Source: Nitrosospira briensis
GTDB lineage: Bacteria > Pseudomonadota > Gammaproteobacteria > Burkholderiales > Nitrosomonadaceae
Length of the DNA stretch: 64,000 bases
Assembly: GCF_900115125.1 (NCBI RefSeq)
Contig: NZ_FOVJ01000001.1
Span: forward strand, 1 to 64,000
Reading direction: 5' to 3'
Shown here: in pieces, positions 1-64,000 of the stretch
Numbering within the stretch: the first letter of the stretch is position 1
How the letters are laid out: every line of letters starts with the position of its first letter
Notes under the pieces: model-generated
What the model saw: the letters and a program-made list of their open reading frames with translations, nothing else
Database searches by the model: none
What the model was told of the DNA's origin: nothing
Made by a program: the position numbers and the translations under genes

Positions 1-944
1 GCAATCAGGCTGTTGCTGCTTTTGTCATCGCGCAGGAAGTAGCCGCGCACCATCTTGTCGGAGAGGGACTGCAGGGTGTGGGTCTTGAAGCCGTTCTCCT
101 GCATCCAGCTCTTCAAGTAGCCTATCATGCCGTGCATGTTGCCTTCCATGGGGAAGTTCTTGTAGGCCATGTCAAATTGCGCCGGGCGCATGAGCCCCAG
201 TTTGTAGAGGTCGGTGACGTGGATGGCGATATAGGCTTCGCGCGCATCCTTGCCCGCGCCGTCCATGCCGGCAAGCTCGCGCAGGATGGCAGCCCCTGCC
301 TGCGGCTCGGCCAGGAGGGCGTCGGCGAAGCGCTGGAACTTGCGCTGCTCCTCGGAAGAGGCACTCGCACCCCAGAATTCGTTTTCGTAGTGGCGGATGG
401 CGTCCATTTGATCCTGCCAGTGGGGGGGCACGATCAGCGGTTCGCCCACCCGCTGGGTGAACAGGGTGTCGCGCCCGGCCAGCAGCTTGATCTGGCGCGA
501 GGTGTCCCACCAGGCCAGGACGAGGGCGTCCTTCGCGGCGTACTTGTTGATGGCCACGGCAAGCGCGGTCAGTTCGCTGAGCTTGCTGTCGGTGGTGAGC
601 AGCAACTCGCTCGTGCGGTTTTCCCAGTCCAGCAGGACGGGTGAGCCCGTCCCCTGTCTTGCGATATGGGTGACGGCCAGGGGCTGGTCGACACCTTCGG
701 CATAGACTTCGTATTTGGCCAGCTTGAGGTCGGGCCAGGCGGTGAGTCCCAGCTGGCTGAATTTGTCCACGTCGCCTTCTTCCACCAGCTGGTAGCGGTA
801 GGGGGCAGGGCCGGGATTGAACCAGAGCCAGGCAAACCAGAGGAGCAAAAGAATTCCTCCCGTCACCAGCAGGATGCCCAGTGAGGGGAGGAGTTTGCCG
901 CTGCGCCGCGCCACCTGGGCGCGGCTTGAGGTTGAGGCGATCAA
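1..944 (-). CDS. haoB: Hydroxylamine oxidation protein HaoB (partial, C-terminus outside window)
   Basis: The minus-strand frame stays open from just after the hao stop to the left edge, so the C-terminus is missing. The first plausible start is TTG at 944-942, about 15 nt after the hao stop codon. The N-terminus has a basic stretch followed by one hydrophobic segment (about residues 20-42), consistent with a membrane anchor and a periplasmic domain. HaoB always follows hao in betaproteobacterial ammonia oxidisers; its exact role is unsettled, with maturation or electron transfer proposed. Identification rests mainly on position plus a resemblance to HaoB as I remember it. No good Shine-Dalgarno is visible, so coupling to hao translation is likely. 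Confidence 0.8.
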   Translation of the reverse strand, partial: MIASTSSRAQVARRSGKLLPSLGILLVTGGILLLLWFAWLWFNPGPAPYRYQLVEEGDVDKFSQLGLTAWPDLKLAKYEVYAEGVDQPLAVTHIARQGTGSPVLLDWENRTSELLLTTDSKLSELTALAVAINKYAAKDALVLAWWDTSRQIKLLAGRDTLFTQRVGEPLIVPPHWQDQMDAIRHYENEFWGASASSEEQRKFQRFADALLAEPQAGAAILRELAGMDGAGKDAREAYIAIHVTDLYKLGLMRPAQFDMAYKNFPMEGNMHGMIGYLKSWMQENGFKTHTLQSLSDKMVRGYFLRDDKSSNSLI

Positions 945-959
945 GCTTATATCGAACCG

Positions 960-2675
960 CTAGGAGCGATCGTTCTTCTCGCGCCGGCGCCAGCCTGCCA
1001 GGGCGAGCGTGCCGGCCAGGAGCATGCCGCCACCCAGCCCGCCAAGCGAGATCTTCTCGCCGGTGCTGTTCAGGTCAAAGAGGCTCGAACTGCGTTTCGA
1101 TTCCATCTTGGCCACCCGTGCCTGCAGGGCCGCCATTTCACGCATCTTGGTGTTCTCGTCCATGACTTCGACGTAGTCGCGGTTCATCGGGCCCCAGCCT
1201 TCGGTGTAAGTCCAGCCACCCGGGTTGACGTGGGCCAGGCCTACGTGCAGTTTGGGCAGGTTGTTCTCTCCCATTTCCAGCACTTTGAGCTCGATGGCGG
1301 CCGGGTTGTTGTCCTTGGACCAGTAGAGCTGGGTGAAGCCGGCAAACATTTCCTTGTCGGGTGCAAGCGGGGTCGGACGGTTGGTCTTCTGACCGGTCAG
1401 CATGCCTTCCTTGTAGAGCTTCTCGGCAACCGCGTGCGCTTCCTTGTACTTGGCCAGGCCGTGCAGGGTGCCCTTGTCCATGAATTCAAGGTAGGAGCGG
1501 GCAAAACGCTCGGAGTGGCATTGCGTGCAGGTCTTGACCCAGGAGTCCAGACGCGCTTCCGACCATTCGCTGTCTATGTTCTCGGCGATGCCCGGTACCG
1601 CAGGATAGTTGGCCCAGCGTATCTTCCTCACGACGTTGTGGCTGTATTTGCCTTCATATTCGAAGTGGCAGCCCTGGCAGGTCGGGGCAGTCTGCCCGCC
1701 CTTGGCGTAGGCGTCCTTCAGCGGTACGTTCCAGTTCCATTTGTTGCCCATGATGGCCACGGTCTTGCCGTGCTTGCTCATGGAGTACGCTTCCCAGTTG
1801 TTGTGGTCCACGCCACTGTGGCAGGTGGCGCAGGTCTCCGGCTGGCGCGATTCGGCCGCGGAGAATTCATGCCGGGTGTGGCAGGAGTCGCACTTGTTCT
1901 GGTTGGTGTGGCACATGCTGCAGCCTTCGGCAATCTCGCGCTGCGGCATGGAGGCAAACACGGCAACTTCCACGTTGGCCTTCCAGTCCAGTGCGTGCGA
2001 GGGACGGCCCTGCGGCCATTGCTTGTCCGGCCAGATGAGCGTGTCGCGCTCGGATTCGCGCTCGGCAAATTCCTGCAGGTGACACACGCCGCATACGTCC
2101 GCCGTGGGCATGCGAAGGTCCTTCATGTGGTCAGCCTTGCCCTTGGTGTTGATGTCAACGTGACAGTCTATGCAGCCGACTTCCTTGAGCTTCTCATTGG
2201 CACCCAGACGATTCATGGAGCGAAGGTTCTTCTCCACGTCTTCCAGCTTGGCTTTCTTGTAGTAGATCGGGTCTTCCGGCTTCAGGTTGCGGATCTTGTC
2301 CAGGTTGGCATGCGTGCTCTTCTTCCAGGCATTGACCCATACCGGCGATTCGTCCGTGTGGCATTTGACGCATTCGTCACGCGACGCAACTTCCTTCATC
2401 GAGGTCGGCGGCTTGTAAAAAGACGCCGGGTCAAAGTACATGCTCATGGGAATCGGCTCCCAGTACTTGGCCAGCGTCCCGCGACCAGCGCCTTGCGCAG
2501 GGTCCTTGTAACGCTTTACCAACGCTTCATGCAGCTGTTTGGGCGAGGCCGACTGCTCCAGATTCAGCGCTTTGTACGTCTCTTTGGGAACGCTGGGAAA
2601 GTTCGCGTACGCAGAGGCCGCAAACAGCGCCCCACACGTCAGCGTCACCAGCCTCAGCCAAGGCTTCACTAACAT
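960..2675 (-). CDS. hao: Hydroxylamine oxidoreductase, octaheme
   Basis: Periplasmic enzyme that oxidises hydroxylamine, the product of ammonia monooxygenase, and passes electrons to cytochrome c554. The 571-residue product has a signal peptide ending near residue 25 (AYA-N) and exactly eight CxxCH heme motifs, starting at about residues 102, 168, 195, 252, 262, 282, 333 and 383. [10 protein letters not shown] segment near residue 490 matches the region holding the Tyr that cross-links to heme P460 in Nitrosomonas europaea. The C-terminus carries a Gly/Leu-rich hydrophobic segment (about 545-561) followed by a basic tail, suggesting membrane anchoring. The start is supported by an AGGAGAG Shine-Dalgarno. 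It is the first gene of the unit, with haoB next. Confidence 0.98.
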
Positions 2676-3047
2676 TTCTCTCTCCTTTACTCCGTTTTGA
2701 TATTCGTTGTGCTTCGCTAACAGTGGGCTCTTGCCTGCCTGAAAACGCTCAGCATATCTTCTGGCGGCAGAACCAGCAGGCCGTCCGATCCGCTACGGCA
2801 GGCGCTGACGCCATCGGGTCGCTTCCGGCTTCTCCTGGGGCAAGGAGTGCACTTCGTAATTTTTTAAGAATTTTTATTACCATTACTGTAACGCGGGCTT
2901 TTATATACGGGTAGCGCCAGTACTATCACTCTTTCTGGTACCACTGATACCACTCTGATGCAGTGATAGATCAAAGGCAGCAGGAAGATTTTGATAGGTG
3001 GATGACCTGCGGGTTTGCGGGCAGAGATGATTGTTCAGTGAGGAAGC
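2676..3047. other. hao upstream region, non-coding
   Basis: About 370 bp with no credible gene between hao and the NIF3-like gene, which ends at 3048. Both flanking genes are on the minus strand, so this is the hao leader and promoter region. An A/T-rich stretch lies around 2860-2915, and nested inverted repeats lie at 2923-2969. The hao Shine-Dalgarno lies just upstream of its ATG. I could not place a convincing sigma-70 -35/-10 pair. Confidence 0.6.
2923..2969. promoter_or_regulatory. Nested inverted repeat upstream of hao
   Basis: CTATCACT at 2923-2930 is matched by its exact reverse complement AGTGATAG at 2962-2969. Inside it, CACTG (2942-2946) pairs with CAGTG (2961-2965), and a direct repeat of ACCACT occurs around 2940-2955. 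It is about 250 bp upstream of the hao start. It could be an operator or an upstream activator site; no regulator can be assigned. Confidence 0.35.
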
Positions 3048-3797
3048 TTATACCGGATTGTCGACATCAATGAACTGATGGGCAATGCCAAATTTTTGAG
3101 CGATATGTTCCCCTAGTGCCTGTACCCCATACCGCTCGGTGGCATGATGCCCTGCGGAAATAAAGGCAACTCCCGATTCTCGGGCGCTATGAACGTTCTG
3201 CTCGGAAATTTCACCAGTGATAAACGCATCCACGCCCAGTTGCACAGCCTCATCGAAAAAACCCTGCGCGCCGCCGGTACACCAGGCTACACGCCTCACC
3301 GTCTTTTCATCGTCACCGACTACCAGCGGTGTTCGAGACAGGGTGCGTTCGATACTGATGCGCAGTTCTTTCAGATTCGCGAGCTGCGGCGGAAGTGTTC
3401 CCTCCATGGCAATGTTTTGATCGCCAAAACGGCTCGTTTCGGTGAAGCCCAGTCTGCGGGCCAGTTGAATGTTATTGCCAAACTCGGGGTGTGCGTCCAG
3501 GGGCAAATGGTAGGAGAGCAGACCGACATTATGTGCCATCAATAGCGCGATACGGCGGTGCTTCATGCCGACGATGCGCAGGTCTTCCCCACGCCAGAAA
3601 TAACCATGATGTACCAGCACTGCATCGGCGCCTGCCGCTACCGCGGCCTGGATGAAATCGAAAGAAGCCGTCACACCGCTAACGAGTTGGTAAACCTCAC
3701 TTCGGCCTTCCACTTGCAGCCCATTTGGGCAATAATCATGGAAGTGGGTGATGTCTAGAAGCTGGTTCAAATAGGTTTCGAGCTCACTCATTCGCAT
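3048..3797 (-). CDS. NIF3-like dinuclear metal-binding protein (YbgI family)
   Basis: A 249-residue NIF3/YbgI family protein, near the usual 247-250. Family signatures visible are DYCPNGLQVEG near residue 22, an HHG(Y/F)FW-type metal-binding motif near residue 64, and GHHATE near residue 218, whose His and Glu residues bind the two-metal centre. The family forms toroidal hexamers; GTP cyclohydrolase I-like or metal-handling roles have been proposed but the physiological function is not settled. A second Met two codons in is an equally possible start. It is divergent from the HtrA-like gene with only about 56 bp between them. Confidence 0.88.
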   Translation of the reverse strand: MRMSELETYLNQLLDITHFHDYCPNGLQVEGRSEVYQLVSGVTASFDFIQAAVAAGADAVLVHHGYFWRGEDLRIVGMKHRRIALLMAHNVGLLSYHLPLDAHPEFGNNIQLARRLGFTETSRFGDQNIAMEGTLPPQLANLKELRISIERTLSRTPLVVGDDEKTVRRVAWCTGGAQGFFDEAVQLGVDAFITGEISEQNVHSARESGVAFISAGHHATERYGVQALGEHIAQKFGIAHQFIDVDNPV

Positions 3798-3853
3798 CTG
3801 AATTCGTCCAGTCTATATTTGAAACCATTTTAACCTCAAAGCCCGTATCCAAA

Positions 3854-5041
3854 ATGCACAAACTATGGCTGGTTTTCGCGCAAACGGCAACAATAGTCCT
3901 TGCGGTATTGTTTGTCGTTTCCACCTTGCGGCCTGAACTCTTGCCCTGGCAACATAAGGGGGCAATGGTAACCATAAAAGAAGCAGTTTCCGAACGAACT
4001 TCTCAGGACGCGCAAAAGCCCGGCAGTTTCAGCGATGCCGCCCAAAAGGCCATGCCATCGGTAGTGAACGTTTTTACAAGCAAGGAGGTGAAGATATCTT
4101 CCCACCCGTTGATGGAGGATCCCTTGTTCCGGCGGTTCTTCGGCGATCGGTCCGAACCGCCGCAGAGCCGCCGCGCGTCAAGCCTTGGCTCCGGCGTAAT
4201 CGTCAGTCCCGAGGGCTATGTTCTTACCAATCATCATGTGATAGAAGCCGCGGATGAAATCGAAATTGCGCTGGCGGATGGCAGAAAGGCTAGAGCAAGC
4301 GTCATCGGCTCCGATCCGGAGACAGACCTTGCAGTTGTGAGAGTGGATATGGAATCCCTGCCGACGATGACCTTCGGTCACTCTGATAATGCCCGGGTCG
4401 GCGATATTGTGCTTGCTATCGGAAACCCCTTCGGGGTCGGGCAAACGGTAACGATGGGTATTATCAGTGCACTCGGCCGGACACATCTGGGAATTAACAC
4501 TTTTGAGAATTTCATTCAGACGGACGCTGCCATCAATCCGGGGAATTCCGGCGGTGCGCTGGTGGATGCCTCCGGCAATCTGATCGGCATCAATACCGCA
4601 ATAGTCTCGCGCACCGGCGGATCACTCGGCATCGGCTTCGCCATTACAGCCAGCGTGGCCAAGCAGATAATGGAGCAGATCATTCAGACGGGCGGTGTGA
4701 CCCGCGGCTGGATAGGAGTGGAAGTTCAAGACCTGACACCGGAACTGGCGGAATCCTTCAAGCGGCCGAACACCAAGGGCGCCTTGATCGCCGGAGTGCT
4801 AAAGGGTGGTCCTGCCGACCGGGCGGGGGTAAAGCCGGGGGATATTATTGTGGAGGTAGAGGGAAGCCCGGTCACCGATTCGTCCGATATGCTTAATCTG
4901 ATCGCGGCATTATTACCGGGGGAGGCGGCCACCATAAAGGTAGAACGCAACCAGGCGGAAAAATCCATCGATATCAAAGTCGGCAAGCGTCCCAAACCCT
5001 TGCCTCAGGAGCAGTATGAGGACCCGGACGCCCTAGAGTAA
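3854..5041 (+). CDS. Membrane-anchored HtrA-type serine protease with one PDZ domain (DegS/AlgW-like)
   Basis: Periplasmic trypsin-like protease for envelope quality control. The 395-residue product has one N-terminal hydrophobic anchor (about 5-24). The protease domain carries the triad His128 (TNHHV), Asp158 (TDLAV) and Ser232 (GNSGG). A single PDZ domain follows (about 285-375). A single PDZ plus an anchor resembles DegS/AlgW, which cleave an anti-sigma factor, more than two-PDZ DegP/DegQ; no rseA or sigma-E gene is next to it. It stands alone, divergent from the NIF3-like gene and convergent with tatC. Confidence 0.9.
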   Translation: MHKLWLVFAQTATIVLAVLFVVSTLRPELLPWQHKGAMVTIKEAVSERTSQDAQKPGSFSDAAQKAMPSVVNVFTSKEVKISSHPLMEDPLFRRFFGDRSEPPQSRRASSLGSGVIVSPEGYVLTNHHVIEAADEIEIALADGRKARASVIGSDPETDLAVVRVDMESLPTMTFGHSDNARVGDIVLAIGNPFGVGQTVTMGIISALGRTHLGINTFENFIQTDAAINPGNSGGALVDASGNLIGINTAIVSRTGGSLGIGFAITASVAKQIMEQIIQTGGVTRGWIGVEVQDLTPELAESFKRPNTKGALIAGVLKGGPADRAGVKPGDIIVEVEGSPVTDSSDMLNLIAALLPGEAATIKVERNQAEKSIDIKVGKRPKPLPQEQYEDPDALE

Positions 5042-5158
5042 GACGGTGGGAGCGGAGATTGGATTGAATCCATATCTGGCGGCTTCCCGCTTATTTTTCC
5101 GTTCAGCGTTATGATCCAGAATATTTATTCATATGAATAGCCGTGAAAATGGTTTTTT

Positions 5159-5956
5159 TCAGCTGTTTTCCTTTTTTCCGCTTTCAGCTTTTTCCGGTTC
5201 ATGCTTCATATCTTCGCCCGTTGTTTGATAAGCCGGTAATCCGGCAGGTTTGCCGACAAGTCCTGCAACTACTATTCCCAGTTCATAGAGCAGATAAAGC
5301 GGTACAGCCAGCATGAACTGAGAAACGACATCCGGGGGTGTAAATATTGCGCCTACGACGAAAGCGCCTACGAGTACATAGCTGCGTACTGCCTTCAGTT
5401 TCTCGATTGACACCACACCTGCCCGAACCAGTATCACGACGAATATGGGTACTTCAAAAGTTATACCGAAGGCGATGAACATAGTCAGCACAAAGTCCAG
5501 GTATCGGCCGATATCCGTCATGACCGCTACACCCTGGGGCGCAAAATGGGTAATAAATTCGAATACCAGGGGGAGCGCCGCAAAGTAGGCGAAGGCCATG
5601 CCGCAAACGAACAGGAAACTGCTGGCGAACACCAGGGGCAATACCAGACGTTTTTCGTGAGAATACAACCCCGGCGCCACAAACGCCCATATTTGATAGA
5701 GCGTATAGGGCAAGGTAATGATGAAAGCCGCCATCATGGCCACTTTCATGGGTACAAAAAAAGGTGTGACAACTTCGGTTGCGATCATTTGCCCGCCTTG
5801 TGGCAGCTTCTCCAGCAGAGGCTGTGCCAATAAGGAGTACAGTTCCCGCGCGTAATAGGCGCAGGGGAGAAAGCCAAGCAATAGTCCGCCGCATGCACGT
5901 ATCAGCCTCGCGCGAAGCTCCACAAGATGCGAAATAAACGTTTCGTCGGTACTCAT
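5159..5956 (-). CDS. tatC: Sec-independent protein translocase TatC
   Basis: Integral membrane receptor of the twin-arginine pathway, which binds RR signal peptides and exports folded proteins. The 265 residues contain six predicted membrane helices. The N-terminus has the family pattern (F-I-S-H-L-V-E-L-R), and an FxxP-type conserved loop follows. It ends in a charged Glu/Lys tail. It is the last gene of a tatA-tatB-tatC set that continues the his run. It converges with the HtrA-like gene; no clear U-rich terminator is visible between them. Confidence 0.97.
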   Translation of the reverse strand: MSTDETFISHLVELRARLIRACGGLLLGFLPCAYYARELYSLLAQPLLEKLPQGGQMIATEVVTPFFVPMKVAMMAAFIITLPYTLYQIWAFVAPGLYSHEKRLVLPLVFASSFLFVCGMAFAYFAALPLVFEFITHFAPQGVAVMTDIGRYLDFVLTMFIAFGITFEVPIFVVILVRAGVVSIEKLKAVRSYVLVGAFVVGAIFTPPDVVSQFMLAVPLYLLYELGIVVAGLVGKPAGLPAYQTTGEDMKHEPEKAESGKKENS

Positions 5957-6043
5957 ATTGTGAAAGGGAGCGGGAAATTGGGCGGCGAGGTTCGCCGGTT
6001 CACCGATTTGCGTCAGCGAAGTATACGTTATCCCGCACCTGAA

Positions 6044-6493
6044 TTAGTCGCGGCGTGCTTCTGTTCGGGATATGTCAAGGCTCGATGCTGGTGACGGAAC
6101 GGGTGCAGCGGGTGATCTGGTTTGAGTGGCGGAAGAATCATGTGGCGAATCAGGTGGCGGAACAGCTTCGGTAGCGGCTCCGGAAGATGACGCAGAAGGT
6201 GCCGGGATGGAAGATTCCATTTCTCCCTCCATTGCTTCCTGGAACTGGTTTATTTCTGTTCGTACGGTATTTTCGATGGAACGCGCCGCTCCCTCTACCG
6301 AGGTTTTCCATTTTTTCAGTTCCTCCAGTTCCATTTCTCGCTGGATATCATTCTTGACGTCGTTGACGTACCGCTGCGCTCGCCCAAACAGATGCCCCAG
6401 GGTCCTTGCTACCTTTGGAAGGCGCTCAGGACCAATGACGACTAGCGCCACGGCTGCTATTACAAGAATTTCCGTGAAGCTGATATCGAACAT
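6044..6493 (-). CDS. tatB: Sec-independent protein translocase TatB
   Basis: Works with TatC in recognising twin-arginine substrates. Starting at the ATG at 6493 the protein begins MFDISFTEIL, the typical TatB N-terminus. One membrane helix (about 5-21) is followed by a GPERLPK hinge, an amphipathic helix, and a Pro/Ala/Ser-rich tail. An in-frame non-ATG start slightly upstream would add four residues but breaks the family N-terminus. About 149 residues. It lies between tatA and tatC on the same strand. Confidence 0.95.
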   Translation of the reverse strand: MFDISFTEILVIAAVALVVIGPERLPKVARTLGHLFGRAQRYVNDVKNDIQREMELEELKKWKTSVEGAARSIENTVRTEINQFQEAMEGEMESSIPAPSASSSGAATEAVPPPDSPHDSSATQTRSPAAPVPSPASSLDISRTEARRD

Positions 6494-6595
6494 TATTTGC
6501 AGCAATAGCCGGCGAAACAGCGATTGGAGACCTTTCGATCAGTGGAAAACTTCCTCCCCCGTCGACCTGAACGCTTCACTTTTTTACCTGCAGCT

Positions 6596-6823
6596 TCAGG
6601 AATTTACGTGAGTTTTATCCTTAACTTCGCCTTCGACGATTCGCGCGTCGGTTTGACGAGGCCCGGAAGTTATCTCTTCGTCATCAGCGCTTTTCACGCC
6701 CTCCCTGAAGCCTTTTACCGCGCCGCCCAGATCGGTGCCGAGATTGCGGAGTTTCTTGGTACCGAATACCAGAACAACAATCAGCAGAACGATCAGCCAA
6801 TGCCAAATGCTGAATGATCCCAT
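6596..6823 (-). CDS. tatA: Sec-independent protein translocase TatA
   Basis: Pore-forming Tat subunit of 75 residues. It starts [20 protein letters not shown], with a short membrane helix, the [10 protein letters not shown] hinge, and an amphipathic helix containing [10 protein letters not shown], all typical of TatA/E. It is 12 bp downstream of hinT on the same strand, followed by tatB after about 100 bp. Confidence 0.96.
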
Positions 6824-6835
6824 TTTTTTACTCCT

Positions 6836-7195
6836 TTATCGCGGACGAGGAATCATGACAGGCAAGCGTTCCCCCCCACCTATGATATGAATATGCAAAT
6901 GATAAACCTCCTGCCCTCCCACGCGTCCTGTATTTATAATTGTGCGAAAGCCATCCGTACAACCCTGCTCCCTCGCCAGCCTGGGTATCAGCACCATCAT
7001 CTCTCCCAGTAAACCGGAGTGCTTGTCTTCGACCTCCGCCAGCGAGTCGATGTGCAATTTAGGGATCAACATGAAATGTACCGGCGCCACAGGATGAATA
7101 TCGTGAAATGCGAAGACTCCGGAATCCTCGTATATTTTCTCGCTGGGGATTTCTCCCCGCCCAATTTTACAAAAGACACAGTTGTCCATTTTCAT
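6836..7195 (-). CDS. hinT: Histidine-triad nucleotide-binding protein (HinT-like)
   Basis: A 119-residue HIT-superfamily hydrolase acting on AMP-lysine or AMP-phosphoramidate type substrates. It has an N-terminal CVFCKI Zn-site motif (Cys at about 6 and 9), FHDIHPVAPVHF in the core, and the catalytic HLHIHI triad near residue 100. Its start overlaps the hisE stop by 4 bp, which implies translational coupling. The hisE-hinT-tatABC order is common in betaproteobacteria. Confidence 0.95.
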   Translation of the reverse strand: MKMDNCVFCKIGRGEIPSEKIYEDSGVFAFHDIHPVAPVHFMLIPKLHIDSLAEVEDKHSGLLGEMMVLIPRLAREQGCTDGFRTIINTGRVGGQEVYHLHIHIIGGGERLPVMIPRPR

Positions 7196-7518
7196 CCTGT
7201 TTTCCTGGCCGCCTTTTCATCTAGCCCTGACATTCCCTCCCGTCGCCGCAACTCATCCAGCACATCGTTTGGCCCCAGGTTATGGTGAGCGAGTAAAACC
7301 AGGCAATGAAACCAAAGATCCGCCATCTCGCGCACGATATGGGTTTTATCACCGTCCTTCGATGCCAGCAAAACTTCTGCCGACTCTTCCGCTACTTTTT
7401 TCAGTATCTTGTCCTGCCCATCGTGCAGCAGCTTTGACACATAGGACGTGGATGGATCGGCGCTCCTTCGAACCTCGATGGTTTCAGTCACGCGGTCAAG
7501 AATAGCTGAATCCGTCAT
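7192..7518 (-). CDS. hisE: Phosphoribosyl-ATP pyrophosphatase HisE
   Basis: Second step of histidine synthesis, converting PR-ATP to PR-AMP. The 108-residue all-helical MazG-like protein has the conserved [13 protein letters not shown] and [12 protein letters not shown] segments carrying the acidic Mg-binding residues. It overlaps hisI by 4 bp upstream and hinT by 4 bp downstream. HisI and HisE are separate proteins here, as usual in proteobacteria outside the enterics. Confidence 0.96.
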
Positions 7519-7907
7519 TTACTGTATATCTCTTCAGGGTTTTTGATTACCGGTTCCACCACTACCCATTGACACCCATCTTCCAGCTTATTAAAAAAAC
7601 AATTATGCCTACCTGTATGACAAGAGATGCCGCCCACTTGTTCCACCCGCAGCAGCAGGACATCATCGTCGCAATCCAGCCGGATTTCCTTGATCTTCTG
7701 AACGTGCCCGGATTCTTCGCCCTTATGCCAGAGTTTCTTGCGAGAGCGAGACCAATAGTGGGCCTCACCGGTTTGCACGGTCAGCTTCAGCGCCGTGCGA
7801 TTCATCCAGGCAACCATCAGTACCTTATTGCTGTCAGCTTCTTGCGTTACTACCTGCACCAGGCCGTCATCAGACCAGTTTATTTTGTTGAGCCAAATAT
7901 CGGACAT
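7515..7907 (-). CDS. hisI: Phosphoribosyl-AMP cyclohydrolase HisI
   Basis: Third step, opening the adenine ring of PR-AMP. The 130-residue product has the family motifs [34 protein letters not shown] (Mg/Zn ligands) and [10 protein letters not shown] (Zn Cys residues). It lies 36 bp downstream of hisF and overlaps hisE by 4 bp. Confidence 0.97.
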
Positions 7908-7943
7908 AGATATGCTTGAGGATCGGGTTATGGGAAATCTCTA

Positions 7944-8702
7944 TTACAATCGTACTTCAATGCCATGTTGCGCCATATACGCCTTGGCCTGGCGTACGCT
8001 GTATTCCCCGAAGTGAAAAATACTGGCCGCCAATACCGCATCAGCGTGGCCTTTCGTGATTCCCTCAACTAAATGGTCCAGATTGCCCACGCCACCACTC
8101 GCAATGACTGGCACATCGACAGAATCCGATACGGCGCGAGTTAGCGCGAGGTCAAAACCGTTGCGAGTTCCATCTCTATCCATACTGGTAAGCAATATTT
8201 CGCCGGCGCCCAGCGACTGCATTTTCTTTGCCCACTCGATGGCATCCAGACCGGTGGCCTTGCGTCCTCCATGGGTAAATACTTCCCACCTGGTCCCTGC
8301 CTGCTTTGCGTCTATCGCCACTACAATGCATTGAGCACCATAGCGGCCAGCGGCTTCGGCCACCAGTTGAGGATTTTGCACCGCCGAGGTGTTGATGCTT
8401 ACCTTATCGGCCCCGGCGTTCAGGAGCCTGCGCACGTCTTCTATCTTGCGGACCCCGCCACCAACCGTTAATGGAATAAACACCTGGGCAGCAACTTCCT
8501 CAATGATGTGCAGGATCAGGTCGCGGTTGTCGGAGCTGGCGGTGATATCAAGAAATGTCAGTTCATCGGCTCCCTGTTCATCGTAGCGGCGTGATATTTC
8601 GATAGGGTCGCCTGCATCCTTAAGTCCCACGAAATTGACACCCTTGACGACACGTCCATTGGTTACGTCCAGGCAGGGGATGATACGCTTGGCCAAGCCC
8701 AT
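7944..8702 (-). CDS. hisF: Imidazole glycerol phosphate synthase cyclase subunit HisF
   Basis: TIM-barrel partner of HisH that uses ammonia from it to make IGP and AICAR. At 252 residues it is the usual length. Catalytic Asp residues fall in IPCLDV (Asp11) and in TSMDRDGT (about Asp130). GGVRKIEDV and ASGGVGN are the phosphate-binding loops. A 246-bp gap separates it from hisA upstream. The gap contains the perfect palindrome GTAAATTTAC at 8912-8921, so a separate promoter for hisF-I-E-hinT-tat is possible. Confidence 0.98.
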
Positions 8703-8948
8703 AGATACCTTTAAAGATCGCGATCTGACCGTTGCCCGCCTGCCGGATGTCCAGGCTGCGTTGAAGCCTCGACCGGCAACGTCGTTGACCGCTTAGTTGA
8801 CAATCAGCTTTCCTGCACCTTCCAGGCTTGTAGAGTTCTCACGAGAGTAAATGCGGTTCATCGAAGAACAGAGTGTCGAAAGACGGATACCGATCGAAAA
8901 ACGCGATTTATGTAAATTTACCTTCAAAGCGGACAGTCGGAAACTTCA

Positions 8949-9719
8949 TCAGAAATAGGTGATATCGCGGGGCCTGTTTTTCGTGCTCAACTCATCGGCG
9001 AGCGCCTGTGCGGACTTGAAGTTGAGCGCTCCTTCGTAGATTGCTCTTCCCGTGATTGCGCCTGCTATGCCTTCCGATTCTATTTCGCATAGTGCTTTGA
9101 CATCGTCGAGGCTGCTGACGCCCCCGCTGGCAATGACAGGAATAGTGAGTGCCCTGGCGAGTTCCATCGTCGCCTGAACGTTGACGCCGGTCAACATGCC
9201 GTCGCGTCCGATATCGGTATAAATGATCGCTTCGACGCCGTAATCCTCAAATTTTTTCGCAAGGTCCACAACGTCGTGCCCCGTGACCTTGGACCAGCCA
9301 TTAACTGCTACCTTGCCATCCTTCGCATCCAGTCCCACCATGATATGGCCGGGAAAAGCGTTACAGGCATCGTGCAGGAACCCCGGTGTCTTTACCGCGG
9401 CGGTGCCGATGATAATATAAGTAATACCATCGTCGAGATAACGTTCGATGGTTTCGAGATCACGTATGCCACCGCCGAGCTGGGTTGGAATTTCATCACC
9501 GAGGGCCTCAACAATATCCAGAATAGCGGGTTCATTCTTCGGCTTGCCGGCAAATGCGCCGTTGAGGTCCACCAGATGTAGCCGCCGCGCGCCCTGTTCC
9601 AGCCAATGTCTGGCCATGGCGCCAGGATCTTGTGAAAACACAGTGGCGTTTTCCATCACGCCTTGTTTCAGACGTACGCAGTGACCGTCTTTCAGATCTA
9701 TCGCAGGAATGATCAGCAT
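8949..9719 (-). CDS. hisA: Phosphoribosylformimino-5-aminoimidazole carboxamide ribotide isomerase HisA
   Basis: Fourth step, a TIM-barrel isomerase homologous to HisF. The 256-residue protein has IPAIDLKDG (catalytic Asp8), QLGGGIRD and TDIGRDGML (second Asp). The C-terminal tail runs past the barrel ([12 protein letters not shown]). It sits 62 bp downstream of hisH. Confidence 0.98.
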
Positions 9720-9781
9720 TTGTCAGGAATGAATCTTGATATGAAAGTTATGAGTGATGCCCGGATTTGCTTATAGGGTCG

Positions 9782-10441
9782 TTAAGCAGGTTCCCACTGT
9801 ACAAAGTTTCTCAGCAGCGCCAAACCTGCGTTGTGGCTTTTTTCCGGATGGAATTGGACCGCAAAAATATTATCCTTTGCTACTGCGCAAGTGAATGGAG
9901 AAGGGTAATGACTGAATGCCGCTGCCTGGGATGGGTTGGCGTTTTCAACATAGTAGCTGTGCACGAAATAAAAACGCGCATTCCCTGGAATGCCTTTCCA
10001 TAGGGGATGATTGGCGGATTGATGTACTTCGTTCCAACCCATGTGAGGCACCTTTAGCCTCTGCCCGTTCGTAACCCCGGTTTCACTGGCAGCCGGCCGC
10101 GCGGTGGGGAAAAATCGCCGCACCGTGCCGGGTACAATGCCGAGACCTTCAACATTGCCTTCCTCACTACTGTCGAACAGCATTTGCAGGCCGATGCAGA
10201 TGCCGAGAAATGGCTTGCTCATTGCGGCATTCATCACCGCTTCGCGCAAGCCGCGCATTTCAAGTTCCCGCAGGCAGTCCGGCATTGCGCCCTGGCCCGG
10301 AACCACTACGCGGCCGGCTCTCCGCACCACCTCGGGGTCTTCGGTAACAGTGATACTGGCCCCGGGGGCGACATGCTCCAGCGCTTTGGACACCGAGCGC
10401 AAGTTACCCATGCCGTAGTCAACAATTGCAATATCAGTCAT
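9782..10441 (-). CDS. hisH: Imidazole glycerol phosphate synthase glutaminase subunit HisH
   Basis: Class I glutamine amidotransferase that releases ammonia for HisF. The 219 residues contain the nucleophile Cys in GICIGLQ (about 82) and the His/Glu pair in QFHPEKS near the C-terminus. It lies 26 bp downstream of hisB on the same strand. Confidence 0.97.
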   Translation of the reverse strand: MTDIAIVDYGMGNLRSVSKALEHVAPGASITVTEDPEVVRRAGRVVVPGQGAMPDCLRELEMRGLREAVMNAAMSKPFLGICIGLQMLFDSSEEGNVEGLGIVPGTVRRFFPTARPAASETGVTNGQRLKVPHMGWNEVHQSANHPLWKGIPGNARFYFVHSYYVENANPSQAAAFSHYPSPFTCAVAKDNIFAVQFHPEKSHNAGLALLRNFVQWEPA

Positions 10442-10467
10442 GCCGCGCAGATAAGAAGTGATAGGCT

Positions 10468-11055
10468 CTACAAAGAGCCTTTGGTAGACGGAATCATACC
10501 GCTCGCGCGCGGATCTGATTCCATCGCCATGCGTAAGGCACGGCCAAATGCCTTGAATATGGTTTCCGCCTGGTGATGCGCGTTGCCGCCGGACAGGTTG
10601 TCGATGTGCAATGTAACCAGCGCGTGATTGACAAAACCCCGGAAAAACTCCGCGATCAGGTCAACATCGAAATCACCGATACGGGCTCGCACAAACTCGA
10701 CATTGAATTCCATGCCAGGACGTCCCGAGAGATCAACTACCACCCGGGACAACGCTTCATCGAGCGGCACATAAGCATGGCCGTAGCGGCGCAACCCTTT
10801 TTTGTCTCCGATGGCCTGCATGAATGCCTGTCCCAGGGTGATGCCGATATCCTCCACGGTGTGATGCGCATCGATGTGCAAATCTCCCTTCGCACTGATT
10901 TCCAGGTCCACCATGCCGTGGCGGGCCACCTGGTCCAGCATGTGGTCGAGAAAGGGAACTCCCGTGTCCAGTATCGCCTTTCCAGTCCCGTCAAGGCTGA
11001 CGTTGAGGCTAATCTGGGTTTCCAGCGTGTTGCGGTTGACTTGGGCCTGACGCAT
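10468..11055 (-). CDS. hisB: Imidazoleglycerol-phosphate dehydratase HisB (monofunctional)
   Basis: Sixth step, dehydrating IGP to imidazole-acetol phosphate. At 195 residues it is the stand-alone dehydratase; the phosphatase domain found in enteric HisB is absent. Mn-binding motifs are visible as [21 protein letters not shown], and an [15 protein letters not shown] segment near the C-terminus. It is 8 bp downstream of hisC. A histidinol-phosphatase gene is not present in this window. Confidence 0.97.
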
Positions 11056-11063
11056 GGAGTTAT

Positions 11064-12155
11064 CTAATGGTTTTGGTGGTTGAACGAGGCTTGCAGCGCC
11101 TCTAAAAATTGCGTGTTTTCGCTAGGCGTTCCCACTGTCACACGCAGGCAATTTTTCAGTAACGGGTGCGAGCCGTCGAGATTCTTTATCAATATGCCTC
11201 GCGCTTTAAGTCTCTGGAATACTTGGGCAGCGCTATTTCCCCGGTTCACGCGGAATAAAATAAAATTCGCATCTGTTGGAAAGACCTCAATGCCATTAAG
11301 TGCTGCGAGGCGCTCACTCATCACGGCTCGTTCAATCTTGATCGCCGCAGCCTGTTGAAGCAGGACATCTCCATGCTGTAACACCTTTTCGGTGATCAGT
11401 TGGGTAGTAATCCCCACATTATACGGCAAACGCAGTTTTTCCAGCTGTATCAACCATTCCGGCCTTCCGGCCAGAAGCCCCAGCCTTAAACCGGCGAGCC
11501 CGGATTTCGAAAGCGTGCGCATCAATAACAGATTGGGGTATTTCGCCAGCGTGCTCATGAAGCTGGCATCCGCGAAAGCGTGGTACGCCTCATCCACCAC
11601 TACCACACCGGGCGCAGCGTCAATAATACGTGAGATTCCAGCGGCGTCAAACAGGTTGCCGGTAGGGTTATTAGGGTAGGCAATGAAAATCACCGCTGGC
11701 TGGTGCCGTGCGATGGCAGCCAGCACCGCGTCCACATCAAGCGAGAAATCAGGATTTAACGGCACCCCTGCATAACGCATCCCCGTGAAAGTGGCGATCA
11801 TGCGAAACATGACAAACGCAGGCTCGACGCTCATCAGCGCCGCTCCGGGCCTGGCAAATGCCAAGGCAATGATCTGGATGATCTCATCCGAGCCATTACC
11901 CAGCATGATCTCCATTCCATCCGGAATAGCGAGCGCTTCGCGTAACGCCGCCTTGAGTGAAGCAGCATTCGGATCGGGATAGCGGTTAATGGGCGCATCA
12001 GCCGCCAGTTGAGCGATTTCCTCGCGCAATGGAGCCGGCAGGGAATAGGGGTTCTCCATCGCATCCAGCTTCACCATTCCCTTGGCGGGCGGTACATGAT
12101 AGGCGGAGAGCGCGAGAATTTCAGGGCGGATAAGCTGATCTGGACGGGAGGGCAT
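11064..12155 (-). CDS. hisC: Histidinol-phosphate aminotransferase HisC
   Basis: Fold-type I PLP aminotransferase of 363 residues. YPNNPTGN marks the cofactor-binding Asn region, [12 protein letters not shown] the PLP-binding Asp/Tyr, and [14 protein letters not shown] the Schiff-base Lys (about 220). It is separated from hisD upstream by about 190 bp that contain no gene but include a GAGCCG/CGGCTC inverted repeat near the hisD stop. Confidence 0.96.
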
Positions 12156-12346
12156 AACAGGTTATTTTATACCACGGCTGAGCTGGCGAAGTGAGGTTTG
12201 ACGTGCGTTATTTCCTGCGTCTGATGTGATGCGTTTCATCAGGTAACAGAATCGAGCCATGGATCATTCAGTGAGGTCTTCCCATGGGTCGTTGGGTAGC
12301 GGCGAGTAGGCGAACTGACAGGAGCCGTTTCTTTTTGCTACCCGGC

Positions 12347-13669
12347 TCATGCATCGGAGGAGGTAATCGTTTTCTTGTATCGATATTCAGCCGACATCGC
12401 ATGCGCCTGCAAGCCTTCTCCATGAGCCAGAATGGAAGCAATTTCGCCTAGTTTTGCCGAACCCTGCTCAGAGACTTGAATGATGCTGCTGCGTTTCTGG
12501 AAATCGTATACGCCCAATGGTGAGGAAAAGCGGGCGGTACGGGAGGTAGGCAACACGTGGTTGGGACCTGCGCAATAATCACCGAGCGCTTCGGACGTGT
12601 AACGCCCCAGGAAAATTGCGCCTGCATGCCTGATTTTCTCCACCCATTTTTCTGGCTGCTCAACCGACAATTCAAGATGTTCCGGTGCAATACGATTGGC
12701 GATGGCACACGCTTCATCCAGATCCCGCACTTGAATCAGGGCAGCACGGTTTTCAAGCGAGGCTCGTATCACTGCCTTTCGCGGCATGGCTTCCAGTTGG
12801 CGGGCAATACTTGCCGCTACCTCTTCAATGAACCGGGCATCGGGAGAAAGCAGAATTGCCTGTGCCATCTCATCGTGCTCGGCCTGGGAAAATAGGTCCA
12901 TCGCAATCCAGTCGGGATTTGTCCTGCCATCGCAAATCACCAGAATCTCCGAAGGGCCCGCCAGCATGTCGATACCTACGATCCCGAATACGCTACGCTT
13001 GGCCGCCGCTACATACGCGTTACCGGGACCAACAATCTTGTCTACCTGAGGTACAGCTTGTGTACCATACGCCAGCGCGCCTACGGCTTGGGCGCCGCCA
13101 ATGGTAAATACGCGGTCAACCTCGCAAATCGCTGCTGCCGCAAGCACCAGATCGTTCGTTTCTCCGTTTGAAGCGGGGGTCACCATGATGAGTTCGCTAA
13201 CACCCGCGGCCTTGGCCGGAATTGCGTTCATCAGTACCGACGAAGGATAGGACGCCTTGCCGCCGGGAACATATAGCCCGACACGATCCAGCGGGGTGAC
13301 TTTCTGGCCAAGCAGTGTGCCGTCGGGTTCTACATAGCTCCAGGATTGCGCAAGCTGTTTTTGATGGTAAGCGCGCACTCGCTGCGCGGCATTCTCCAGG
13401 GCGTTGCGCTGATCCGCAGGGAGGCTTTGCAAAGCTTGCTGCAAGCGGCTCTGTGGCAATTCAAGCTCCAGTGCCGAAGCTGCTTTCAGGCGGTCGAAAC
13501 GGCGCGTGTACTCCAGCAGGGCTTCGTCGCCACGCTTTTTGATATCGGCAAGAATATCCGATACAGTCGCACTCACCTTTGCATCCTGGGCGGATTCAAA
13601 AGCCAGCAGTTTCGCCAGCGTTTCATCGAAACCCGCATTGGTGGAAGACAGTCGCTTAATTTGAATCAT
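12347..13669 (-). CDS. hisD: Histidinol dehydrogenase HisD
   Basis: Last two oxidations to histidine, NAD- and Zn-dependent. The 440-residue protein has the signature around [26 protein letters not shown] (Zn ligand His) and GPNHVLPTS (substrate contacts). The first 14 bp overlap the 3' end of hisG, so translation is probably coupled. Confidence 0.98.
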
Positions 13670-14363
13670 GGAGAGACTTCAGGTTTTCTTGATTCGAAAT
13701 GTTTTTCGGATCGTTGCCTTGTTTCGCAATTGCCGTCGAGAAAGCTTCCAGCATTGGATGAATTGTTTTCCGCTTCAATTTCAACGCCGCCTGGTTAATG
13801 ACCAGCCGCGCCGAAATTGGTGTGATCTCTTCCACTGCCTTCAGACTGTTGGCCCTCAGCGTGTTACCGCTTGAAACCAGGTCCACGATTGCGTCGGCCA
13901 ATCCCACCAAAGGCGCAAGTTCCATTGAGCCGTAGAGCTTGATGAGATCCACGTGCATGCCTTTTTCGGCGAAGTGTTCACGCGCTGTTTGCAGGTATTT
14001 GGTTGCGACGCGAAGCCGCGCACCGCGGCGCACCGCGGATTCATAATCAAAGTCGTCGCGCACGGCCACCATCATGCGGCAGCGCGCTATGTTCAAGTCG
14101 AGCGGCTGGTAAAGCCCCGCGCCACCATGTTCCAGCAATACGTCCTTTCCCGCGATGCCCATGTCCGCGGCCCCGTACTGTACGTACGTCGGCACATCCG
14201 ACGCCCTTACAATGATAAGCCGCACGTCATCGCGATTGGTCGTCAGGATCAGTTTGCGCGATGTTTCAGGATCATCTAGCGCGACGATACCCGCTGCTTT
14301 CAACAATGGTGCAGTATCGTCAAAAATGCGGCCCTTGGAAAGGGCGATTGTGATGCTAGTCAT
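13656..14363 (-). CDS. hisG: ATP phosphoribosyltransferase HisG, short form
   Basis: First committed step of histidine synthesis. The 235 residues carry the catalytic domain (SKGRIFDDT near the N-terminus, a [22 protein letters not shown] phosphate-binding region in the middle) but no C-terminal regulatory domain. This is the short form, which needs the HisZ subunit; no hisZ lies in this window. The last 20-25 residues are a hydrophilic extension beyond the family norm. It is the first gene of the his run. Confidence 0.96.
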
Positions 14364-14927
14364 GGAGGATTCTGCAAAGGCCTCATTTTAACCTAAAAGC
14401 GACAAGTCGAACTTACCCGGAAAACATTCAAGACGAATAATCCCCCGGGGAATTCAGGCTGGTGCATTAAAAATTTCGAGCCAACTGACGGATACCGAGC
14501 CATAAAAGGTTTCCGGCACCGGGAAAATATGAGGCGCGCGACGCCGGCGTGCGACTGGTACATGCAGACGCTTACTGTTGCCGAGTTGATGTGCTGCTCC
14601 TTCGTTGCCCTGGCATGGTCGGGGTCTCTACAGCTTTTACCGATCGGTGCGTGGATTTTTTTCGCTGAATTGTGCAAAAAGCATCACCAAGACAGTGAGT
14701 TACACACACTCTGATTTTGCATGTTTCGGTAGAACTTCAAGAGGAAAAAAGCCCTAATCCCGAGCAAAATAAGGAATTCACAATTACTTCACAAATTCAC
14801 CACATATTCTTCACACTTCATTTACGATACTTCCTCACAAATACTTCACATTTACTTCACACTTGCCACACAAATGCCGGAAAGTGAGTGAAGCGGGAGT
14901 AAGAATTCACAAAAATAGAAAGCGAAA
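14364..14927. other. Divergent intergenic region between hisG and an outer-membrane protein gene
   Basis: About 560 bp without a credible gene. The left part (14364-14700) must hold the promoter for the his run. The right part (14770-14870) holds an 11-bp-phased TTCACA array described separately. Small open frames exist on both strands (for example 14529-14714, plus) but have no Shine-Dalgarno and no recognisable family. Confidence 0.6.
14777..14861 (+). promoter_or_regulatory. 11-bp-phased TTCACA half-site array upstream of outer-membrane protein gene
   Basis: Exact TTCACA occurs at 14777, 14788, 14810, 14845 and 14856. In the same 11-bp phase are ACCACA at 14799 and TTTACG at 14821. After a 2-bp slip the register continues with CTCACA at 14834, then 14845 and 14856. 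A further TTCACA lies at 14906. Direct repeats of about 6-7 bp every 11 bp are the known layout of binding sites for OmpR/PhoB-family response regulators, whose dimers bind head-to-tail. The array ends about 67 bp before the start codon. The binding protein is not identified. Confidence 0.6.
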
Positions 14928-16058
14928 ATGAAAATGTCACTAAAGTTGGGAACAAATAACAGCGTTAATAAAAATTGGATAAGGGGTACAAAAAAACTTT
15001 TCGGTCTCTTTCTGTTCCTTGGCACCGCCTGTATGTCTTCTGCCGTACTGGCGAAAACAGACAGCGATCTTAGGAAGAAACTCGAAACCCTGGAAGCAAG
15101 GATTCTGGAGCTGGAAGCGCGTTTGGAGAGCAAAGGGGGGCAAGGGGAACAAAATACCGAAGGCACAAAGCACGGTGCCGGCAAGGAAAAATTACACGAT
15201 GCCGGGACGTTACAGTCTTCTGCTCCGCCTGCCCAAACGGACGATGAGTTCAAGAAGAAGCCGGAAGCCGCCGGAGCACGGGTTGCAAACGTGGAAGGAT
15301 CTGCGGCGGATGCAGGGTGGCAGGATGCCGATGGCGGAGGCCACGGTTTCGACAGGAAAAAATTTCACGGTGGCGTTACCTTAAAACAGGATGCGTTCTT
15401 TGGTTTCCAAACCATCCTCGATGGGGAATATGAAATTCGGGATAACATCGACTTTACTTTTTACAGCTGGCTGTGGACGAGTCCCAATTTTGGCCGCAGC
15501 CGTGTTGTTTCCGGTCCAAATGGTACTCAGGTCGATGCCGGCGGCAACGGGCTGTGGACCGAGGTCGGCATGGGTCTGAATTTCCACTTTTTCGACCATG
15601 CATTAAGTATCAATCCTCAGATAGGCATGCTGAATGGCGCCTTACTATCCAGCAGAATCGTCGGGAGGGGTATCCGGGCTGGGGAAGGCGTGGTGCCCAG
15701 TATGACGATCAATTACAATGACGACCATTTTACCGGGCAGGGGTATTTCGCCTACTATCTGGCTATTCGCGATGAGCGAGCCAGGGATTTCATCCATAAC
15801 TGGATCAGCCTAGGCGTTAAACCGGCCCTGTTAAATTTTAAAAATACGCCGGTCGCTTCGGTAGGCGTTCACTGGGAGCATCTGCGATTCCATAAAGACC
15901 GCATAGAAGGAAATACCGGCACGGTTTACAACTGGATAGGCCCCTACATTGAATTTGCGCTGCCTATGAGTCTTGCCCTGCGCTTCTCGGCTGGCGCTGA
16001 CCTGAAGGGAGACGTATCCAAGGAATTCTATCAAGCCAGCATCAAGCTTCATTTCTAA
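14928..16058 (+). CDS. Outer-membrane beta-barrel protein with N-terminal coiled coil (possibly DUF6733-like)
   Basis: 376 residues. A signal peptide ends near residue 42 (VLA-K). A short coiled coil follows (LRKKLETLEARILELEARL), then a low-complexity Gly/Ala/Glu linker up to about residue 145. The rest has alternating aromatic/hydrophobic strands typical of an outer-membrane barrel, and it ends in Phe, the usual C-terminal barrel signature. Phrases such as DFTFYSWLW, SINPQIGML and VGVHWEHLRF resemble the DUF6733 family as I remember it. Substrate and role are unknown. The upstream 11-bp repeat array suggests control by an OmpR/PhoB-type regulator. Confidence 0.7.
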   Translation: MKMSLKLGTNNSVNKNWIRGTKKLFGLFLFLGTACMSSAVLAKTDSDLRKKLETLEARILELEARLESKGGQGEQNTEGTKHGAGKEKLHDAGTLQSSAPPAQTDDEFKKKPEAAGARVANVEGSAADAGWQDADGGGHGFDRKKFHGGVTLKQDAFFGFQTILDGEYEIRDNIDFTFYSWLWTSPNFGRSRVVSGPNGTQVDAGGNGLWTEVGMGLNFHFFDHALSINPQIGMLNGALLSSRIVGRGIRAGEGVVPSMTINYNDDHFTGQGYFAYYLAIRDERARDFIHNWISLGVKPALLNFKNTPVASVGVHWEHLRFHKDRIEGNTGTVYNWIGPYIEFALPMSLALRFSAGADLKGDVSKEFYQASIKLHF

Positions 16059-16105
16059 AGCTGGAAGTGAGTCGGGATACCAAGATGCGGGAAAAGATAA
16101 ATTGT

Positions 16106-16630
16106 ATGACAAGCGCCGAGTTGCGCGCGACGATAGCAGAATTACGGCCGCAGGACGTGCGCGATCTGGTGGAGCGCGATCATGAGGTACTGGCGGCCCG
16201 GCAGGCTCGCAATTCCTTGACAGAGCAATTACGGCAGGCGGAGATGGACGTAAAGCAGGCGAAGCATCAGATGTACAGTTGGAGATCGGCTCACCCGTTG
16301 CTGGCCAGGCTTCATGATCTCGGGCTGATGCCGTCCCGATTTCTCGTCAAGTGCAACGAAATCCGGGCAGCAGCGGATACAGAGGCACTGAAGCTGGCAC
16401 CACGTGTACATGATGCGACGCAATATGCGAGAAATATAGAGAACGAGGTGGAATCTCGTGTCCGGCTGGAGCAGGCGCCCGTGCACGAGCACATAGCCGA
16501 GCTGGAGCGTCTTGAGCGTCAGAAGGTTATACGGGAACTGACCGAGCAGTGCCAGACACCGGAGAGGAACGATGTCCGATCTGCCGGGGAAACGCTTATG
16601 GAGTATCGGATGACAGCGCGTTCTCGATAG
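16106..16630 (+). CDS. Hypothetical coiled-coil protein
   Basis: No family recognised. The frame opens at GTG 16067; the ATG at 16106 is preferred because GGGAAAAG lies 9 nt upstream, giving 174 residues. The protein is highly charged and mostly helical: an Arg/Glu-rich N-terminal half (LRQAEMDVKQAKHQM), a short conserved-looking core HPLLARLHDLGLMPSRF, and a long C-terminal helix rich in Glu and Arg. No signal peptide or membrane segment. The layout vaguely recalls helical tails of mobilisation proteins, but this is speculation. It starts 47 bp after the outer-membrane protein and its 3' end overlaps the topoisomerase gene by 35 bp tail to tail. Confidence 0.55.
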   Translation: MTSAELRATIAELRPQDVRDLVERDHEVLAARQARNSLTEQLRQAEMDVKQAKHQMYSWRSAHPLLARLHDLGLMPSRFLVKCNEIRAAADTEALKLAPRVHDATQYARNIENEVESRVRLEQAPVHEHIAELERLERQKVIRELTEQCQTPERNDVRSAGETLMEYRMTARSR

Positions 16631-17729
16631 CTTGGGGGTGCCACGTACTTTCAGCCGTTGTTTTTTCTTCGCGAAGAAAAGCCAGCATCATGCACTCCAA
16701 CGTCTCTCGTACCCCCTCCACTCGTTCTTGCGTGCATTGGTGGAGAACCCCTTTTTGCCAGGCAGAAAATACCAGGGGATTAATGTAGGATTTCCGGCAG
16801 ACTGCCGGAGTATTGCGAAGCTCATCAGCGACTTTTTTCGTGGCGGATACAATGCAGGCCCTGAGGGCCCGTTTAGTTGGAAGCTCTGGAACAGGCGTAT
16901 CCAGCATGAGTTCAAACGCTCGCAGCGTGGCCCCCCATGTCCGGAAATCCTTGGCGGTAAACTCGGCGCCCATGATTTCGTGGAGGTAGTTATTGACCTG
17001 CTCGGCTCCTATCGGGCGGCGCTTGCCGTGCTCATCCACATACTGAAAAAGATGCGGCCCCTTCAGTTGCTGGCAATCACGTATGATTTTCGTGATACGC
17101 CGATCCTCGATTACCACCTCGTGTTCGACGCCGCTCTTGCCTTTGAATTTCAATAGCGCCCTTCGCTCGTTGCTGATCGAAAGATGACGCTTGCGCAGCG
17201 TGGTGAGCCCGAAGCTATGGTTCTCGCGTGCATAGGAAAGATTGCCGATTCGCACCTGGGTAGCATCAAGCAGATTTACTATGGCGGCGACGACCTTTTC
17301 TTGCGGCAGGCCTCGTTTCCTCAGATCATGCTCAAGACGTTGACGCAGGCGTGGCAAAGCATCTCCGAATTCCGCCATGCGAGCAAATTTAATACAGTCC
17401 CGCACCATGCGCCAGTCAGGATGATAGCGGTACTGCTTGCGCTTCCGGGCATCAAGTCCGGTTGCTTGCAAGTGCCCCTGCGGGTGACGGCAAATCCACA
17501 CATCGGTGTAAGCTGGCGGTATCGCCAACCGCGCAAAGCGTTCAAGCTCGGCCTGATCGGTCACCGCCTTTTTATCGGGACCAACGTAGCGAAATCCGCG
17601 TCCCCAGCGTAATCTGCGGATTCCCGGTTCACTGTCCGAAACGTACACCAGCCCTGCGGCAGCCGCCTGTGCCGCCAGATCTTCTACCCCTGGTTCATCC
17701 GGCATACCATTATCAGGCAAGGAAGCCAT
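16596..17729 (-). CDS. DNA topoisomerase IB (poxvirus-like)
   Basis: Relaxes supercoils by a transient 3'-phosphotyrosyl bond. The 377-residue protein has an N-terminal domain with the IPPAYTDVWIC motif (about residue 90-100), a VRIGNLSYARENHSFGLTTL segment carrying a catalytic Arg, a KDFRTWGAT segment with another catalytic Arg, and the nucleophile in CRKSYINP (about Tyr315). This matches the small bacterial/viral TopIB family. Such genes are patchily distributed and often in accessory regions. It is a single gene whose 3' end overlaps the coiled-coil gene. Confidence 0.93.
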   Translation of the reverse strand: MASLPDNGMPDEPGVEDLAAQAAAAGLVYVSDSEPGIRRLRWGRGFRYVGPDKKAVTDQAELERFARLAIPPAYTDVWICRHPQGHLQATGLDARKRKQYRYHPDWRMVRDCIKFARMAEFGDALPRLRQRLEHDLRKRGLPQEKVVAAIVNLLDATQVRIGNLSYARENHSFGLTTLRKRHLSISNERRALLKFKGKSGVEHEVVIEDRRITKIIRDCQQLKGPHLFQYVDEHGKRRPIGAEQVNNYLHEIMGAEFTAKDFRTWGATLRAFELMLDTPVPELPTKRALRACIVSATKKVADELRNTPAVCRKSYINPLVFSAWQKGVLHQCTQERVEGVRETLECMMLAFLREEKTTAESTWHPQAIENALSSDTP

Positions 17730-17938
17730 GCAATTATTCCGTTATCTTGCGGCCTGTACTCATTGGGTTGCTCAGAATATCAATTAGTGCAGTGTGCGAA
17801 TATCGAGACGTGGCAGGCTCGAAACGTATTTCCTCAGGTCGTTTTGCGGGCATTCCATACCTTGCCAGACTGAGCGGATCTGTAGGGCAAAGCGAAAAAA
17901 GGAGAGAAAGGGACGGCATTATCATCGATCTTCCTTCT

Positions 17939-19399
17939 TTATATATGAATCGTTCGTTTTTCCACTCCCAGCGCCGCCTCGTGCAATACTTCCGAAAGCG
18001 AGGGATGGGCATGGACGATGCGGGCGATATCTTCGCTACTGGCCGTAAACTCCATCGCCATCACGGCTTCGGCGATCATTTCGGAAACATAGGGACCAAT
18101 CATGTGTATGCCCAGGATGCGGTCGGTGTTCGAATCTGCCAGCACTTTGACGAAGCCCCCCGTCTCCCCAAGTGCGCGTGCGCGACCGTTCGCCATGAAG
18201 GGAAACTGTCCTGCCTTATATTGAACGCCCGCCGTTTTCAGCTCCTGCTCGGTTTTGCCTACCCAGGCTATTTCCGGCGAGGTGTAGATCACCCAGGGGA
18301 CTGTATCAAGGTTCACGTGTCCAGCTTGGCCCGCAATGGTTTCGGCAACCGCGACGCCTTCCTCCGAAGCTTTATGCGCCAGCATGGGGCCGCGCACCAC
18401 GTCACCCACAGCATATATATTTGGAAGGTTGGTACGGCAATTGGTGTCTACTTCAATATAACCCCGCTTGTCGAGGTTCAACCCGATATTTTCCGCACCC
18501 AATCCCGCTGTGTTGGGAACGCGGCCCACCGCGACGATCAGTTTATCCACTTCGAGTTTTTGTTCGCTTCCCTGCACACCCTCTGCATCGACGTACTCAA
18601 CCGTGATGCTTTTTTTTCCCGTTTTGATTCCGCTTATCTTGATACCTGTTTTTATCACCAGGCCTGATTCTTTGGTGAAGATTTTTCGCGCCTCTTTCGC
18701 TACTTGCTCGTCTGCCGCCATAAGAAAGCCGGGCAGCGCTTCAAGAATGGTGACCTCCGAACCGAGCCTTCGCCATAGACTGCCCATTTCAAGGCCAATC
18801 ACGCCCCCGCCGATGACGCCCAGTCGCTGAGGCGCCTCTGTCATCGCCAGGGCGCCGGTATTGTCCAGTATTCGCTCATTGTCCACAGGCGCGAACGTCA
18901 ACGTACGCGGCGTGGAACCCGTGGCGATGATGATGTGTTTTGCCTCGACGGTTTCCGTCTTATCACCATTCTTTACCTCGATCTGCCAAAGCCCATGGTT
19001 GCCGCTATCGTCTTCGCCGCCTTTGAGCAAAGTGCCATGCCCGTGCACTGACGCAACTTTATTTTTTTTGAGCAGCATGGCCACGCCGCCGGTGAAGTTC
19101 GAGACAATCTTGTCCTTGCGGGACATCATGACCGGAACGTCCACCGACAAACCCTTGATCTTGATTCCATGAGCAGAGAATTTGTGCGCAGCACGTTCAT
19201 AGTTCTCCGACGATTCAAGGAGCGCTTTTGACGGGATGCAGCCTACATTGAGGCACGTTCCACCCAGGCTGGGCTTGCCCTGGGGATTTTTCCAGTCATC
19301 TATACACACGGTCTTGAGCCCTAACTGGGCGCAGCGGATTGCGGCGACGTAGCCGCCAGGACCCGCGCCGATCACTGCCACGTCAAAAGGTTGGGACAT
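17939..19399 (-). CDS. lpdA: Dihydrolipoyl dehydrogenase (E3)
   Basis: FAD enzyme that reoxidises dihydrolipoamide of the 2-oxoglutarate dehydrogenase complex. From the ATG at 19399 (an in-frame GTG lies two codons upstream) it has 486 residues. Visible are [10 protein letters not shown] (FAD), the redox disulphide [26 protein letters not shown] (NAD), and [13 protein letters not shown] at the C-terminus with the His/Glu pair. It is the last gene after gltA-sucA-sucB on the minus strand. About 210 bp with no gene separate it from the topoisomerase gene. Confidence 0.97.
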
Positions 19400-19476
19400 A
19401 TTCACTTATAAAAAGAGGGAAACCGAAATACGAACAGGTGCGTAAGCGCTTATGAAATCACGATTTGCCTCGTGCC

Positions 19477-20796
19477 TCACGCTTCCAGTAATGGGCTCAT
19501 GGGGTATTCCAAAGCCTCTTTCATCGCCACTAAAGAGAGGACAGCTTCACGCCCGTCTATGATGCGGTGATCATAGGAAAGCGCGAGATAACACATAGGA
19601 CGAATCACCACCTGCCCGCGCTCGGCTACCGGCCGCTCCTTCGTGGCATGAATACCCAGAATTGCGCTCTGTGGGGGGTTGATGATGGGAGTGGAAAGCA
19701 TCGAGCCGAACACCCCGCCATTGGTGATCGAAAAGGTGCCGCCGGTCAACTCTTCAATCGTCAGTTTACCGTCCACAGCGCGTTTGCCGAAGTCAGCGAT
19801 CCGCATCTCGATTTCCGCCTGAGATAAAGAGTCGGCATCGCGAATGATGGGTACTACCAGTCCTCGCGGGCTGCTTACTGCTATGCCGATATCGTAGTAG
19901 CCATGGTAGATGATATCGTTTCCGTCAACTGACGCGTTGACAATCGGGAATTTTTTCAGCGCTGCCACTACCGCCTTGACAAAGAAGGACGTAAGGCCGA
20001 GCTTGACTCCGTGCTCCTTTTCAAATTTATCCTTATAGCGGGCGCGCAAGTCCATAATCGCCTGCATGTTGACTTCGTTGAATGTAGTGAGTATCGCCGC
20101 GGTGGATTGTGACTCCACCAGCCGCTCGGCAATGCGCGCGCGCAGCCTCGACATGGGTACTCTTTGCTCTGGCCGCTCGCCTCCAGAAGCAGGGGCAGCC
20201 GCCGTTGAAACTGTAGGGGCTGCCGCAGAGGCGGCGCGGGCGGAAGGGGTGGAGGGAGAGGGTGTTTTTTCCACGTGGGCCGCCACGTCCTCTTTGGTAA
20301 TGCGCCCGCCGCGCCCGCTTCCCTTGATCGAGTTGATTTCTTCCGCCGCGAGCTTTGCCTGCGCTGCCAGGTTTCGGGCGGCAGGCATCATTGCCGGTGC
20401 TGCCGCGGCGGGCGAGGAAGGCGCCGACGCTGTTCCAGTCTCCGGTGCGGCCGTTGCCCCCTCCGCTGGAGCGGTTTCGGTGTCGGCTGGAGGAGTTCCT
20501 GCCTCAATGGGAGCGGCTTTTCCCTCGGTTGCAGCAGATTTTGCCTCACCTGAAGCAGCTTCAGTATCTATGGTGGCAATAATTTCACCACCTGTTACTG
20601 TCTCCCCATTGCCTTTGATGATTTTAGTCAGCACCCCTGAACTCGGCGCTGGTAGCTCCAGTATTACTTTGTCTGTCTCAATATCGATCAGGTTCTCGTC
20701 GCGGTCTACATGCTCGCCCTCTTTTTTGTGCCAGGAAACCAGCGTGGCTTCGGCCACCGATTCGGATAATGCTGGAACTTTGACCTCGACGAGCAT
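19477..20796 (-). CDS. sucB: Dihydrolipoyllysine succinyltransferase, E2 of 2-oxoglutarate dehydrogenase
   Basis: The 439-residue protein has one lipoyl domain (lipoyl Lys in IETDKVILE, about residue 43), a long Ala/Pro/Glu/Thr-rich flexible linker (about 78-130), and an E1/E3-binding domain (AARNLAAQ to [10 protein letters not shown], about 140-170). The catalytic domain carries the [12 protein letters not shown] motif near residue 410. The linker has repeated Ala-Pro-Glu-Thr units. It is 22 bp downstream of sucA and 78 bp upstream of lpdA. Confidence 0.97.
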
Positions 20797-20818
20797 AGTT
20801 CTTCCCCTTCCCCTTGTC

Positions 20819-23686
20819 TTAAATTTTTTCGCGAAACGCTGCTACTATCAACTCGTTCTGCTGGAAGTTGTGTTTCGCCAGATACCCCACCGCCGGAGAA
20901 GCCGACGAAGGGCGCAATGCGTAGCCCAAGGTCTGATCGGGACGCTTGTGCCGCAGCAGATAGTGCTGGATTCGATGCCATGCTCCCTGATTGCCTGGCT
21001 CTTCCTGACACCAGAGTATATCCCTGGCCTGGGGATAGCGTTCGACCTCTACCTGGAATTCGTTATGCGGAAAAGGATACAACTGCTCGATGCGTATGAT
21101 CGCGACGTCCTCGATGTTATGCTTGCGGCGGTACGCCAGGAGGTCATAATATACCTTGCCGCTGCAGGCGATCAGGCGCCGCACCTTTCCTGGATCAAGT
21201 TTTTCAACTTCCGGGATCACGCTCTGAAAACCTTTGTCAGCGAGATCTTCAAGGCTCGATACGGATTCTTTATGGCGCAACAGGCTTTTCGGACTCATGA
21301 TGATCAGCGGTTTGCGCAACGGGCGGATCATTTGCCGGCGAAGCAGATGAAACATCTGTGCTGGCGTAGAGGGAACGCATACCTGGATATTGTATTCCGC
21401 GCATAGTTGCAGGTAACGTTCCAGGCGGGCCGAGGAGTGTTCCGGTCCCTGGCCTTCATAGCCGTGCGGGAGCATCATCACGAGACCGCATAAGCGGCCC
21501 CACTTGACTTCGCCGGAGGCAATGAACTGATCTATCACCACTTGTGCGCCATTGGCGAAGTCGCCGAATTGTGCCTCCCAAACCACCAGTTCATTCGGCT
21601 CCGCAGTGGCATAACCGTATTCGAAACCAAGCACGGCTTCTTCCGACAACACGGAGTCGATTATCACGAAATCAGACTGCCCCGCCGCAACGTGACGCAG
21701 TGGAACATACCTGCCCTGGTCCCATCGCTCCCGGTTCTGGTCGTGCAGCACAGCATGACGATGAAAAAAGGTTCCGCGTCCCGAATCCTGCCCGGAGATG
21801 CGAACCGCATACCCATCCTTCAAAAGCGCCGCATAAGCCAGATTTTCGGCCATTCCCCAGTCCAGAGACAGTTTTCCTTCTCCCATCAGCCGGCGGTCGG
21901 CAATGATCTTTTCCACCCTTGAATGTAATTTGAAATTTTCCGGAATATCCGTTAGCCGCGCAGCCAATCTTTTCAATTCCGCCATCGGCAGTCCGGTCTG
22001 CACCTGTACATCCCACTTGTTATCCGCCAGGAAGGGCGCCCAATCCACGGCATTATTGGATTTGTAGCCGTAAACGATGGTCTTGTTCGGGTTGCGGCCC
22101 GCATCCATATCATCGCGATAGGCCTTCACCATCTGCTCGATCTGGTCCGCATTCATGATACCTTCGGCTTCCAGCTTGTCCGCATAGCGCTTGCGCGTAC
22201 CTGGGTGGCGGCTAATGATCTTGTACATCAGTGGCTGGGTTACCATCGGTTCGTCCTGCTCGTTGTGGCCGAGCGTGCGGAAACAAACCATGTCCACGAC
22301 CACATCCTTGTGAAATTTCATCCGGAAATCCAATGCGATCTCGGTCACCAGGACGACCGCTTCGGGATCGTCACCGTTGACGTGGAAAACAGGCGCCTCA
22401 ATCATTTTCGACACATCGGTGCAATAAAGCGTGGACCGTGTGTCACGTGGATCGGATGTAGTGAAACCGATCTGGTTATTGATGATGACATGCACGGTAC
22501 CCCCGGTGCCGTAGCCGCGGGTCTGCGACAGATTCAAGGTCTCCATTACGACGCCCTGGGCGGAATACGCTGCATCCCCATGCAACAGCACGGGCAATAC
22601 CAGATCTCCATCCCTGTCTTGCAAGCGGTGTTGCCGAGCGCGCACGGAGCCTTGCACCACCGGATCCACAATTTCCAGATGTGAGGGATTGAACGCCAGG
22701 GAGAGTCCCATCACTCCGCCGGGCGTGGATACCGCCGAAGAAAAGCCCTGATGGTATTTGACATCGCCCTCGGGCAACTCGTGAACGTGCTTGCCTTCAA
22801 ACTCATGGAACAGATCGGCAGGGAGCTTGCCAAGGGTATTGACCAGCACGTTAAGCCGTGCGCGATGCGCCATGCCGATGACCAACTGCTGTACGCCCAT
22901 CCGGCCGGCACGCTGCAGCAGATTGTCCAGTAGAGGAATCAGGCTTTCTCCGCCTTCGCCAGAAAAGCGTTTCTGGCCGACATAGCGGGTATGCAAATAT
23001 TTTTCCAGACCTTCTGCGGCATTGAGGCGTTCCAGGATATGTTTTTTATATTCAGAAGAGTAATTTGGCTGTGCGCGCGGCCCTTCGATGCGGCCTTGTA
23101 TCCAGCGCTTTTGCTCGGTATCGGTTATGTACATATACTCGACGCCGATACTGCCGCAATAAGTTTGCCGTAGCGACTGCAGAATGTCTCCCAGGGACGC
23201 ACGGGGAGGGCCAATTAGCGAACCGGTTCCGAATATCGTGTTCATGTCGGCCCCGGTAAGACCGTAATAGGCAGGATCGAGTTCGGGAACGTGCGGTTTT
23301 TCCTGACGCTTAAGGGGATCGAGGTCTGCATGACGGACGCCGAGAAAGCGGTAAGCGTTTATCATCTGCAGTACCGATATCTGCTTGCGTTCCGTTGTCA
23401 GGCTGCGCTCCTCCCGCGTTAATTCCCTAGCGGCACCCCGGCCCGCGTGTTCCCCCTGCCGCCGCTTTTCTTTTGCCAGACGGATGAACGATTCAATCAC
23501 TGGCTGGTGCGGGACATCTGGAGAAGCCGATTCAATCGCTCCGTTTACCCGCGATAGTCTATCGAAGTAGATCCGCCATTCCGGTGGCACGGATTCGGGG
23601 CTCCGCAGGTATTCCTCGTAAAGCCCCTCGATGAAGGGTGCATTCGCGCCGAACAGCAGGGAACTCTCGAACAATTGCTTCATCAT
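20819..23686 (-). CDS. sucA: 2-oxoglutarate dehydrogenase E1 component
   Basis: Thiamine-diphosphate-dependent decarboxylase of about 955 residues. Family marks include the N-terminal [37 protein letters not shown], the TPP-binding region with [11 protein letters not shown] and [10 protein letters not shown], and [15 protein letters not shown] in the transketolase-like domain. ATG at 23686 follows a GAGG element; a TTG two codons upstream is the alternative. The gene lies between gltA and sucB. A complete E1 supports an uninterrupted oxidative TCA cycle. Confidence 0.97.
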
Positions 23687-23718
23687 GGCCAAAGACCTCG
23701 TCGTTTGGCAAAACCGGG

Positions 23719-25020
23719 TTATTTTCGTGATGCAATCGGAACCACATCGCGGGTAACTGCGCCTGTGTAAAGCTGGCGCGGCCGCCCGATCTTGTACTCG
23801 GGATCGGAGATCATTTCACTCCATTGCGCGATCCATCCAACGGTGCGGGCCATGGTAAATATGGCAGTGAACATCGAAGCGGGAATACCCAGGGCCCGCT
23901 GGACGATGCCGGAATAAAAATCGACATTGGGGTAGAGCTTTCTTTCGATGAAATATTCATCTTCCAGCGCGATTTTCTCCAATTTCAGCGCAAGCTTGAA
24001 CAGCCGGTCATCGTGCAGGCCCAGTTCATCCAGTACTTCATGGCAGGTTTCGCGCATCAACGTCGCGCGTGGATCAAAATTTCTGTATACCCGGTGACCA
24101 AACCCTGACAGCCGGAAAGGGTCGTCCTTGTCTTTGGCGCGGGCGATATACTCGCCAATGCGCGAATCATCGCCAATTTCTTCAAGCATGTTCAGGCAGG
24201 CTTCGTTTGCTCCGCCATGGGCTGGCCCCCAAAGGCAGGCAATACCGGCGGAGATACAGGCAAAGGGATTGGCCCCGCTCGAACCGGCGAGCCGGACAGT
24301 GGACGTGGAAGCATTCTGCTCATGGTCGGCATGCAGGATCAGAATACGATCCAGCGCCCGCGCCAAGACCGGATTTGGTTTATATTCCTCGGCAGGCGTG
24401 GCGAACATCATATGCATGAAGTTTTGCGCGTAGTTAAGATCGTTGCGCGGATAGACGAAAGGTTGACCGATATTGTATTTGTAGGCCATTGCGGTAATGG
24501 TTGGCAGTTTTGCTATCAACCGAAAGGCGGATAGTTCACGGTGCGCAGCGTCCGAAATATCCATTGCATCGTGGTAAAACGCAGACAAAGCGCCGACAAC
24601 ACCGATCATTACGGCCATGGGATGAGCGTCGCGCCTGAACCCCGTATAGAAGCGGGCCAGTTGCTCATGCACCATCGTGTGCCCGGTAACGGTATTGTCG
24701 AAGGATTTCTTCTGGGCGCCATTGGGCAGTTCCCCGTTCATCAGCAAAAAACACACTTCCAGAAAATCGCATTTTTCTGCCAACTGCTCGATCGGGTAAC
24801 CGCGATAAAGTAAAATACCTTTATCCCCGTCGATAAAGGTTATCCCGGAACTGCTGCTGGCCGTGGAAAGATAGCCGGGATCGTAGGTAAATATCCCGCC
24901 TTTCGCATATAGCGTGCGGATGTCAACCACATCGGGCCCCATGGTACCCGACAGGATTGGAAATTCCAGTGGCTGACTGCCGTTATCCAGATCAAGAGTC
25001 GCGTTACGCGCGTGTTTCAT
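23719..25020 (-). CDS. gltA: Citrate synthase, type II
   Basis: Condenses acetyl-CoA with oxaloacetate. About 433 residues, the length of the large NADH-sensitive hexameric type. Catalytic motifs are [32 protein letters not shown] and [16 protein letters not shown] at 25020 follows GGGGAAC; an in-frame GTG four codons upstream overlaps that element and is less likely. It follows sdhE by 50 bp and precedes sucA. It is distinct from the shorter methylcitrate synthase-type gene at 35.2 kb. Confidence 0.97.
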
Positions 25021-25069
25021 ATTGTTCCCCACTATTTTCGTTTTCCACTCTGTAAGCGCTTGGGTCCAG

Positions 25070-25300
25070 CTATATTGTTTGCAGTAGACGCAATACTGGA
25101 TGCGAATCGGCGCTTCCTGCTTCTTTCAACGTAATCATATCCCATAAGTCATTGTCCGGAAGGCCAAGCAGTGTTTCAAATTGCCGTAGCTCCGCCTCGT
25201 TGAGCTTGGTGTAATGCTCGTCCATGAACCTTTGCAGCACAATATCCAGTTCCAGCAGGCCACGCCGGCAACGCCAGCGTGCGCGCTCCAGGTTTTTCAT
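25070..25300 (-). CDS. sdhE: Succinate dehydrogenase FAD assembly factor SdhE
   Basis: A 76-residue protein that promotes covalent FAD attachment to SdhA. It has the [16 protein letters not shown] motif (family RxxxRRGxxE(L)D) at the N-terminus and [14 protein letters not shown] in the middle. The ATG at 25300 overlaps the sdhB stop as ATGA, which supports this start over a longer frame beginning at 25369 inside sdhB. It lies between sdhB and gltA. Confidence 0.95.
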
Positions 25301-25992
25301 ACCGTTCTTTTCACCATCATGTCCTTGATCCGGCCGATGGCGCTGGTCGGATTCAAACCCTTGGGGCATACATCCACGCAGTTCATGATGGAATGGCAGC
25401 GGAACAGGCGATACGGGTCTTCCAGATAATCCAGTCGCTCCGCGGTAGCCTGGTCTCGACTATCGGCGAGAAAACGGTATGCCTGCAACAAACCGGCGGG
25501 CCCCACAAATTTGTCCGGGTTCCACCAGAATGAAGGGCACGCGGTGGAGCAGCATGCGCACAGTATGCACTCGTATAACCCATCCAACTCGGCCCTTTCC
25601 TCTGGTGATTGCAGGCGCTCGGTTTCCGGGGGCGGTTCATTGTTGATGAGATATGGCTTGATCGAGTGATATTGCTGGAAAAATTGCGTCATGTCCACGA
25701 TCAGGTCGCGTATAACCGGCAAACCCGGCAAGGGGCGCAGTTCCACGGGTTCTTTCAACCCTGCAACCGGCGTGATACAGGCCAGTCCGTTGCGCCCGTT
25801 GATGTTCATTCCGTCCGATCCACACACCCCCTCCCTGCAGGAACGGCGCAGGCTTAGGCTGTCGTCAATGGTTTTGATGCGCTCCAGCGCATCCAGCAGC
25901 ATTCTATCGGCTGGCTCCAGCGCGATATCGTAATCCTGCATGTACGGCTTTTCGTCCTTGTCCGGATCGAAGCGGTAGATTGAGAATTTCAT
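25297..25992 (-). CDS. sdhB: Succinate dehydrogenase iron-sulfur subunit
   Basis: Carries the three Fe-S clusters linking FAD to quinone. The 231 residues contain a plant-ferredoxin 2Fe-2S motif (CREGVCGSDG with a later Cys), then CILCACCSTACP and CHSIMNCVDVCPKG for the 4Fe-4S and 3Fe-4S clusters. It is separated from sdhA by zwf and glgP, which is unusual. About 170 bp without a gene lie between it and glgP, so it may have its own promoter. Confidence 0.97.
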   Translation of the reverse strand: MKFSIYRFDPDKDEKPYMQDYDIALEPADRMLLDALERIKTIDDSLSLRRSCREGVCGSDGMNINGRNGLACITPVAGLKEPVELRPLPGLPVIRDLIVDMTQFFQQYHSIKPYLINNEPPPETERLQSPEERAELDGLYECILCACCSTACPSFWWNPDKFVGPAGLLQAYRFLADSRDQATAERLDYLEDPYRLFRCHSIMNCVDVCPKGLNPTSAIGRIKDMMVKRTV

Positions 25993-26163
25993 GTCGAATT
26001 CCTTGATATATGGGTTATCGCCCGAGAAATATTCCCCGGATGACGAGGAATATTTCCCGCCGCATAGCCTTGGAGTTTTCAGCTGGATAAGTGATACACC
26101 ATTTTCCGCAATTCATTGGAATACCCCCGTTGAATTCAGTTCTCCCTCCTCGATAACACCTTG

Positions 26164-28668
26164 CTAGCCAATTTCATCAACCTGTAGAGGAGCGGGTTTA
26201 GCCGGCTTCGCATCCCATATCTCGTTCGCATATTGCAAAATGGTACGGTCACTGGAAAATTTACCCATCTGGGCAACGTTCAGGATCGCCTTGCGTATCC
26301 ACTCCTCCTGATCCTGGTAAGCGGCATCAACTTTTTTCTGGCAAGCGATATAGGAAGCATAATCGGCCAGCAGAAAATATTTATCGCCATGTTGTAGCAG
26401 CGTATCTATAACAGGTTTAAAGCGACCAGGCTCATCCGGAGAGAAAAAGCCCGAACCGATCATGTCGAGAACGGTGCGCAATTCCGCGTTGGAGTGGTAG
26501 AAATCCAGAGGTTGATAGCCATTCGCTTTCATCTCGGTGATTTCCGTTGCTGTGAGGCCGAATATAAAAATATTGTCTTCCCCGACTTCCTCGCGGATTT
26601 CGATATTGGCGCCATCCAGGGTACCAATCGTAAGGGCGCCGTTCAATGCGAGTTTCATGTTTCCGGTTCCCGAGGCCTCAGTGCCTGCGGTTGAAATCTG
26701 CTCCGAGAGGTCGGCAGCCGGAATCATCTCTTCTGCTGTTGATACGTCATAGTTAGGTATGAACACGACCTTCAAGTGGCCTGCCACACGCGGATCATTA
26801 TTGACGATGTCGGCGATATCATTGATAAGCTTGATAATGAGCTTGGCCATGGAATAACCCGGCGCCGCCTTGCCCCCGAAAATGACTGTCCGGTGAACAT
26901 GGCCGGCGTTCGGGTCATGCCGAATGCGGTTATACAGCGTCACCACATGCAGCACATTGAGCAGTTGCCGTTTGTATTCATGGATGCGTTTGATCTGAAC
27001 ATCGAACAGCGAATCGGGATTGATATCAATCCCGAGCTTTTTCTTCAGCATTGCAACCAACCGTTCCTTGTCCAAGCGCTTCACGGCGGCGAACTCCTCG
27101 CGAAAGGAGGCATCATCGGCCAGTGGGACCAGACGCTTCAACTGGGTCAAGTCCTTGATCCAACCGGGACCGATACGCGAAGTGATAAGTTCGGCCAGCC
27201 GCCGGTTCGCCTGATTCAGCCAGCGGCGTGGCGTGATGCCGTTGGTGATATTGATGATTTTGCCGGGAAAAAACCGGTCGAAGTCGCGGAATATTGTCTG
27301 CTTCATCAGTTCGGTATGAATTTGCGCCACCCCGTTTACCTTGTGGCTGCCCACTATGGCGAGATGCGCCATGCGGATGCGCCTTCCTCCTTCCTCATCG
27401 ATGATGGACATGCGGCGCAGTATCCCGTTGTCACCAGGGTAGCGATGCATCACATCTCTCAACAACCGCCGGTTGATTTCGTAAATGATTTGCAAATGGC
27501 GTGGCAGGATACTTTCGAACAGGGTAACCGCCCAGGTCTCAAGCGCTTCGGGCATCAGTGTGTGGTTTGTATACGCGAACGTCCGGGTAGTGATATTCCA
27601 TGCTTTCTCCCATTCCAGATGGTGCAAATCCACCAGCAGGCGCATCAGTTCCGGAATGGCAATGGCGGGATGCGTGTCGTTCAACTGGATCGCGACTTTG
27701 TCGGGCAAGGCATCAAAATTATTTTGATACTTGCGGTACCGGCGCAATATGTCATGCAACGAAGCGCACACGAAGAAATACTGTTGCTTCAGGCGCAGTT
27801 CGCGCCCCATGGCCGTACTGTCGTCGGGGTAGAGCACCTTGGACAAGTTCTCGGAAGCGTTCTTGTCTTCCACTGCCTTGACATAATTCCCTTCGTTGAA
27901 GTAGCGCAGTTCAAAATCTCGCGTTGCCTTCGCCGACCACAAGCGCATGTTGTTGGCCGTGCGGGTGCCATATCCCGGAATAGGCGTATCGAAAGCCATG
28001 GCCATCACGTCGTCGGTATCTATCCAGTGATAGCGCAGCATTCCCCGTTCATCGGCATATTGAACCACACGGCCATGAAATTTTACCTGATGCAATACCT
28101 CTGGGCGTGGGAACTCCCATGGGTTGCCATAACGCAACCAGTTATCCGGATGCTCAACCTGCCTGCCATCCTCGATACGCTGGGCGAACATGCCGTACTC
28201 GTAGCGGATACCATAGCCGTAGCCGGGGAGGTCCAGTGTCGCCATGGAATCGAGGAAACAGGCCGCAAGCCGTCCCAAGCCACCGTTTCCGAGTGCGGCG
28301 TCGGGCTCTACTTCGCGTATCTCGTCCAGATTGATCGCGGATTCCTTTAACGCCTCGCGGAATTGCTGCTCGAATGCGAGATTGTGCACGCCGTTCATCA
28401 GGGTGCGCCCCATCAGGAATTCCAGGGAAAAGTAGTAAACGCGCTTGACGTCGTTGACGTAATAGCTACGCATGGTTTCCATCCAGCGGTCTATCAGGCG
28501 ATTGCGCACCATGTAAGCTGTCGCGAAGAACATGTCGCGATCAGTGGCGGTTACCGTGTCTTTGCCCACCGAATAGGTCAAACTGTTGGAGAGCGAGTGT
28601 TTGATCGAGTCCTTATCGAAACGGACTTTCTTATGCTCGAAAATGGATGTCTTTAAATAGTCATTCAT
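26164..28668 (-). CDS. glgP: Glycogen phosphorylase
   Basis: PLP-dependent release of glucose-1-phosphate from glycogen. About 834 residues from the ATG at 28668, which has AGGAG just upstream; a TTG ten codons further up is the alternative. Visible are YFSLEFLMGRTL, NGGLGRLAACFLDS, and the PLP-lysine region EASGTGNMKLALNG. It sits directly after zwf, giving a glycogen-to-glucose-6-phosphate (via phosphoglucomutase, not here) and pentose-phosphate link. Both genes interrupt the sdh set. Confidence 0.97.
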   Translation of the reverse strand: MNDYLKTSIFEHKKVRFDKDSIKHSLSNSLTYSVGKDTVTATDRDMFFATAYMVRNRLIDRWMETMRSYYVNDVKRVYYFSLEFLMGRTLMNGVHNLAFEQQFREALKESAINLDEIREVEPDAALGNGGLGRLAACFLDSMATLDLPGYGYGIRYEYGMFAQRIEDGRQVEHPDNWLRYGNPWEFPRPEVLHQVKFHGRVVQYADERGMLRYHWIDTDDVMAMAFDTPIPGYGTRTANNMRLWSAKATRDFELRYFNEGNYVKAVEDKNASENLSKVLYPDDSTAMGRELRLKQQYFFVCASLHDILRRYRKYQNNFDALPDKVAIQLNDTHPAIAIPELMRLLVDLHHLEWEKAWNITTRTFAYTNHTLMPEALETWAVTLFESILPRHLQIIYEINRRLLRDVMHRYPGDNGILRRMSIIDEEGGRRIRMAHLAIVGSHKVNGVAQIHTELMKQTIFRDFDRFFPGKIINITNGITPRRWLNQANRRLAELITSRIGPGWIKDLTQLKRLVPLADDASFREEFAAVKRLDKERLVAMLKKKLGIDINPDSLFDVQIKRIHEYKRQLLNVLHVVTLYNRIRHDPNAGHVHRTVIFGGKAAPGYSMAKLIIKLINDIADIVNNDPRVAGHLKVVFIPNYDVSTAEEMIPAADLSEQISTAGTEASGTGNMKLALNGALTIGTLDGANIEIREEVGEDNIFIFGLTATEITEMKANGYQPLDFYHSNAELRTVLDMIGSGFFSPDEPGRFKPVIDTLLQHGDKYFLLADYASYIACQKKVDAAYQDQEEWIRKAILNVAQMGKFSSDRTILQYANEIWDAKPAKPAPLQVDEIG

Positions 28669-28745
28669 GATTTCTCCTGTGAGTTCGAGGTTATTCAAAG
28701 ACGCTCGATACCGCCGGTGCTGGCCGGAAAGGAAATGAGGATGAA

Positions 28746-30251
28746 TCAGTATGCTTGCAGATCTGCGCCATCCGGATTCAAGGAATGACGCCAGAATTGA
28801 TCGTCGCTATCGAACAGCCGGTAAGTGCCCCGCGGTCCCCAGGTGCCTGCCTGGTAGCAGTTGATAAAATTGCGTTCCATCGCCCACACTTTGATAACAG
28901 GATCCACCGCGCGCCATGCCCATTCCACTTCATCTATTCGAAGAAACAGTGAATGATCACCTTGCATTACATCCAGCAGCAAACCTTCATAGGCGTCATG
29001 TTCTTGCTCGCTACCCTTGCGGTATGAAGCATCCAGGCTGATGGTGCGGGTTTCCAGGTCCAGACCCGGCACCTTGACGCGCATTTCCATCTTCAGGCTG
29101 TCATTAGGCTGAATGCCCAGCATGATCCAGTTTGGATGCGACGGTTCATGGCGTGTGTGACGCAGCAAATCCTGGGGTGGACTTTTGAAACGGATACAAA
29201 TTGCCGAAATATTTTCGGCCATGCGCTTCCCGGTGCGCAGGTAGAACGGCACTCCAGCCCAACGCCAATTGTCGATAAACAGCTTTAGCGCCGCGTAGGT
29301 TTCCGTGGCGCTGTCCGGCGCCACGCCCGGTTCCTCCACATACCCCGGAACGGGCTCCCCACCGATAATTCCATTCGCATATTGACCGCGGAATGCATGG
29401 GCGTGCACCGAGTTTTGCGTAATAGGCCGTATAGCTTTCAGCACCTTTACTTTTTCGTCCCGCAAGTGCTCGGCGGATAATGTTACCGGAGGCTCCATCG
29501 CCACCAAGGCAAGCAACTGCAGCAAGTGGCTCTGGATCATGTCGCGCAACGCGCCGGCTCCCTCGTAATAGTCGGCGCGCCCCTCAATACCCAGGGTTTC
29601 CGAATGGGTGATTTGCACATGATCGATATAATGGTTATTCCACAGCGGCTCAAGCAGTATGTTGGCGAAGCGGAAGACCATCACGTTCTGCACAGTGCCT
29701 TTACCGAGATAATGGTCGATGCGGTAAATCTGCGGTTCGTTCAAATGCCGGTACAGGCTTCCTTGCAGAGTCTGGGCGCTGAGCAAGTCATAGCCGAAAG
29801 GCTTTTCGATCACCACGCGGCACCATCCTTTTTTCTGCTTGAGGAGGCCTGCCACACCGAGTTTTTCTATGATTGGCGGGAATTCCGATGGACGCACAGC
29901 CATGTAAAATACGATATTGGGCGAAAACTCCGGGGTTTCTTCCAATACTTTCTGCAGTTTAAGATAAGCGTCGCCAGTGGCCGGGGGGTTGGGATGGTAA
30001 TACAAGCGGGAAAGGAAGCGCTCGGATGCCTGCTCATCAATGCCTTCCGGAAACTGGGACTTCAGCATGCCGGATACTTCCTCGATCCACCGGTCTTTAC
30101 TCCACAGCTCCAGGCTGCAACCGAGTATCACCATTTTATCCGGCAGGCGCCTGGCTACTTCCAGACGAAACAGTGCAGGAATCAATTTACGCCGCGATAA
30201 ATTTCCACCTGCGCCAAAGATCACCAGGACACATGGATCGATAGTCTTCAT
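28746..30251 (-). CDS. zwf: Glucose-6-phosphate 1-dehydrogenase
   Basis: Entry to the oxidative pentose phosphate pathway, making NADPH. About 501 residues from the ATG at 30251, which follows a GGGAGG element; a longer frame to 30293 lacks one. The substrate motif reads RIDHYLGKGTVQN, where the common form has Glu after Lys, and the coenzyme loop reads GAGGNLSRRKL rather than GASGDLAKRKL. These changes are worth noting but the rest of the family signature is intact. It lies between sdhA and glgP. Confidence 0.95.
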   Translation of the reverse strand: MKTIDPCVLVIFGAGGNLSRRKLIPALFRLEVARRLPDKMVILGCSLELWSKDRWIEEVSGMLKSQFPEGIDEQASERFLSRLYYHPNPPATGDAYLKLQKVLEETPEFSPNIVFYMAVRPSEFPPIIEKLGVAGLLKQKKGWCRVVIEKPFGYDLLSAQTLQGSLYRHLNEPQIYRIDHYLGKGTVQNVMVFRFANILLEPLWNNHYIDHVQITHSETLGIEGRADYYEGAGALRDMIQSHLLQLLALVAMEPPVTLSAEHLRDEKVKVLKAIRPITQNSVHAHAFRGQYANGIIGGEPVPGYVEEPGVAPDSATETYAALKLFIDNWRWAGVPFYLRTGKRMAENISAICIRFKSPPQDLLRHTRHEPSHPNWIMLGIQPNDSLKMEMRVKVPGLDLETRTISLDASYRKGSEQEHDAYEGLLLDVMQGDHSLFLRIDEVEWAWRAVDPVIKVWAMERNFINCYQAGTWGPRGTYRLFDSDDQFWRHSLNPDGADLQAY

Positions 30252-30362
30252 TTTTCTTCCCTCCCTGTTGTACCTCGTGCAGGCCGAAAGCAATCACTCA
30301 TGGAAAAGCACGCATGGCTGTCAACTATAGTGTCAACAGTGCCGCTGTTTGTGCTGGCCGAA

Positions 30363-30389
30363 GCACCCCCCGGGGATTCCGGGGGGTGC
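30363..30389. repeat. Strong hairpin between sdhA and zwf
   Basis: An 11-bp perfect stem, GCACCCCCCGG (30363-30373) and its complement (30379-30389), with a 5-nt loop. It lies in the 214-bp gap after sdhA and before zwf. There is no U-run on the 3' side in either orientation, so it is not a classical rho-independent terminator. It may slow polymerase or stabilise mRNA ends, separating sdhCDA expression from zwf-glgP. Confidence 0.6.
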
Positions 30390-30465
30390 CTCATCTTTGC
30401 TTCAACTTCTTTGCCTGCTGTTTCCGGCTACAAAACGATGTTGATCGATAATCGCGTATTTCTGA

Positions 30466-32229
30466 TTAGTAGGTCCTCGCCTGGGGCGTAAATGATTCCA
30501 CTGTCAACGGCTTTAACCGGACGGGCTTGTAATCCAGCCGTCGGCCTTCTCTGAAATACAAGGTATGTTTGAGCCACTTGTCATCATCCCGCACGGGAAA
30601 GTCGTCACGTGCGTGGGCGCCGCGGCTTTCAGTGCGCGCTTCGGCCGAAATCATTGTGGCTATCGCTACTTCCACCAGATTCTCGAGTTCCAGCGCTTCC
30701 ACCCGGGCTGTGTTGAATACTCGGCTCTTGTCCCTGATTTCGATATGTTTGGCGCGCTCCGCCACTTCGCCGATTCTGGTGACTCCCTCCCTGAGCATGT
30801 CCGAAAAACGGAAAACGCCGCAATATGTATGCATGGTCTTGCGTAGCAGATCGCCCACTTGGGCCACGTTCTCTCCATCTTTCTGGTTGTTCAGCCGGTC
30901 AAGCCGAGCCAGCGCCTGATCGGAGGCGTCCGGCGGCAAATGCTTGTGGTGCTGGTTTTTTTTCAAATCCTCGATGATCTGGTTGCCGGCTGCCCGGCCG
31001 AACACAAGGATATCGAGCAACGAATTGGTTCCGAGCCGATTGCCGCCATGGACGGATACGCAAGCGCACTCGCCTACTGCATAGAAGCCCGGCACCACTT
31101 CCTCGGGGCCGGTTTTATAGGGCGCCACCACCTGCCCGTGAAAATTGGTTGGAATGCCGCCCATCATGTAATGTGCGGTAGGTACAACCGGGATCGGCTC
31201 GTGGATAGGGTCTGCATGGGCAAATTTCATGGAGATTTCACGAATGCCCGGCAGCCGCGTCTTGATCACATCCTCGCCGAGATGGTCAAGCTTTAGCAGC
31301 AGATGATCCGCATCCCTGCCACAGCCCCTTCCCTCTTTTATCTCTGTAGTCAGGGCTCGCGACACCACGTCTCGGCTGGCCAGGTCCTTCGCATGGGGCG
31401 CATAACGTTCCATGAAGCGTTCCCCATCCTTATTGAGCAGGTAGCCGCCTTCACCGCGCACCGCCTCGCTGATGAGCACGCCTACTCCATAAACGCCAGT
31501 AGGATGGAATTGCCAGAATTCCATATCCTCCAGAGGAATGCCGGCCCGCGCCGACATGGCGAGACCATCTCCCGTATTGATGAATGCATTGGTACTTGCG
31601 CTGAATATACGCGCGCCGCCGCCAGTGGCGAACAGCGTTGCCCTTGCCTGCAACACCATGACCTCACCGGTTTCAATGTCCAGCGCTGTCACGCCGCATA
31701 CGTCCCCTTCCTGGTCACGGATCAGGTCCAGGGCCATCCATTCGACAAAAAATTGGGTATTGGCCTGCACGTTGCGCTGGTATAGGGTATGCAGCATGGC
31801 ATGGCCGGTGCGGTCGGCCGCCGCGCACGAGCGGGTTGCCTGCGCGCCGCCGAAATTCTGCGACTGTCCGCCGAAGGGGCGCTGGTAAATTTTTCCATTC
31901 TCCAGGCGGTCGAAGGGCATGCCGTAATGTTCCAGCTCGTAGACCACTTCGCTGGCTTGGCGGCACATGAATTCGATCGCATCCTGATCGCCGAGATAAT
32001 CTGAGCCCTTCACCGTATCGTACATATGCCAGTGCCAGTTATCCTCGGTTACGTTGCCCAATGCGGCCGCAATTCCGCCCTGAGCGGCTACCGTGTGGGA
32101 GCGGGTGGGAAATACCTTTGACAAGACAGCCACCTTGAGCCCGGCGGTCGACAATTGCAGCGCGGCGCGCATTCCCGCGCCGCCTGCCCCGACAATTACC
32201 GCGTCGAATTTTCTTCTGGCTATCGCCAC
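30466..32229 (-). CDS. sdhA: Succinate dehydrogenase flavoprotein subunit
   Basis: Catalytic subunit of complex II, oxidising succinate to fumarate. The 587 residues contain [13 protein letters not shown] (FAD), the covalent-flavin motif [25 protein letters not shown], and [17 protein letters not shown]. The C-terminus ends in RTY as in typical SdhA. sdhD ends 1 bp upstream of this start. The subunit is followed by zwf rather than sdhB. Confidence 0.98.
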
Positions 32230-32230
32230 A

Positions 32231-32575
32231 CTAACTCCACAGGATTTCCACCGACCAGATGGTATAAAACAACAAGGACAGTATGACCAGTACCTGTAAT
32301 GTCAAACGAATACCGGCAGCACGAATATAATCCATCAGAATATTGCGCATCCCGACCCAGGCATGCCAGAACAGGCTGACAAGAAACAGGAAGGAAGCAA
32401 TACGCATCCATCGGTTAGCGAATATAGCCTTCCACGAGGCGTGGTCGTGGGGAGGCGAGATCAATAACATTGCCGCGAATAGAAGAATAAAGACTACCAT
32501 TACCACCGCGGTCAAGCGCTGGGCGAGCCAATCCCTCAGGCCATAATGAGCGCCGGTGACAATACGCTTCACCAC
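32231..32575 (-). CDS. sdhD: Succinate dehydrogenase membrane anchor subunit SdhD
   Basis: The 114 residues form three membrane helices. The conserved [15 protein letters not shown] segment carries the heme/quinone-site residues typical of SdhD. The start is GTG and overlaps the last codons of sdhC, consistent with translational coupling. sdhA follows immediately. Confidence 0.94.
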
Positions 32576-32946
32576 ATCGATGCCGAGATCAGCAGCGTAA
32601 GAATAACGCCGGCGGCGAATACTATTTTACTGGTTGTACGCGCCTGCTGGAGTGAGGAGCCATAATGCAGATCCAGTGCAAGAAAACGAATGCCAGCGCA
32701 GAAATGATGCAGGAAGAACCACAACGAGAGTGTCAAGACAACTTTGAGCAGCGGGTTGTCCAGTAGAGACTGAAGCTGCACATGCCCTTCCGGCGAATTC
32801 AGCACTATGTCCAGACTGCAAAGTAGAAGCGGGATGCCTGGAAAGAACAGCAGCGCTCCGCTCACCCGATGCAAGAGCGAGACTACAGCCGGCAGGGGCT
32901 GTTTGATTCTCATCAGATCCAGGTATTTGGGACGTTTTCTTTGCAA
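32569..32946 (-). CDS. sdhC: Succinate dehydrogenase cytochrome b556 subunit SdhC
   Basis: About 125 residues from a TTG at 32946 preceded by GGGAG, matching family length and the typical N-terminus (RPKYLDLMRIKQPLP). It has three membrane helices, the SLLHRVSGALLF quinone-site motif and HHFCAGIRFLALD with the heme-ligand His. The open frame extends up to 33336, but that extension has no SdhC character and is treated as non-coding. Confidence 0.9.
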   Translation of the reverse strand: MQRKRPKYLDLMRIKQPLPAVVSLLHRVSGALLFFPGIPLLLCSLDIVLNSPEGHVQLQSLLDNPLLKVVLTLSLWFFLHHFCAGIRFLALDLHYGSSLQQARTTSKIVFAAGVILTLLISASMW

Positions 32947-33338
32947 GTGTTCGCTCCCGGGACACGTCGGGTACTGCCTCCACGGCCTAGTGTAGACCCT
33001 TACATCGAGCGATACAATACGGGTAAGCTCATAAGTAAACCCTGAAAAAAATGGGTTTACCAGGGGTTCAACCCAAGGCAGGCGGTTGATACTGCTCAAA
33101 TTGACAGCAAGAGGGAATGTTTTTATAGTCCAGGGCATTTGATAGCCTGAAGGTGCATTTCTCGATGGGTCGCATCGAGCTTGACGCGCAAACACAAAAA
33201 ATGAAAACGCGAAGGCGAAATGGATTGCTTTAGAATAATGTTGAGCTCCGACTTGGCTCACCTTCGACAAACGTGCGGACAACGGAAAATTAACCAGGAA
33301 AATTTCTTGTCCCGGCAATATCCTACAGGAGCGCAAGA
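32947..33338. other. Divergent promoter region between sdhC and mdh
   Basis: About 390 bp separating the minus-strand sdh unit from the plus-strand mdh-prp unit. It contains an inverted repeat at 33035-33060 and an A/T-rich stretch near 33190-33240. The mdh Shine-Dalgarno (AGGAG) lies 7 nt before its ATG. No gene is supported here; the open frame running through it upstream of sdhC looks coincidental. Confidence 0.6.
33035..33060. promoter_or_regulatory. Inverted repeat in sdhC-mdh divergent region
   Basis: GTAAACCC (33035-33042) and GGGTTTAC (33053-33060) form an 8-bp perfect inverted repeat around an A-rich 10-nt spacer. It sits about 90 bp upstream of sdhC and 280 bp upstream of mdh. It could be an operator or a transcript hairpin; no regulator is assigned. 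Confidence 0.35.
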
Positions 33339-34322
33339 ATGAACTCTCCCATGCGCGTAGCGGTCACCGGCGCAGCTGGCCAGATCGGTTACAGTCTGGT
33401 ATTTCGCATCGCGGCGGGCGACATGCTCGGCAAGGATCAGCCTGTCATCCTGCAATTGCTGGATATACCGCAATCGCTGCCCACACTTAAAGGCGTGGTA
33501 ATGGAACTTGAGGATTGCGCCTTTCCGCTACTGGCAGGTATAAATATTACAGATAATCCCGAAACCGCTTTCCGCGATGTGAATATCGCCATGCTGGTAG
33601 GCGCACGCCCTCGCGGCAAGGGTATGGAGCGTAAGGATTTGCTGGAAGCGAACGGTGCAATATTTATCGATCAGGGCAGGGCGCTGGATGAAGGGGCCCG
33701 CCGCGACGTAAAGGTTCTGATAGTTGGCAATCCGGCCAATACCAACGCTCTCATCGCCATGAGAAATGCCCCAAGCCTGATGCCGGGGAATTTTTCGTCC
33801 ATGATGCGGCTGGACCATAATCGTGCCTTGTCCCAGGTTGCGGCAAAACTTGGACGACCCGTTGCGGGCATCAGAAAAATGATCGTCTGGGGCAATCATT
33901 CCTCCAAACAATATCCGGACTTGAATCATGCCGAGGTGGGTGGCGACAAAGTCGCGCGCCTCGTCAACGATCCTGCCTGGGTAGAAGACCACTTCATTCC
34001 CGCGGTACAGAATCGCGGTACCGAGGTAATCGAGGCTCGTGGCCTCTCCAGTGCCGCCAGTGCCGCCAATGCCGCCATCGACCATATCCGGGACTGGGTT
34101 TTCGGCACCCGGGAAAACGACTGGGTATCGATGGGAATCCCTTCGGACGGTAGCTACGGGATTCCGGAGGGTGTTATGTATGGTTTTCCCGTGGTCTGCA
34201 AGGAGGGGGGCTACCATATCGTTCCTGATCTGGAAATCAGCGAATTCAGTAAGGAAAAAATGCAGGCCACCTATCGGGAACTGGTGGATGAGCGAGATTC
34301 GGTGAAGCATTTGTTTGGATAA
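33339..34322 (+). CDS. mdh: Malate dehydrogenase, NAD-dependent
   Basis: The 327-residue protein interconverts malate and oxaloacetate. It has the Rossmann motif [11 protein letters not shown], the [15 protein letters not shown] substrate loop, NPANTNA and a [11 protein letters not shown] motif with the catalytic His, all typical of the cytosolic-type bacterial MDH. ATG is preceded by AGGAG. Its stop codon overlaps the first possible prpB start, so mdh and prpB are probably one transcript. Confidence 0.97.
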
Positions 34323-35241
34323 TCCAAAGCCTGATTTTTCAGCTCCCATGATCATCTCCGCGGGTTCCCGTTTTCGCGCCGCGCTTGCGGAGGAAAAGCC
34401 TTTGCAGGTGGTGGGCTGCATCAACGCCTATGCAGCACGTCTTGCGGCTCGTACCGGATTCAAAGCGCTCTATCTTTCCGGTGGCGGCGTGGCGGCGGCC
34501 TCGCTGGGCGTGCCCGATCTCGCCATTTCCACGCTGGACGACGTGCTGACCGACGTGCGCCGCATCACGGATATTATCGATCTGCCGCTGCTGGTGGACG
34601 CGGATACCGGTTTCGGCGGCGTTCTCAATGTCGCCCGCACAGTGAAGTCACTGATTAAAGCCGGCGCAGCGGCTTTGCATATTGAAGATCAGGTTGACGC
34701 CAAGCGTTGCGGCCATCTCCCTGGCAAGATGATCGTTAGCGAGGCGCAAATGGTCGATCGTATCAAGGCTGCGGTAGATGCCAGGACCGATCCCCGGTTT
34801 GTCATTATGGCCCGCACTGATGCACTGGCGGTCGAAGGACTGCAATCCGCCATGGACAGGGCATGCGCATTCGTGGAAGCCGGCGCGGATATTATTTTTC
34901 CGGAAGCCGTGACTGAACTCGATACCTATCGGCGATTCGCCGCAGCAGTAAGCGTGCCAGTGCTGGCCAACATAACTGAATTCGGCGCGACTCCTCTTTA
35001 TTCAGTCGAAGAATTGGCCAAGGCGGACGTTTCTCTGGTGCTTTACCCACTATCCGCATTTCGGGCAATGAGCGCCGCCGCCCTGAACGTGTACCGGACG
35101 ATACGCAACGAAGGCACCCAGAAGAAGACGATCGATACGATGCAGACTCGTGCGGAGCTATATGACTTTCTCGATTACCATGCCTATGAGGAGAAACTGA
35201 ATGTCATGTTTCCAGAATCCGGAAAGCCCGAAGATGATTAA
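34315..35241 (+). CDS. prpB: 2-methylisocitrate lyase
   Basis: Splits 2-methylisocitrate into pyruvate and succinate, the last step of the methylcitrate cycle. The TIM-barrel protein has [20 protein letters not shown] (Mg site) and the catalytic KRCGH motif near residue 135. The first start is TTG at 34315, overlapping mdh by 8 bp, with GGTGAAG upstream; the ATG at 34348 gives the usual family length of 297. The KRCGH motif favours methylisocitrate lyase over isocitrate lyase, and the neighbouring prpC and prpD support this. Confidence 0.94.
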
Positions 35242-36391
35242 GGTAGCTGCACGTTCCCAATCCAGAAGCAAGAAATCTGTAGTTTTATCAGGCGTGATAG
35301 CGGGAAATACCGCCATCTGTAGCGTCGGCAGAACTGGCAACGATCTGCATTATCGTGGCTATGACATTCTAGACATGGCCGATACCTGCGAATTCGAAGA
35401 GATTGCCTATCTGCTGGTACATGAGAAGCTGCCCACCCTGGACGAACTGGCTGCGTATAAAGAAAAACTCAGAAGCCTGCGAGATTTGCCTGCCGGCGTT
35501 AAAACCATTCTGGAGGCGATACCGGCGACTGCTCATCCGATGGATGTGATGCGCACCGGAGTGTCTGCCTTGGGCACGGTATTGCCTGAAGCGGAGAAAC
35601 ATACCATTGAGGACGCCCGTGATCTGGCAGACAGACTTCTGGCCTGTCTCGGCTCAATTTTGCTCTACTGGCACCACTACTCCCATAACAATCGCCGTAT
35701 AGAACTGGCGGCTAATGAGGACTCCATAGGAGGATATTTCCTGCACCTGCTGCACGGCAGACCGCCGCCGCCGTCGTGGGTGAAGGCCATGCATACTTCG
35801 CTCGTGCTGTACGCCGAGCACGAATTCAACGCTTCCACCTTTGCCGCTCGCGTGATTGCCGGCACCGGATCCGATTTCTACTCGGCAATCACCGGGGCTA
35901 TTGGCGCGTTGCGCGGCCCCAGGCACGGCGGTGCCAACGAGGCTGCATTCGATATCCAGACGCGCTACAAAAACCCGGATGAGGCCGAGGCAGACATCAG
36001 GCGGCGGGTGGAGAATAAAGAGATCATCATCGGGTTCGGACATCCGGTATATACAACCGGCGATCCGCGTAACCGGATAATCCGGGAAGTTGCGAGGAAG
36101 CTTTCAGTGGAAGCTGGCGATACGGAAATGTTCAGTGTTGCGGAGAGACTGGAAACAGTAATGTGGGACATCAAGAAAATGTTTCCCAACCTCGACTGGT
36201 TTTCCGCCGTGGGTTATCACATGATGGGTGTACCCACAGGCATGTTTACGCCACTGTTTGCGATCGCGCGCACCAGCGGGTGGGCTGCGCACATTATCGA
36301 ACAACGTCTGGACAGCAAGATTATCCGGCCATCGGCAAATTACATTGGGCCGGAGGAGCGGGAGTTCGTGCCGATTCCGGCTCGGATATAA
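35201..36391 (+). CDS. prpC: 2-methylcitrate synthase
   Basis: Condenses propionyl-CoA with oxaloacetate. At up to 396 residues it belongs to the short citrate-synthase class. Motifs are [29 protein letters not shown] and [16 protein letters not shown]. The ATG at 35234 (overlapping the prpB stop by 8 bp) gives the usual N-terminus and is as likely as the listed start, which overlaps by 41 bp. The assignment over citrate synthase rests on size and prpB/prpD context. Confidence 0.93.
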
Positions 36392-36651
36392 GGATAACCG
36401 GCTCCAGTGGAACACCAAGGTTTCAAGCAGCGTGGCTTGAGTTCGATATTCCGAACTTGTCAATTCCCGATCGGCTGTGGGCTAGATCCTGGACGAAGGG
36501 CAGGGCTGCTCGGAAGGCTTGTTTTTCCGCCATTCGTGACGACAGCAATACGGGAAAGATAATAGAGTGCGTTCCGATGACCAGCACAAGATGACCAGAT
36601 GAAGCGGATTCACAACTCCTGTTCTATTAGGTAATTTTCCCAAAAAATTTG

Positions 36652-37626
36652 ATGCCTTCTATTGCAGACGAATCTGCCCCTCAGTTCTTCATTATTCTCA
36701 ATGCCGCGTCCGGGCACAACAACACTTCCACCGTTTGTACGATCATTGAGAAGGTGTTGATCGAGGCTGGTAGACGCTACGAACTGGTAGTAGTCGAAGA
36801 CGCTGCACAGCTTGATGGTGTTGCGCGTCAAACAGTTGAGCGAGCTTGTGAACGTGGCGGTGTCGTTGTGGTAGCCGGCGGCGATGGCAGCATCAACACG
36901 GTGGCCCAGGCGACGCTAGGCAGTGGTTGTCCTCTTGGCGTGCTGCCCCAGGGTACGTTCAATTACTTTGGGCGCGAGCATGGAATATCATCTGATACCG
37001 CCGAGGCCACCCGAGCACTCCTCACTGCCTCCGTCCAGGCGGTTCAAGTGGGTCTTGTCAACGATCGACTATTCCTGGTCAATGCGAGCCTCGGGCTTTA
37101 CCCGAGGTTGCTCGAAGACCGCGAGGCTTTCAAACAGCAATATGGGCGCAATCGTCTGGTTGCGTTTGCATCGGGGCTGGTAACTCTGCTGCGACACCAC
37201 CAGCAACTGCTCATCAGTCTGGAAATCCGCGGCAAGTTTCATGATATTCGCACACCGACCCTGTTTGTGGGCAACAACCGGTTGCAGTTGGAGCAGCTCG
37301 GCCTCCCGCTGGAAAATGCGCTCGAGAATGATGAACTCGTCGCAATCATGTTGCGGCCGACCGGTATGATGGCGATGTTGTGGCTACTGGTTCGCGGTGC
37401 GCTCGGAAAGTTGGGCGAAGCACAAAACGTAATCAGTTTTGGCTTCAAGCGCATGACGATAAGGTCATCTCGCCACCTCAAGCGCCGCGTGAAGGTCGCA
37501 ACAGATGGCGAGGTTGTCTGGATGGATACGCCGCTCGAATTTCGCGTCTCTCCGCACCCGCTGCATTTGCTCAAGCCTGCCACTACGCCTGAGCCGGGAA
37601 CCCTGGATACAGGTCCAGATTCATGA
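36652..37626 (+). CDS. Diacylglycerol kinase-family lipid kinase-like protein
   Basis: 324 residues with a DAGK catalytic domain: GGDGSINTVAQ (about 76-86) is the nucleotide-binding signature and LPQGTFNYFGRE follows it. It also has an ATDGEVV-type motif near the C-terminus, as in the YegS/DgkB class. These enzymes phosphorylate lipids such as diacylglycerol or sphingoid bases; the substrate cannot be read here. The ATG at 36652 has no good Shine-Dalgarno. Its stop overlaps the start of the metallophosphoesterase by 4 bp, so the two form a pair. They separate prpC from prpD. Confidence 0.88.
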   Translation: MPSIADESAPQFFIILNAASGHNNTSTVCTIIEKVLIEAGRRYELVVVEDAAQLDGVARQTVERACERGGVVVVAGGDGSINTVAQATLGSGCPLGVLPQGTFNYFGREHGISSDTAEATRALLTASVQAVQVGLVNDRLFLVNASLGLYPRLLEDREAFKQQYGRNRLVAFASGLVTLLRHHQQLLISLEIRGKFHDIRTPTLFVGNNRLQLEQLGLPLENALENDELVAIMLRPTGMMAMLWLLVRGALGKLGEAQNVISFGFKRMTIRSSRHLKRRVKVATDGEVVWMDTPLEFRVSPHPLHLLKPATTPEPGTLDTGPDS

Positions 37627-38483
37627 AAGCGCTTATTCACATTTCCGATCCGCATTTCGGCACCGAGCAGACCCCAGTAGTTGAAGCGTTATTGCGCCTT
37701 GTGCATGACGAGGCGCCCGAGCTGGCGGTGTTATCCGGTGATATCACGCAAAGGGCGCGCCGGGAACAGTTTCGCGCTGCGAAAAGCTTTACCGAGCAGC
37801 TTGAGGTACCATCATTAATCGTTATTCCAGGTAATCACGATATTCCCTTGTTTAATTTCGTGGCCCGGTTTCTCAACCCCTATGGAAACTACCGTCGCGA
37901 GTTCGGCGACGACCTTGAGCCGACGTTCGAGTCGGATAGATGGCTTGTCATTGCCCTCAACACTACTCGCCGCTACCGCCACAAAGACGGCGAAGTGTCG
38001 AAAGCACAAATCCGCCGTGTGACCGATCGCCTGAAAATGGCGTCTGTGGGCCAATTGCGCATTGTTGTAACGCATCAACCGGTATGCGTGACACAGGTAA
38101 AGGATGAACCCAATCTTCTGCACGGGTGTGAGGCAGCGGTGCGGCAATGGGCGGCCGCCGGTGCTGACCTGGTTCTGGGCGGTCACATTCATCTGCCTTA
38201 TGTCTGCGCCTTGCATGCCCGTTATGCCGGTATCATGCGGCGGACCTGGGCTGTGCAAGCTGGTACGGCAGTGTCGCGGCGCGTGCGCCCCGGAGGAAAC
38301 AATTCGATCAACCTGATCCGCTATGAGGTCTTGCAGCAGCGCCGCCAATGCACTGTTGAACGCTGGGACTACCTCACGTCGGCAAAAAACTTTGTTAGAG
38401 TAGCAATTGACCCCCTGGATTTTTATGCTTCAGATGATCCGGTTGAATCAGCACCATTTGATGCGGAGCCCGGCATCAAATAG
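37623..38483 (+). CDS. Calcineurin-like metallophosphoesterase
   Basis: 286 residues with the full phosphoesterase signature: SDPHFG near residue 9, LSGDITQR near 38, IPGNHD near 66, VTHQP near 140 and GGHIHLP near 185. These place two metals in the active site. The family includes cAMP, nucleotide and phospholipid phosphodiesterases; the substrate is unknown. Overlap with the lipid-kinase gene (ATGA) suggests a shared role, perhaps in phospholipid turnover. Confidence 0.9.
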   Translation: MKALIHISDPHFGTEQTPVVEALLRLVHDEAPELAVLSGDITQRARREQFRAAKSFTEQLEVPSLIVIPGNHDIPLFNFVARFLNPYGNYRREFGDDLEPTFESDRWLVIALNTTRRYRHKDGEVSKAQIRRVTDRLKMASVGQLRIVVTHQPVCVTQVKDEPNLLHGCEAAVRQWAAAGADLVLGGHIHLPYVCALHARYAGIMRRTWAVQAGTAVSRRVRPGGNNSINLIRYEVLQQRRQCTVERWDYLTSAKNFVRVAIDPLDFYASDDPVESAPFDAEPGIK

Positions 38484-38581
38484 AAAATGGCGGGGAAGAT
38501 CTTCTTCCCGCTTTCTCGGGAAAAGGACACTTCCCGTTAATCGCCTGTTTATAATACGTCCTTGTCATTCAGTAAATAGCT

Positions 38582-40033
38582 GTGTCATCCCACACCTCCA
38601 ATATTCGTCCCCGGCCGGATCAAGTACTGGTGGATATCGCGGACTACGTCGTAAATCGGGATATCCCGAGTCCCCTTGCTTACGATACTGCGCGCCATTG
38701 CCTGATGGATTCGCTGGGCTGTGCGATGGAAGCGCTTGCTTACCCGGCTTGCACCAAGCTGCTTGGGCCCGTAGTTCCCGGAGCCACGGTGCCGGATGGA
38801 GCAAGAATTCCCGGCACCCCGTTCCGGCTCGACCCCGTGCAAGCTGCGTTCAACATTGGCACGATGATTCGCTGGCTGGATTTCAACGACACCTGGCTGG
38901 CGGCCGAATGGGGACACCCATCGGATAATCTGGGCGGCATACTTGCCGTGGCTGATTGGTGCTCGCGCAATGCAAACAATGGGAGCAGAAAGTCATTCGC
39001 GGTACGCGACGTGCTGACGGCGATGATCAAGGCCCATGAAATCCAGGGCTGCCTTGCGTTGGAGAACAGTTTCAACAAGGTGGGACTGGATCATGTCGTG
39101 CTGGTGAAAGTTGCGTCCACCGCCGTCGTGACGCATATGCTTGGCGGCAGCCGGGATCAGATAGTCGACGCGCTTTCGCAGGCATGGGTGGACGGGCAGT
39201 CGTTGCGCACCTATCGTCACGTGCCCAATACCGGCTCACGAAAATCGTGGGCAGCGGGCGATGCCACCAGCCGGGCGGTATGGCTCGCACTGATCACGCT
39301 TAAAGGAGAAGCGGGGTATCCTTCCGCGCTGACGGCAAAAACCTGGGGTTTTTACGATGTGTTGTTCAAGGGACAGCCTCTCCGGTTCCAGAGACCGATT
39401 CAACAGTGGGATTCATATGTGATGGAAAACGTATTGTTCAAGATTTCTTTCCCCGCTGAATTCCATTCCCAGACAGCAGCGGAATGCGCGATGCAACTGC
39501 ACCGCCATGTGAAAGAGCGGATTGGCGATATAAAAAAAATCACCATCCGCACTCACGAGGCGGCGATTCGCATCATCGATAAAAAAGGCCCGCTCAACAA
39601 TCCTGCCGACCGCGACCACTGCATGCAATACATTGTTGCGGTGCCGCTCATTTTTGGAAGACTCACGGCCGAAGATTACGAGAACACGGTTGCTGCCGAT
39701 CCACGCATCGACCAGTTGCGCGATAAAATCACGTGTATGGAGGATAAGAAGTTTACGCAGGATTATTACGACCCCGAGAAACGCTCCATTGCCAATGGAA
39801 TCACGGTGGAATTCAAGGACGGCAGGAAGCTGGATGAAGTCGTGGTGGAATACCCCATCGGGCACAGGTTCCGCCGCAAGGAAGGCATTCCACTACTGGA
39901 AGAAAAATTCAGAATGAGCCTTGCGCGCCGCTTTACTGAAACGCAACAAAACGCAATCACCGATCTTTGCCTGGACCTGGAGAAGCTGGAAGCTACACCG
40001 GTGAGAGAATTCGTCGATATGTTTTCTGCCTGA
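38582..40033 (+). CDS. prpD: 2-methylcitrate dehydratase
   Basis: The 483-residue MmgE/PrpD-family protein dehydrates 2-methylcitrate to 2-methyl-cis-aconitate. Recognisable segments are [36 protein letters not shown], and [13 protein letters not shown]. The start is GTG at 38582 with no strong Shine-Dalgarno. It completes prpBCD, but is separated from prpC by two unrelated genes. No prpF, acnD or prpE lies here; the acnA at 43.6 kb could hydrate the product. Confidence 0.94.
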
Positions 40034-40047
40034 GCGCAAGTACCACG

Positions 40048-41508
40048 CTACATGCGGGATGAAATATCGACCGTTCCCTTTTCGTCTTCCCCCGGATTGT
40101 GGCAATTTTCCGAGGGAGCGGGGTTTATATCCAGCAATATTTTAAGTGTGGTCAGCCTTAGCTTCCAGGATGAATGTGAAGCGGGGTCCCTGGATAACGC
40201 CGCCAACAATTGCTCCAGTCCATCGATCTTTGCCGAATCACATGTGGACAGGAAGCGCTTCAGCTCTTCACGATCTTCGATGCCGGTACGCAGGACAAAT
40301 TCGGGATAATCTTCGCGCAAGTGAGCCGCGAGCCAGGCTTGGTCTATCCATTGTTTCAACTGCGGGTAGCTGAAGCAGGTGCGTACCGCCAGATCCACCG
40401 CATCGGCGTTTCGCAAATTTTCGATATTATCGAACCCTTCGCGCTCCAGCCTCAATTCGTGTGAATAGCTCATGCCAGCAAGCATGGAAAGCGGAAGCGC
40501 ACGGTACCGGTCGCCGGGAATGATGCTTCTCATTACCTTGAGGGTGACGCGTTCAAGTGTCGCCGCCGCCCGTTTCGGGTAGAAACCAAAGAAAAATGCT
40601 ACGATCGGCAGCAGGCTGAGGCTTGTCGGAAGTACCAGATTTGTCCCGTCAGTTTGCTCCGCCAAGCCGCCGTGTGCGTTCCCGGTATTAATTGAACTAG
40701 CGGCCGGCGCCGGTTCGCGAGACGAAGACCCGGTTGAGTTGCTGCCACTTGCAGCAACTGGTGGGCCGGCATATACGGATTCTCCGGGAAGAACGAAGTC
40801 AAAGGCGAAGGACAATACCAGCGCCAGTATGCTTGCTACCATCATGCGTATCGCACCGTCCACGAAAGTGTGTGCAGTCAAATCCATTGTGAAGTATGCG
40901 CGAACGACCGAGCCGATGAAATAGACGTAGGCGCCCAAAAAACCGAATTGGAAGGCGACCTGGTTCCGGATAAGGTGGGAGTAGTATTCGTCCGGGTTTT
41001 TTTTGTATAACTCGGCAAAAGGTCCCATTGTGAGCATATTGCCGCCGAGGCTGAAATCAACACCACTGCCTCCTCCAAAAACAGGTTTCATCAGCAGCAG
41101 AATCGAGGAGCCGAGCAGCACGATAGTTGTTGTCAGCCAGACACTCCCGCGATAACTGCTGAAGGAAGCGCGCGCGCCCATTCTTCTGCGGATTTCGCCG
41201 CGTCGTTCAGGGGGAACCTCATGCTGGAGCCTGCGTTCCTTCCGGTTCGCCATCGTCTGGATATAGCTTAAGGCAAGCGATGGCACGACCAGTACCACTA
41301 GTAGCGTCATGACGAGGTTGTATTGAAAGAATACGGGGTCAAACCAGTGGGCGATAGCCCGAAAGTCGCGATGTGCAGGCACATCAGGGCCTGGATAGGG
41401 ACCAAAGGCGGATTCCAGCCCCAGGCTGATAACAAAGATTGACGGTACGAGAAATACCGACCAGTCGTACCAGCGCATGTCGTATTTCTTGCTCTCGGGT
41501 TGATCCAT
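40048..41508 (-). CDS. Polytopic membrane protein with cytosolic helix-hairpin-helix-like tail, unknown function
   Basis: No family recognised with confidence. 486 residues with about six hydrophobic segments (near 16-37, 60-82, 123-140, 185-205, 222-240, 298-316), a Ser/Gly/Pro/Ala-rich loop between the fifth and sixth, and a soluble C-terminal region. That region (about 345-440) contains a segment LAGMSYSHELRLEREGFDNI resembling the helix-hairpin-helix-like repeats in DUF4332-type proteins. A lipase-like gene lies 12 bp upstream on the same strand, so the two may be co-transcribed. It converges tail to tail with prpD. Confidence 0.6.
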   Translation of the reverse strand: MDQPESKKYDMRWYDWSVFLVPSIFVISLGLESAFGPYPGPDVPAHRDFRAIAHWFDPVFFQYNLVMTLLVVLVVPSLALSYIQTMANRKERRLQHEVPPERRGEIRRRMGARASFSSYRGSVWLTTTIVLLGSSILLLMKPVFGGGSGVDFSLGGNMLTMGPFAELYKKNPDEYYSHLIRNQVAFQFGFLGAYVYFIGSVVRAYFTMDLTAHTFVDGAIRMMVASILALVLSFAFDFVLPGESVYAGPPVAASGSNSTGSSSREPAPAASSINTGNAHGGLAEQTDGTNLVLPTSLSLLPIVAFFFGFYPKRAAATLERVTLKVMRSIIPGDRYRALPLSMLAGMSYSHELRLEREGFDNIENLRNADAVDLAVRTCFSYPQLKQWIDQAWLAAHLREDYPEFVLRTGIEDREELKRFLSTCDSAKIDGLEQLLAALSRDPASHSSWKLRLTTLKILLDINPAPSENCHNPGEDEKGTVDISSRM

Positions 41509-41520
41509 GCCACTCTTCCT

Positions 41521-42249
41521 TCAGCTTGTTTTTTCCTCTGCCGCAGTCATAGCATCAGTAGCAGCCCGCGTCCAGAAATGGAGGTGGTCGAAAGGCCGCC
41601 CGGATTGCGCGTCCGGCAAACCCAGGCTCCATCCGAGCAGTTCCAGATGGTCGGCCCGAACGGTGCCACGAAAATTTCCCCAATGGGCGGAGCTGACCGG
41701 TACCATGCCGTCGTTGTCCTCGTGAATCATGCTGCCATAAGGCCGAAACCAGAATGGAAGTTCATCAGCATGGCGGCAACTCGCGTAGGAAGAGTAGTTC
41801 ACGTCCTCACGATCAGGGATCGGGGTGGCTGCGCATGCCTCGGGGGTCAGCTCATCCAGCGCCGGGCGGCCAACATATCGAAACCAGGCTGGAATCGGTC
41901 CTCTGGATTCAAGCATCCACGTAGCTAACAGGCTGCCGCGATGCGGTGTCGAAACAGTAAGCAAACTCTTTACACGCCGATCCGGATCGAGATAAGTGAT
42001 CAGGTACCTTGCGTCCAGCCCTCCCATGCTATGCGCAGCCAAAGCAAAGGCAGGCACGTCAGTGCGAAACAGTTTGCGGGCAAGTACCTCCGCACGTTCG
42101 GCTATGGTCCCGGCGGACGGCACTTCCGGTATGAGAGGGACAATATGCATTTTATTTAGCGCTTCTTTCACCCCGCGAAAGTATTCAATAGGTCCTCGAC
42201 GTGAGAAACCAAGAAAGCCGTGCAGCAGGGCGAGGGTGGGGAAGGGCAT
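41521..42249 (-). CDS. Alpha/beta hydrolase resembling bacterial family I lipase
   Basis: 242 residues. The oxyanion-hole motif LLHGFLGF lies at residue 8, the nucleophile elbow AHSMGG near residue 93, and TPHRGS near 130 as in true lipases. GPIEYFRGVKEAL after the HGFLGF motif is reminiscent of Pseudomonas-type family I.1/I.2 lipases. Asp and His of the triad likely lie in HEDNDGMVP and RADHLELL. Unlike those lipases it has no signal peptide, and no foldase gene is near, suggesting an intracellular esterase. Confidence 0.78.
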   Translation of the reverse strand: MPFPTLALLHGFLGFSRRGPIEYFRGVKEALNKMHIVPLIPEVPSAGTIAERAEVLARKLFRTDVPAFALAAHSMGGLDARYLITYLDPDRRVKSLLTVSTPHRGSLLATWMLESRGPIPAWFRYVGRPALDELTPEACAATPIPDREDVNYSSYASCRHADELPFWFRPYGSMIHEDNDGMVPVSSAHWGNFRGTVRADHLELLGWSLGLPDAQSGRPFDHLHFWTRAATDAMTAAEEKTS

Positions 42250-42632
42250 AATATTCCCGAAAGTAGTGTTTATAACCTCAAGCGCGCGTCCAATAATAGC
42301 TGCGCCTGGCTAGTATTTAGCGTCAAGCGTTACGAGGCATAAAATATTATCGTATGTAATTCATGTTAGATGATTTCCCGGAACACTGAATGAGCCATAC
42401 AGCAATTTGTGCCCGATGAAATGGGAAAGTCAGCATTCACCGCAGGTATCGATGATAAACTTGAAACCCAAGTCCTCGGCGACGATATAAACGCGATAAT
42501 CCGGCATACTCCGGCTAAAATTTTTTTGTATGAAATGCAAGCTGATACGTTGAAACGGAATGTTCAGTAAACAATATATCCTTGCCGACGGGATACGCCA
42601 GCCTGTCAACTACTCGTTCAACTAAAGCCAAA
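42250..42632. other. Divergent intergenic region between hydrolase and SDR gene
   Basis: About 380 bp. It holds a very short minus-strand frame (42430-42507) that may be a gene remnant, described separately. A/T-rich sequence near 42330-42360 could hold promoters for either flank. No complete gene is supported. A TTG at 42582 would extend the SDR gene into this region but lacks family character. Confidence 0.5.
42430..42507 (-). pseudogene. Possible remnant of a small YRVYIV-type conserved protein
   Basis: A 25-codon minus-strand frame starting MPDYRVYIVAEDLGF and ending in ...DTCGEC and a stop. The start resembles small conserved bacterial proteins that begin with a YRVY(I/L)V segment and are normally about 60-70 residues. 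Reading on past the stop in the other frames shows no continuation. It may be a decayed copy or a chance match; no Shine-Dalgarno stands out. Confidence 0.25.
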
Positions 42633-43406
42633 GTGAAGATAAGCTGCGATATCAAAGGCAAGATCGCGCTGGTTACCGGCGCAAACCGGGGAATAGGCAG
42701 GGCGATAACCGATGCGTTCCTGCACCACGGCGCAACAAAAGTCTATGCTGCCGTGCGCAACCTCGATTCTGCTGATTCCCTGCTTGAGCGGTATGGCGAC
42801 ATGGTGGCGCCTGTTCAATTTGATCTAGCCAAACCGGAGACCATCACGGCAATGGCCGAGAGGACGGACGACCTCCATGTGGTAGTCAACAATGCGGGGA
42901 TCTTCAAGGCTTCCACCCCTCTGGATAGCGATGCGATAGAGGCGCTTGAGCTCGCAATCAAGATCAATTTGTTTGGCTTGGTACGCATGGCACAAGCCTT
43001 TGCGCCCGTTCTCAGGGAAAATGGAGGAGGAGCATTCGTGCAACTCAATTCGATCGCGTCATTGAAATGCTCTTCCAATTTTGCGACGCATTCTGCTTCA
43101 AAAGCCGCCACTTACTCCATTACACAGGCGCTGCGCGATTTGCTGGGGCAACAGGGCACAGCGGTGCTCAGCGTTCACCCCGGCCTGATCGCGACTGATA
43201 TGAGTAGTACGGCGGGCCTGGCCGGCTCCGCCGCGCCTCCCTCACTGGTGGCTGAAGGTATAGTTGCTGCGCTGAAGTCAGGAGATTTTCATCTCTTTCC
43301 GGACGCAATGGCCCAACGTATCGGTCAGGCTTATCGAAGCTTTTCCGAAAGTGTGATCGAAGCGGATCTTGCGGAATACAAAACGGAAAATCACCCAGTT
43401 TCTTGA
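42633..43406 (+). CDS. Short-chain dehydrogenase/reductase family protein with non-canonical active site
   Basis: A classical SDR fold of about 257 residues from the GTG at 42633 (a longer TTG start at 42582 is possible). It has TGANRGIGRAI for cofactor binding, NNAG, an Asn in KINLFG, and the active-site Ser in LNSIAS. The expected YxxxK is replaced by HSASK: the codon at 43089-43091 is CAT (His) where Tyr is the catalytic acid/base. The enzyme may be altered or use another residue. Substrate unknown. It stands alone before acnA. Confidence 0.85.
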   Translation: MKISCDIKGKIALVTGANRGIGRAITDAFLHHGATKVYAAVRNLDSADSLLERYGDMVAPVQFDLAKPETITAMAERTDDLHVVVNNAGIFKASTPLDSDAIEALELAIKINLFGLVRMAQAFAPVLRENGGGAFVQLNSIASLKCSSNFATHSASKAATYSITQALRDLLGQQGTAVLSVHPGLIATDMSSTAGLAGSAAPPSLVAEGIVAALKSGDFHLFPDAMAQRIGQAYRSFSESVIEADLAEYKTENHPVS

Positions 43407-43609
43407 TGGAGAGAGCGTGTACGGCACGGGTTCTACTTATCCGGCAAGCAAACTTTATGATTTGGGTTACCCGTGCTGGTCCGGCTTCCGCGGCATGCAT
43501 CGTCCTGTTATCCCTGCATTTGGTAAGGCTGCGGATGATCATCCGATAAGAATGGCTTTCGTCAATACGCGGCTTATCGGATTCAGCAAAATTTTCAAGG
43601 AGCACGTTT

Positions 43610-46453
43610 ATGAGTCATAACCTGTTCGACACCCTGAAGGACCTTGCTCTCCCAGGCAGGAAAGTAAAGTTTTATTCTTTGCCGGCGCTTGAGGAATCGC
43701 GCATAGGCAAGGTTTCGCGGCTGCCAGTCTCCATTCGTGTTGTGCTCGAATCGGTTCTGCGCAATTGCGATGGCAAAAAGGTAACCGAGACCCACGTAAA
43801 GCAACTGGCGAACTGGCAACCCAACGCTGCGCGGGCGGATGAGATCCCCTTTGTAGTATCACGGATCGTGCTGCAGGATTTCACTGGCGTTCCGCTCCTG
43901 GTCGATCTGGCGGCCATGCGAGAGGTGGCAAAAAAAATGGGCCGGGACCCCAAGCTTGTCGAACCTCTGGTACCGGTTGATCTGGTGGTCGATCACTCGG
44001 TGCAGGTCGACCACTATGGAGACGGAGAGGCGCTTCATCTCAACATGGAGATTGAATTCCGGCGCAACAAAGAGCGTTACCAGTTTATAAAGTGGGGCAT
44101 GCAGGCATTCGATACATTCAAGGTAGTTCCTCCCGGCGTCGGGATTGTGCATCAGGTCAACCTGGAATATCTCGCTCGAGGCGTGCACGAGAAAGATGGC
44201 GTGGTGTATCCGGATACCCTGGTCGGCACCGACTCGCATACCACGATGATCAATGGCATTGGCGTTGTTGGCTGGGGCGTTGGCGGGATCGAGGCGGAGG
44301 CGGGTATGTTGGGGCAGCCGGTTTATTTTCTGACTCCCGATGTGGTTGGTGTAAATCTCACCGGCCGATTGCGCAATGGCGTTACCGCCACCGATCTGGT
44401 GCTGACTGTTACCGAGATGCTGCGCAGGTCAAACGTGGTGGGAAGCTTCGTGGAATTTTTTGGCGAAGGTACCGCGTCACTGACAGTGCCCGACCGTGCC
44501 ACTATCGCCAACATGGCGCCCGAATACGGGGCCACAATGGGTTTTTTCCCCGTTGACGACGCCACCATCGAGTATTTCCAGGGTACCGGGCGTAGTGAAG
44601 AGGAAGTCGCCGCGCTTCAATCCTATTTCAAGGCTCAGGAGCTGTACGGCATTCCGCGCAAGGGCGACATTGATTACTCACGGGAACTGGAGCTTGATCT
44701 TACTACTGTCTCGCCCTCGTTAGCTGGACCAAGACGTCCTCAGGACCGCATCGAAATGCGCGACATTAAATCGAGATTCACCGAACTCTTCGCCCAGCCC
44801 GTCGTACAAAGCGGCTATGGCAGAGATGCTGCCGATCTAAACCTGCGCTATCCGGTTCGCTCGAGCGACGAGCGCCGGGTTGACACGTGCGCCGCGTCTG
44901 GCTCGAGCCAGAATACGGAAGCCAATGCGGCTGCGGTAAGACCGGGAACCGAAAGACACATCAAGGAGATGGTAGACAACCGTCCTATAGTGGGGGGAGC
45001 CGAAGCTCCCGTATGCCCGCCGAATGGCCCTATCGATCTGGGCCATGGAGACGTGGTGATTGCAGCCATTACGTCCTGCACGAATACCTCCAACCCTAGC
45101 GTACTGCTTGCCGCAGGACTGCTGGCAAAGAAGGCGGTAGAAAAAGGCCTGTCGGTCAAGCCGCATATCAAGACCTCGCTCGCGCCCGGTTCACGCATTG
45201 TGACTGAATACCTCCACGCCACCGGTCTGCTGAGCTATCTGGAACAACTTGGCTTTTACCTCGCAGGTTATGGTTGCACCACTTGCATCGGTAATTCAGG
45301 CCCCCTATCCGAGCCGATAGAGGAAGCGATAGTGGAGAATGATCTGGTCTGTTCCGCTGTGCTCTCGGGCAATCGCAATTTCGAAGCTCGAATTCACCCC
45401 AGCATTCGTGCAAATTTTCTTGCCTCTCCCCCGCTGGTGGTAGCGTACGCCATTGCAGGAACGGTTCTCAGGGATGTAACGACCGAGCCATTGGGTTTTG
45501 CGGATGACGGAAGTCCTGTCCAGCTTGCAGACGTGTGGCCGAGCGAGGATGAAATTCAAGGGTTAATGAAATACGCCGCAAATGCGGAAACATTTCGCCG
45601 CCTCTATGGTAATCTGGCTGAGGGCCATCCGTTATGGAACGAGGTGTCATCAGTTTCGGGTAACGTATACGATTGGCCGAAATCCACTTATATTGCCGAG
45701 CCCCCGTTCTTCCAGGATTTTTCAATGCGCCCCGGGCAGCCGGGCGGAATACGCAACGCGCGCGTTCTGGGCATATTCGGTGATTCAGTGACTACCGATC
45801 ACATCAGCCCCGCAGGTTCCATCAGGGATACGTCACCGGCGGGAAAATATCTGCTTGCGAACGGGGTAACCAAATCTGACTTCAATAGCTATGGGGCGCG
45901 TCGCGGCAACCATGATGTGATGATGCGTGGCACTTTCGCGAATGTTCGTATCAAAAACCTGATGATACCCGGCAGCGAAGGCGGTATCACCCTGCACCAG
46001 CCGGATGGACAGCAGATGAGCATTTACGATGCAGCCATGAGGTATCTTGCAGACAACATACCGACAGTGGTATTCGGGGGAGAAGAGTATGGAGCGGGAT
46101 CAAGCCGCGACTGGGCTGCCAAGGGAACGCAACTGCTCGGCGTCAAGGCGGTCATCGCCAGAAGCTTCGAGCGCATACACCGCAGCAATCTCGTTGGAAT
46201 GGGCGTATTGCCGCTGCAATTCAAGGACGCCGACAGCGCCGAATCGCTGGGCATACACGGCGATGAACAATTCGATCTTATGGGCCTGGAGGACATTCGT
46301 GCTCAGCAGGATGTGACACTTGTCATCCGTAAGGAAGATGGATCAAGCCGCGAAATCAGTTTACGGTGCAGGATTGATACAGCTATTGAGGTGGACTATT
46401 ACCTTAACGGCGGGATATTACCTTACGTTCTCAGAAAACTCATGTCAGGATGA
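43610..46453 (+). CDS. acnA: Aconitate hydratase, AcnA type
   Basis: Isomerises citrate and isocitrate. The 947 residues include the three [4Fe-4S] Cys at about 490 ([10 protein letters not shown]), 556 and 559 ([11 protein letters not shown]), plus the swivel-domain motifs [12 protein letters not shown] and [18 protein letters not shown]. It is longer than E. coli AcnA (891) because of an insert near residues 410-465. AAGGAG precedes the ATG. It may also rehydrate 2-methyl-cis-aconitate for PrpB, because acnD/prpF are absent here. About 200 bp without a gene lie upstream. Confidence 0.97.
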
Positions 46454-46553
46454 GCGGAAGCCCCATACGAGTGACGCGACAAGCCGGACTATTCAGCATG
46501 AATCAGGGTTGGGGGGAGGGATCTGATTCGTGCTGAGTAGCCCGGGGCTCTCC

Positions 46554-47330
46554 TCAGGTTACGGGCCACAACTCCTCGCTGGTCTCTGGCTTGGCCGGGT
46601 TCCCGGCGGGATCGGAAGCCGGCTCATTCCATAGCAGGCGGTCATATTCATTATTCACGACCGTATAACATTCACACACGGTATTTTCCAGTTCCTCGCG
46701 GTCTACCACCGTGATATGGCCCCGGCTGTACTGGATTGCTCCTATCATTTGCAGTTTAAGAGCAGCCTGAGTAACGCTTTCCCTGCGAACGCCCAGCATT
46801 ATCGCAATCTGTTCGTGCGTCATTTGCATCTCATCACTGGATAGGCGGTCCTGGCTCATCAACAGGAAGCGGCAAAGCTGTTGTTCTATATTATGATGCC
46901 GGTTGCAAACAGCGTTTTGCGCTGTCTGAGTCATCAGCGCCTGGGTGAAGCGCAATACCAGATGTTGTAACTTTCCTCCAGAATCGAATTCTTTCTTCAA
47001 GGTATTCACTTTCACCCGGTAGCCGCTGCCCGCACATTGCACTACCACTCCCGAGGGCGTGCTGTCTCCGCCTAAAAGGGACGAAATACCGGTGAGACCC
47101 TCATTGCCTATTATTGAAAGCTGCACGGATGAACCGTTCTCCACACCATACAAAGGCACAACCGTGCTGGTGGTCGGAAAATATACGTGAGTAATGGAAG
47201 AGTCGGGTTCATAAATCGTCTGTCCCAAAGGCATCGATGTAAGCTCGAGATACGGGAAAAGCCGCCCATAATCTTCTAGTGGCAGCGCGGCTAAAATCCG
47301 GTTCTGCTTCGGGCTGTGTGATGGAAGCAT
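46554..47330 (-). CDS. Crp/Fnr-family transcriptional regulator
   Basis: 258 residues with an N-terminal cyclic-nucleotide-binding-like beta-roll (LPLGQTIYEPDSSITHVYFP), a long dimer helix, and a C-terminal winged helix MTHEQIAIMLGVRRESVTQA with recognition helix RRESVTQA. The N-terminal Cys cluster of oxygen-sensing FNR is absent, so it is not a 4Fe-4S sensor. The beta-roll does not show clear cAMP contacts. The hydrophilic C-terminal tail is unusual. Upstream, two TGATCA-cored half-sites (47474-47498) may be its target. It converges with acnA. Confidence 0.88.
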   Translation of the reverse strand: MLPSHSPKQNRILAALPLEDYGRLFPYLELTSMPLGQTIYEPDSSITHVYFPTTSTVVPLYGVENGSSVQLSIIGNEGLTGISSLLGGDSTPSGVVVQCAGSGYRVKVNTLKKEFDSGGKLQHLVLRFTQALMTQTAQNAVCNRHHNIEQQLCRFLLMSQDRLSSDEMQMTHEQIAIMLGVRRESVTQAALKLQMIGAIQYSRGHITVVDREELENTVCECYTVVNNEYDRLLWNEPASDPAGNPAKPETSEELWPVT

Positions 47331-47473
47331 ATTGGTGTATCTCCTTTATATCAGACTGTGCCGGAAAGTTTACTATTCGTTCATTGCATCGCTGCGACGG
47401 ATTGAAAGGCAGTAATTTCACCCCTCTGTGCTCCAAATTTCTGGTTGAGCTCACCTGCTCACTGAGCAACGCC

Positions 47474-47498
47474 CTGATCAAGCCTCGTACTTGATCAG
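47474..47498. promoter_or_regulatory. Inverted repeat with TGATCA cores upstream of Crp-like gene
   Basis: CTGATCAAG (47474-47482) and its exact complement CTTGATCAG (47490-47498) are separated by 7 nt. Each arm holds a palindromic TGATCA core. It lies about 145 bp upstream of the Crp/Fnr-family gene start. FNR-type sites have TTGAT-N4-ATCAA, so the sequence is similar in flavour but not spacing. Autoregulation is possible. Confidence 0.4.
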
Positions 47499-47641
47499 CT
47501 TGGGGTCTTGTTTCCTGCATTGCCTTATTATTGCGGCACTACCTGTGATAAATACAAGCACTTACCGTGCCAGTATTAATAAGTCGTATGAAAACAGGCG
47601 CTTACAGTAATTCTGCTCGGCTGGCGGAAGTTTGCGACGTA

Positions 47642-47668
47642 TGGTGTTGTTGCTGGGCAACAACACCA
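47642..47668. repeat. Perfect 12-bp-stem hairpin downstream of panC
   Basis: TGGTGTTGTTGC (47642-47653) and GCAACAACACCA (47657-47668) are perfect complements around a 3-nt TGG loop. It lies about 130 bp past the panC stop on the minus strand and is not followed by a U-run in either direction. It may be an mRNA-end stabilising hairpin or a protein-binding palindrome. Confidence 0.5.
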
Positions 47669-47794
47669 CAGGAGTGATTGGATATAAGCTGTTGAGAACA
47701 CGCGGGTTTTGCGTGTCGTCATATAGCGACGAGGGTTATTTACCGTACAATCAAAAGGTTACAGGCGATAGAATTATGACTGCGGGGGACTTTT

Positions 47795-48634
47795 CTATAT
47801 ACTGGGGCGGCGCGCTTCCAGATTGTCTATGAGACGAGTATTGCCTAGCCAGGCTGCTCCCAAGACAACGAGGATCTCATCCCCTGCCTGTGCCGGCATA
47901 AGTGTATCGCGACGCTGCACGGAAATGTAATCGACCTTCCATCCGTAGCTGCGGAGCGTTTCTTCTGCGTTTTCCTGCAACACGCGAAAATCTCCCTTGC
48001 CGTTCTCTATTCCCTGCTTCACCTGCGAAAGTACGCGATACAGACGTGTCGCCTCGGCACGCTCCGTTTCCGTAAGATAGCGGTTACGAGAACTCAAGGC
48101 GAGATGGTCAAGGGTACGGGCGGTTTCCCCTGCGATAATTTCCACCGGTAGATTAAGCTGCCGCACCAGTTCACGCATCATATGCAGTTGCTGGTAATCC
48201 TTTTTGCCGAATACCGCCACCTGGGGTTGTACGATATTGAAAAGTTTCAGGACCACTGTTGCCACGCCACGGAAAAATCCAGGACGAAATTTTCCTTCCA
48301 GTGTATTCGCTACCGGCGGAGGGTCCAGCATGAACTCCTGCGGTACCGGATACAGCGTCTTTTCCTCAGGCGCGAATACCACATCGACGCCCCGGTTTTT
48401 CAATAGCTCGCAGTCATCCGCCAGCGCGCGTGGATATCGGTTGAAATCCTCCGCCGGTGCAAATTGCAGACGGTTGACAAAAATGCTTGTCACCACGCAA
48501 TCCGCTTTGCACTGGGCGATATCCACCAGCGACAAGTGGCCTTCGTGGAGCCCGCCCATCGTGGGAACAAACGCAATGGAAGACTCGTGCGCAAGGCGCG
48601 AGCGCAAGGATGAGATGTCGGTAATAATCTCCAC
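47795..48634 (-). CDS. panC: Pantothenate synthetase
   Basis: Condenses pantoate and beta-alanine using ATP. The 279-residue HUP-fold protein has [16 protein letters not shown] (HxGH-type motif), [16 protein letters not shown] and LSSRNRYLT near residue 180, all family signatures. It is 14 bp downstream of panB, probably the last gene of pcnB-folK-dNK-panB-panC. Confidence 0.97.
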
Positions 48635-48648
48635 GCTGAAGCAGCAGA

Positions 48649-49440
48649 CTAAAACGCATGCTCCGGCCCTGGAAATTCTCCAGCCTTGACCGCCTTGACA
48701 TAATTTTCCGCCGCCTCGTGGATGCTGCCCGCTCCAGCCAGGAAATTCTTCATGAACCTTGCCTTCTTGCCAGAATAAATCCCCAGCATGTCATACAGAA
48801 CCAGCACCTGCGCCGAGCAGTCTATTCCGGCGCCAATGCCTATGGTGGGAATGGACAATGTTTTAGTCACTTGTTTGGCAAGCGTAGCCGGGACAACCTC
48901 CATCAAGAGCATTCCGGCGCCGGCTTTTTCCAGGGCAACAGCGTCTTCCATCAACTGTTCCGCCTGATAGTCAGTCTTGCCCTGCACCTTGTAACCGCCT
49001 AATTGGTGAACGGATTGGGGCGTTAAACCGATGTGGCCGCAAACCGGAATGCCGCGCCGTGTCATAAATTCAACCGTTTCCGCCATAATCGACCCGCCTT
49101 CGAGCTTGACCATATTCGCCCCCGCAGCCATTAGCTTGGCAGCATTCTCGAAGGTGTCTTCCGGGCTTACCTGAGATGTACCGAAAGGCATATCGGCCAT
49201 AATGAATGCCTTGCTCGAGCCCCGCGCCACGCAGCGGGTGTGATAGATCATGTCATCCAGCGTAACGGGGAGGGTGCTTTCTTCTCCTTGCAGCACATTA
49301 CCGAGCGAATCACCCACCAGCAGAATATCAACACCGGCGTTTTCGAGCAATGTCGCGAAGCTTGAATCATAACAAGTGAGAATGGCGATTTTCTCGTTAT
49401 CATCCCGCATTTTTTGTAAAGTGTCTTGTGTAATGCGCAT
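48649..49440 (-). CDS. panB: 3-methyl-2-oxobutanoate hydroxymethyltransferase
   Basis: First step of pantothenate synthesis. The 263-residue TIM-barrel enzyme has [19 protein letters not shown] (Mg site), KLEGG and a C-terminal [20 protein letters not shown], matching PanB. It precedes panC by 14 bp. A 96-bp gap separates it from the deoxynucleoside kinase. Confidence 0.97.
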
Positions 49441-49536
49441 GGCTTGACTCCGTGTGTGTTACCTCAGTAATGATGCTGCCAAAAAATCCCCGTTCTGTTC
49501 ACTACCCTGATTCCGTCATGTAAAACTCCCGCTTTG

Positions 49537-50178
49537 CTAGATCCCGCGATTGAAATATTCCCGGGGACCACGCATCTGCTCTACCTGCCTCAACAATAGA
49601 TCAAAATCAGCCTGACTATCAACAAAATTGAGATTTTCGCTGTTGATTATCATGAGCCGCGCATCTTCATAATGGTGGAAGAATCGCGTGTAACTATCGG
49701 CCAGTCGCCATAGATACTCCTCGGAAATGTTTTTTTCAAAAGGGTTGCCGCGCCGCCTCACCCGTTCTATCAACGTGGCGGGTGGGGCCTGCAAATAAAT
49801 CACCAGGTCGGGCAGCGCCGCTTTGGGTTGCAGGTGATGATAAATTTTCCAGTAGAGATCATATTCCGCATCGCTCAGCGTGAGCCTGGCAAACAGGGGA
49901 TCCTTGTCGAGCAGGAAATCGCCCACCGTCGTTTTGGTGAACATATCGATCTGTGCCCGGCCCTGTAGCTGGTTAGCGCGCTGGAAAAGAAAAAATAATT
50001 GTGTCGGCAGTGCGTAACGCCGGATGTCACTATAGAATTTTTCCAGGAAAGGATTTTCAGCCGGTTTCTCCAGCAGGAGTTCGCTGCCCAGGTGATCGGC
50101 AATGCGCCGCGCCAGGCTAGTCTTGCCTACGCCTATCGGCCCCTCCACCACGATGTAGCGATATTCTTCCAGCTTCAC
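49537..50178 (-). CDS. Deoxynucleoside kinase (deoxyguanosine/deoxyadenosine kinase family)
   Basis: 213 residues. It phosphorylates deoxynucleosides for salvage. The P-loop is GPIGVGKTSL near residue 16, and a D/E-R-x-type motif (about SYTRFFHHYEDARL) follows further on. The family resembles human dGK/dCK. The start is GTG at 50178; the folK stop overlaps it as GTGA. It sits in the pan/folK cluster, where this gene is common in proteobacteria. Confidence 0.88.
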   Translation of the reverse strand: MKLEEYRYIVVEGPIGVGKTSLARRIADHLGSELLLEKPAENPFLEKFYSDIRRYALPTQLFFLFQRANQLQGRAQIDMFTKTTVGDFLLDKDPLFARLTLSDAEYDLYWKIYHHLQPKAALPDLVIYLQAPPATLIERVRRRGNPFEKNISEEYLWRLADSYTRFFHHYEDARLMIINSENLNFVDSQADFDLLLRQVEQMRGPREYFNRGI

Positions 50179-50687
50179 TTGTTTTGCGCTTGTTCAACTT
50201 GCTGCCCTGCACATCTTGCAAGAAACTCGGAGGCGGTACCTCGCCCCGGGATACGGCAATCCGGCGCAATCTCCAGAAGCGGTTGCAATACGAATGCTCT
50301 TTGGTGCATACGCGGATGTGGCAGGATCAGGCAATGCTCGTTGCATTGCAAATCATCATACATCAGTATGTCCAGATCAAGCGTGCGCGGCGCATTGGGA
50401 TATTCCCGGATGCGTCCGTGATTATGCTCAATTTCGAGCAGGGCTTTAAGCAGTTCATGCGGTGCAAGACCGGTCTCGATATACGCCACCGCGTTGATGA
50501 AATCAGGTTGATCGAACCTTCCTAGCGGTGCGCTACGATAAAGTGAGGAGTGTGTCAGCAAGCAGCTTGAAGGGAGATGTGCCAACTCGTCAAATGCCCG
50601 CTCCACCTGGGACGCAGGGTCATCCAGATTGCTGCCTAATCCGATATATGCCCGAGAAACAGGCTGACATCCCGGATTCCGATTCAC
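50175..50687 (-). CDS. folK: 2-amino-4-hydroxy-6-hydroxymethyldihydropteridine pyrophosphokinase
   Basis: Folate synthesis enzyme of 170 residues. It has YIGLGSNL near the N-terminus, ALLEIEHNHGR, the APRTLDLDI Mg-binding segment, and a LPHPRMHQRAFVL segment, all diagnostic. Start is GTG at 50687, 3 nt after the pcnB stop, so coupling to pcnB is very likely. Confidence 0.96.
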   Translation of the reverse strand: MNRNPGCQPVSRAYIGLGSNLDDPASQVERAFDELAHLPSSCLLTHSSLYRSAPLGRFDQPDFINAVAYIETGLAPHELLKALLEIEHNHGRIREYPNAPRTLDLDILMYDDLQCNEHCLILPHPRMHQRAFVLQPLLEIAPDCRIPGRGTASEFLARCAGQQVEQAQNK

Positions 50688-50690
50688 GGG

Positions 50691-52100
50691 CTATTCCGGC
50701 TCGCCGGTCGCTGCGTTGGTGATGCTTTCCGTATCCGAGGAGGTGGGTCTCTTGCGGCCACGGCTCCTTTTGCGTTTCTTTTGAGTCTCATCCTTGAGAA
50801 GCATGGCTTCGCGTTGCCCGGGGGCGGCATGCTGGAACGCCTCCCACCACTTGCCCAGCTCCATATCGACCTCGCCGCTTTCGCAACGCAGCAGCATGAA
50901 ATCATACGCGGCGCGAAATCGCGGATGCTCCAGCAAACGGAATGGCCTGCGCCCTGATCGGCCCGTAAAGCGCGGCTGCATGGCCCAGATTTCCTTCATG
51001 ATGGCATCGTACCTGCGCGGAATCGCAAGATTGTCATTTTGTACCGCCAGCACATCATCCATCGCCTGATGTAAAGCAGGAATCAATTTCTCGCCAGCGG
51101 CTTCACGGACATTCCACGCGGCGACGACCTCATGCCACAACAGGGCTGCAAACAGGAAGCCAGGCGATACGGGTTTTTCCTGGCGCACGCGCTCGTCGGT
51201 ATTCTTGAGCGCAAGCGTAATGAAGCGTTCGCCCAGCGGCTGTTCCAATATAACGTCCAGCATGGGCAGCAAGCCATGATGCAACCCGCGTGTACGCAAA
51301 TCAAGTACGCAGGCCAAGGCATGGCCGGATAGCAGCAGTTTCAGCATTTCGTCAAACAGACGCGACGGCGGCACATTCTGCAACAGGGGCGCAAGGTCCC
51401 CGATAGGCTCGGCGGTAGGCGGATCGATCTGCATATCGAGCTTGGCTGCAAGCCTTACTACCCTGAGCATCCGCACGGGATCTTCGCGAAACCGCCGCAC
51501 CGGATCACCGATGATGCGCAAGCGCCGAGCCTCGATGTCCTCGTAGCCGTTCAGGTAATCCCAGATTTCTTCGTGCACGGGATCATAAAACAGTGCATTG
51601 ACGGTGAAATCACGCCGCTTGGCGTCCTCTTCCTGACTGCCGAATATATTATCGCGCAAAAGGCGGCCGTGTTCGTCAGCATGCGTATCGGCTGTTATTC
51701 CCTCATCCTCGCCTGCGGATGTTCCGCCGCGGAAAGTGGAGACTTCCACTGTCTCCGCTCCGCACATCACGTGCACCAGTCGAAAGCGGCGTCCGATAAT
51801 TCGGGAGCGGCGGAAAATGGCGCGTACTTCTTCAGGTGTGGCATTCGTGGCGACGTCATAATCTTTCGGCTCCAGCCCAAGAAGCAGGTCGCGCGCTGCA
51901 CCTCCCACAACGAAAGCGGAATATCCCGCCTCCTGCAAGCCGGATGTCACCTTAAGCGCGCATGAATTGATGTGGTCCCGCGTAATCCCGTGCTGCTCCC
52001 GGAGGATGATACGTGGTCCGGCAGAAGAAGAACGGGTCGGAGAGACTGGGGCAGATGTGTTGCGGCTGAAGAAGACGCGGCTGAGAAGTTTACGAATCAT
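50691..52100 (-). CDS. pcnB: Poly(A) polymerase I
   Basis: Adds 3' poly(A) tails that promote RNA decay. From ATG at 52100 it has about 469 residues; a longer frame to 52226 adds an uncharacteristic N-terminus. Visible are GGAARDLLLGLEPKDYDVATNATPEE (GG/R and metal-binding DxD region of class II nucleotidyltransferases), RRDFTVNALFYD and a C-terminal very basic tail (KKRKRSRGRKRP) that probably binds RNA. It starts the folK-dNK-pan run. Confidence 0.94.
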   Translation of the reverse strand: MIRKLLSRVFFSRNTSAPVSPTRSSSAGPRIILREQHGITRDHINSCALKVTSGLQEAGYSAFVVGGAARDLLLGLEPKDYDVATNATPEEVRAIFRRSRIIGRRFRLVHVMCGAETVEVSTFRGGTSAGEDEGITADTHADEHGRLLRDNIFGSQEEDAKRRDFTVNALFYDPVHEEIWDYLNGYEDIEARRLRIIGDPVRRFREDPVRMLRVVRLAAKLDMQIDPPTAEPIGDLAPLLQNVPPSRLFDEMLKLLLSGHALACVLDLRTRGLHHGLLPMLDVILEQPLGERFITLALKNTDERVRQEKPVSPGFLFAALLWHEVVAAWNVREAAGEKLIPALHQAMDDVLAVQNDNLAIPRRYDAIMKEIWAMQPRFTGRSGRRPFRLLEHPRFRAAYDFMLLRCESGEVDMELGKWWEAFQHAAPGQREAMLLKDETQKKRKRSRGRKRPTSSDTESITNAATGEPE

Positions 52101-52381
52101 TACAAATTTAGGTGAACAAGTTTGATCCCAAGAGGGCGAACTCATCCGAAGGTGAAGGTCTGGAGAGGCAAAATTATTGCGGCCTATGCATATCAAAAGC
52201 GAGTTGAAAAATGAACCGGGGAACAAGCATCACCGGCATCATCCACGCCTGGAATTATCCTGAATTCCTTGAGTCCCGCCCCGTGTCGGGCTCATCAAAA
52301 AGGTGAAGGCCATGTGATGCAAAAAAATTTGTGGATCAAACGCCAGACTAAAAAATAAGCGGTCGATTGCCGGATTTAGGA

Positions 52382-53167
52382 TTATACACTCGGCATCGTT
52401 CCCGGGACGAAATGACGCGTGCGTCCCGTGACGTATTCCGCCATAGTACACTGATATAGCGCCTCGAGATTGCTCCGGTTCAGCACCTCCTCCGTGCTCC
52501 CGGTAATGGTGTGACCGTCATCGAACAGCATCAGGACATGGTCGCAGAAGCGGCTGGCCCAGCCCACATCGTGGAGCACCATCACAAGCGATTTACCTTG
52601 GCCGCACAATTCATCAAATAAGGTCATGGCGCTCAGTTGATGGCGCAGATCGAGATGTTGCAGCGGCTCATCCAGCAGATAACATTCCGGCGACTGGGCA
52701 AGCAATAAAGCAATACGCGCCCGTTGGCGCTCTCCGCCGGAAAGTGTGGCGAGTGAACGATGGGCGAGGCCCGTCAGTTCCATTCGCTCGACGGCGCCGC
52801 TCGCGATTTCATGATCTGCCGCCTGCCAGCCAAACATGCTGTTGACGTGGGGATGGCGCCCCAGCAAAACGTATTCGTGCACATCGCCCCAGAATTCGCC
52901 TGGTTCTTCCTGCAACATGATGCCGAGATTTCGGGCGAGCTCCCGCCGGGACCAGGCCTGAGCCGGTTTTCCAGCTACCATTACCGATGATTCATTGCCG
53001 TCGGTTACTGGACGCAAGCCGCCCAGCGCATGTATCAAAGTAGTCTTGCCGCAACCGTTCTGGCCGAGTATGGCCCAGCACTCCCCTGGATTGATAGTCA
53101 GGTCCAGGTTGCGGCATAGCATTTTTCCCGGATATTCCAGGGTCAGGTTTCTGGTTTGCAGCATCAT
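52382..53167 (-). CDS. ABC transporter ATP-binding protein (FecE/BtuD-like)
   Basis: 261 residues. Walker A GQNGCGKTT, the signature LSGGERQRARIALLLAQ and Walker B CYLLDEPLQHLDLRHQ identify an ABC ATPase of the iron-siderophore/vitamin B12 import class. The partner permease and binding protein are not next to it, so it is an orphan ATPase. It is 49 bp downstream of recG on the same strand. About 280 bp without a gene separate it from pcnB. Confidence 0.9.
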   Translation of the reverse strand: MMLQTRNLTLEYPGKMLCRNLDLTINPGECWAILGQNGCGKTTLIHALGGLRPVTDGNESSVMVAGKPAQAWSRRELARNLGIMLQEEPGEFWGDVHEYVLLGRHPHVNSMFGWQAADHEIASGAVERMELTGLAHRSLATLSGGERQRARIALLLAQSPECYLLDEPLQHLDLRHQLSAMTLFDELCGQGKSLVMVLHDVGWASRFCDHVLMLFDDGHTITGSTEEVLNRSNLEALYQCTMAEYVTGRTRHFVPGTMPSV

Positions 53168-53216
53168 CCTTCAAAAGCAGGCTGAAAAAAATTTCAAATA
53201 CCGGTACAGCATCTTC

Positions 53217-55301
53217 TTATACCCGGAGGTATTCGCTTTTTCTTCCCAGCCAGCGCTGAAGATGACGTTTTGCAGCTTCCGGGTGATCACGCAGCAATTC
53301 CTCCGCGGTGATGCGGGCTGCATCGAGCAAATCCACATCCTGTTCCAGATCAGCAAAGCGCAGCATGGGGACTCCGCTTTGGCGGGCGCCAAGGAATTCG
53401 CCAGGACCACGAAGACGCAAGTCCTGCCGCGCAATTTCGAAACCGTCGGTATGCTCGAAAATAATTTTAAGGCGCTCGCGGGCAATTGCCGAGATAGGGT
53501 TCTGATACAGCAATATGCATATGCCACCCGCCGCGCCTCGTCCCACACGGCCTCGCAGTTGATGCAACTGGGCCAGTCCCATGCGCTCTGCATGTTCAAT
53601 CACCATCAGCGATGCGTTCGGCACATCAACGCCTACCTCAATAACGGTCGTTGCAACCAGTAGATGAATTTCACCTTGCGCGAACGATTCCATCACTGCC
53701 GATTTTTCCTGCGATGGAAGTCTGCCATGCACAAGGCCCGTTTTCAGTTCCGGAAAAATAGAGTTCAGCGTTTGGTGGGTTTCCAAAGCCGTCTTGAGCT
53801 GCAGAGCCTCGGATTCTTCGATAAGGGGACACACCCAGTACGCCTGTTTTCCCGCCCGGCAAGCTTCCCGGACGCGTGCAGTCACTTCATCGCGGCGGTT
53901 GTCGGCGACCAGCTTGGTCAGGACCTGCGTCCTGCCCGGCGGTAGCCCATCTATTACCGACACATCCAGATCGGCGTAGTAACTCATCGAAAGCGTGCGC
54001 GGGATGGGCGTAGCGCTCATCATCAACTGGTGCGGCGTAGAACTCGCCTCGCCGCCTTTATTCCTCAAGGCCAGCCGTTGCTGAACGCCAAAGCGGTGCT
54101 GTTCGTCTATGATCACCAGGCCCAGCCTGTTGAATTCCACTTGCTCCTGGAACAAGGCGTGTGTGCCGATAGCAAGCATGGCGTTACCCCCGGCGATATT
54201 GGCGAGCATAACTTCCCGCTGCTTCTTTTTCTGATTGCCTGATAGCCATGCGATCGTCATATCCAGTGGCGCCAGCAGCGGGCCCAGCCATCCTGAAAGT
54301 TTCTGATAATGCTGCTCCGCAAGGATCTCGGTCGGAGCCATGAGTGCAGCCTGGCAGTTATTTTCGATGGCCTGCAGCACAGCCAATGCGGCAACAACTG
54401 TTTTTCCGCTTCCAACATCGCCCTGCAATAACCGCTGCATGGGATGGGGTGCGGCCAAGTCACGGCTGATTTCAGAGAAAGCTTTCTTTTGTCCGCTGGT
54501 GAGTTCAAAAGGCAGCGATTCGAGGAGCGCCCTGGTCAAGCTGTTGTTCTGAGCCAGGGCGGGCGCGTTGCCGCTCCGGCGCTGCCGGTAATGCAAGCGC
54601 ATGGATAGTTGTTGCGCCAGCAATTCGTCAAACTTGATCCGGCGCCAGGCAGGATGAGCGCGCTCCTGCAACAAGGTGGCGGACGCATCCGGCGACGGCT
54701 GATGCAAGAATATCACGCTGTCCTTGAAACTCTGGAGCCGGTAACGCCTCAGTATCGTATCAGGCAGAGTTTCCCGGAGATAGTTTTGCCCTGTGGCATC
54801 GCCCAGCGTCTGACGCAGCGCTTGCTGAATCAGCTTGCGTATCGTTTCCGAAGAAAGCCCGGCAGTAGCTGGGTAAATTGGAGTCAGCGCATCAGCCAAT
54901 GGTTCATTTTCATGCACAATACGGCATTTTGGATGAACCATTTCAGCACCGAAGAAACCTGGGCGGGCTTCCCCCAGCAGCCGCACCCGCCTGCCTGCGG
55001 AATAGGCTTTAACCTGGCTGCCATAAAAGTTCAGAAAGCGCATGAAAAGCATGCCGCTCGCGTCTTCCACCTGGCACACCAATTGGCGCCTCGGGCGGTA
55101 CCTGATTTCGCTGCGAATTATGACACCCTCGATCTGTACCGTCCTGTTTGCCGGGACATCGCGAATAGGATAGAGACGGGTTTCGTCTTCATAGCGCAGC
55201 GGCAAATGCAGCATCAGATCGAATTCATCGGCGATACCGAGCCTGGCGAGTTTTTCCTGAACTGTTCTGCTGACAGGATGGATGACGGCGAGAGGCGGCA
55301 T
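53217..55301 (-). CDS. recG: ATP-dependent DNA helicase RecG
   Basis: Remodels stalled forks and Holliday junctions. The 694-residue protein has an N-terminal wedge/OB domain, Walker A GDVGSGKT, DEQH motif II in IIDEQHRFGVQQR, and a C-terminal helicase domain with HQLRGRVGRG. Length matches the family (about 690). It is 18 bp downstream of ridA. Confidence 0.97.
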   Translation of the reverse strand: MPPLAVIHPVSRTVQEKLARLGIADEFDLMLHLPLRYEDETRLYPIRDVPANRTVQIEGVIIRSEIRYRPRRQLVCQVEDASGMLFMRFLNFYGSQVKAYSAGRRVRLLGEARPGFFGAEMVHPKCRIVHENEPLADALTPIYPATAGLSSETIRKLIQQALRQTLGDATGQNYLRETLPDTILRRYRLQSFKDSVIFLHQPSPDASATLLQERAHPAWRRIKFDELLAQQLSMRLHYRQRRSGNAPALAQNNSLTRALLESLPFELTSGQKKAFSEISRDLAAPHPMQRLLQGDVGSGKTVVAALAVLQAIENNCQAALMAPTEILAEQHYQKLSGWLGPLLAPLDMTIAWLSGNQKKKQREVMLANIAGGNAMLAIGTHALFQEQVEFNRLGLVIIDEQHRFGVQQRLALRNKGGEASSTPHQLMMSATPIPRTLSMSYYADLDVSVIDGLPPGRTQVLTKLVADNRRDEVTARVREACRAGKQAYWVCPLIEESEALQLKTALETHQTLNSIFPELKTGLVHGRLPSQEKSAVMESFAQGEIHLLVATTVIEVGVDVPNASLMVIEHAERMGLAQLHQLRGRVGRGAAGGICILLYQNPISAIARERLKIIFEHTDGFEIARQDLRLRGPGEFLGARQSGVPMLRFADLEQDVDLLDAARITAEELLRDHPEAAKRHLQRWLGRKSEYLRV

Positions 55302-55319
55302 CAGGCAGAAAGGCTATCC

Positions 55320-55715
55320 TCACCCTTTACCCGGTAATACCAGCACAGCGTCCATCTCCACTTGCGCATCGCGCGGCAGCGATGCAACACCTATTGCAGC
55401 TCGTGCCGGGTAGGGCGCCTCAAAATAGCCCGACATGATCTCGTTCACTTTTTGGAAATTGCCAAGGTCGGTCAGAAAGACATTCAATTTGACTATATCG
55501 TTGAAGCTGCCCCCGCCTGCCGCCGCCACCGCCTTTAAATTCAGAAATACCTGGTGGATTTGTTCCTCGATCCCCGCCGCCATCTTCATGGTGGAAGGAT
55601 CCAGGCCGATCTGCCCGGAAAGATAAACGGTATCTCCCCCACTCACCCGTATCCCCTGGGAATAAGTACCGATTGCCTCAGGCGCATCGTTCGTCTGTAT
55701 TATCTTTTTATTCAT
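55320..55715 (-). CDS. ridA: RidA family enamine/imine deaminase
   Basis: Hydrolyses reactive 2-aminoacrylate-type imines. 131 residues from ATG at 55715 (GGGAGA upstream), starting [16 protein letters not shown]; a longer frame to 55814 lacks a Shine-Dalgarno. The signature [21 protein letters not shown] carries the active-site Arg and Glu of the YjgF/RidA family. It is divergent from murA and just upstream of recG. Confidence 0.94.
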
Positions 55716-55799
55716 CTGATCTCCCTTGAATGTAAATACCATCTCGGCATAAAAGCCCGCAAATCCGGAACTATGGACGCGGCCTTTGCGATATGATGA

Positions 55800-57074
<1,275 letters not shown>

Positions 57075-57091
57075 GGAAAGCCCGGAACGAA

Positions 57092-57105
57092 ACTTTACGT
57101 AAAGT
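57092..57105. repeat. 14-bp perfect palindrome between murA and SUMF1 gene
   Basis: ACTTTACGTAAAGT is fully self-complementary. It lies in the 72-bp convergent gap after murA. No poly-T follows, so it is not a classical terminator. Confidence 0.4.
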
Positions 57106-57146
57106 ATGGTGTGCCCCGGACGTTCGGGAAGTTCCCTGACCGGCGC

Positions 57147-58106
57147 TCAGGGCAATGTCATGGCGAGGCGAAATCCGAGGTAGCGCATGCGTTTATCCGT
57201 ATTAAACCAGTTGCGCGTAGTGGTGCGCATATCCTGTGGCCTGTGATTCCAGGAGCCGCCGAAAAACATGCGCTTTGCGCAATTGGCTTGCCAACAGGTG
57301 TCAGTCCATTGCCATACATTACCCATCATATCGTACAGGCCGAAGGCGTTGGGTTTGAAGCTGCCGACCGGCGCGGTTTTTTTGTTGTCCCACTCGCTTC
57401 CGCAACCATCGCAGTTGGCATTATTGCGTCCGACATCATTACCCCAGTAGTAATCCGTAGTAGAACCGGCCAGCGCGGCGATTTTCCACTCCTCTTCAGT
57501 CGGAAGACGGTACGTTTTACCCGTCTTCCCGGATAGCCACCGAATATAGGCTTGCGCGTCCTCCCAACTCACGTTGATCACAGGTCTGTTGCCTCGCCCC
57601 CAGCCATTATCCGAAGGGAGATATGCCCCGCAACCGCCCCCGCTTACGCAGGCATCCCATTCCTTGAAAGTCACCGCATATTTGCCGATTGCAAATTTTT
57701 TACCCGGGATAGCTACCATTTCGGGGCAGTCCGTGCAGGCTTTGCTCCCTTCGTCCTGTTTCCCGTCATTCAGGTCCAGTTGGGCTAATAGTTGCGCTCC
57801 ATTTTTTTGAAATACCCCATCCGTTATCCCGATTTCTTTCCCGAGTACTTCCCGCTTATCTTCATAGCCCTCGTTCTCATCTATTTCCTCCGACGCTTCC
57901 AGGTTCGCTAGCCGTACTGCTGTTTCCATAGAACTACTGCGGGGTTTGCCGCTAACCGCCGCTCCCGGCGGCAGCGCGCCATCCGCGCGCTCGGCCACCG
58001 AACTGGAAACGAAAGCACTGACTTCAGCAGATGTAACAAAGATTGCGGGTGTTGCGAAGATCAGGACAAGCAGAAGACGGGAATAAACTGATTTCATGAA
58101 TTTCAT
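57147..58106 (-). CDS. Secreted SUMF1/FGE-sulfatase-domain protein, probably non-catalytic
   Basis: About 319 residues from ATG at 58106 (58097 is also possible). A signal peptide (about 1-28, ending near SAEVSA) is followed by a poorly conserved linker and then a SUMF1 domain: MVAIPGKKFAIGKYAVTFKEWDACV, INVSWEDAQAYIRWLSGKTG, YRLPTEEEWKIAALAGS, GNVWQWTDTCW, GGSWN and YLGFRLA. In true formylglycine-generating enzymes two catalytic Cys precede the final LGFR; here Met/Thr/Asn residues stand in that stretch, so FGE activity is unlikely. No sulfatase gene is close by. The many other Cys residues suggest disulphides. Confidence 0.82.
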   Translation of the reverse strand: MKFMKSVYSRLLLVLIFATPAIFVTSAEVSAFVSSSVAERADGALPPGAAVSGKPRSSSMETAVRLANLEASEEIDENEGYEDKREVLGKEIGITDGVFQKNGAQLLAQLDLNDGKQDEGSKACTDCPEMVAIPGKKFAIGKYAVTFKEWDACVSGGGCGAYLPSDNGWGRGNRPVINVSWEDAQAYIRWLSGKTGKTYRLPTEEEWKIAALAGSTTDYYWGNDVGRNNANCDGCGSEWDNKKTAPVGSFKPNAFGLYDMMGNVWQWTDTCWQANCAKRMFFGGSWNHRPQDMRTTTRNWFNTDKRMRYLGFRLAMTLP

Positions 58107-58285
58107 TCTAAAAAGCGGATTAGAAAGTTTTGTTTTAACACAAAATTTACAGGCTATTGTATAGAAAAGCCATGAATGCCGAAAACAGGCGGAAGTTCTC
58201 ATCGAGAACAATATCCTATATTGTTAAATTCCGGTTTCCGGAGTAGCCTGTCTTTTACATCCGTTTTCCCTCATTGCTAGACAAA

Positions 58286-59542
58286 ATGGCTGCTATTTCA
58301 GTGCAGTGCTGCATTGCAGGAGGAGGTCCGGCAGGCATGATGCTGGGACTGCTGCTGGCCCGCGCCGGTATCGAGGTGCTGGTTCTCGAAAAGCATGCGG
58401 ACTTCCTGCGCGACTTTCGTGGCGACACGATTCATCCTTCCACACTTGAAGTCATGCATGAGTTGGGATTGCTTGAAGCGCTACTGAAACTGCCGCATCA
58501 GAAAACACCCCGGATCAACGCGCGATTCGGGAATCTCGCGCTTACAGTAGCTGATTTTACCCATCTCAAAACCCGTTGCCCCTTTGTTGTCTTGATGCCG
58601 CAGTGGGATTTCCTGAATCTTCTTGCCGGTCGGGCGGGCCGTTACCCAACGTTCAAGTTGCGAATGAATGCCGAGGTGACGGAGTTCATCCGGGAAGACG
58701 GGCACATCGTTGGGTTGCAGGCAGCTACACCGGAAGGTCCGCTAACCGTACGTGCAATGCTGATCATCGGAGCCGATGGCCGGCACTCCGTCGTGCGTGC
58801 CCAAGCCGGCTTGAAGGGAGTGGATTTCGGTGCGCCGATGGATGTGTTGTGGTTTCGGCTTTCGCGACGCCAAGACGATCCGGCAGACCCCGTCGCTCGC
58901 TTCGACACCAGGGGGATTTTCATCATGCTGAACCGGGGCGCCTACTGGCAGTGCGGTTTCGTTATCCCGAAAGGTTCGCATGCGCAAGTTAAAGCGTGCG
59001 GATTGCCGTCACTGCACGAAAGCATTGCCCAGCTGGCCCCGTTCATAAGCGATCGGGCCGGCGAGTTGCGGGACTGGGAGTCGATTAAGTTGCTTGCCGT
59101 TCAGGTCGATCGGTTGCGTCAATGGTATCGCCGAGGGGTTCTATGCATAGGCGATGCAGCACATGCGATGTCCCCCGTGGGCGGTGTCGGAATCAATCTC
59201 GCGATTCAGGACGCGATCGCCGCTGCGAATTTGCTGGCTGCGCCGCTGCGCGAAAATCGGGTAACAGATAAAGATCTGCATGGGGTTCAACAGCGGCGCG
59301 CGTGGCCGACAAAGATGACGCAGCTGTTGCAGCTCTTCCTTCAGAAACGCGTCATCGGTCGCGTACTGCACGGAAAGGGTGTCTCGCCCCCGTTCTTTTT
59401 TCGGCTCCTGGCCCGCTTCCCCTTCCTGGGTTGGATTCCCGCAAGGCTGATCGGAATCGGGTTTCGTCCTGAGCACGTTCATACGCCGGATGTGTGGAAT
59501 GACCGACGGTCACCCAGGGGTGAACGTGCAAATTACCATTGA
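58286..59542 (+). CDS. FAD-dependent monooxygenase (PHBH/UbiH fold)
   Basis: About 418 residues from ATG at 58286 (TTG four codons upstream is the alternative). GGGPAGMMLGLLLARAG binds FAD ADP, GADGRHSVVR is the DG motif and GDAAHAMSPVGGVGINLAIQDA the second FAD motif. The class hydroxylates aromatic rings (for example in ubiquinone or aromatic degradation); the substrate cannot be inferred. It is divergent from the SUMF1-domain gene with a 180-bp promoter region. Confidence 0.88.
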   Translation: MAAISVQCCIAGGGPAGMMLGLLLARAGIEVLVLEKHADFLRDFRGDTIHPSTLEVMHELGLLEALLKLPHQKTPRINARFGNLALTVADFTHLKTRCPFVVLMPQWDFLNLLAGRAGRYPTFKLRMNAEVTEFIREDGHIVGLQAATPEGPLTVRAMLIIGADGRHSVVRAQAGLKGVDFGAPMDVLWFRLSRRQDDPADPVARFDTRGIFIMLNRGAYWQCGFVIPKGSHAQVKACGLPSLHESIAQLAPFISDRAGELRDWESIKLLAVQVDRLRQWYRRGVLCIGDAAHAMSPVGGVGINLAIQDAIAAANLLAAPLRENRVTDKDLHGVQQRRAWPTKMTQLLQLFLQKRVIGRVLHGKGVSPPFFFRLLARFPFLGWIPARLIGIGFRPEHVHTPDVWNDRRSPRGERANYH

Positions 59543-59695
59543 CGAGTATCGATCTTTTTATCAGCGCCTCTGCTGTAGCTACAGGTTTTGTTTTCCGTCA
59601 CAGCAGTAGTTGGTGTGCGAGCGTACCGAATCCCCTGACGAATGGTTTATGATTTTTGATCACAGCAATCTTGCTGTATTCACGAGGAGATAGTC

Positions 59696-60010
59696 ATGAA
59701 ATTGGTTTCAGGGTTGGCGACAAAATTATCATCACTGGCTAGCGCATTAATCTTAAGCGTAGCCGGCACAGGAATAATCCATGCAGCGGGAACCGACATG
59801 CCGGATGAGATAGCGCCTGCGGATTCTCCAGCCGTGAGAGATACTTTCAACGGGAAGCAGAACGAAGCGGAAAAGAAAAAGACGCAAAAAGAGGATCAAC
59901 CGTCCAGTAGCAAGAAGCGCGACAATTCCCGATACAGCACGGATGGTGTCGAACGATATGAAGAAGACAAGGAATACAGCGGTACTGGCCCAAAGCGCGA
60001 GGGTCGCTGA
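59696..60010 (+). CDS. Small secreted hydrophilic protein
   Basis: 104 residues. ATG is preceded by GAGGAGATAG. A signal peptide is evident (basic start, hydrophobic core, likely cut near HAA-G about residue 31). The mature part is short, highly charged and rich in Lys, Glu, Ser and Asp, and appears disordered. No family recognised. It sits alone after the flavin monooxygenase; a periplasmic or secreted role is inferred from the signal only. Confidence 0.7.
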   Translation: MKLVSGLATKLSSLASALILSVAGTGIIHAAGTDMPDEIAPADSPAVRDTFNGKQNEAEKKKTQKEDQPSSSKKRDNSRYSTDGVERYEEDKEYSGTGPKREGR

Positions 60011-60068
60011 GCCAGCCGGAACCGGTCTTTATACCGCTATAATGATATCCGCATGTATCGGTAATTGA

Positions 60069-61733
60069 TTACCGGTTAATCGGCTTATACCTGATACGTT
60101 TCGGCTTGGCGCCTTCCTCGCCAAGGCGCTTCCGTTTGTCAGCCTCGTATTCCTGGTAATTGCCGTTGAAGAATACAACTTGCGAGTTGCCTTCAAATGC
60201 CAGGATATGAGTAGCGATGCGGTCGAGAAACCAGCGATCGTGCGAGATGACGAGAACACAACCAGCGAACTCCAGCAATGCGTCTTCCAGCGCACGCAAC
60301 GTTTCCACATCCAGGTCATTGGAAGGCTCGTCCAGCAGCAGGACGTTTCCGCCTGAAATAAGTGTTTTGGCGAGATGAAGCCTTCCGCGTTCTCCGCCGG
60401 AAAGGTTGCCCACGATTTTCTGCTGGTCGGCGCCCTTGAAGTTGAAGCGGCCAAGATAGGCGCGGGCGGGCGTTTCGTATTTTCCGACGGTAAGGATGTC
60501 ATGGCCGCCTGAAATGGTGTCGAATACGCTTTTGCCGCTTTCAAGGGCATCGCGTGATTGATCCACGTGCGCAATCTTTACAGTTGAGCCAATTGCTATT
60601 TCTCCGGAATCCGCCTGCTCCTTCCCCGTGATCATGCGGAACAAGGTTGATTTTCCCGCCCCGTTGGGACCGATGATGCCAACGATGGCGCCGGGTGGCG
60701 CCTTGAAGCTCAAGTCATCGATCAGCAAGCGCTCCCCATACGCTTTTGACACATTCTTGAACTCGATGACCTCATTGCCGAGCCTGTCCGCAACCGGAAT
60801 GAATATCTCCTGCGTTTCGTTGCGCTTCTGGTACTCCTGCGAGTTGAGTTCATCGAAACGTGCAATGCGCGCCTTGGATTTCGCCTGACGCCCCTTGGGA
60901 TTCTGCCGCACCCATTCCAACTCTTTTTTCAATGCCTTCTGACGTGCGGATTCTCCCGACTCCTCCTGCTTGAGCCGGATTTCTTTCTGTTCCAGCCAGG
61001 AACTGTAGTTGCCCTTCCAGGGAATGCCATGACCACGGTCAAGCTCCAGTATCCACTCAGCGGCATTGTCAAGAAAATAACGATCATGGGTAACCGCCAC
61101 GACAGTACCGGGAAAGCGAGTGAGAAATTGCTCCAGCCATTCCACCGACTCGGCATCCAGGTGGTTGGTGGGTTCGTCGAGCAATAGCATATCGGGCTTT
61201 GACAGCAAAAGCTTGCACAATGCCACGCGACGTTTCTCGCCGCCGGAAAGATTCTTGATAACCGCGTCCCATTCCGGCAAACGTAGTGCATCGGCAGCGA
61301 TTTCCATTTGCTGACCGGCATTTGCGCCACTGGTGGCAATGATGGCTTCCAGCCGGACTTGTTCGGATGCCAGTGCATCGAAGTCGGCATCCGGTTCGGC
61401 ATAAGCCGCATATACCTCTTCCAGTTTCTGTTGTGCGCTGAATACTTCGCCCAGGCCTTCCTCTACCGCATCGCGCACTGTTTGCGCCGGGTTGAGCTGT
61501 GGCTCCTGCGCAAGATAGCCGATATTGAGATTGGGCATCGCCGTAACCTCGCCTTCGATATCCTTGTCCAGGCCCGCCATGATTTTCAGCACGGTCGATT
61601 TACCGGAACCGTTCAGCCCCAGCAAGCCTATTTTCGCGCCGGGAAAGAAACTGATGGAAATATCCTTGAGTATCGTGCGCCGGGGTGGAACAACTTTGCC
61701 CACGCGATTCATGGTGAGTACGTATTGAGCCAT
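60069..61733 (-). CDS. ettA: Energy-dependent translational throttle protein EttA
   Basis: ABC-F protein that gates ribosome elongation by ATP/ADP ratio. ATG at 61733 gives 554 residues, the same as E. coli EttA; a frame to 61790 adds 19 residues without a Shine-Dalgarno. Two ABC domains: Walker A GLNGSGKST and GPNGAGKST, signatures LSGGEKRRV and LSGGERGRL, joined by a charged linker with the P-site tRNA-interaction motif region. The start begins MAQYVLTMNRVGKVVPPRR, as in EttA. Confidence 0.97.
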   Translation of the reverse strand: MAQYVLTMNRVGKVVPPRRTILKDISISFFPGAKIGLLGLNGSGKSTVLKIMAGLDKDIEGEVTAMPNLNIGYLAQEPQLNPAQTVRDAVEEGLGEVFSAQQKLEEVYAAYAEPDADFDALASEQVRLEAIIATSGANAGQQMEIAADALRLPEWDAVIKNLSGGEKRRVALCKLLLSKPDMLLLDEPTNHLDAESVEWLEQFLTRFPGTVVAVTHDRYFLDNAAEWILELDRGHGIPWKGNYSSWLEQKEIRLKQEESGESARQKALKKELEWVRQNPKGRQAKSKARIARFDELNSQEYQKRNETQEIFIPVADRLGNEVIEFKNVSKAYGERLLIDDLSFKAPPGAIVGIIGPNGAGKSTLFRMITGKEQADSGEIAIGSTVKIAHVDQSRDALESGKSVFDTISGGHDILTVGKYETPARAYLGRFNFKGADQQKIVGNLSGGERGRLHLAKTLISGGNVLLLDEPSNDLDVETLRALEDALLEFAGCVLVISHDRWFLDRIATHILAFEGNSQVVFFNGNYQEYEADKRKRLGEEGAKPKRIRYKPINR

Positions 61734-62023
61734 AGCGAATGTCAGGTTAGCAAAATGTTCGAGTTTAACGCATAGGCAACCGGCAGACAAAAGAATGGCA
61801 ATTGGAGAGATTATACGGGCCTGCCAGACGTGTCATTCTCTGGTTCGCATACGCTCTGAAATATCGCGTTGATATTGCAGTGAGGATGAAACGTGATAAG
61901 AAGAACAAAAAATTCCTTGAGCGTAATTCAAAAGCTGCTGAGTATGAGTTAATATTTCGATCCTTCAGCTTTCCAAGGCTGTTCATCACTGATTCCATTT
62001 ACGCAAACTCCAGGCGAGGCTAC

Positions 62024-62704
62024 ATGAATAAAAAATTGTCGATCATTTGTGCGTTATTAATGTTAAGCGCCTGTGCAAGCCCCACGCGCACAGTTCAAGA
62101 GGGTGTTAAAGACCCCGGCCCCAAAGTGACCGCGAGGCCCTTGCCGGCTGCAGAACGCATGACGATTGGCATAGCGCGTTTTACAAATGAATCAATTTAT
62201 GGCAGCGGTCTTTTTACTGATGCTTCCGGTGACCGTATTGGAAAGCAGGCATCTGATTTGTTGGCGCGGCATCTTATGGCGACGCAACGTTTCAACGTGG
62301 TCGAGCGGCAGGATATCGGCAAATTGGCGGCGGAAGCTGATCTGATGGGCGTCAGCAAAGAGCAGTTCAAACAAAACCTGAAAGGGGTTGATGCCTTGAT
62401 TCTTGGTTCGGTTGCCGAATTGGGGCGAGACACCACCGGTAACAGCTGGCTGGTGGGCAAGCAGAAAACTCAACGGGCGCGGGCACGCGTTGTATTGAGG
62501 CTGGTCGATCCGAAGACGGGTCAATTGTTCTATACGCAGGAAGGCTCGGGAGAAGCCGATTTGTCATCCAGCAGCACGTTCGGTTTCGGCGGTGCGACAG
62601 GTTTTGACTCAACCCTTGAAGGAAAGGCGATCGATGCCGCAATCGTGAACATGATCAACAGCGTGGCGCAAACCCTGGACGCGCGCCGCACTACAGGGCA
62701 GTAA
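62024..62704 (+). CDS. CsgG-family lipoprotein
   Basis: 226 residues from ATG at 62024 (GGCGAGG upstream); the frame is open further upstream to 61802 without support. A lipobox ends LSACAS (Cys at about 16), giving an outer-membrane lipoprotein. The body has the CsgG fold marks: ITIGIARFTNE-like beta-strand start, LARHLMATQRFNVVERQDI, DALILGSVAELGRD and VLRLVDPKTGQLFY. CsgG makes the curli channel in E. coli; here the neighbours suggest instead the CsgG/DUF4810/DUF799 trio known from Neisseria. Confidence 0.88.
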   Translation: MNKKLSIICALLMLSACASPTRTVQEGVKDPGPKVTARPLPAAERMTIGIARFTNESIYGSGLFTDASGDRIGKQASDLLARHLMATQRFNVVERQDIGKLAAEADLMGVSKEQFKQNLKGVDALILGSVAELGRDTTGNSWLVGKQKTQRARARVVLRLVDPKTGQLFYTQEGSGEADLSSSSTFGFGGATGFDSTLEGKAIDAAIVNMINSVAQTLDARRTTGQ

Positions 62705-62710
62705 AAATAA

Positions 62711-63154
62711 ATGAAAAAAGATGATCCCGTCCCAAGCGCACCTAAACGTATTTATTCTAAGTTCATATTTCTGGCCGCCACAATTGGTTTGGCGGGTTGC
62801 AGCACACCATCGATTTACCATTGGGGCCAGTTTGAGGATGGGCTGCATGACCGGTATGTCAATCAAAACCATCCGCAAGCCGATGCGTATCTGCTGGAAA
62901 CGATCACTAAGGCGGAACAGGAAAACCTGAGAATTCCCCCCGGTGCTTATGCGGACTACGGCTTTTTATTGTTTAAACGGGGTGATCATAAAGGGGCGAT
63001 TGCCTATTTTGAAAAAGAAAAACATTTTTTTCCGGAGTCCAGCGCCTTTATGACCAAACTGGTTGAGCGCGTCAAGCAAAAGGAATCTGATGCTGCTGAA
63101 AAGCAACAGCCGCAGGCCGCCGTCACTCAAGGAACTCAAGGAACCCAGCCATGA
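62711..63154 (+). CDS. DUF4810-like lipoprotein
   Basis: 147 residues. A signal peptide with lipobox ends LAGCSTPS (Cys at about 30). The mature part contains YHWGQFEDGLHDRYV and a helical TPR-like stretch (YGFLLFKRGDHKGAIAYFEKE). It starts 7 bp after the CsgG-like stop and its stop overlaps the next gene by 4 bp, so the three form one operon. DUF4810 proteins are uncharacterised, but occur next to CsgG-like and GNA1162-like genes. Confidence 0.85.
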   Translation: MKKDDPVPSAPKRIYSKFIFLAATIGLAGCSTPSIYHWGQFEDGLHDRYVNQNHPQADAYLLETITKAEQENLRIPPGAYADYGFLLFKRGDHKGAIAYFEKEKHFFPESSAFMTKLVERVKQKESDAAEKQQPQAAVTQGTQGTQP

Positions 63155-63789
63155 AGTCAGCTCTGGTCATTGCTGCATGTTTCGCTTTGGGCCAGCTTTC
63201 TGGTTGTGCCGTTCAGCCCGCCAAAATCGATCTATCGGCCTTTCACACACATAAACCCCGTTCCATAGTGGTTGTGCCGGTACTTAACGAGACAACCGAA
63301 ATCAGTGCTCCATCCGTTTTCGTCTCGACCATTACCAAACCATTGGCGGAACGAGGTTATTATGTTTTTCCGGTGTATCTGACAGACCTTGTGCTGCGCG
63401 ATTTCGGGTTGGCGGAAGCTGGGCATATTCATCAACTGGAAACGCAACGCTTGTTCGAATTGTTTGGAGCAGACGCGGCCCTATTTATCACCATTAAAGA
63501 CTGGAGCAGCAAGTATGTTGTTCTCGCCTCGACGGTTGTCGTGGAAATGGATTATGAGTTAAAGGACACTAGAACGGGCACGGTTCTGTGGCAATCAAAA
63601 CAGCAGGTCGTCCAGAATTCCGGGGGAAGTGACTTGATCAGCATGGCTATAATGGCGGCGGTCAACGCCATGCTGACCGATTATCTTCCGCTGGCGAGGC
63701 AGGCAAATAACCAGGCTTTTGTGCCGCCAATGGGTTTGCCAGCGGGACCGTATAATTCGGACTACGGTCGGGATCAGGACAAATTCTAA
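63151..63789 (+). CDS. DUF799 / GNA1162-like lipoprotein
   Basis: 212 residues. Lipobox LSGCAVQP places the acylated Cys near residue 19. The mature domain resembles TolB/CsgG-type alpha/beta folds: SIVVVPVLNET, AERGYYVFPVYLTD, and DAALFITIKDWSSKYVVL. It matches DUF799 proteins such as the Neisseria antigen GNA1162. The start overlaps the DUF4810-like stop by 4 bp. Together with the CsgG-like protein it probably forms a lipoprotein assembly at the outer membrane. Confidence 0.88.
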   Translation: MKSALVIAACFALGQLSGCAVQPAKIDLSAFHTHKPRSIVVVPVLNETTEISAPSVFVSTITKPLAERGYYVFPVYLTDLVLRDFGLAEAGHIHQLETQRLFELFGADAALFITIKDWSSKYVVLASTVVVEMDYELKDTRTGTVLWQSKQQVVQNSGGSDLISMAIMAAVNAMLTDYLPLARQANNQAFVPPMGLPAGPYNSDYGRDQDKF

Positions 63790-63828
63790 GTCCAAGACAA
63801 TAAGGATGCGTACAAAACCCGGAGTTGA

Positions 63829-63972
63829 CCACGAGTCGACGCCTTTGCCTCGCAGGAATCAAGCTACGCAACAGGACAGGTGTATGGCGCTCTAAAGGGG
63901 GCGGGCCACCTTGGCGCGGATATGATGAACTTTGTCTCCGATCCCAAACGGTCGCGAGAATTGCACATCTGA
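63829..63972 (+). pseudogene. Possible remnant of a coding sequence near the right edge
   Basis: From a stop ending at 63828 to TGA at 63970-63972 the frame is open and reads DAFASQESSYATGQVYG... and ends in SRELHI. There is no start with a Shine-Dalgarno, so at most the C-terminal end of a decayed gene is seen. No family recognised; it could equally be random. Confidence 0.2.
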
Positions 63973-64000
63973 TAAAGTTTTTGGCGTCGCTTGCTCGCTT

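Follow-up and report, generated by a model that had tools for sequence, protein, structure and literature searches.

A TTCACA direct-repeat array upstream of a DUF6733 gene in Nitrosospira briensis and its probable link to an OmpR-family two-component system

Known direct-repeat operators and their likeness to the array

At the PHO box of PhoB and the ompF-ompC sites of OmpR, half-sites lie head to tail at 10–11 bp, dimers bind cooperatively, arrays can hold several dimers, and the regulator acts as an activator at -35. The direct-repeat boxes of actinobacterial PhoP and RegX3, also OmpR-family regulators, are of the GTTCACC or TCACAG type with 11-bp spacing. CO2-concentrating genes and bicarbonate uptake in autotrophs are controlled by the LysR-type regulators CmpR, CbbR, and CcmR. 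For ColR of Pseudomonas putida, seven footprints yielded the consensus YYNA(C/G)NNYTTTTT(C/G)AC; the targets are mostly membrane proteins, and most tested promoters were activated, while oprQ and PP0737 were repressed (Kivistik 2009, PMC2689224). In the searched open-access literature, we found no described regulator of inorganic-carbon uptake or amo genes in ammonia-oxidizing bacteria and no carbon-related two-component system in Nitrosospira or Nitrosomonas.

The locus considered here belongs to a 64,000-nucleotide stretch of N. briensis DNA (the window) and carries an array of TTCACA half-sites. The ColR consensus contains TTNAC and TTCAC starting 11 bp apart, as the half-sites of the array do, its targets are likewise rich in outer-membrane and membrane proteins, and both activation and repression are reported for it. 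Half-site positions and spacing fit, but the ColR spacer is T-rich, whereas the spacer here is AT-rich and mixed. Only one ColR repeat is strongly conserved, while here both are near-perfect and form runs of 4 to 13, and the gene set comprises inorganic-carbon pumps, porins, and mini-proteins. PhoB and OmpR sites differ in half-site sequence and regulon content; unlike them, the last half-site here typically starts 11 bp before the -10 element, and at the DUF6733 gene the putative -10 lies within the array. PhoP/RegX3 boxes share TTCAC-like half-sites at 11 bp but come from an unrelated lineage and gene set. In contrast to the LysR-type control of carbon genes, the neighbor and likely regulator here is an OmpR-family two-component system. 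By analogy of sites and targets, the response regulator (RR) considered here would work like regulators of the ColR/PhoB type.

The array and its target gene

The array is flanked by hisG (minus strand, start at 14363) and the DUF6733 gene. The features of the locus are as follows:

14777–14826, plus strand: upstream half-site block, TTCACA 14777, TTCACA 14788, ACCACA 14799, TTCACA 14810, TTTACG 14821 (direct reading and chain search; kept in orthologues)
14826–14831, plus strand: putative -10 GATACT inside the array, with no good -35 (alignment of 10 orthologous promoters)
14834–14872, plus strand: downstream half-site block after a 13-bp step, CTCACA 14834, TTCACA 14845, TTCACA 14856, CACACA 14867 (weak) (direct reading and chain search)
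14928–16058, likely start 14934, plus strand: DUF6733 target gene, whose protein has a signal sequence, a coiled coil of short length, and a C-terminal domain predicted to be rich in strands, with Phe as last residue (Pfam PF20507, E=1.9e-58; ortholog alignment; AF2 model)

Five half-sites are exact and three are near copies, followed by the weak one at the array end. The register is 11 bp throughout, save for the single 13-bp step from 14821 to 14834, which agrees with the five exact and several near copies and the 2-bp slip described in an earlier note on this DNA. TRF also recovered the array (14777–14861, period 11, 7.5 copies). One more exact TTCACA, at 14906, is off the phase.

The window contains 11 matches to TTCACA-N5-TTCACA with up to two mismatches against 4.06 expected, a number reached by none of 100 shuffles, and seven of these matches fall inside the array. 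All four 11-bp triplets in the window (up to two mismatches) are within it, while four triplets were obtained in none of 2,000 local dinucleotide shuffles, and any triplet at all in none of 40 whole-window shuffles. Such arrays are therefore not common by chance, a question raised by the earlier note, and the shuffles together with conservation rule out a chance repeat. The layout of at least two head-to-tail half-sites 10–11 bp apart is that of OmpR/PhoB-family operators. The CRP/FNR-type inverted repeat TGTGA-N6-TCACA was not found, since all half-sites are on one strand and the reverse strand has no array. CTGTCAT-type PHO-box half-sites were also absent, the half-site being T T C A C A at 77%–99% per position, in line with the earlier remark that it is unlike the classic PHO box. 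The array is very likely functional.

The second ATG (14934) is the probable start of the DUF6733 gene because its context is common to orthologues. The AlphaFold model showed about 12 strands at low confidence (mean pLDDT 41) and was therefore kept out of fold searches. Since this model is too poor to use, the assignment of the protein as an outer-membrane barrel is no more than likely; thus, the earlier prediction of a beta-barrel gene with a coiled coil held for the gene and the coiled coil, which is short, and only as a likelihood for the barrel. DUF6733 had no description in the searched open-access literature. A coiled-coil-rich open reading frame follows the gene at 16067–16630, and a resembling one is apparently located on the opposite strand near the DUF6733 gene in three other genomes (G001, G007, and G019).

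Ten DUF6733 copies were identified in 9 of the 23 genomes of the genus. All ten, including a second copy of G005 at another locus, have a TTCACA array upstream, as the earlier note had proposed to check, and each array outscores all of its 200 shuffles. The phase is constant among these promoters, while the spacers and the number of units vary. The arrays also contain a hexamer, mostly directly after a half-site position, which is TATACT in seven copies, GATACT in G020 and the host (G000), and TATAAT in G001. This hexamer is likely the -10 element, the host version GATACT being weak. A sigma-70 scan of the window revealed no convincing promoter and did not report the putative GATACT element.

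Distribution of the arrays and their targets

Triplet arrays were present in 21 of the 23 genomes of the genus, whereas the reversed control pattern gave a handful of matches in all. At the level of the family, arrays with at most one mismatch were found in 73 of 120 Nitrosomonadaceae genomes. The half-site derived from 61 distinct arrays of the genus was T(77)T(94)C(78)A(99)C(96)A(97) (percentages), with an AT-rich mixed 5-bp spacer and usually four half-sites per array. Judged by these motifs, the array at 14777–14872 is part of a predicted genus- and family-wide regulon.

Other arrays of the host genome are located upstream of a BBP2 porin gene (L070), a 35-aa single-pass membrane open reading frame (L068), a 26-aa membrane open reading frame followed by amoC (L069), and open reading frames of 65 and 138 aa (L066 and L067). 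A family of 38–43-aa proteins (MKTENMKPENSKDES...LTLLGVLAGLMGLAS) was observed about 90–105 bp after the array start at seven loci (L073, L076–L078, L080, L083, and L092), with good Shine-Dalgarno sites, arrays over the core promoter, and four paralogues in G014. A Pfam scan of one of these proteins gave no convincing match. At two Nitrosomonas loci (L164 and L166), arrays of four half-sites precede an apparent old-yellow-enzyme-type oxidoreductase gene, and the Nitrosomonas regulon would therefore extend past carbon uptake.

In five genomes, including the host (L069, 3' end G000:C13:357443–357923; L088, L219, L244, and L268), an array with a 26–29-aa single-pass membrane open reading frame is located 220–345 bp upstream of a divergent stand-alone amoC. 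Co-transcription is uncertain, since at L088 a terminator-like stem was read between the small open reading frame and amoC. The amoCAB-type copies that were examined have no array, and the idea that the RR controls the amoCAB operon was dropped, the divergent stand-alone amoC of these five genomes being the only one with an array.

Candidate regulator and its neighborhood

A survey for OmpR/PhoB-type regulators with Pfam PF00486 (Trans_reg_C) revealed only two such proteins in the host, PhoB (L108) and the RR of a hemE-RR-HK locus (L109), an OmpR-family protein of 227 aa encoded at G000:C11:54389–55069. The host genome thus contains a candidate cognate winged-helix RR linked to the sites. NCBIfam gave no equivalog above the cut-off for this RR, among solved structures the nearest are generic regulators of the OmpR family, and its closest plasmid-borne relatives share 62% (Burkholderia) and 47% (Pseudomonas). 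The searched open-access literature contained no description of this regulator or of its gene set.

Unrelated carbon systems were found behind hemE-RR-HK: DabA/DabB, SbtA with the P-II-like SbtB, SulP with Usp, or a carbonic-anhydrase-like protein with NDH-like subunits (Pfam matches DabA 8e-213, Sbt_1 4e-110, P-II, Sulfate_transp, and CsoSCA_cat). The regulatory locus stays in place, with unrelated carbon transporters substituted for one another behind it. In the scanned named genomes of Nitrosospira, Nitrosovibrio, and Nitrosomonas, a carbon gene followed RR-HK at 53 of the 67 loci with enough sequence, while marine Nitrosomonas have RR-HK without an adjoining carbon gene. The intervals between HK and the carbon gene contained at least two TTCACA-type half-sites at 11 bp in 53 of 60 cases, although these loci, being related, are not independent cases. 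Control spacings of 7–10 and 12–16 bp gave 0–3 cases, and the other strand one. In a typical interval, TTCACGAATTCTTCACATTTCCTATGTTAACG, exactly 11 bp separate the start of the last half-site from the -10-like TATGTT. The pattern was thus found near a response-regulator gene, where the earlier note had proposed to look, and these boxes and the orthologous arrays support the OmpR/PhoB-family layout it had recognized.

At four loci (L140, L147, L148, and L158), a 372-aa protein with weak similarity to carboxysomal carbonic anhydrase is encoded downstream of RR-HK and adjoins genes for NDH-like subunits (NuoL/NuoM), which lie on the opposite strand; together they could possibly form an energized CO2-hydration complex.

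The RR and the arrays tend to co-occur: among near-complete genomes, arrays were found in 62 of 85 with the RR and in 1 of 14 without it (Fisher p=4e-6), and within Nitrosomonas (genus g3) in 47 of 61 versus 0 of 9 (p=1e-5), these p-values being optimistic in that they ignore shared ancestry, since the absence of the RR in Nitrosomonas seems to stem from only a few independent losses. The RR-less g3 genomes mostly resemble one another in their AmoC proteins and may form one clade, and g4 is a separate lineage. Arrays without a detected RR occurred in G013 (260 contigs, 93% complete) and G047 (51% complete), the RR-like match of G117 is truncated at a contig edge, and some RR-positive genomes (e.g., G016 and G045) lack strong triplet arrays. 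DUF6733 genes are also present in three RR-less Nitrosomonas genomes (G077, G081, and G090; loci L376, L377, and L378), where a TTGACC-N17-TATAAA-like promoter replaces the array.

Based on these sequence comparisons, we consider it quite probable that the array is the operator through which a single OmpR/PhoB-family regulator, the RR of hemE-RR-HK, acts on the DUF6733 gene. It is unlikely that a regulator of another type, or several regulators, would bind the TTCACA direct repeats, with the RR linked to them by hitch-hiking. RR loss is mainly confined to a few lineages and the survey covered Trans_reg_C proteins, which leaves room for this explanation; on the other hand, OmpR-family winged helices typically use such an 11-bp head-to-tail layout, the boxes lie directly behind the RR-HK pair at 53 of 60 loci, and the natural experiment of arrayless DUF6733 genes in RR-less genomes fits the RR. 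Even less probable is binding by PhoB, with the array as a variant PHO box and DUF6733 as a phosphate-regulon gene. PhoB-type proteins do bind direct repeats of 11 bp, and the host encodes a PhoB-PhoR pair, but the half-site is not CTGTCAT, the boxes adjoin the other RR-HK pair and carbon genes, and RR-less Nitrosomonas retain 4–8 other Trans_reg_C proteins, PhoB-like ones included, without arrays, so that the co-occurrence of RR and arrays disfavors PhoB. The phosphate, osmotic, or copper control considered in the earlier note finds no support, given the same retention of PhoB-like proteins and a gene neighborhood pointing to inorganic carbon. A functionless low-complexity or tandem-duplication repeat is very improbable, since despite the AT-rich intergenic DNA and the ease with which small repeats grow and shrink (unit number does vary among orthologues), the half-sites are kept while spacers diverge, the phase persists over many genomes, and the distance to promoter elements is fixed, which already contradicts such a repeat.

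Promoter geometry and proposed mode of action

We infer the binding of the hemE-RR-HK regulator, the sign of its effect, and its signal as follows. Phosphorylated RR dimers would bind head to tail on TTCACA pairs 11 bp apart and then spread over the array; cooperative binding of several dimers is plausible.

At genes for carbon transporters and BBP2 porins, the half-sites are upstream, and the last one mostly lies 11 bp before an ATGTTA-type -10. Because of this typical distance, the RR probably stands in for a -35 element and activates these promoters. TTGACA-like hexamers are concentrated 16–18 bp ahead of the first half-site, where 24 of 61 arrays have one (15 of them at exactly 17 bp), and are few elsewhere. 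At promoters of mini-membrane-protein genes, a consensus TTGACA-N17-TATTCT core lies under the array, and the RR therefore probably acts there as a repressor. The DUF6733 promoter has half-sites on both sides of its putative -10: activation may come from the upstream block, and at high levels of RR-phosphate the downstream one may have a damping or repressing effect.

In ammonia-oxidizing bacteria, the RR appears to control genes for bicarbonate/CO2 uptake, for proteins of the outer membrane, and for numerous tiny membrane proteins. Such a regulon seems to adjust the uptake of inorganic carbon and the permeability of the envelope. Because many targets have no known carbon link, the case for a carbon signal comes from gene neighborhood. 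As a tentative model, which we hold with less than even confidence, one OmpR-type two-component system could be the inorganic-carbon sensor of ammonia-oxidizing Nitrosomonadaceae, controlling whichever non-homologous pump stands behind it (SbtA, DabA, SulP, or carbonic anhydrase with NDH) plus outer-membrane barrels, a family of mini-membrane proteins, and, in some Nitrosospira, stand-alone amoC, while long arrays with an embedded promoter, such as that of DUF6733, would respond non-monotonically to RR-phosphate. What the analysis offers for testing is a defined operator with its promoter geometry, a list of targets, and named candidates for the regulator and the sensor.

At L096 and L104, the distance from the last half-site to the -10 of the SulP gene is 16 bp. 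On the minus strand of L094, L101, and L104, which points away from the SulP gene, eight half-sites were observed as two quartets separated by an 8-bp slip.
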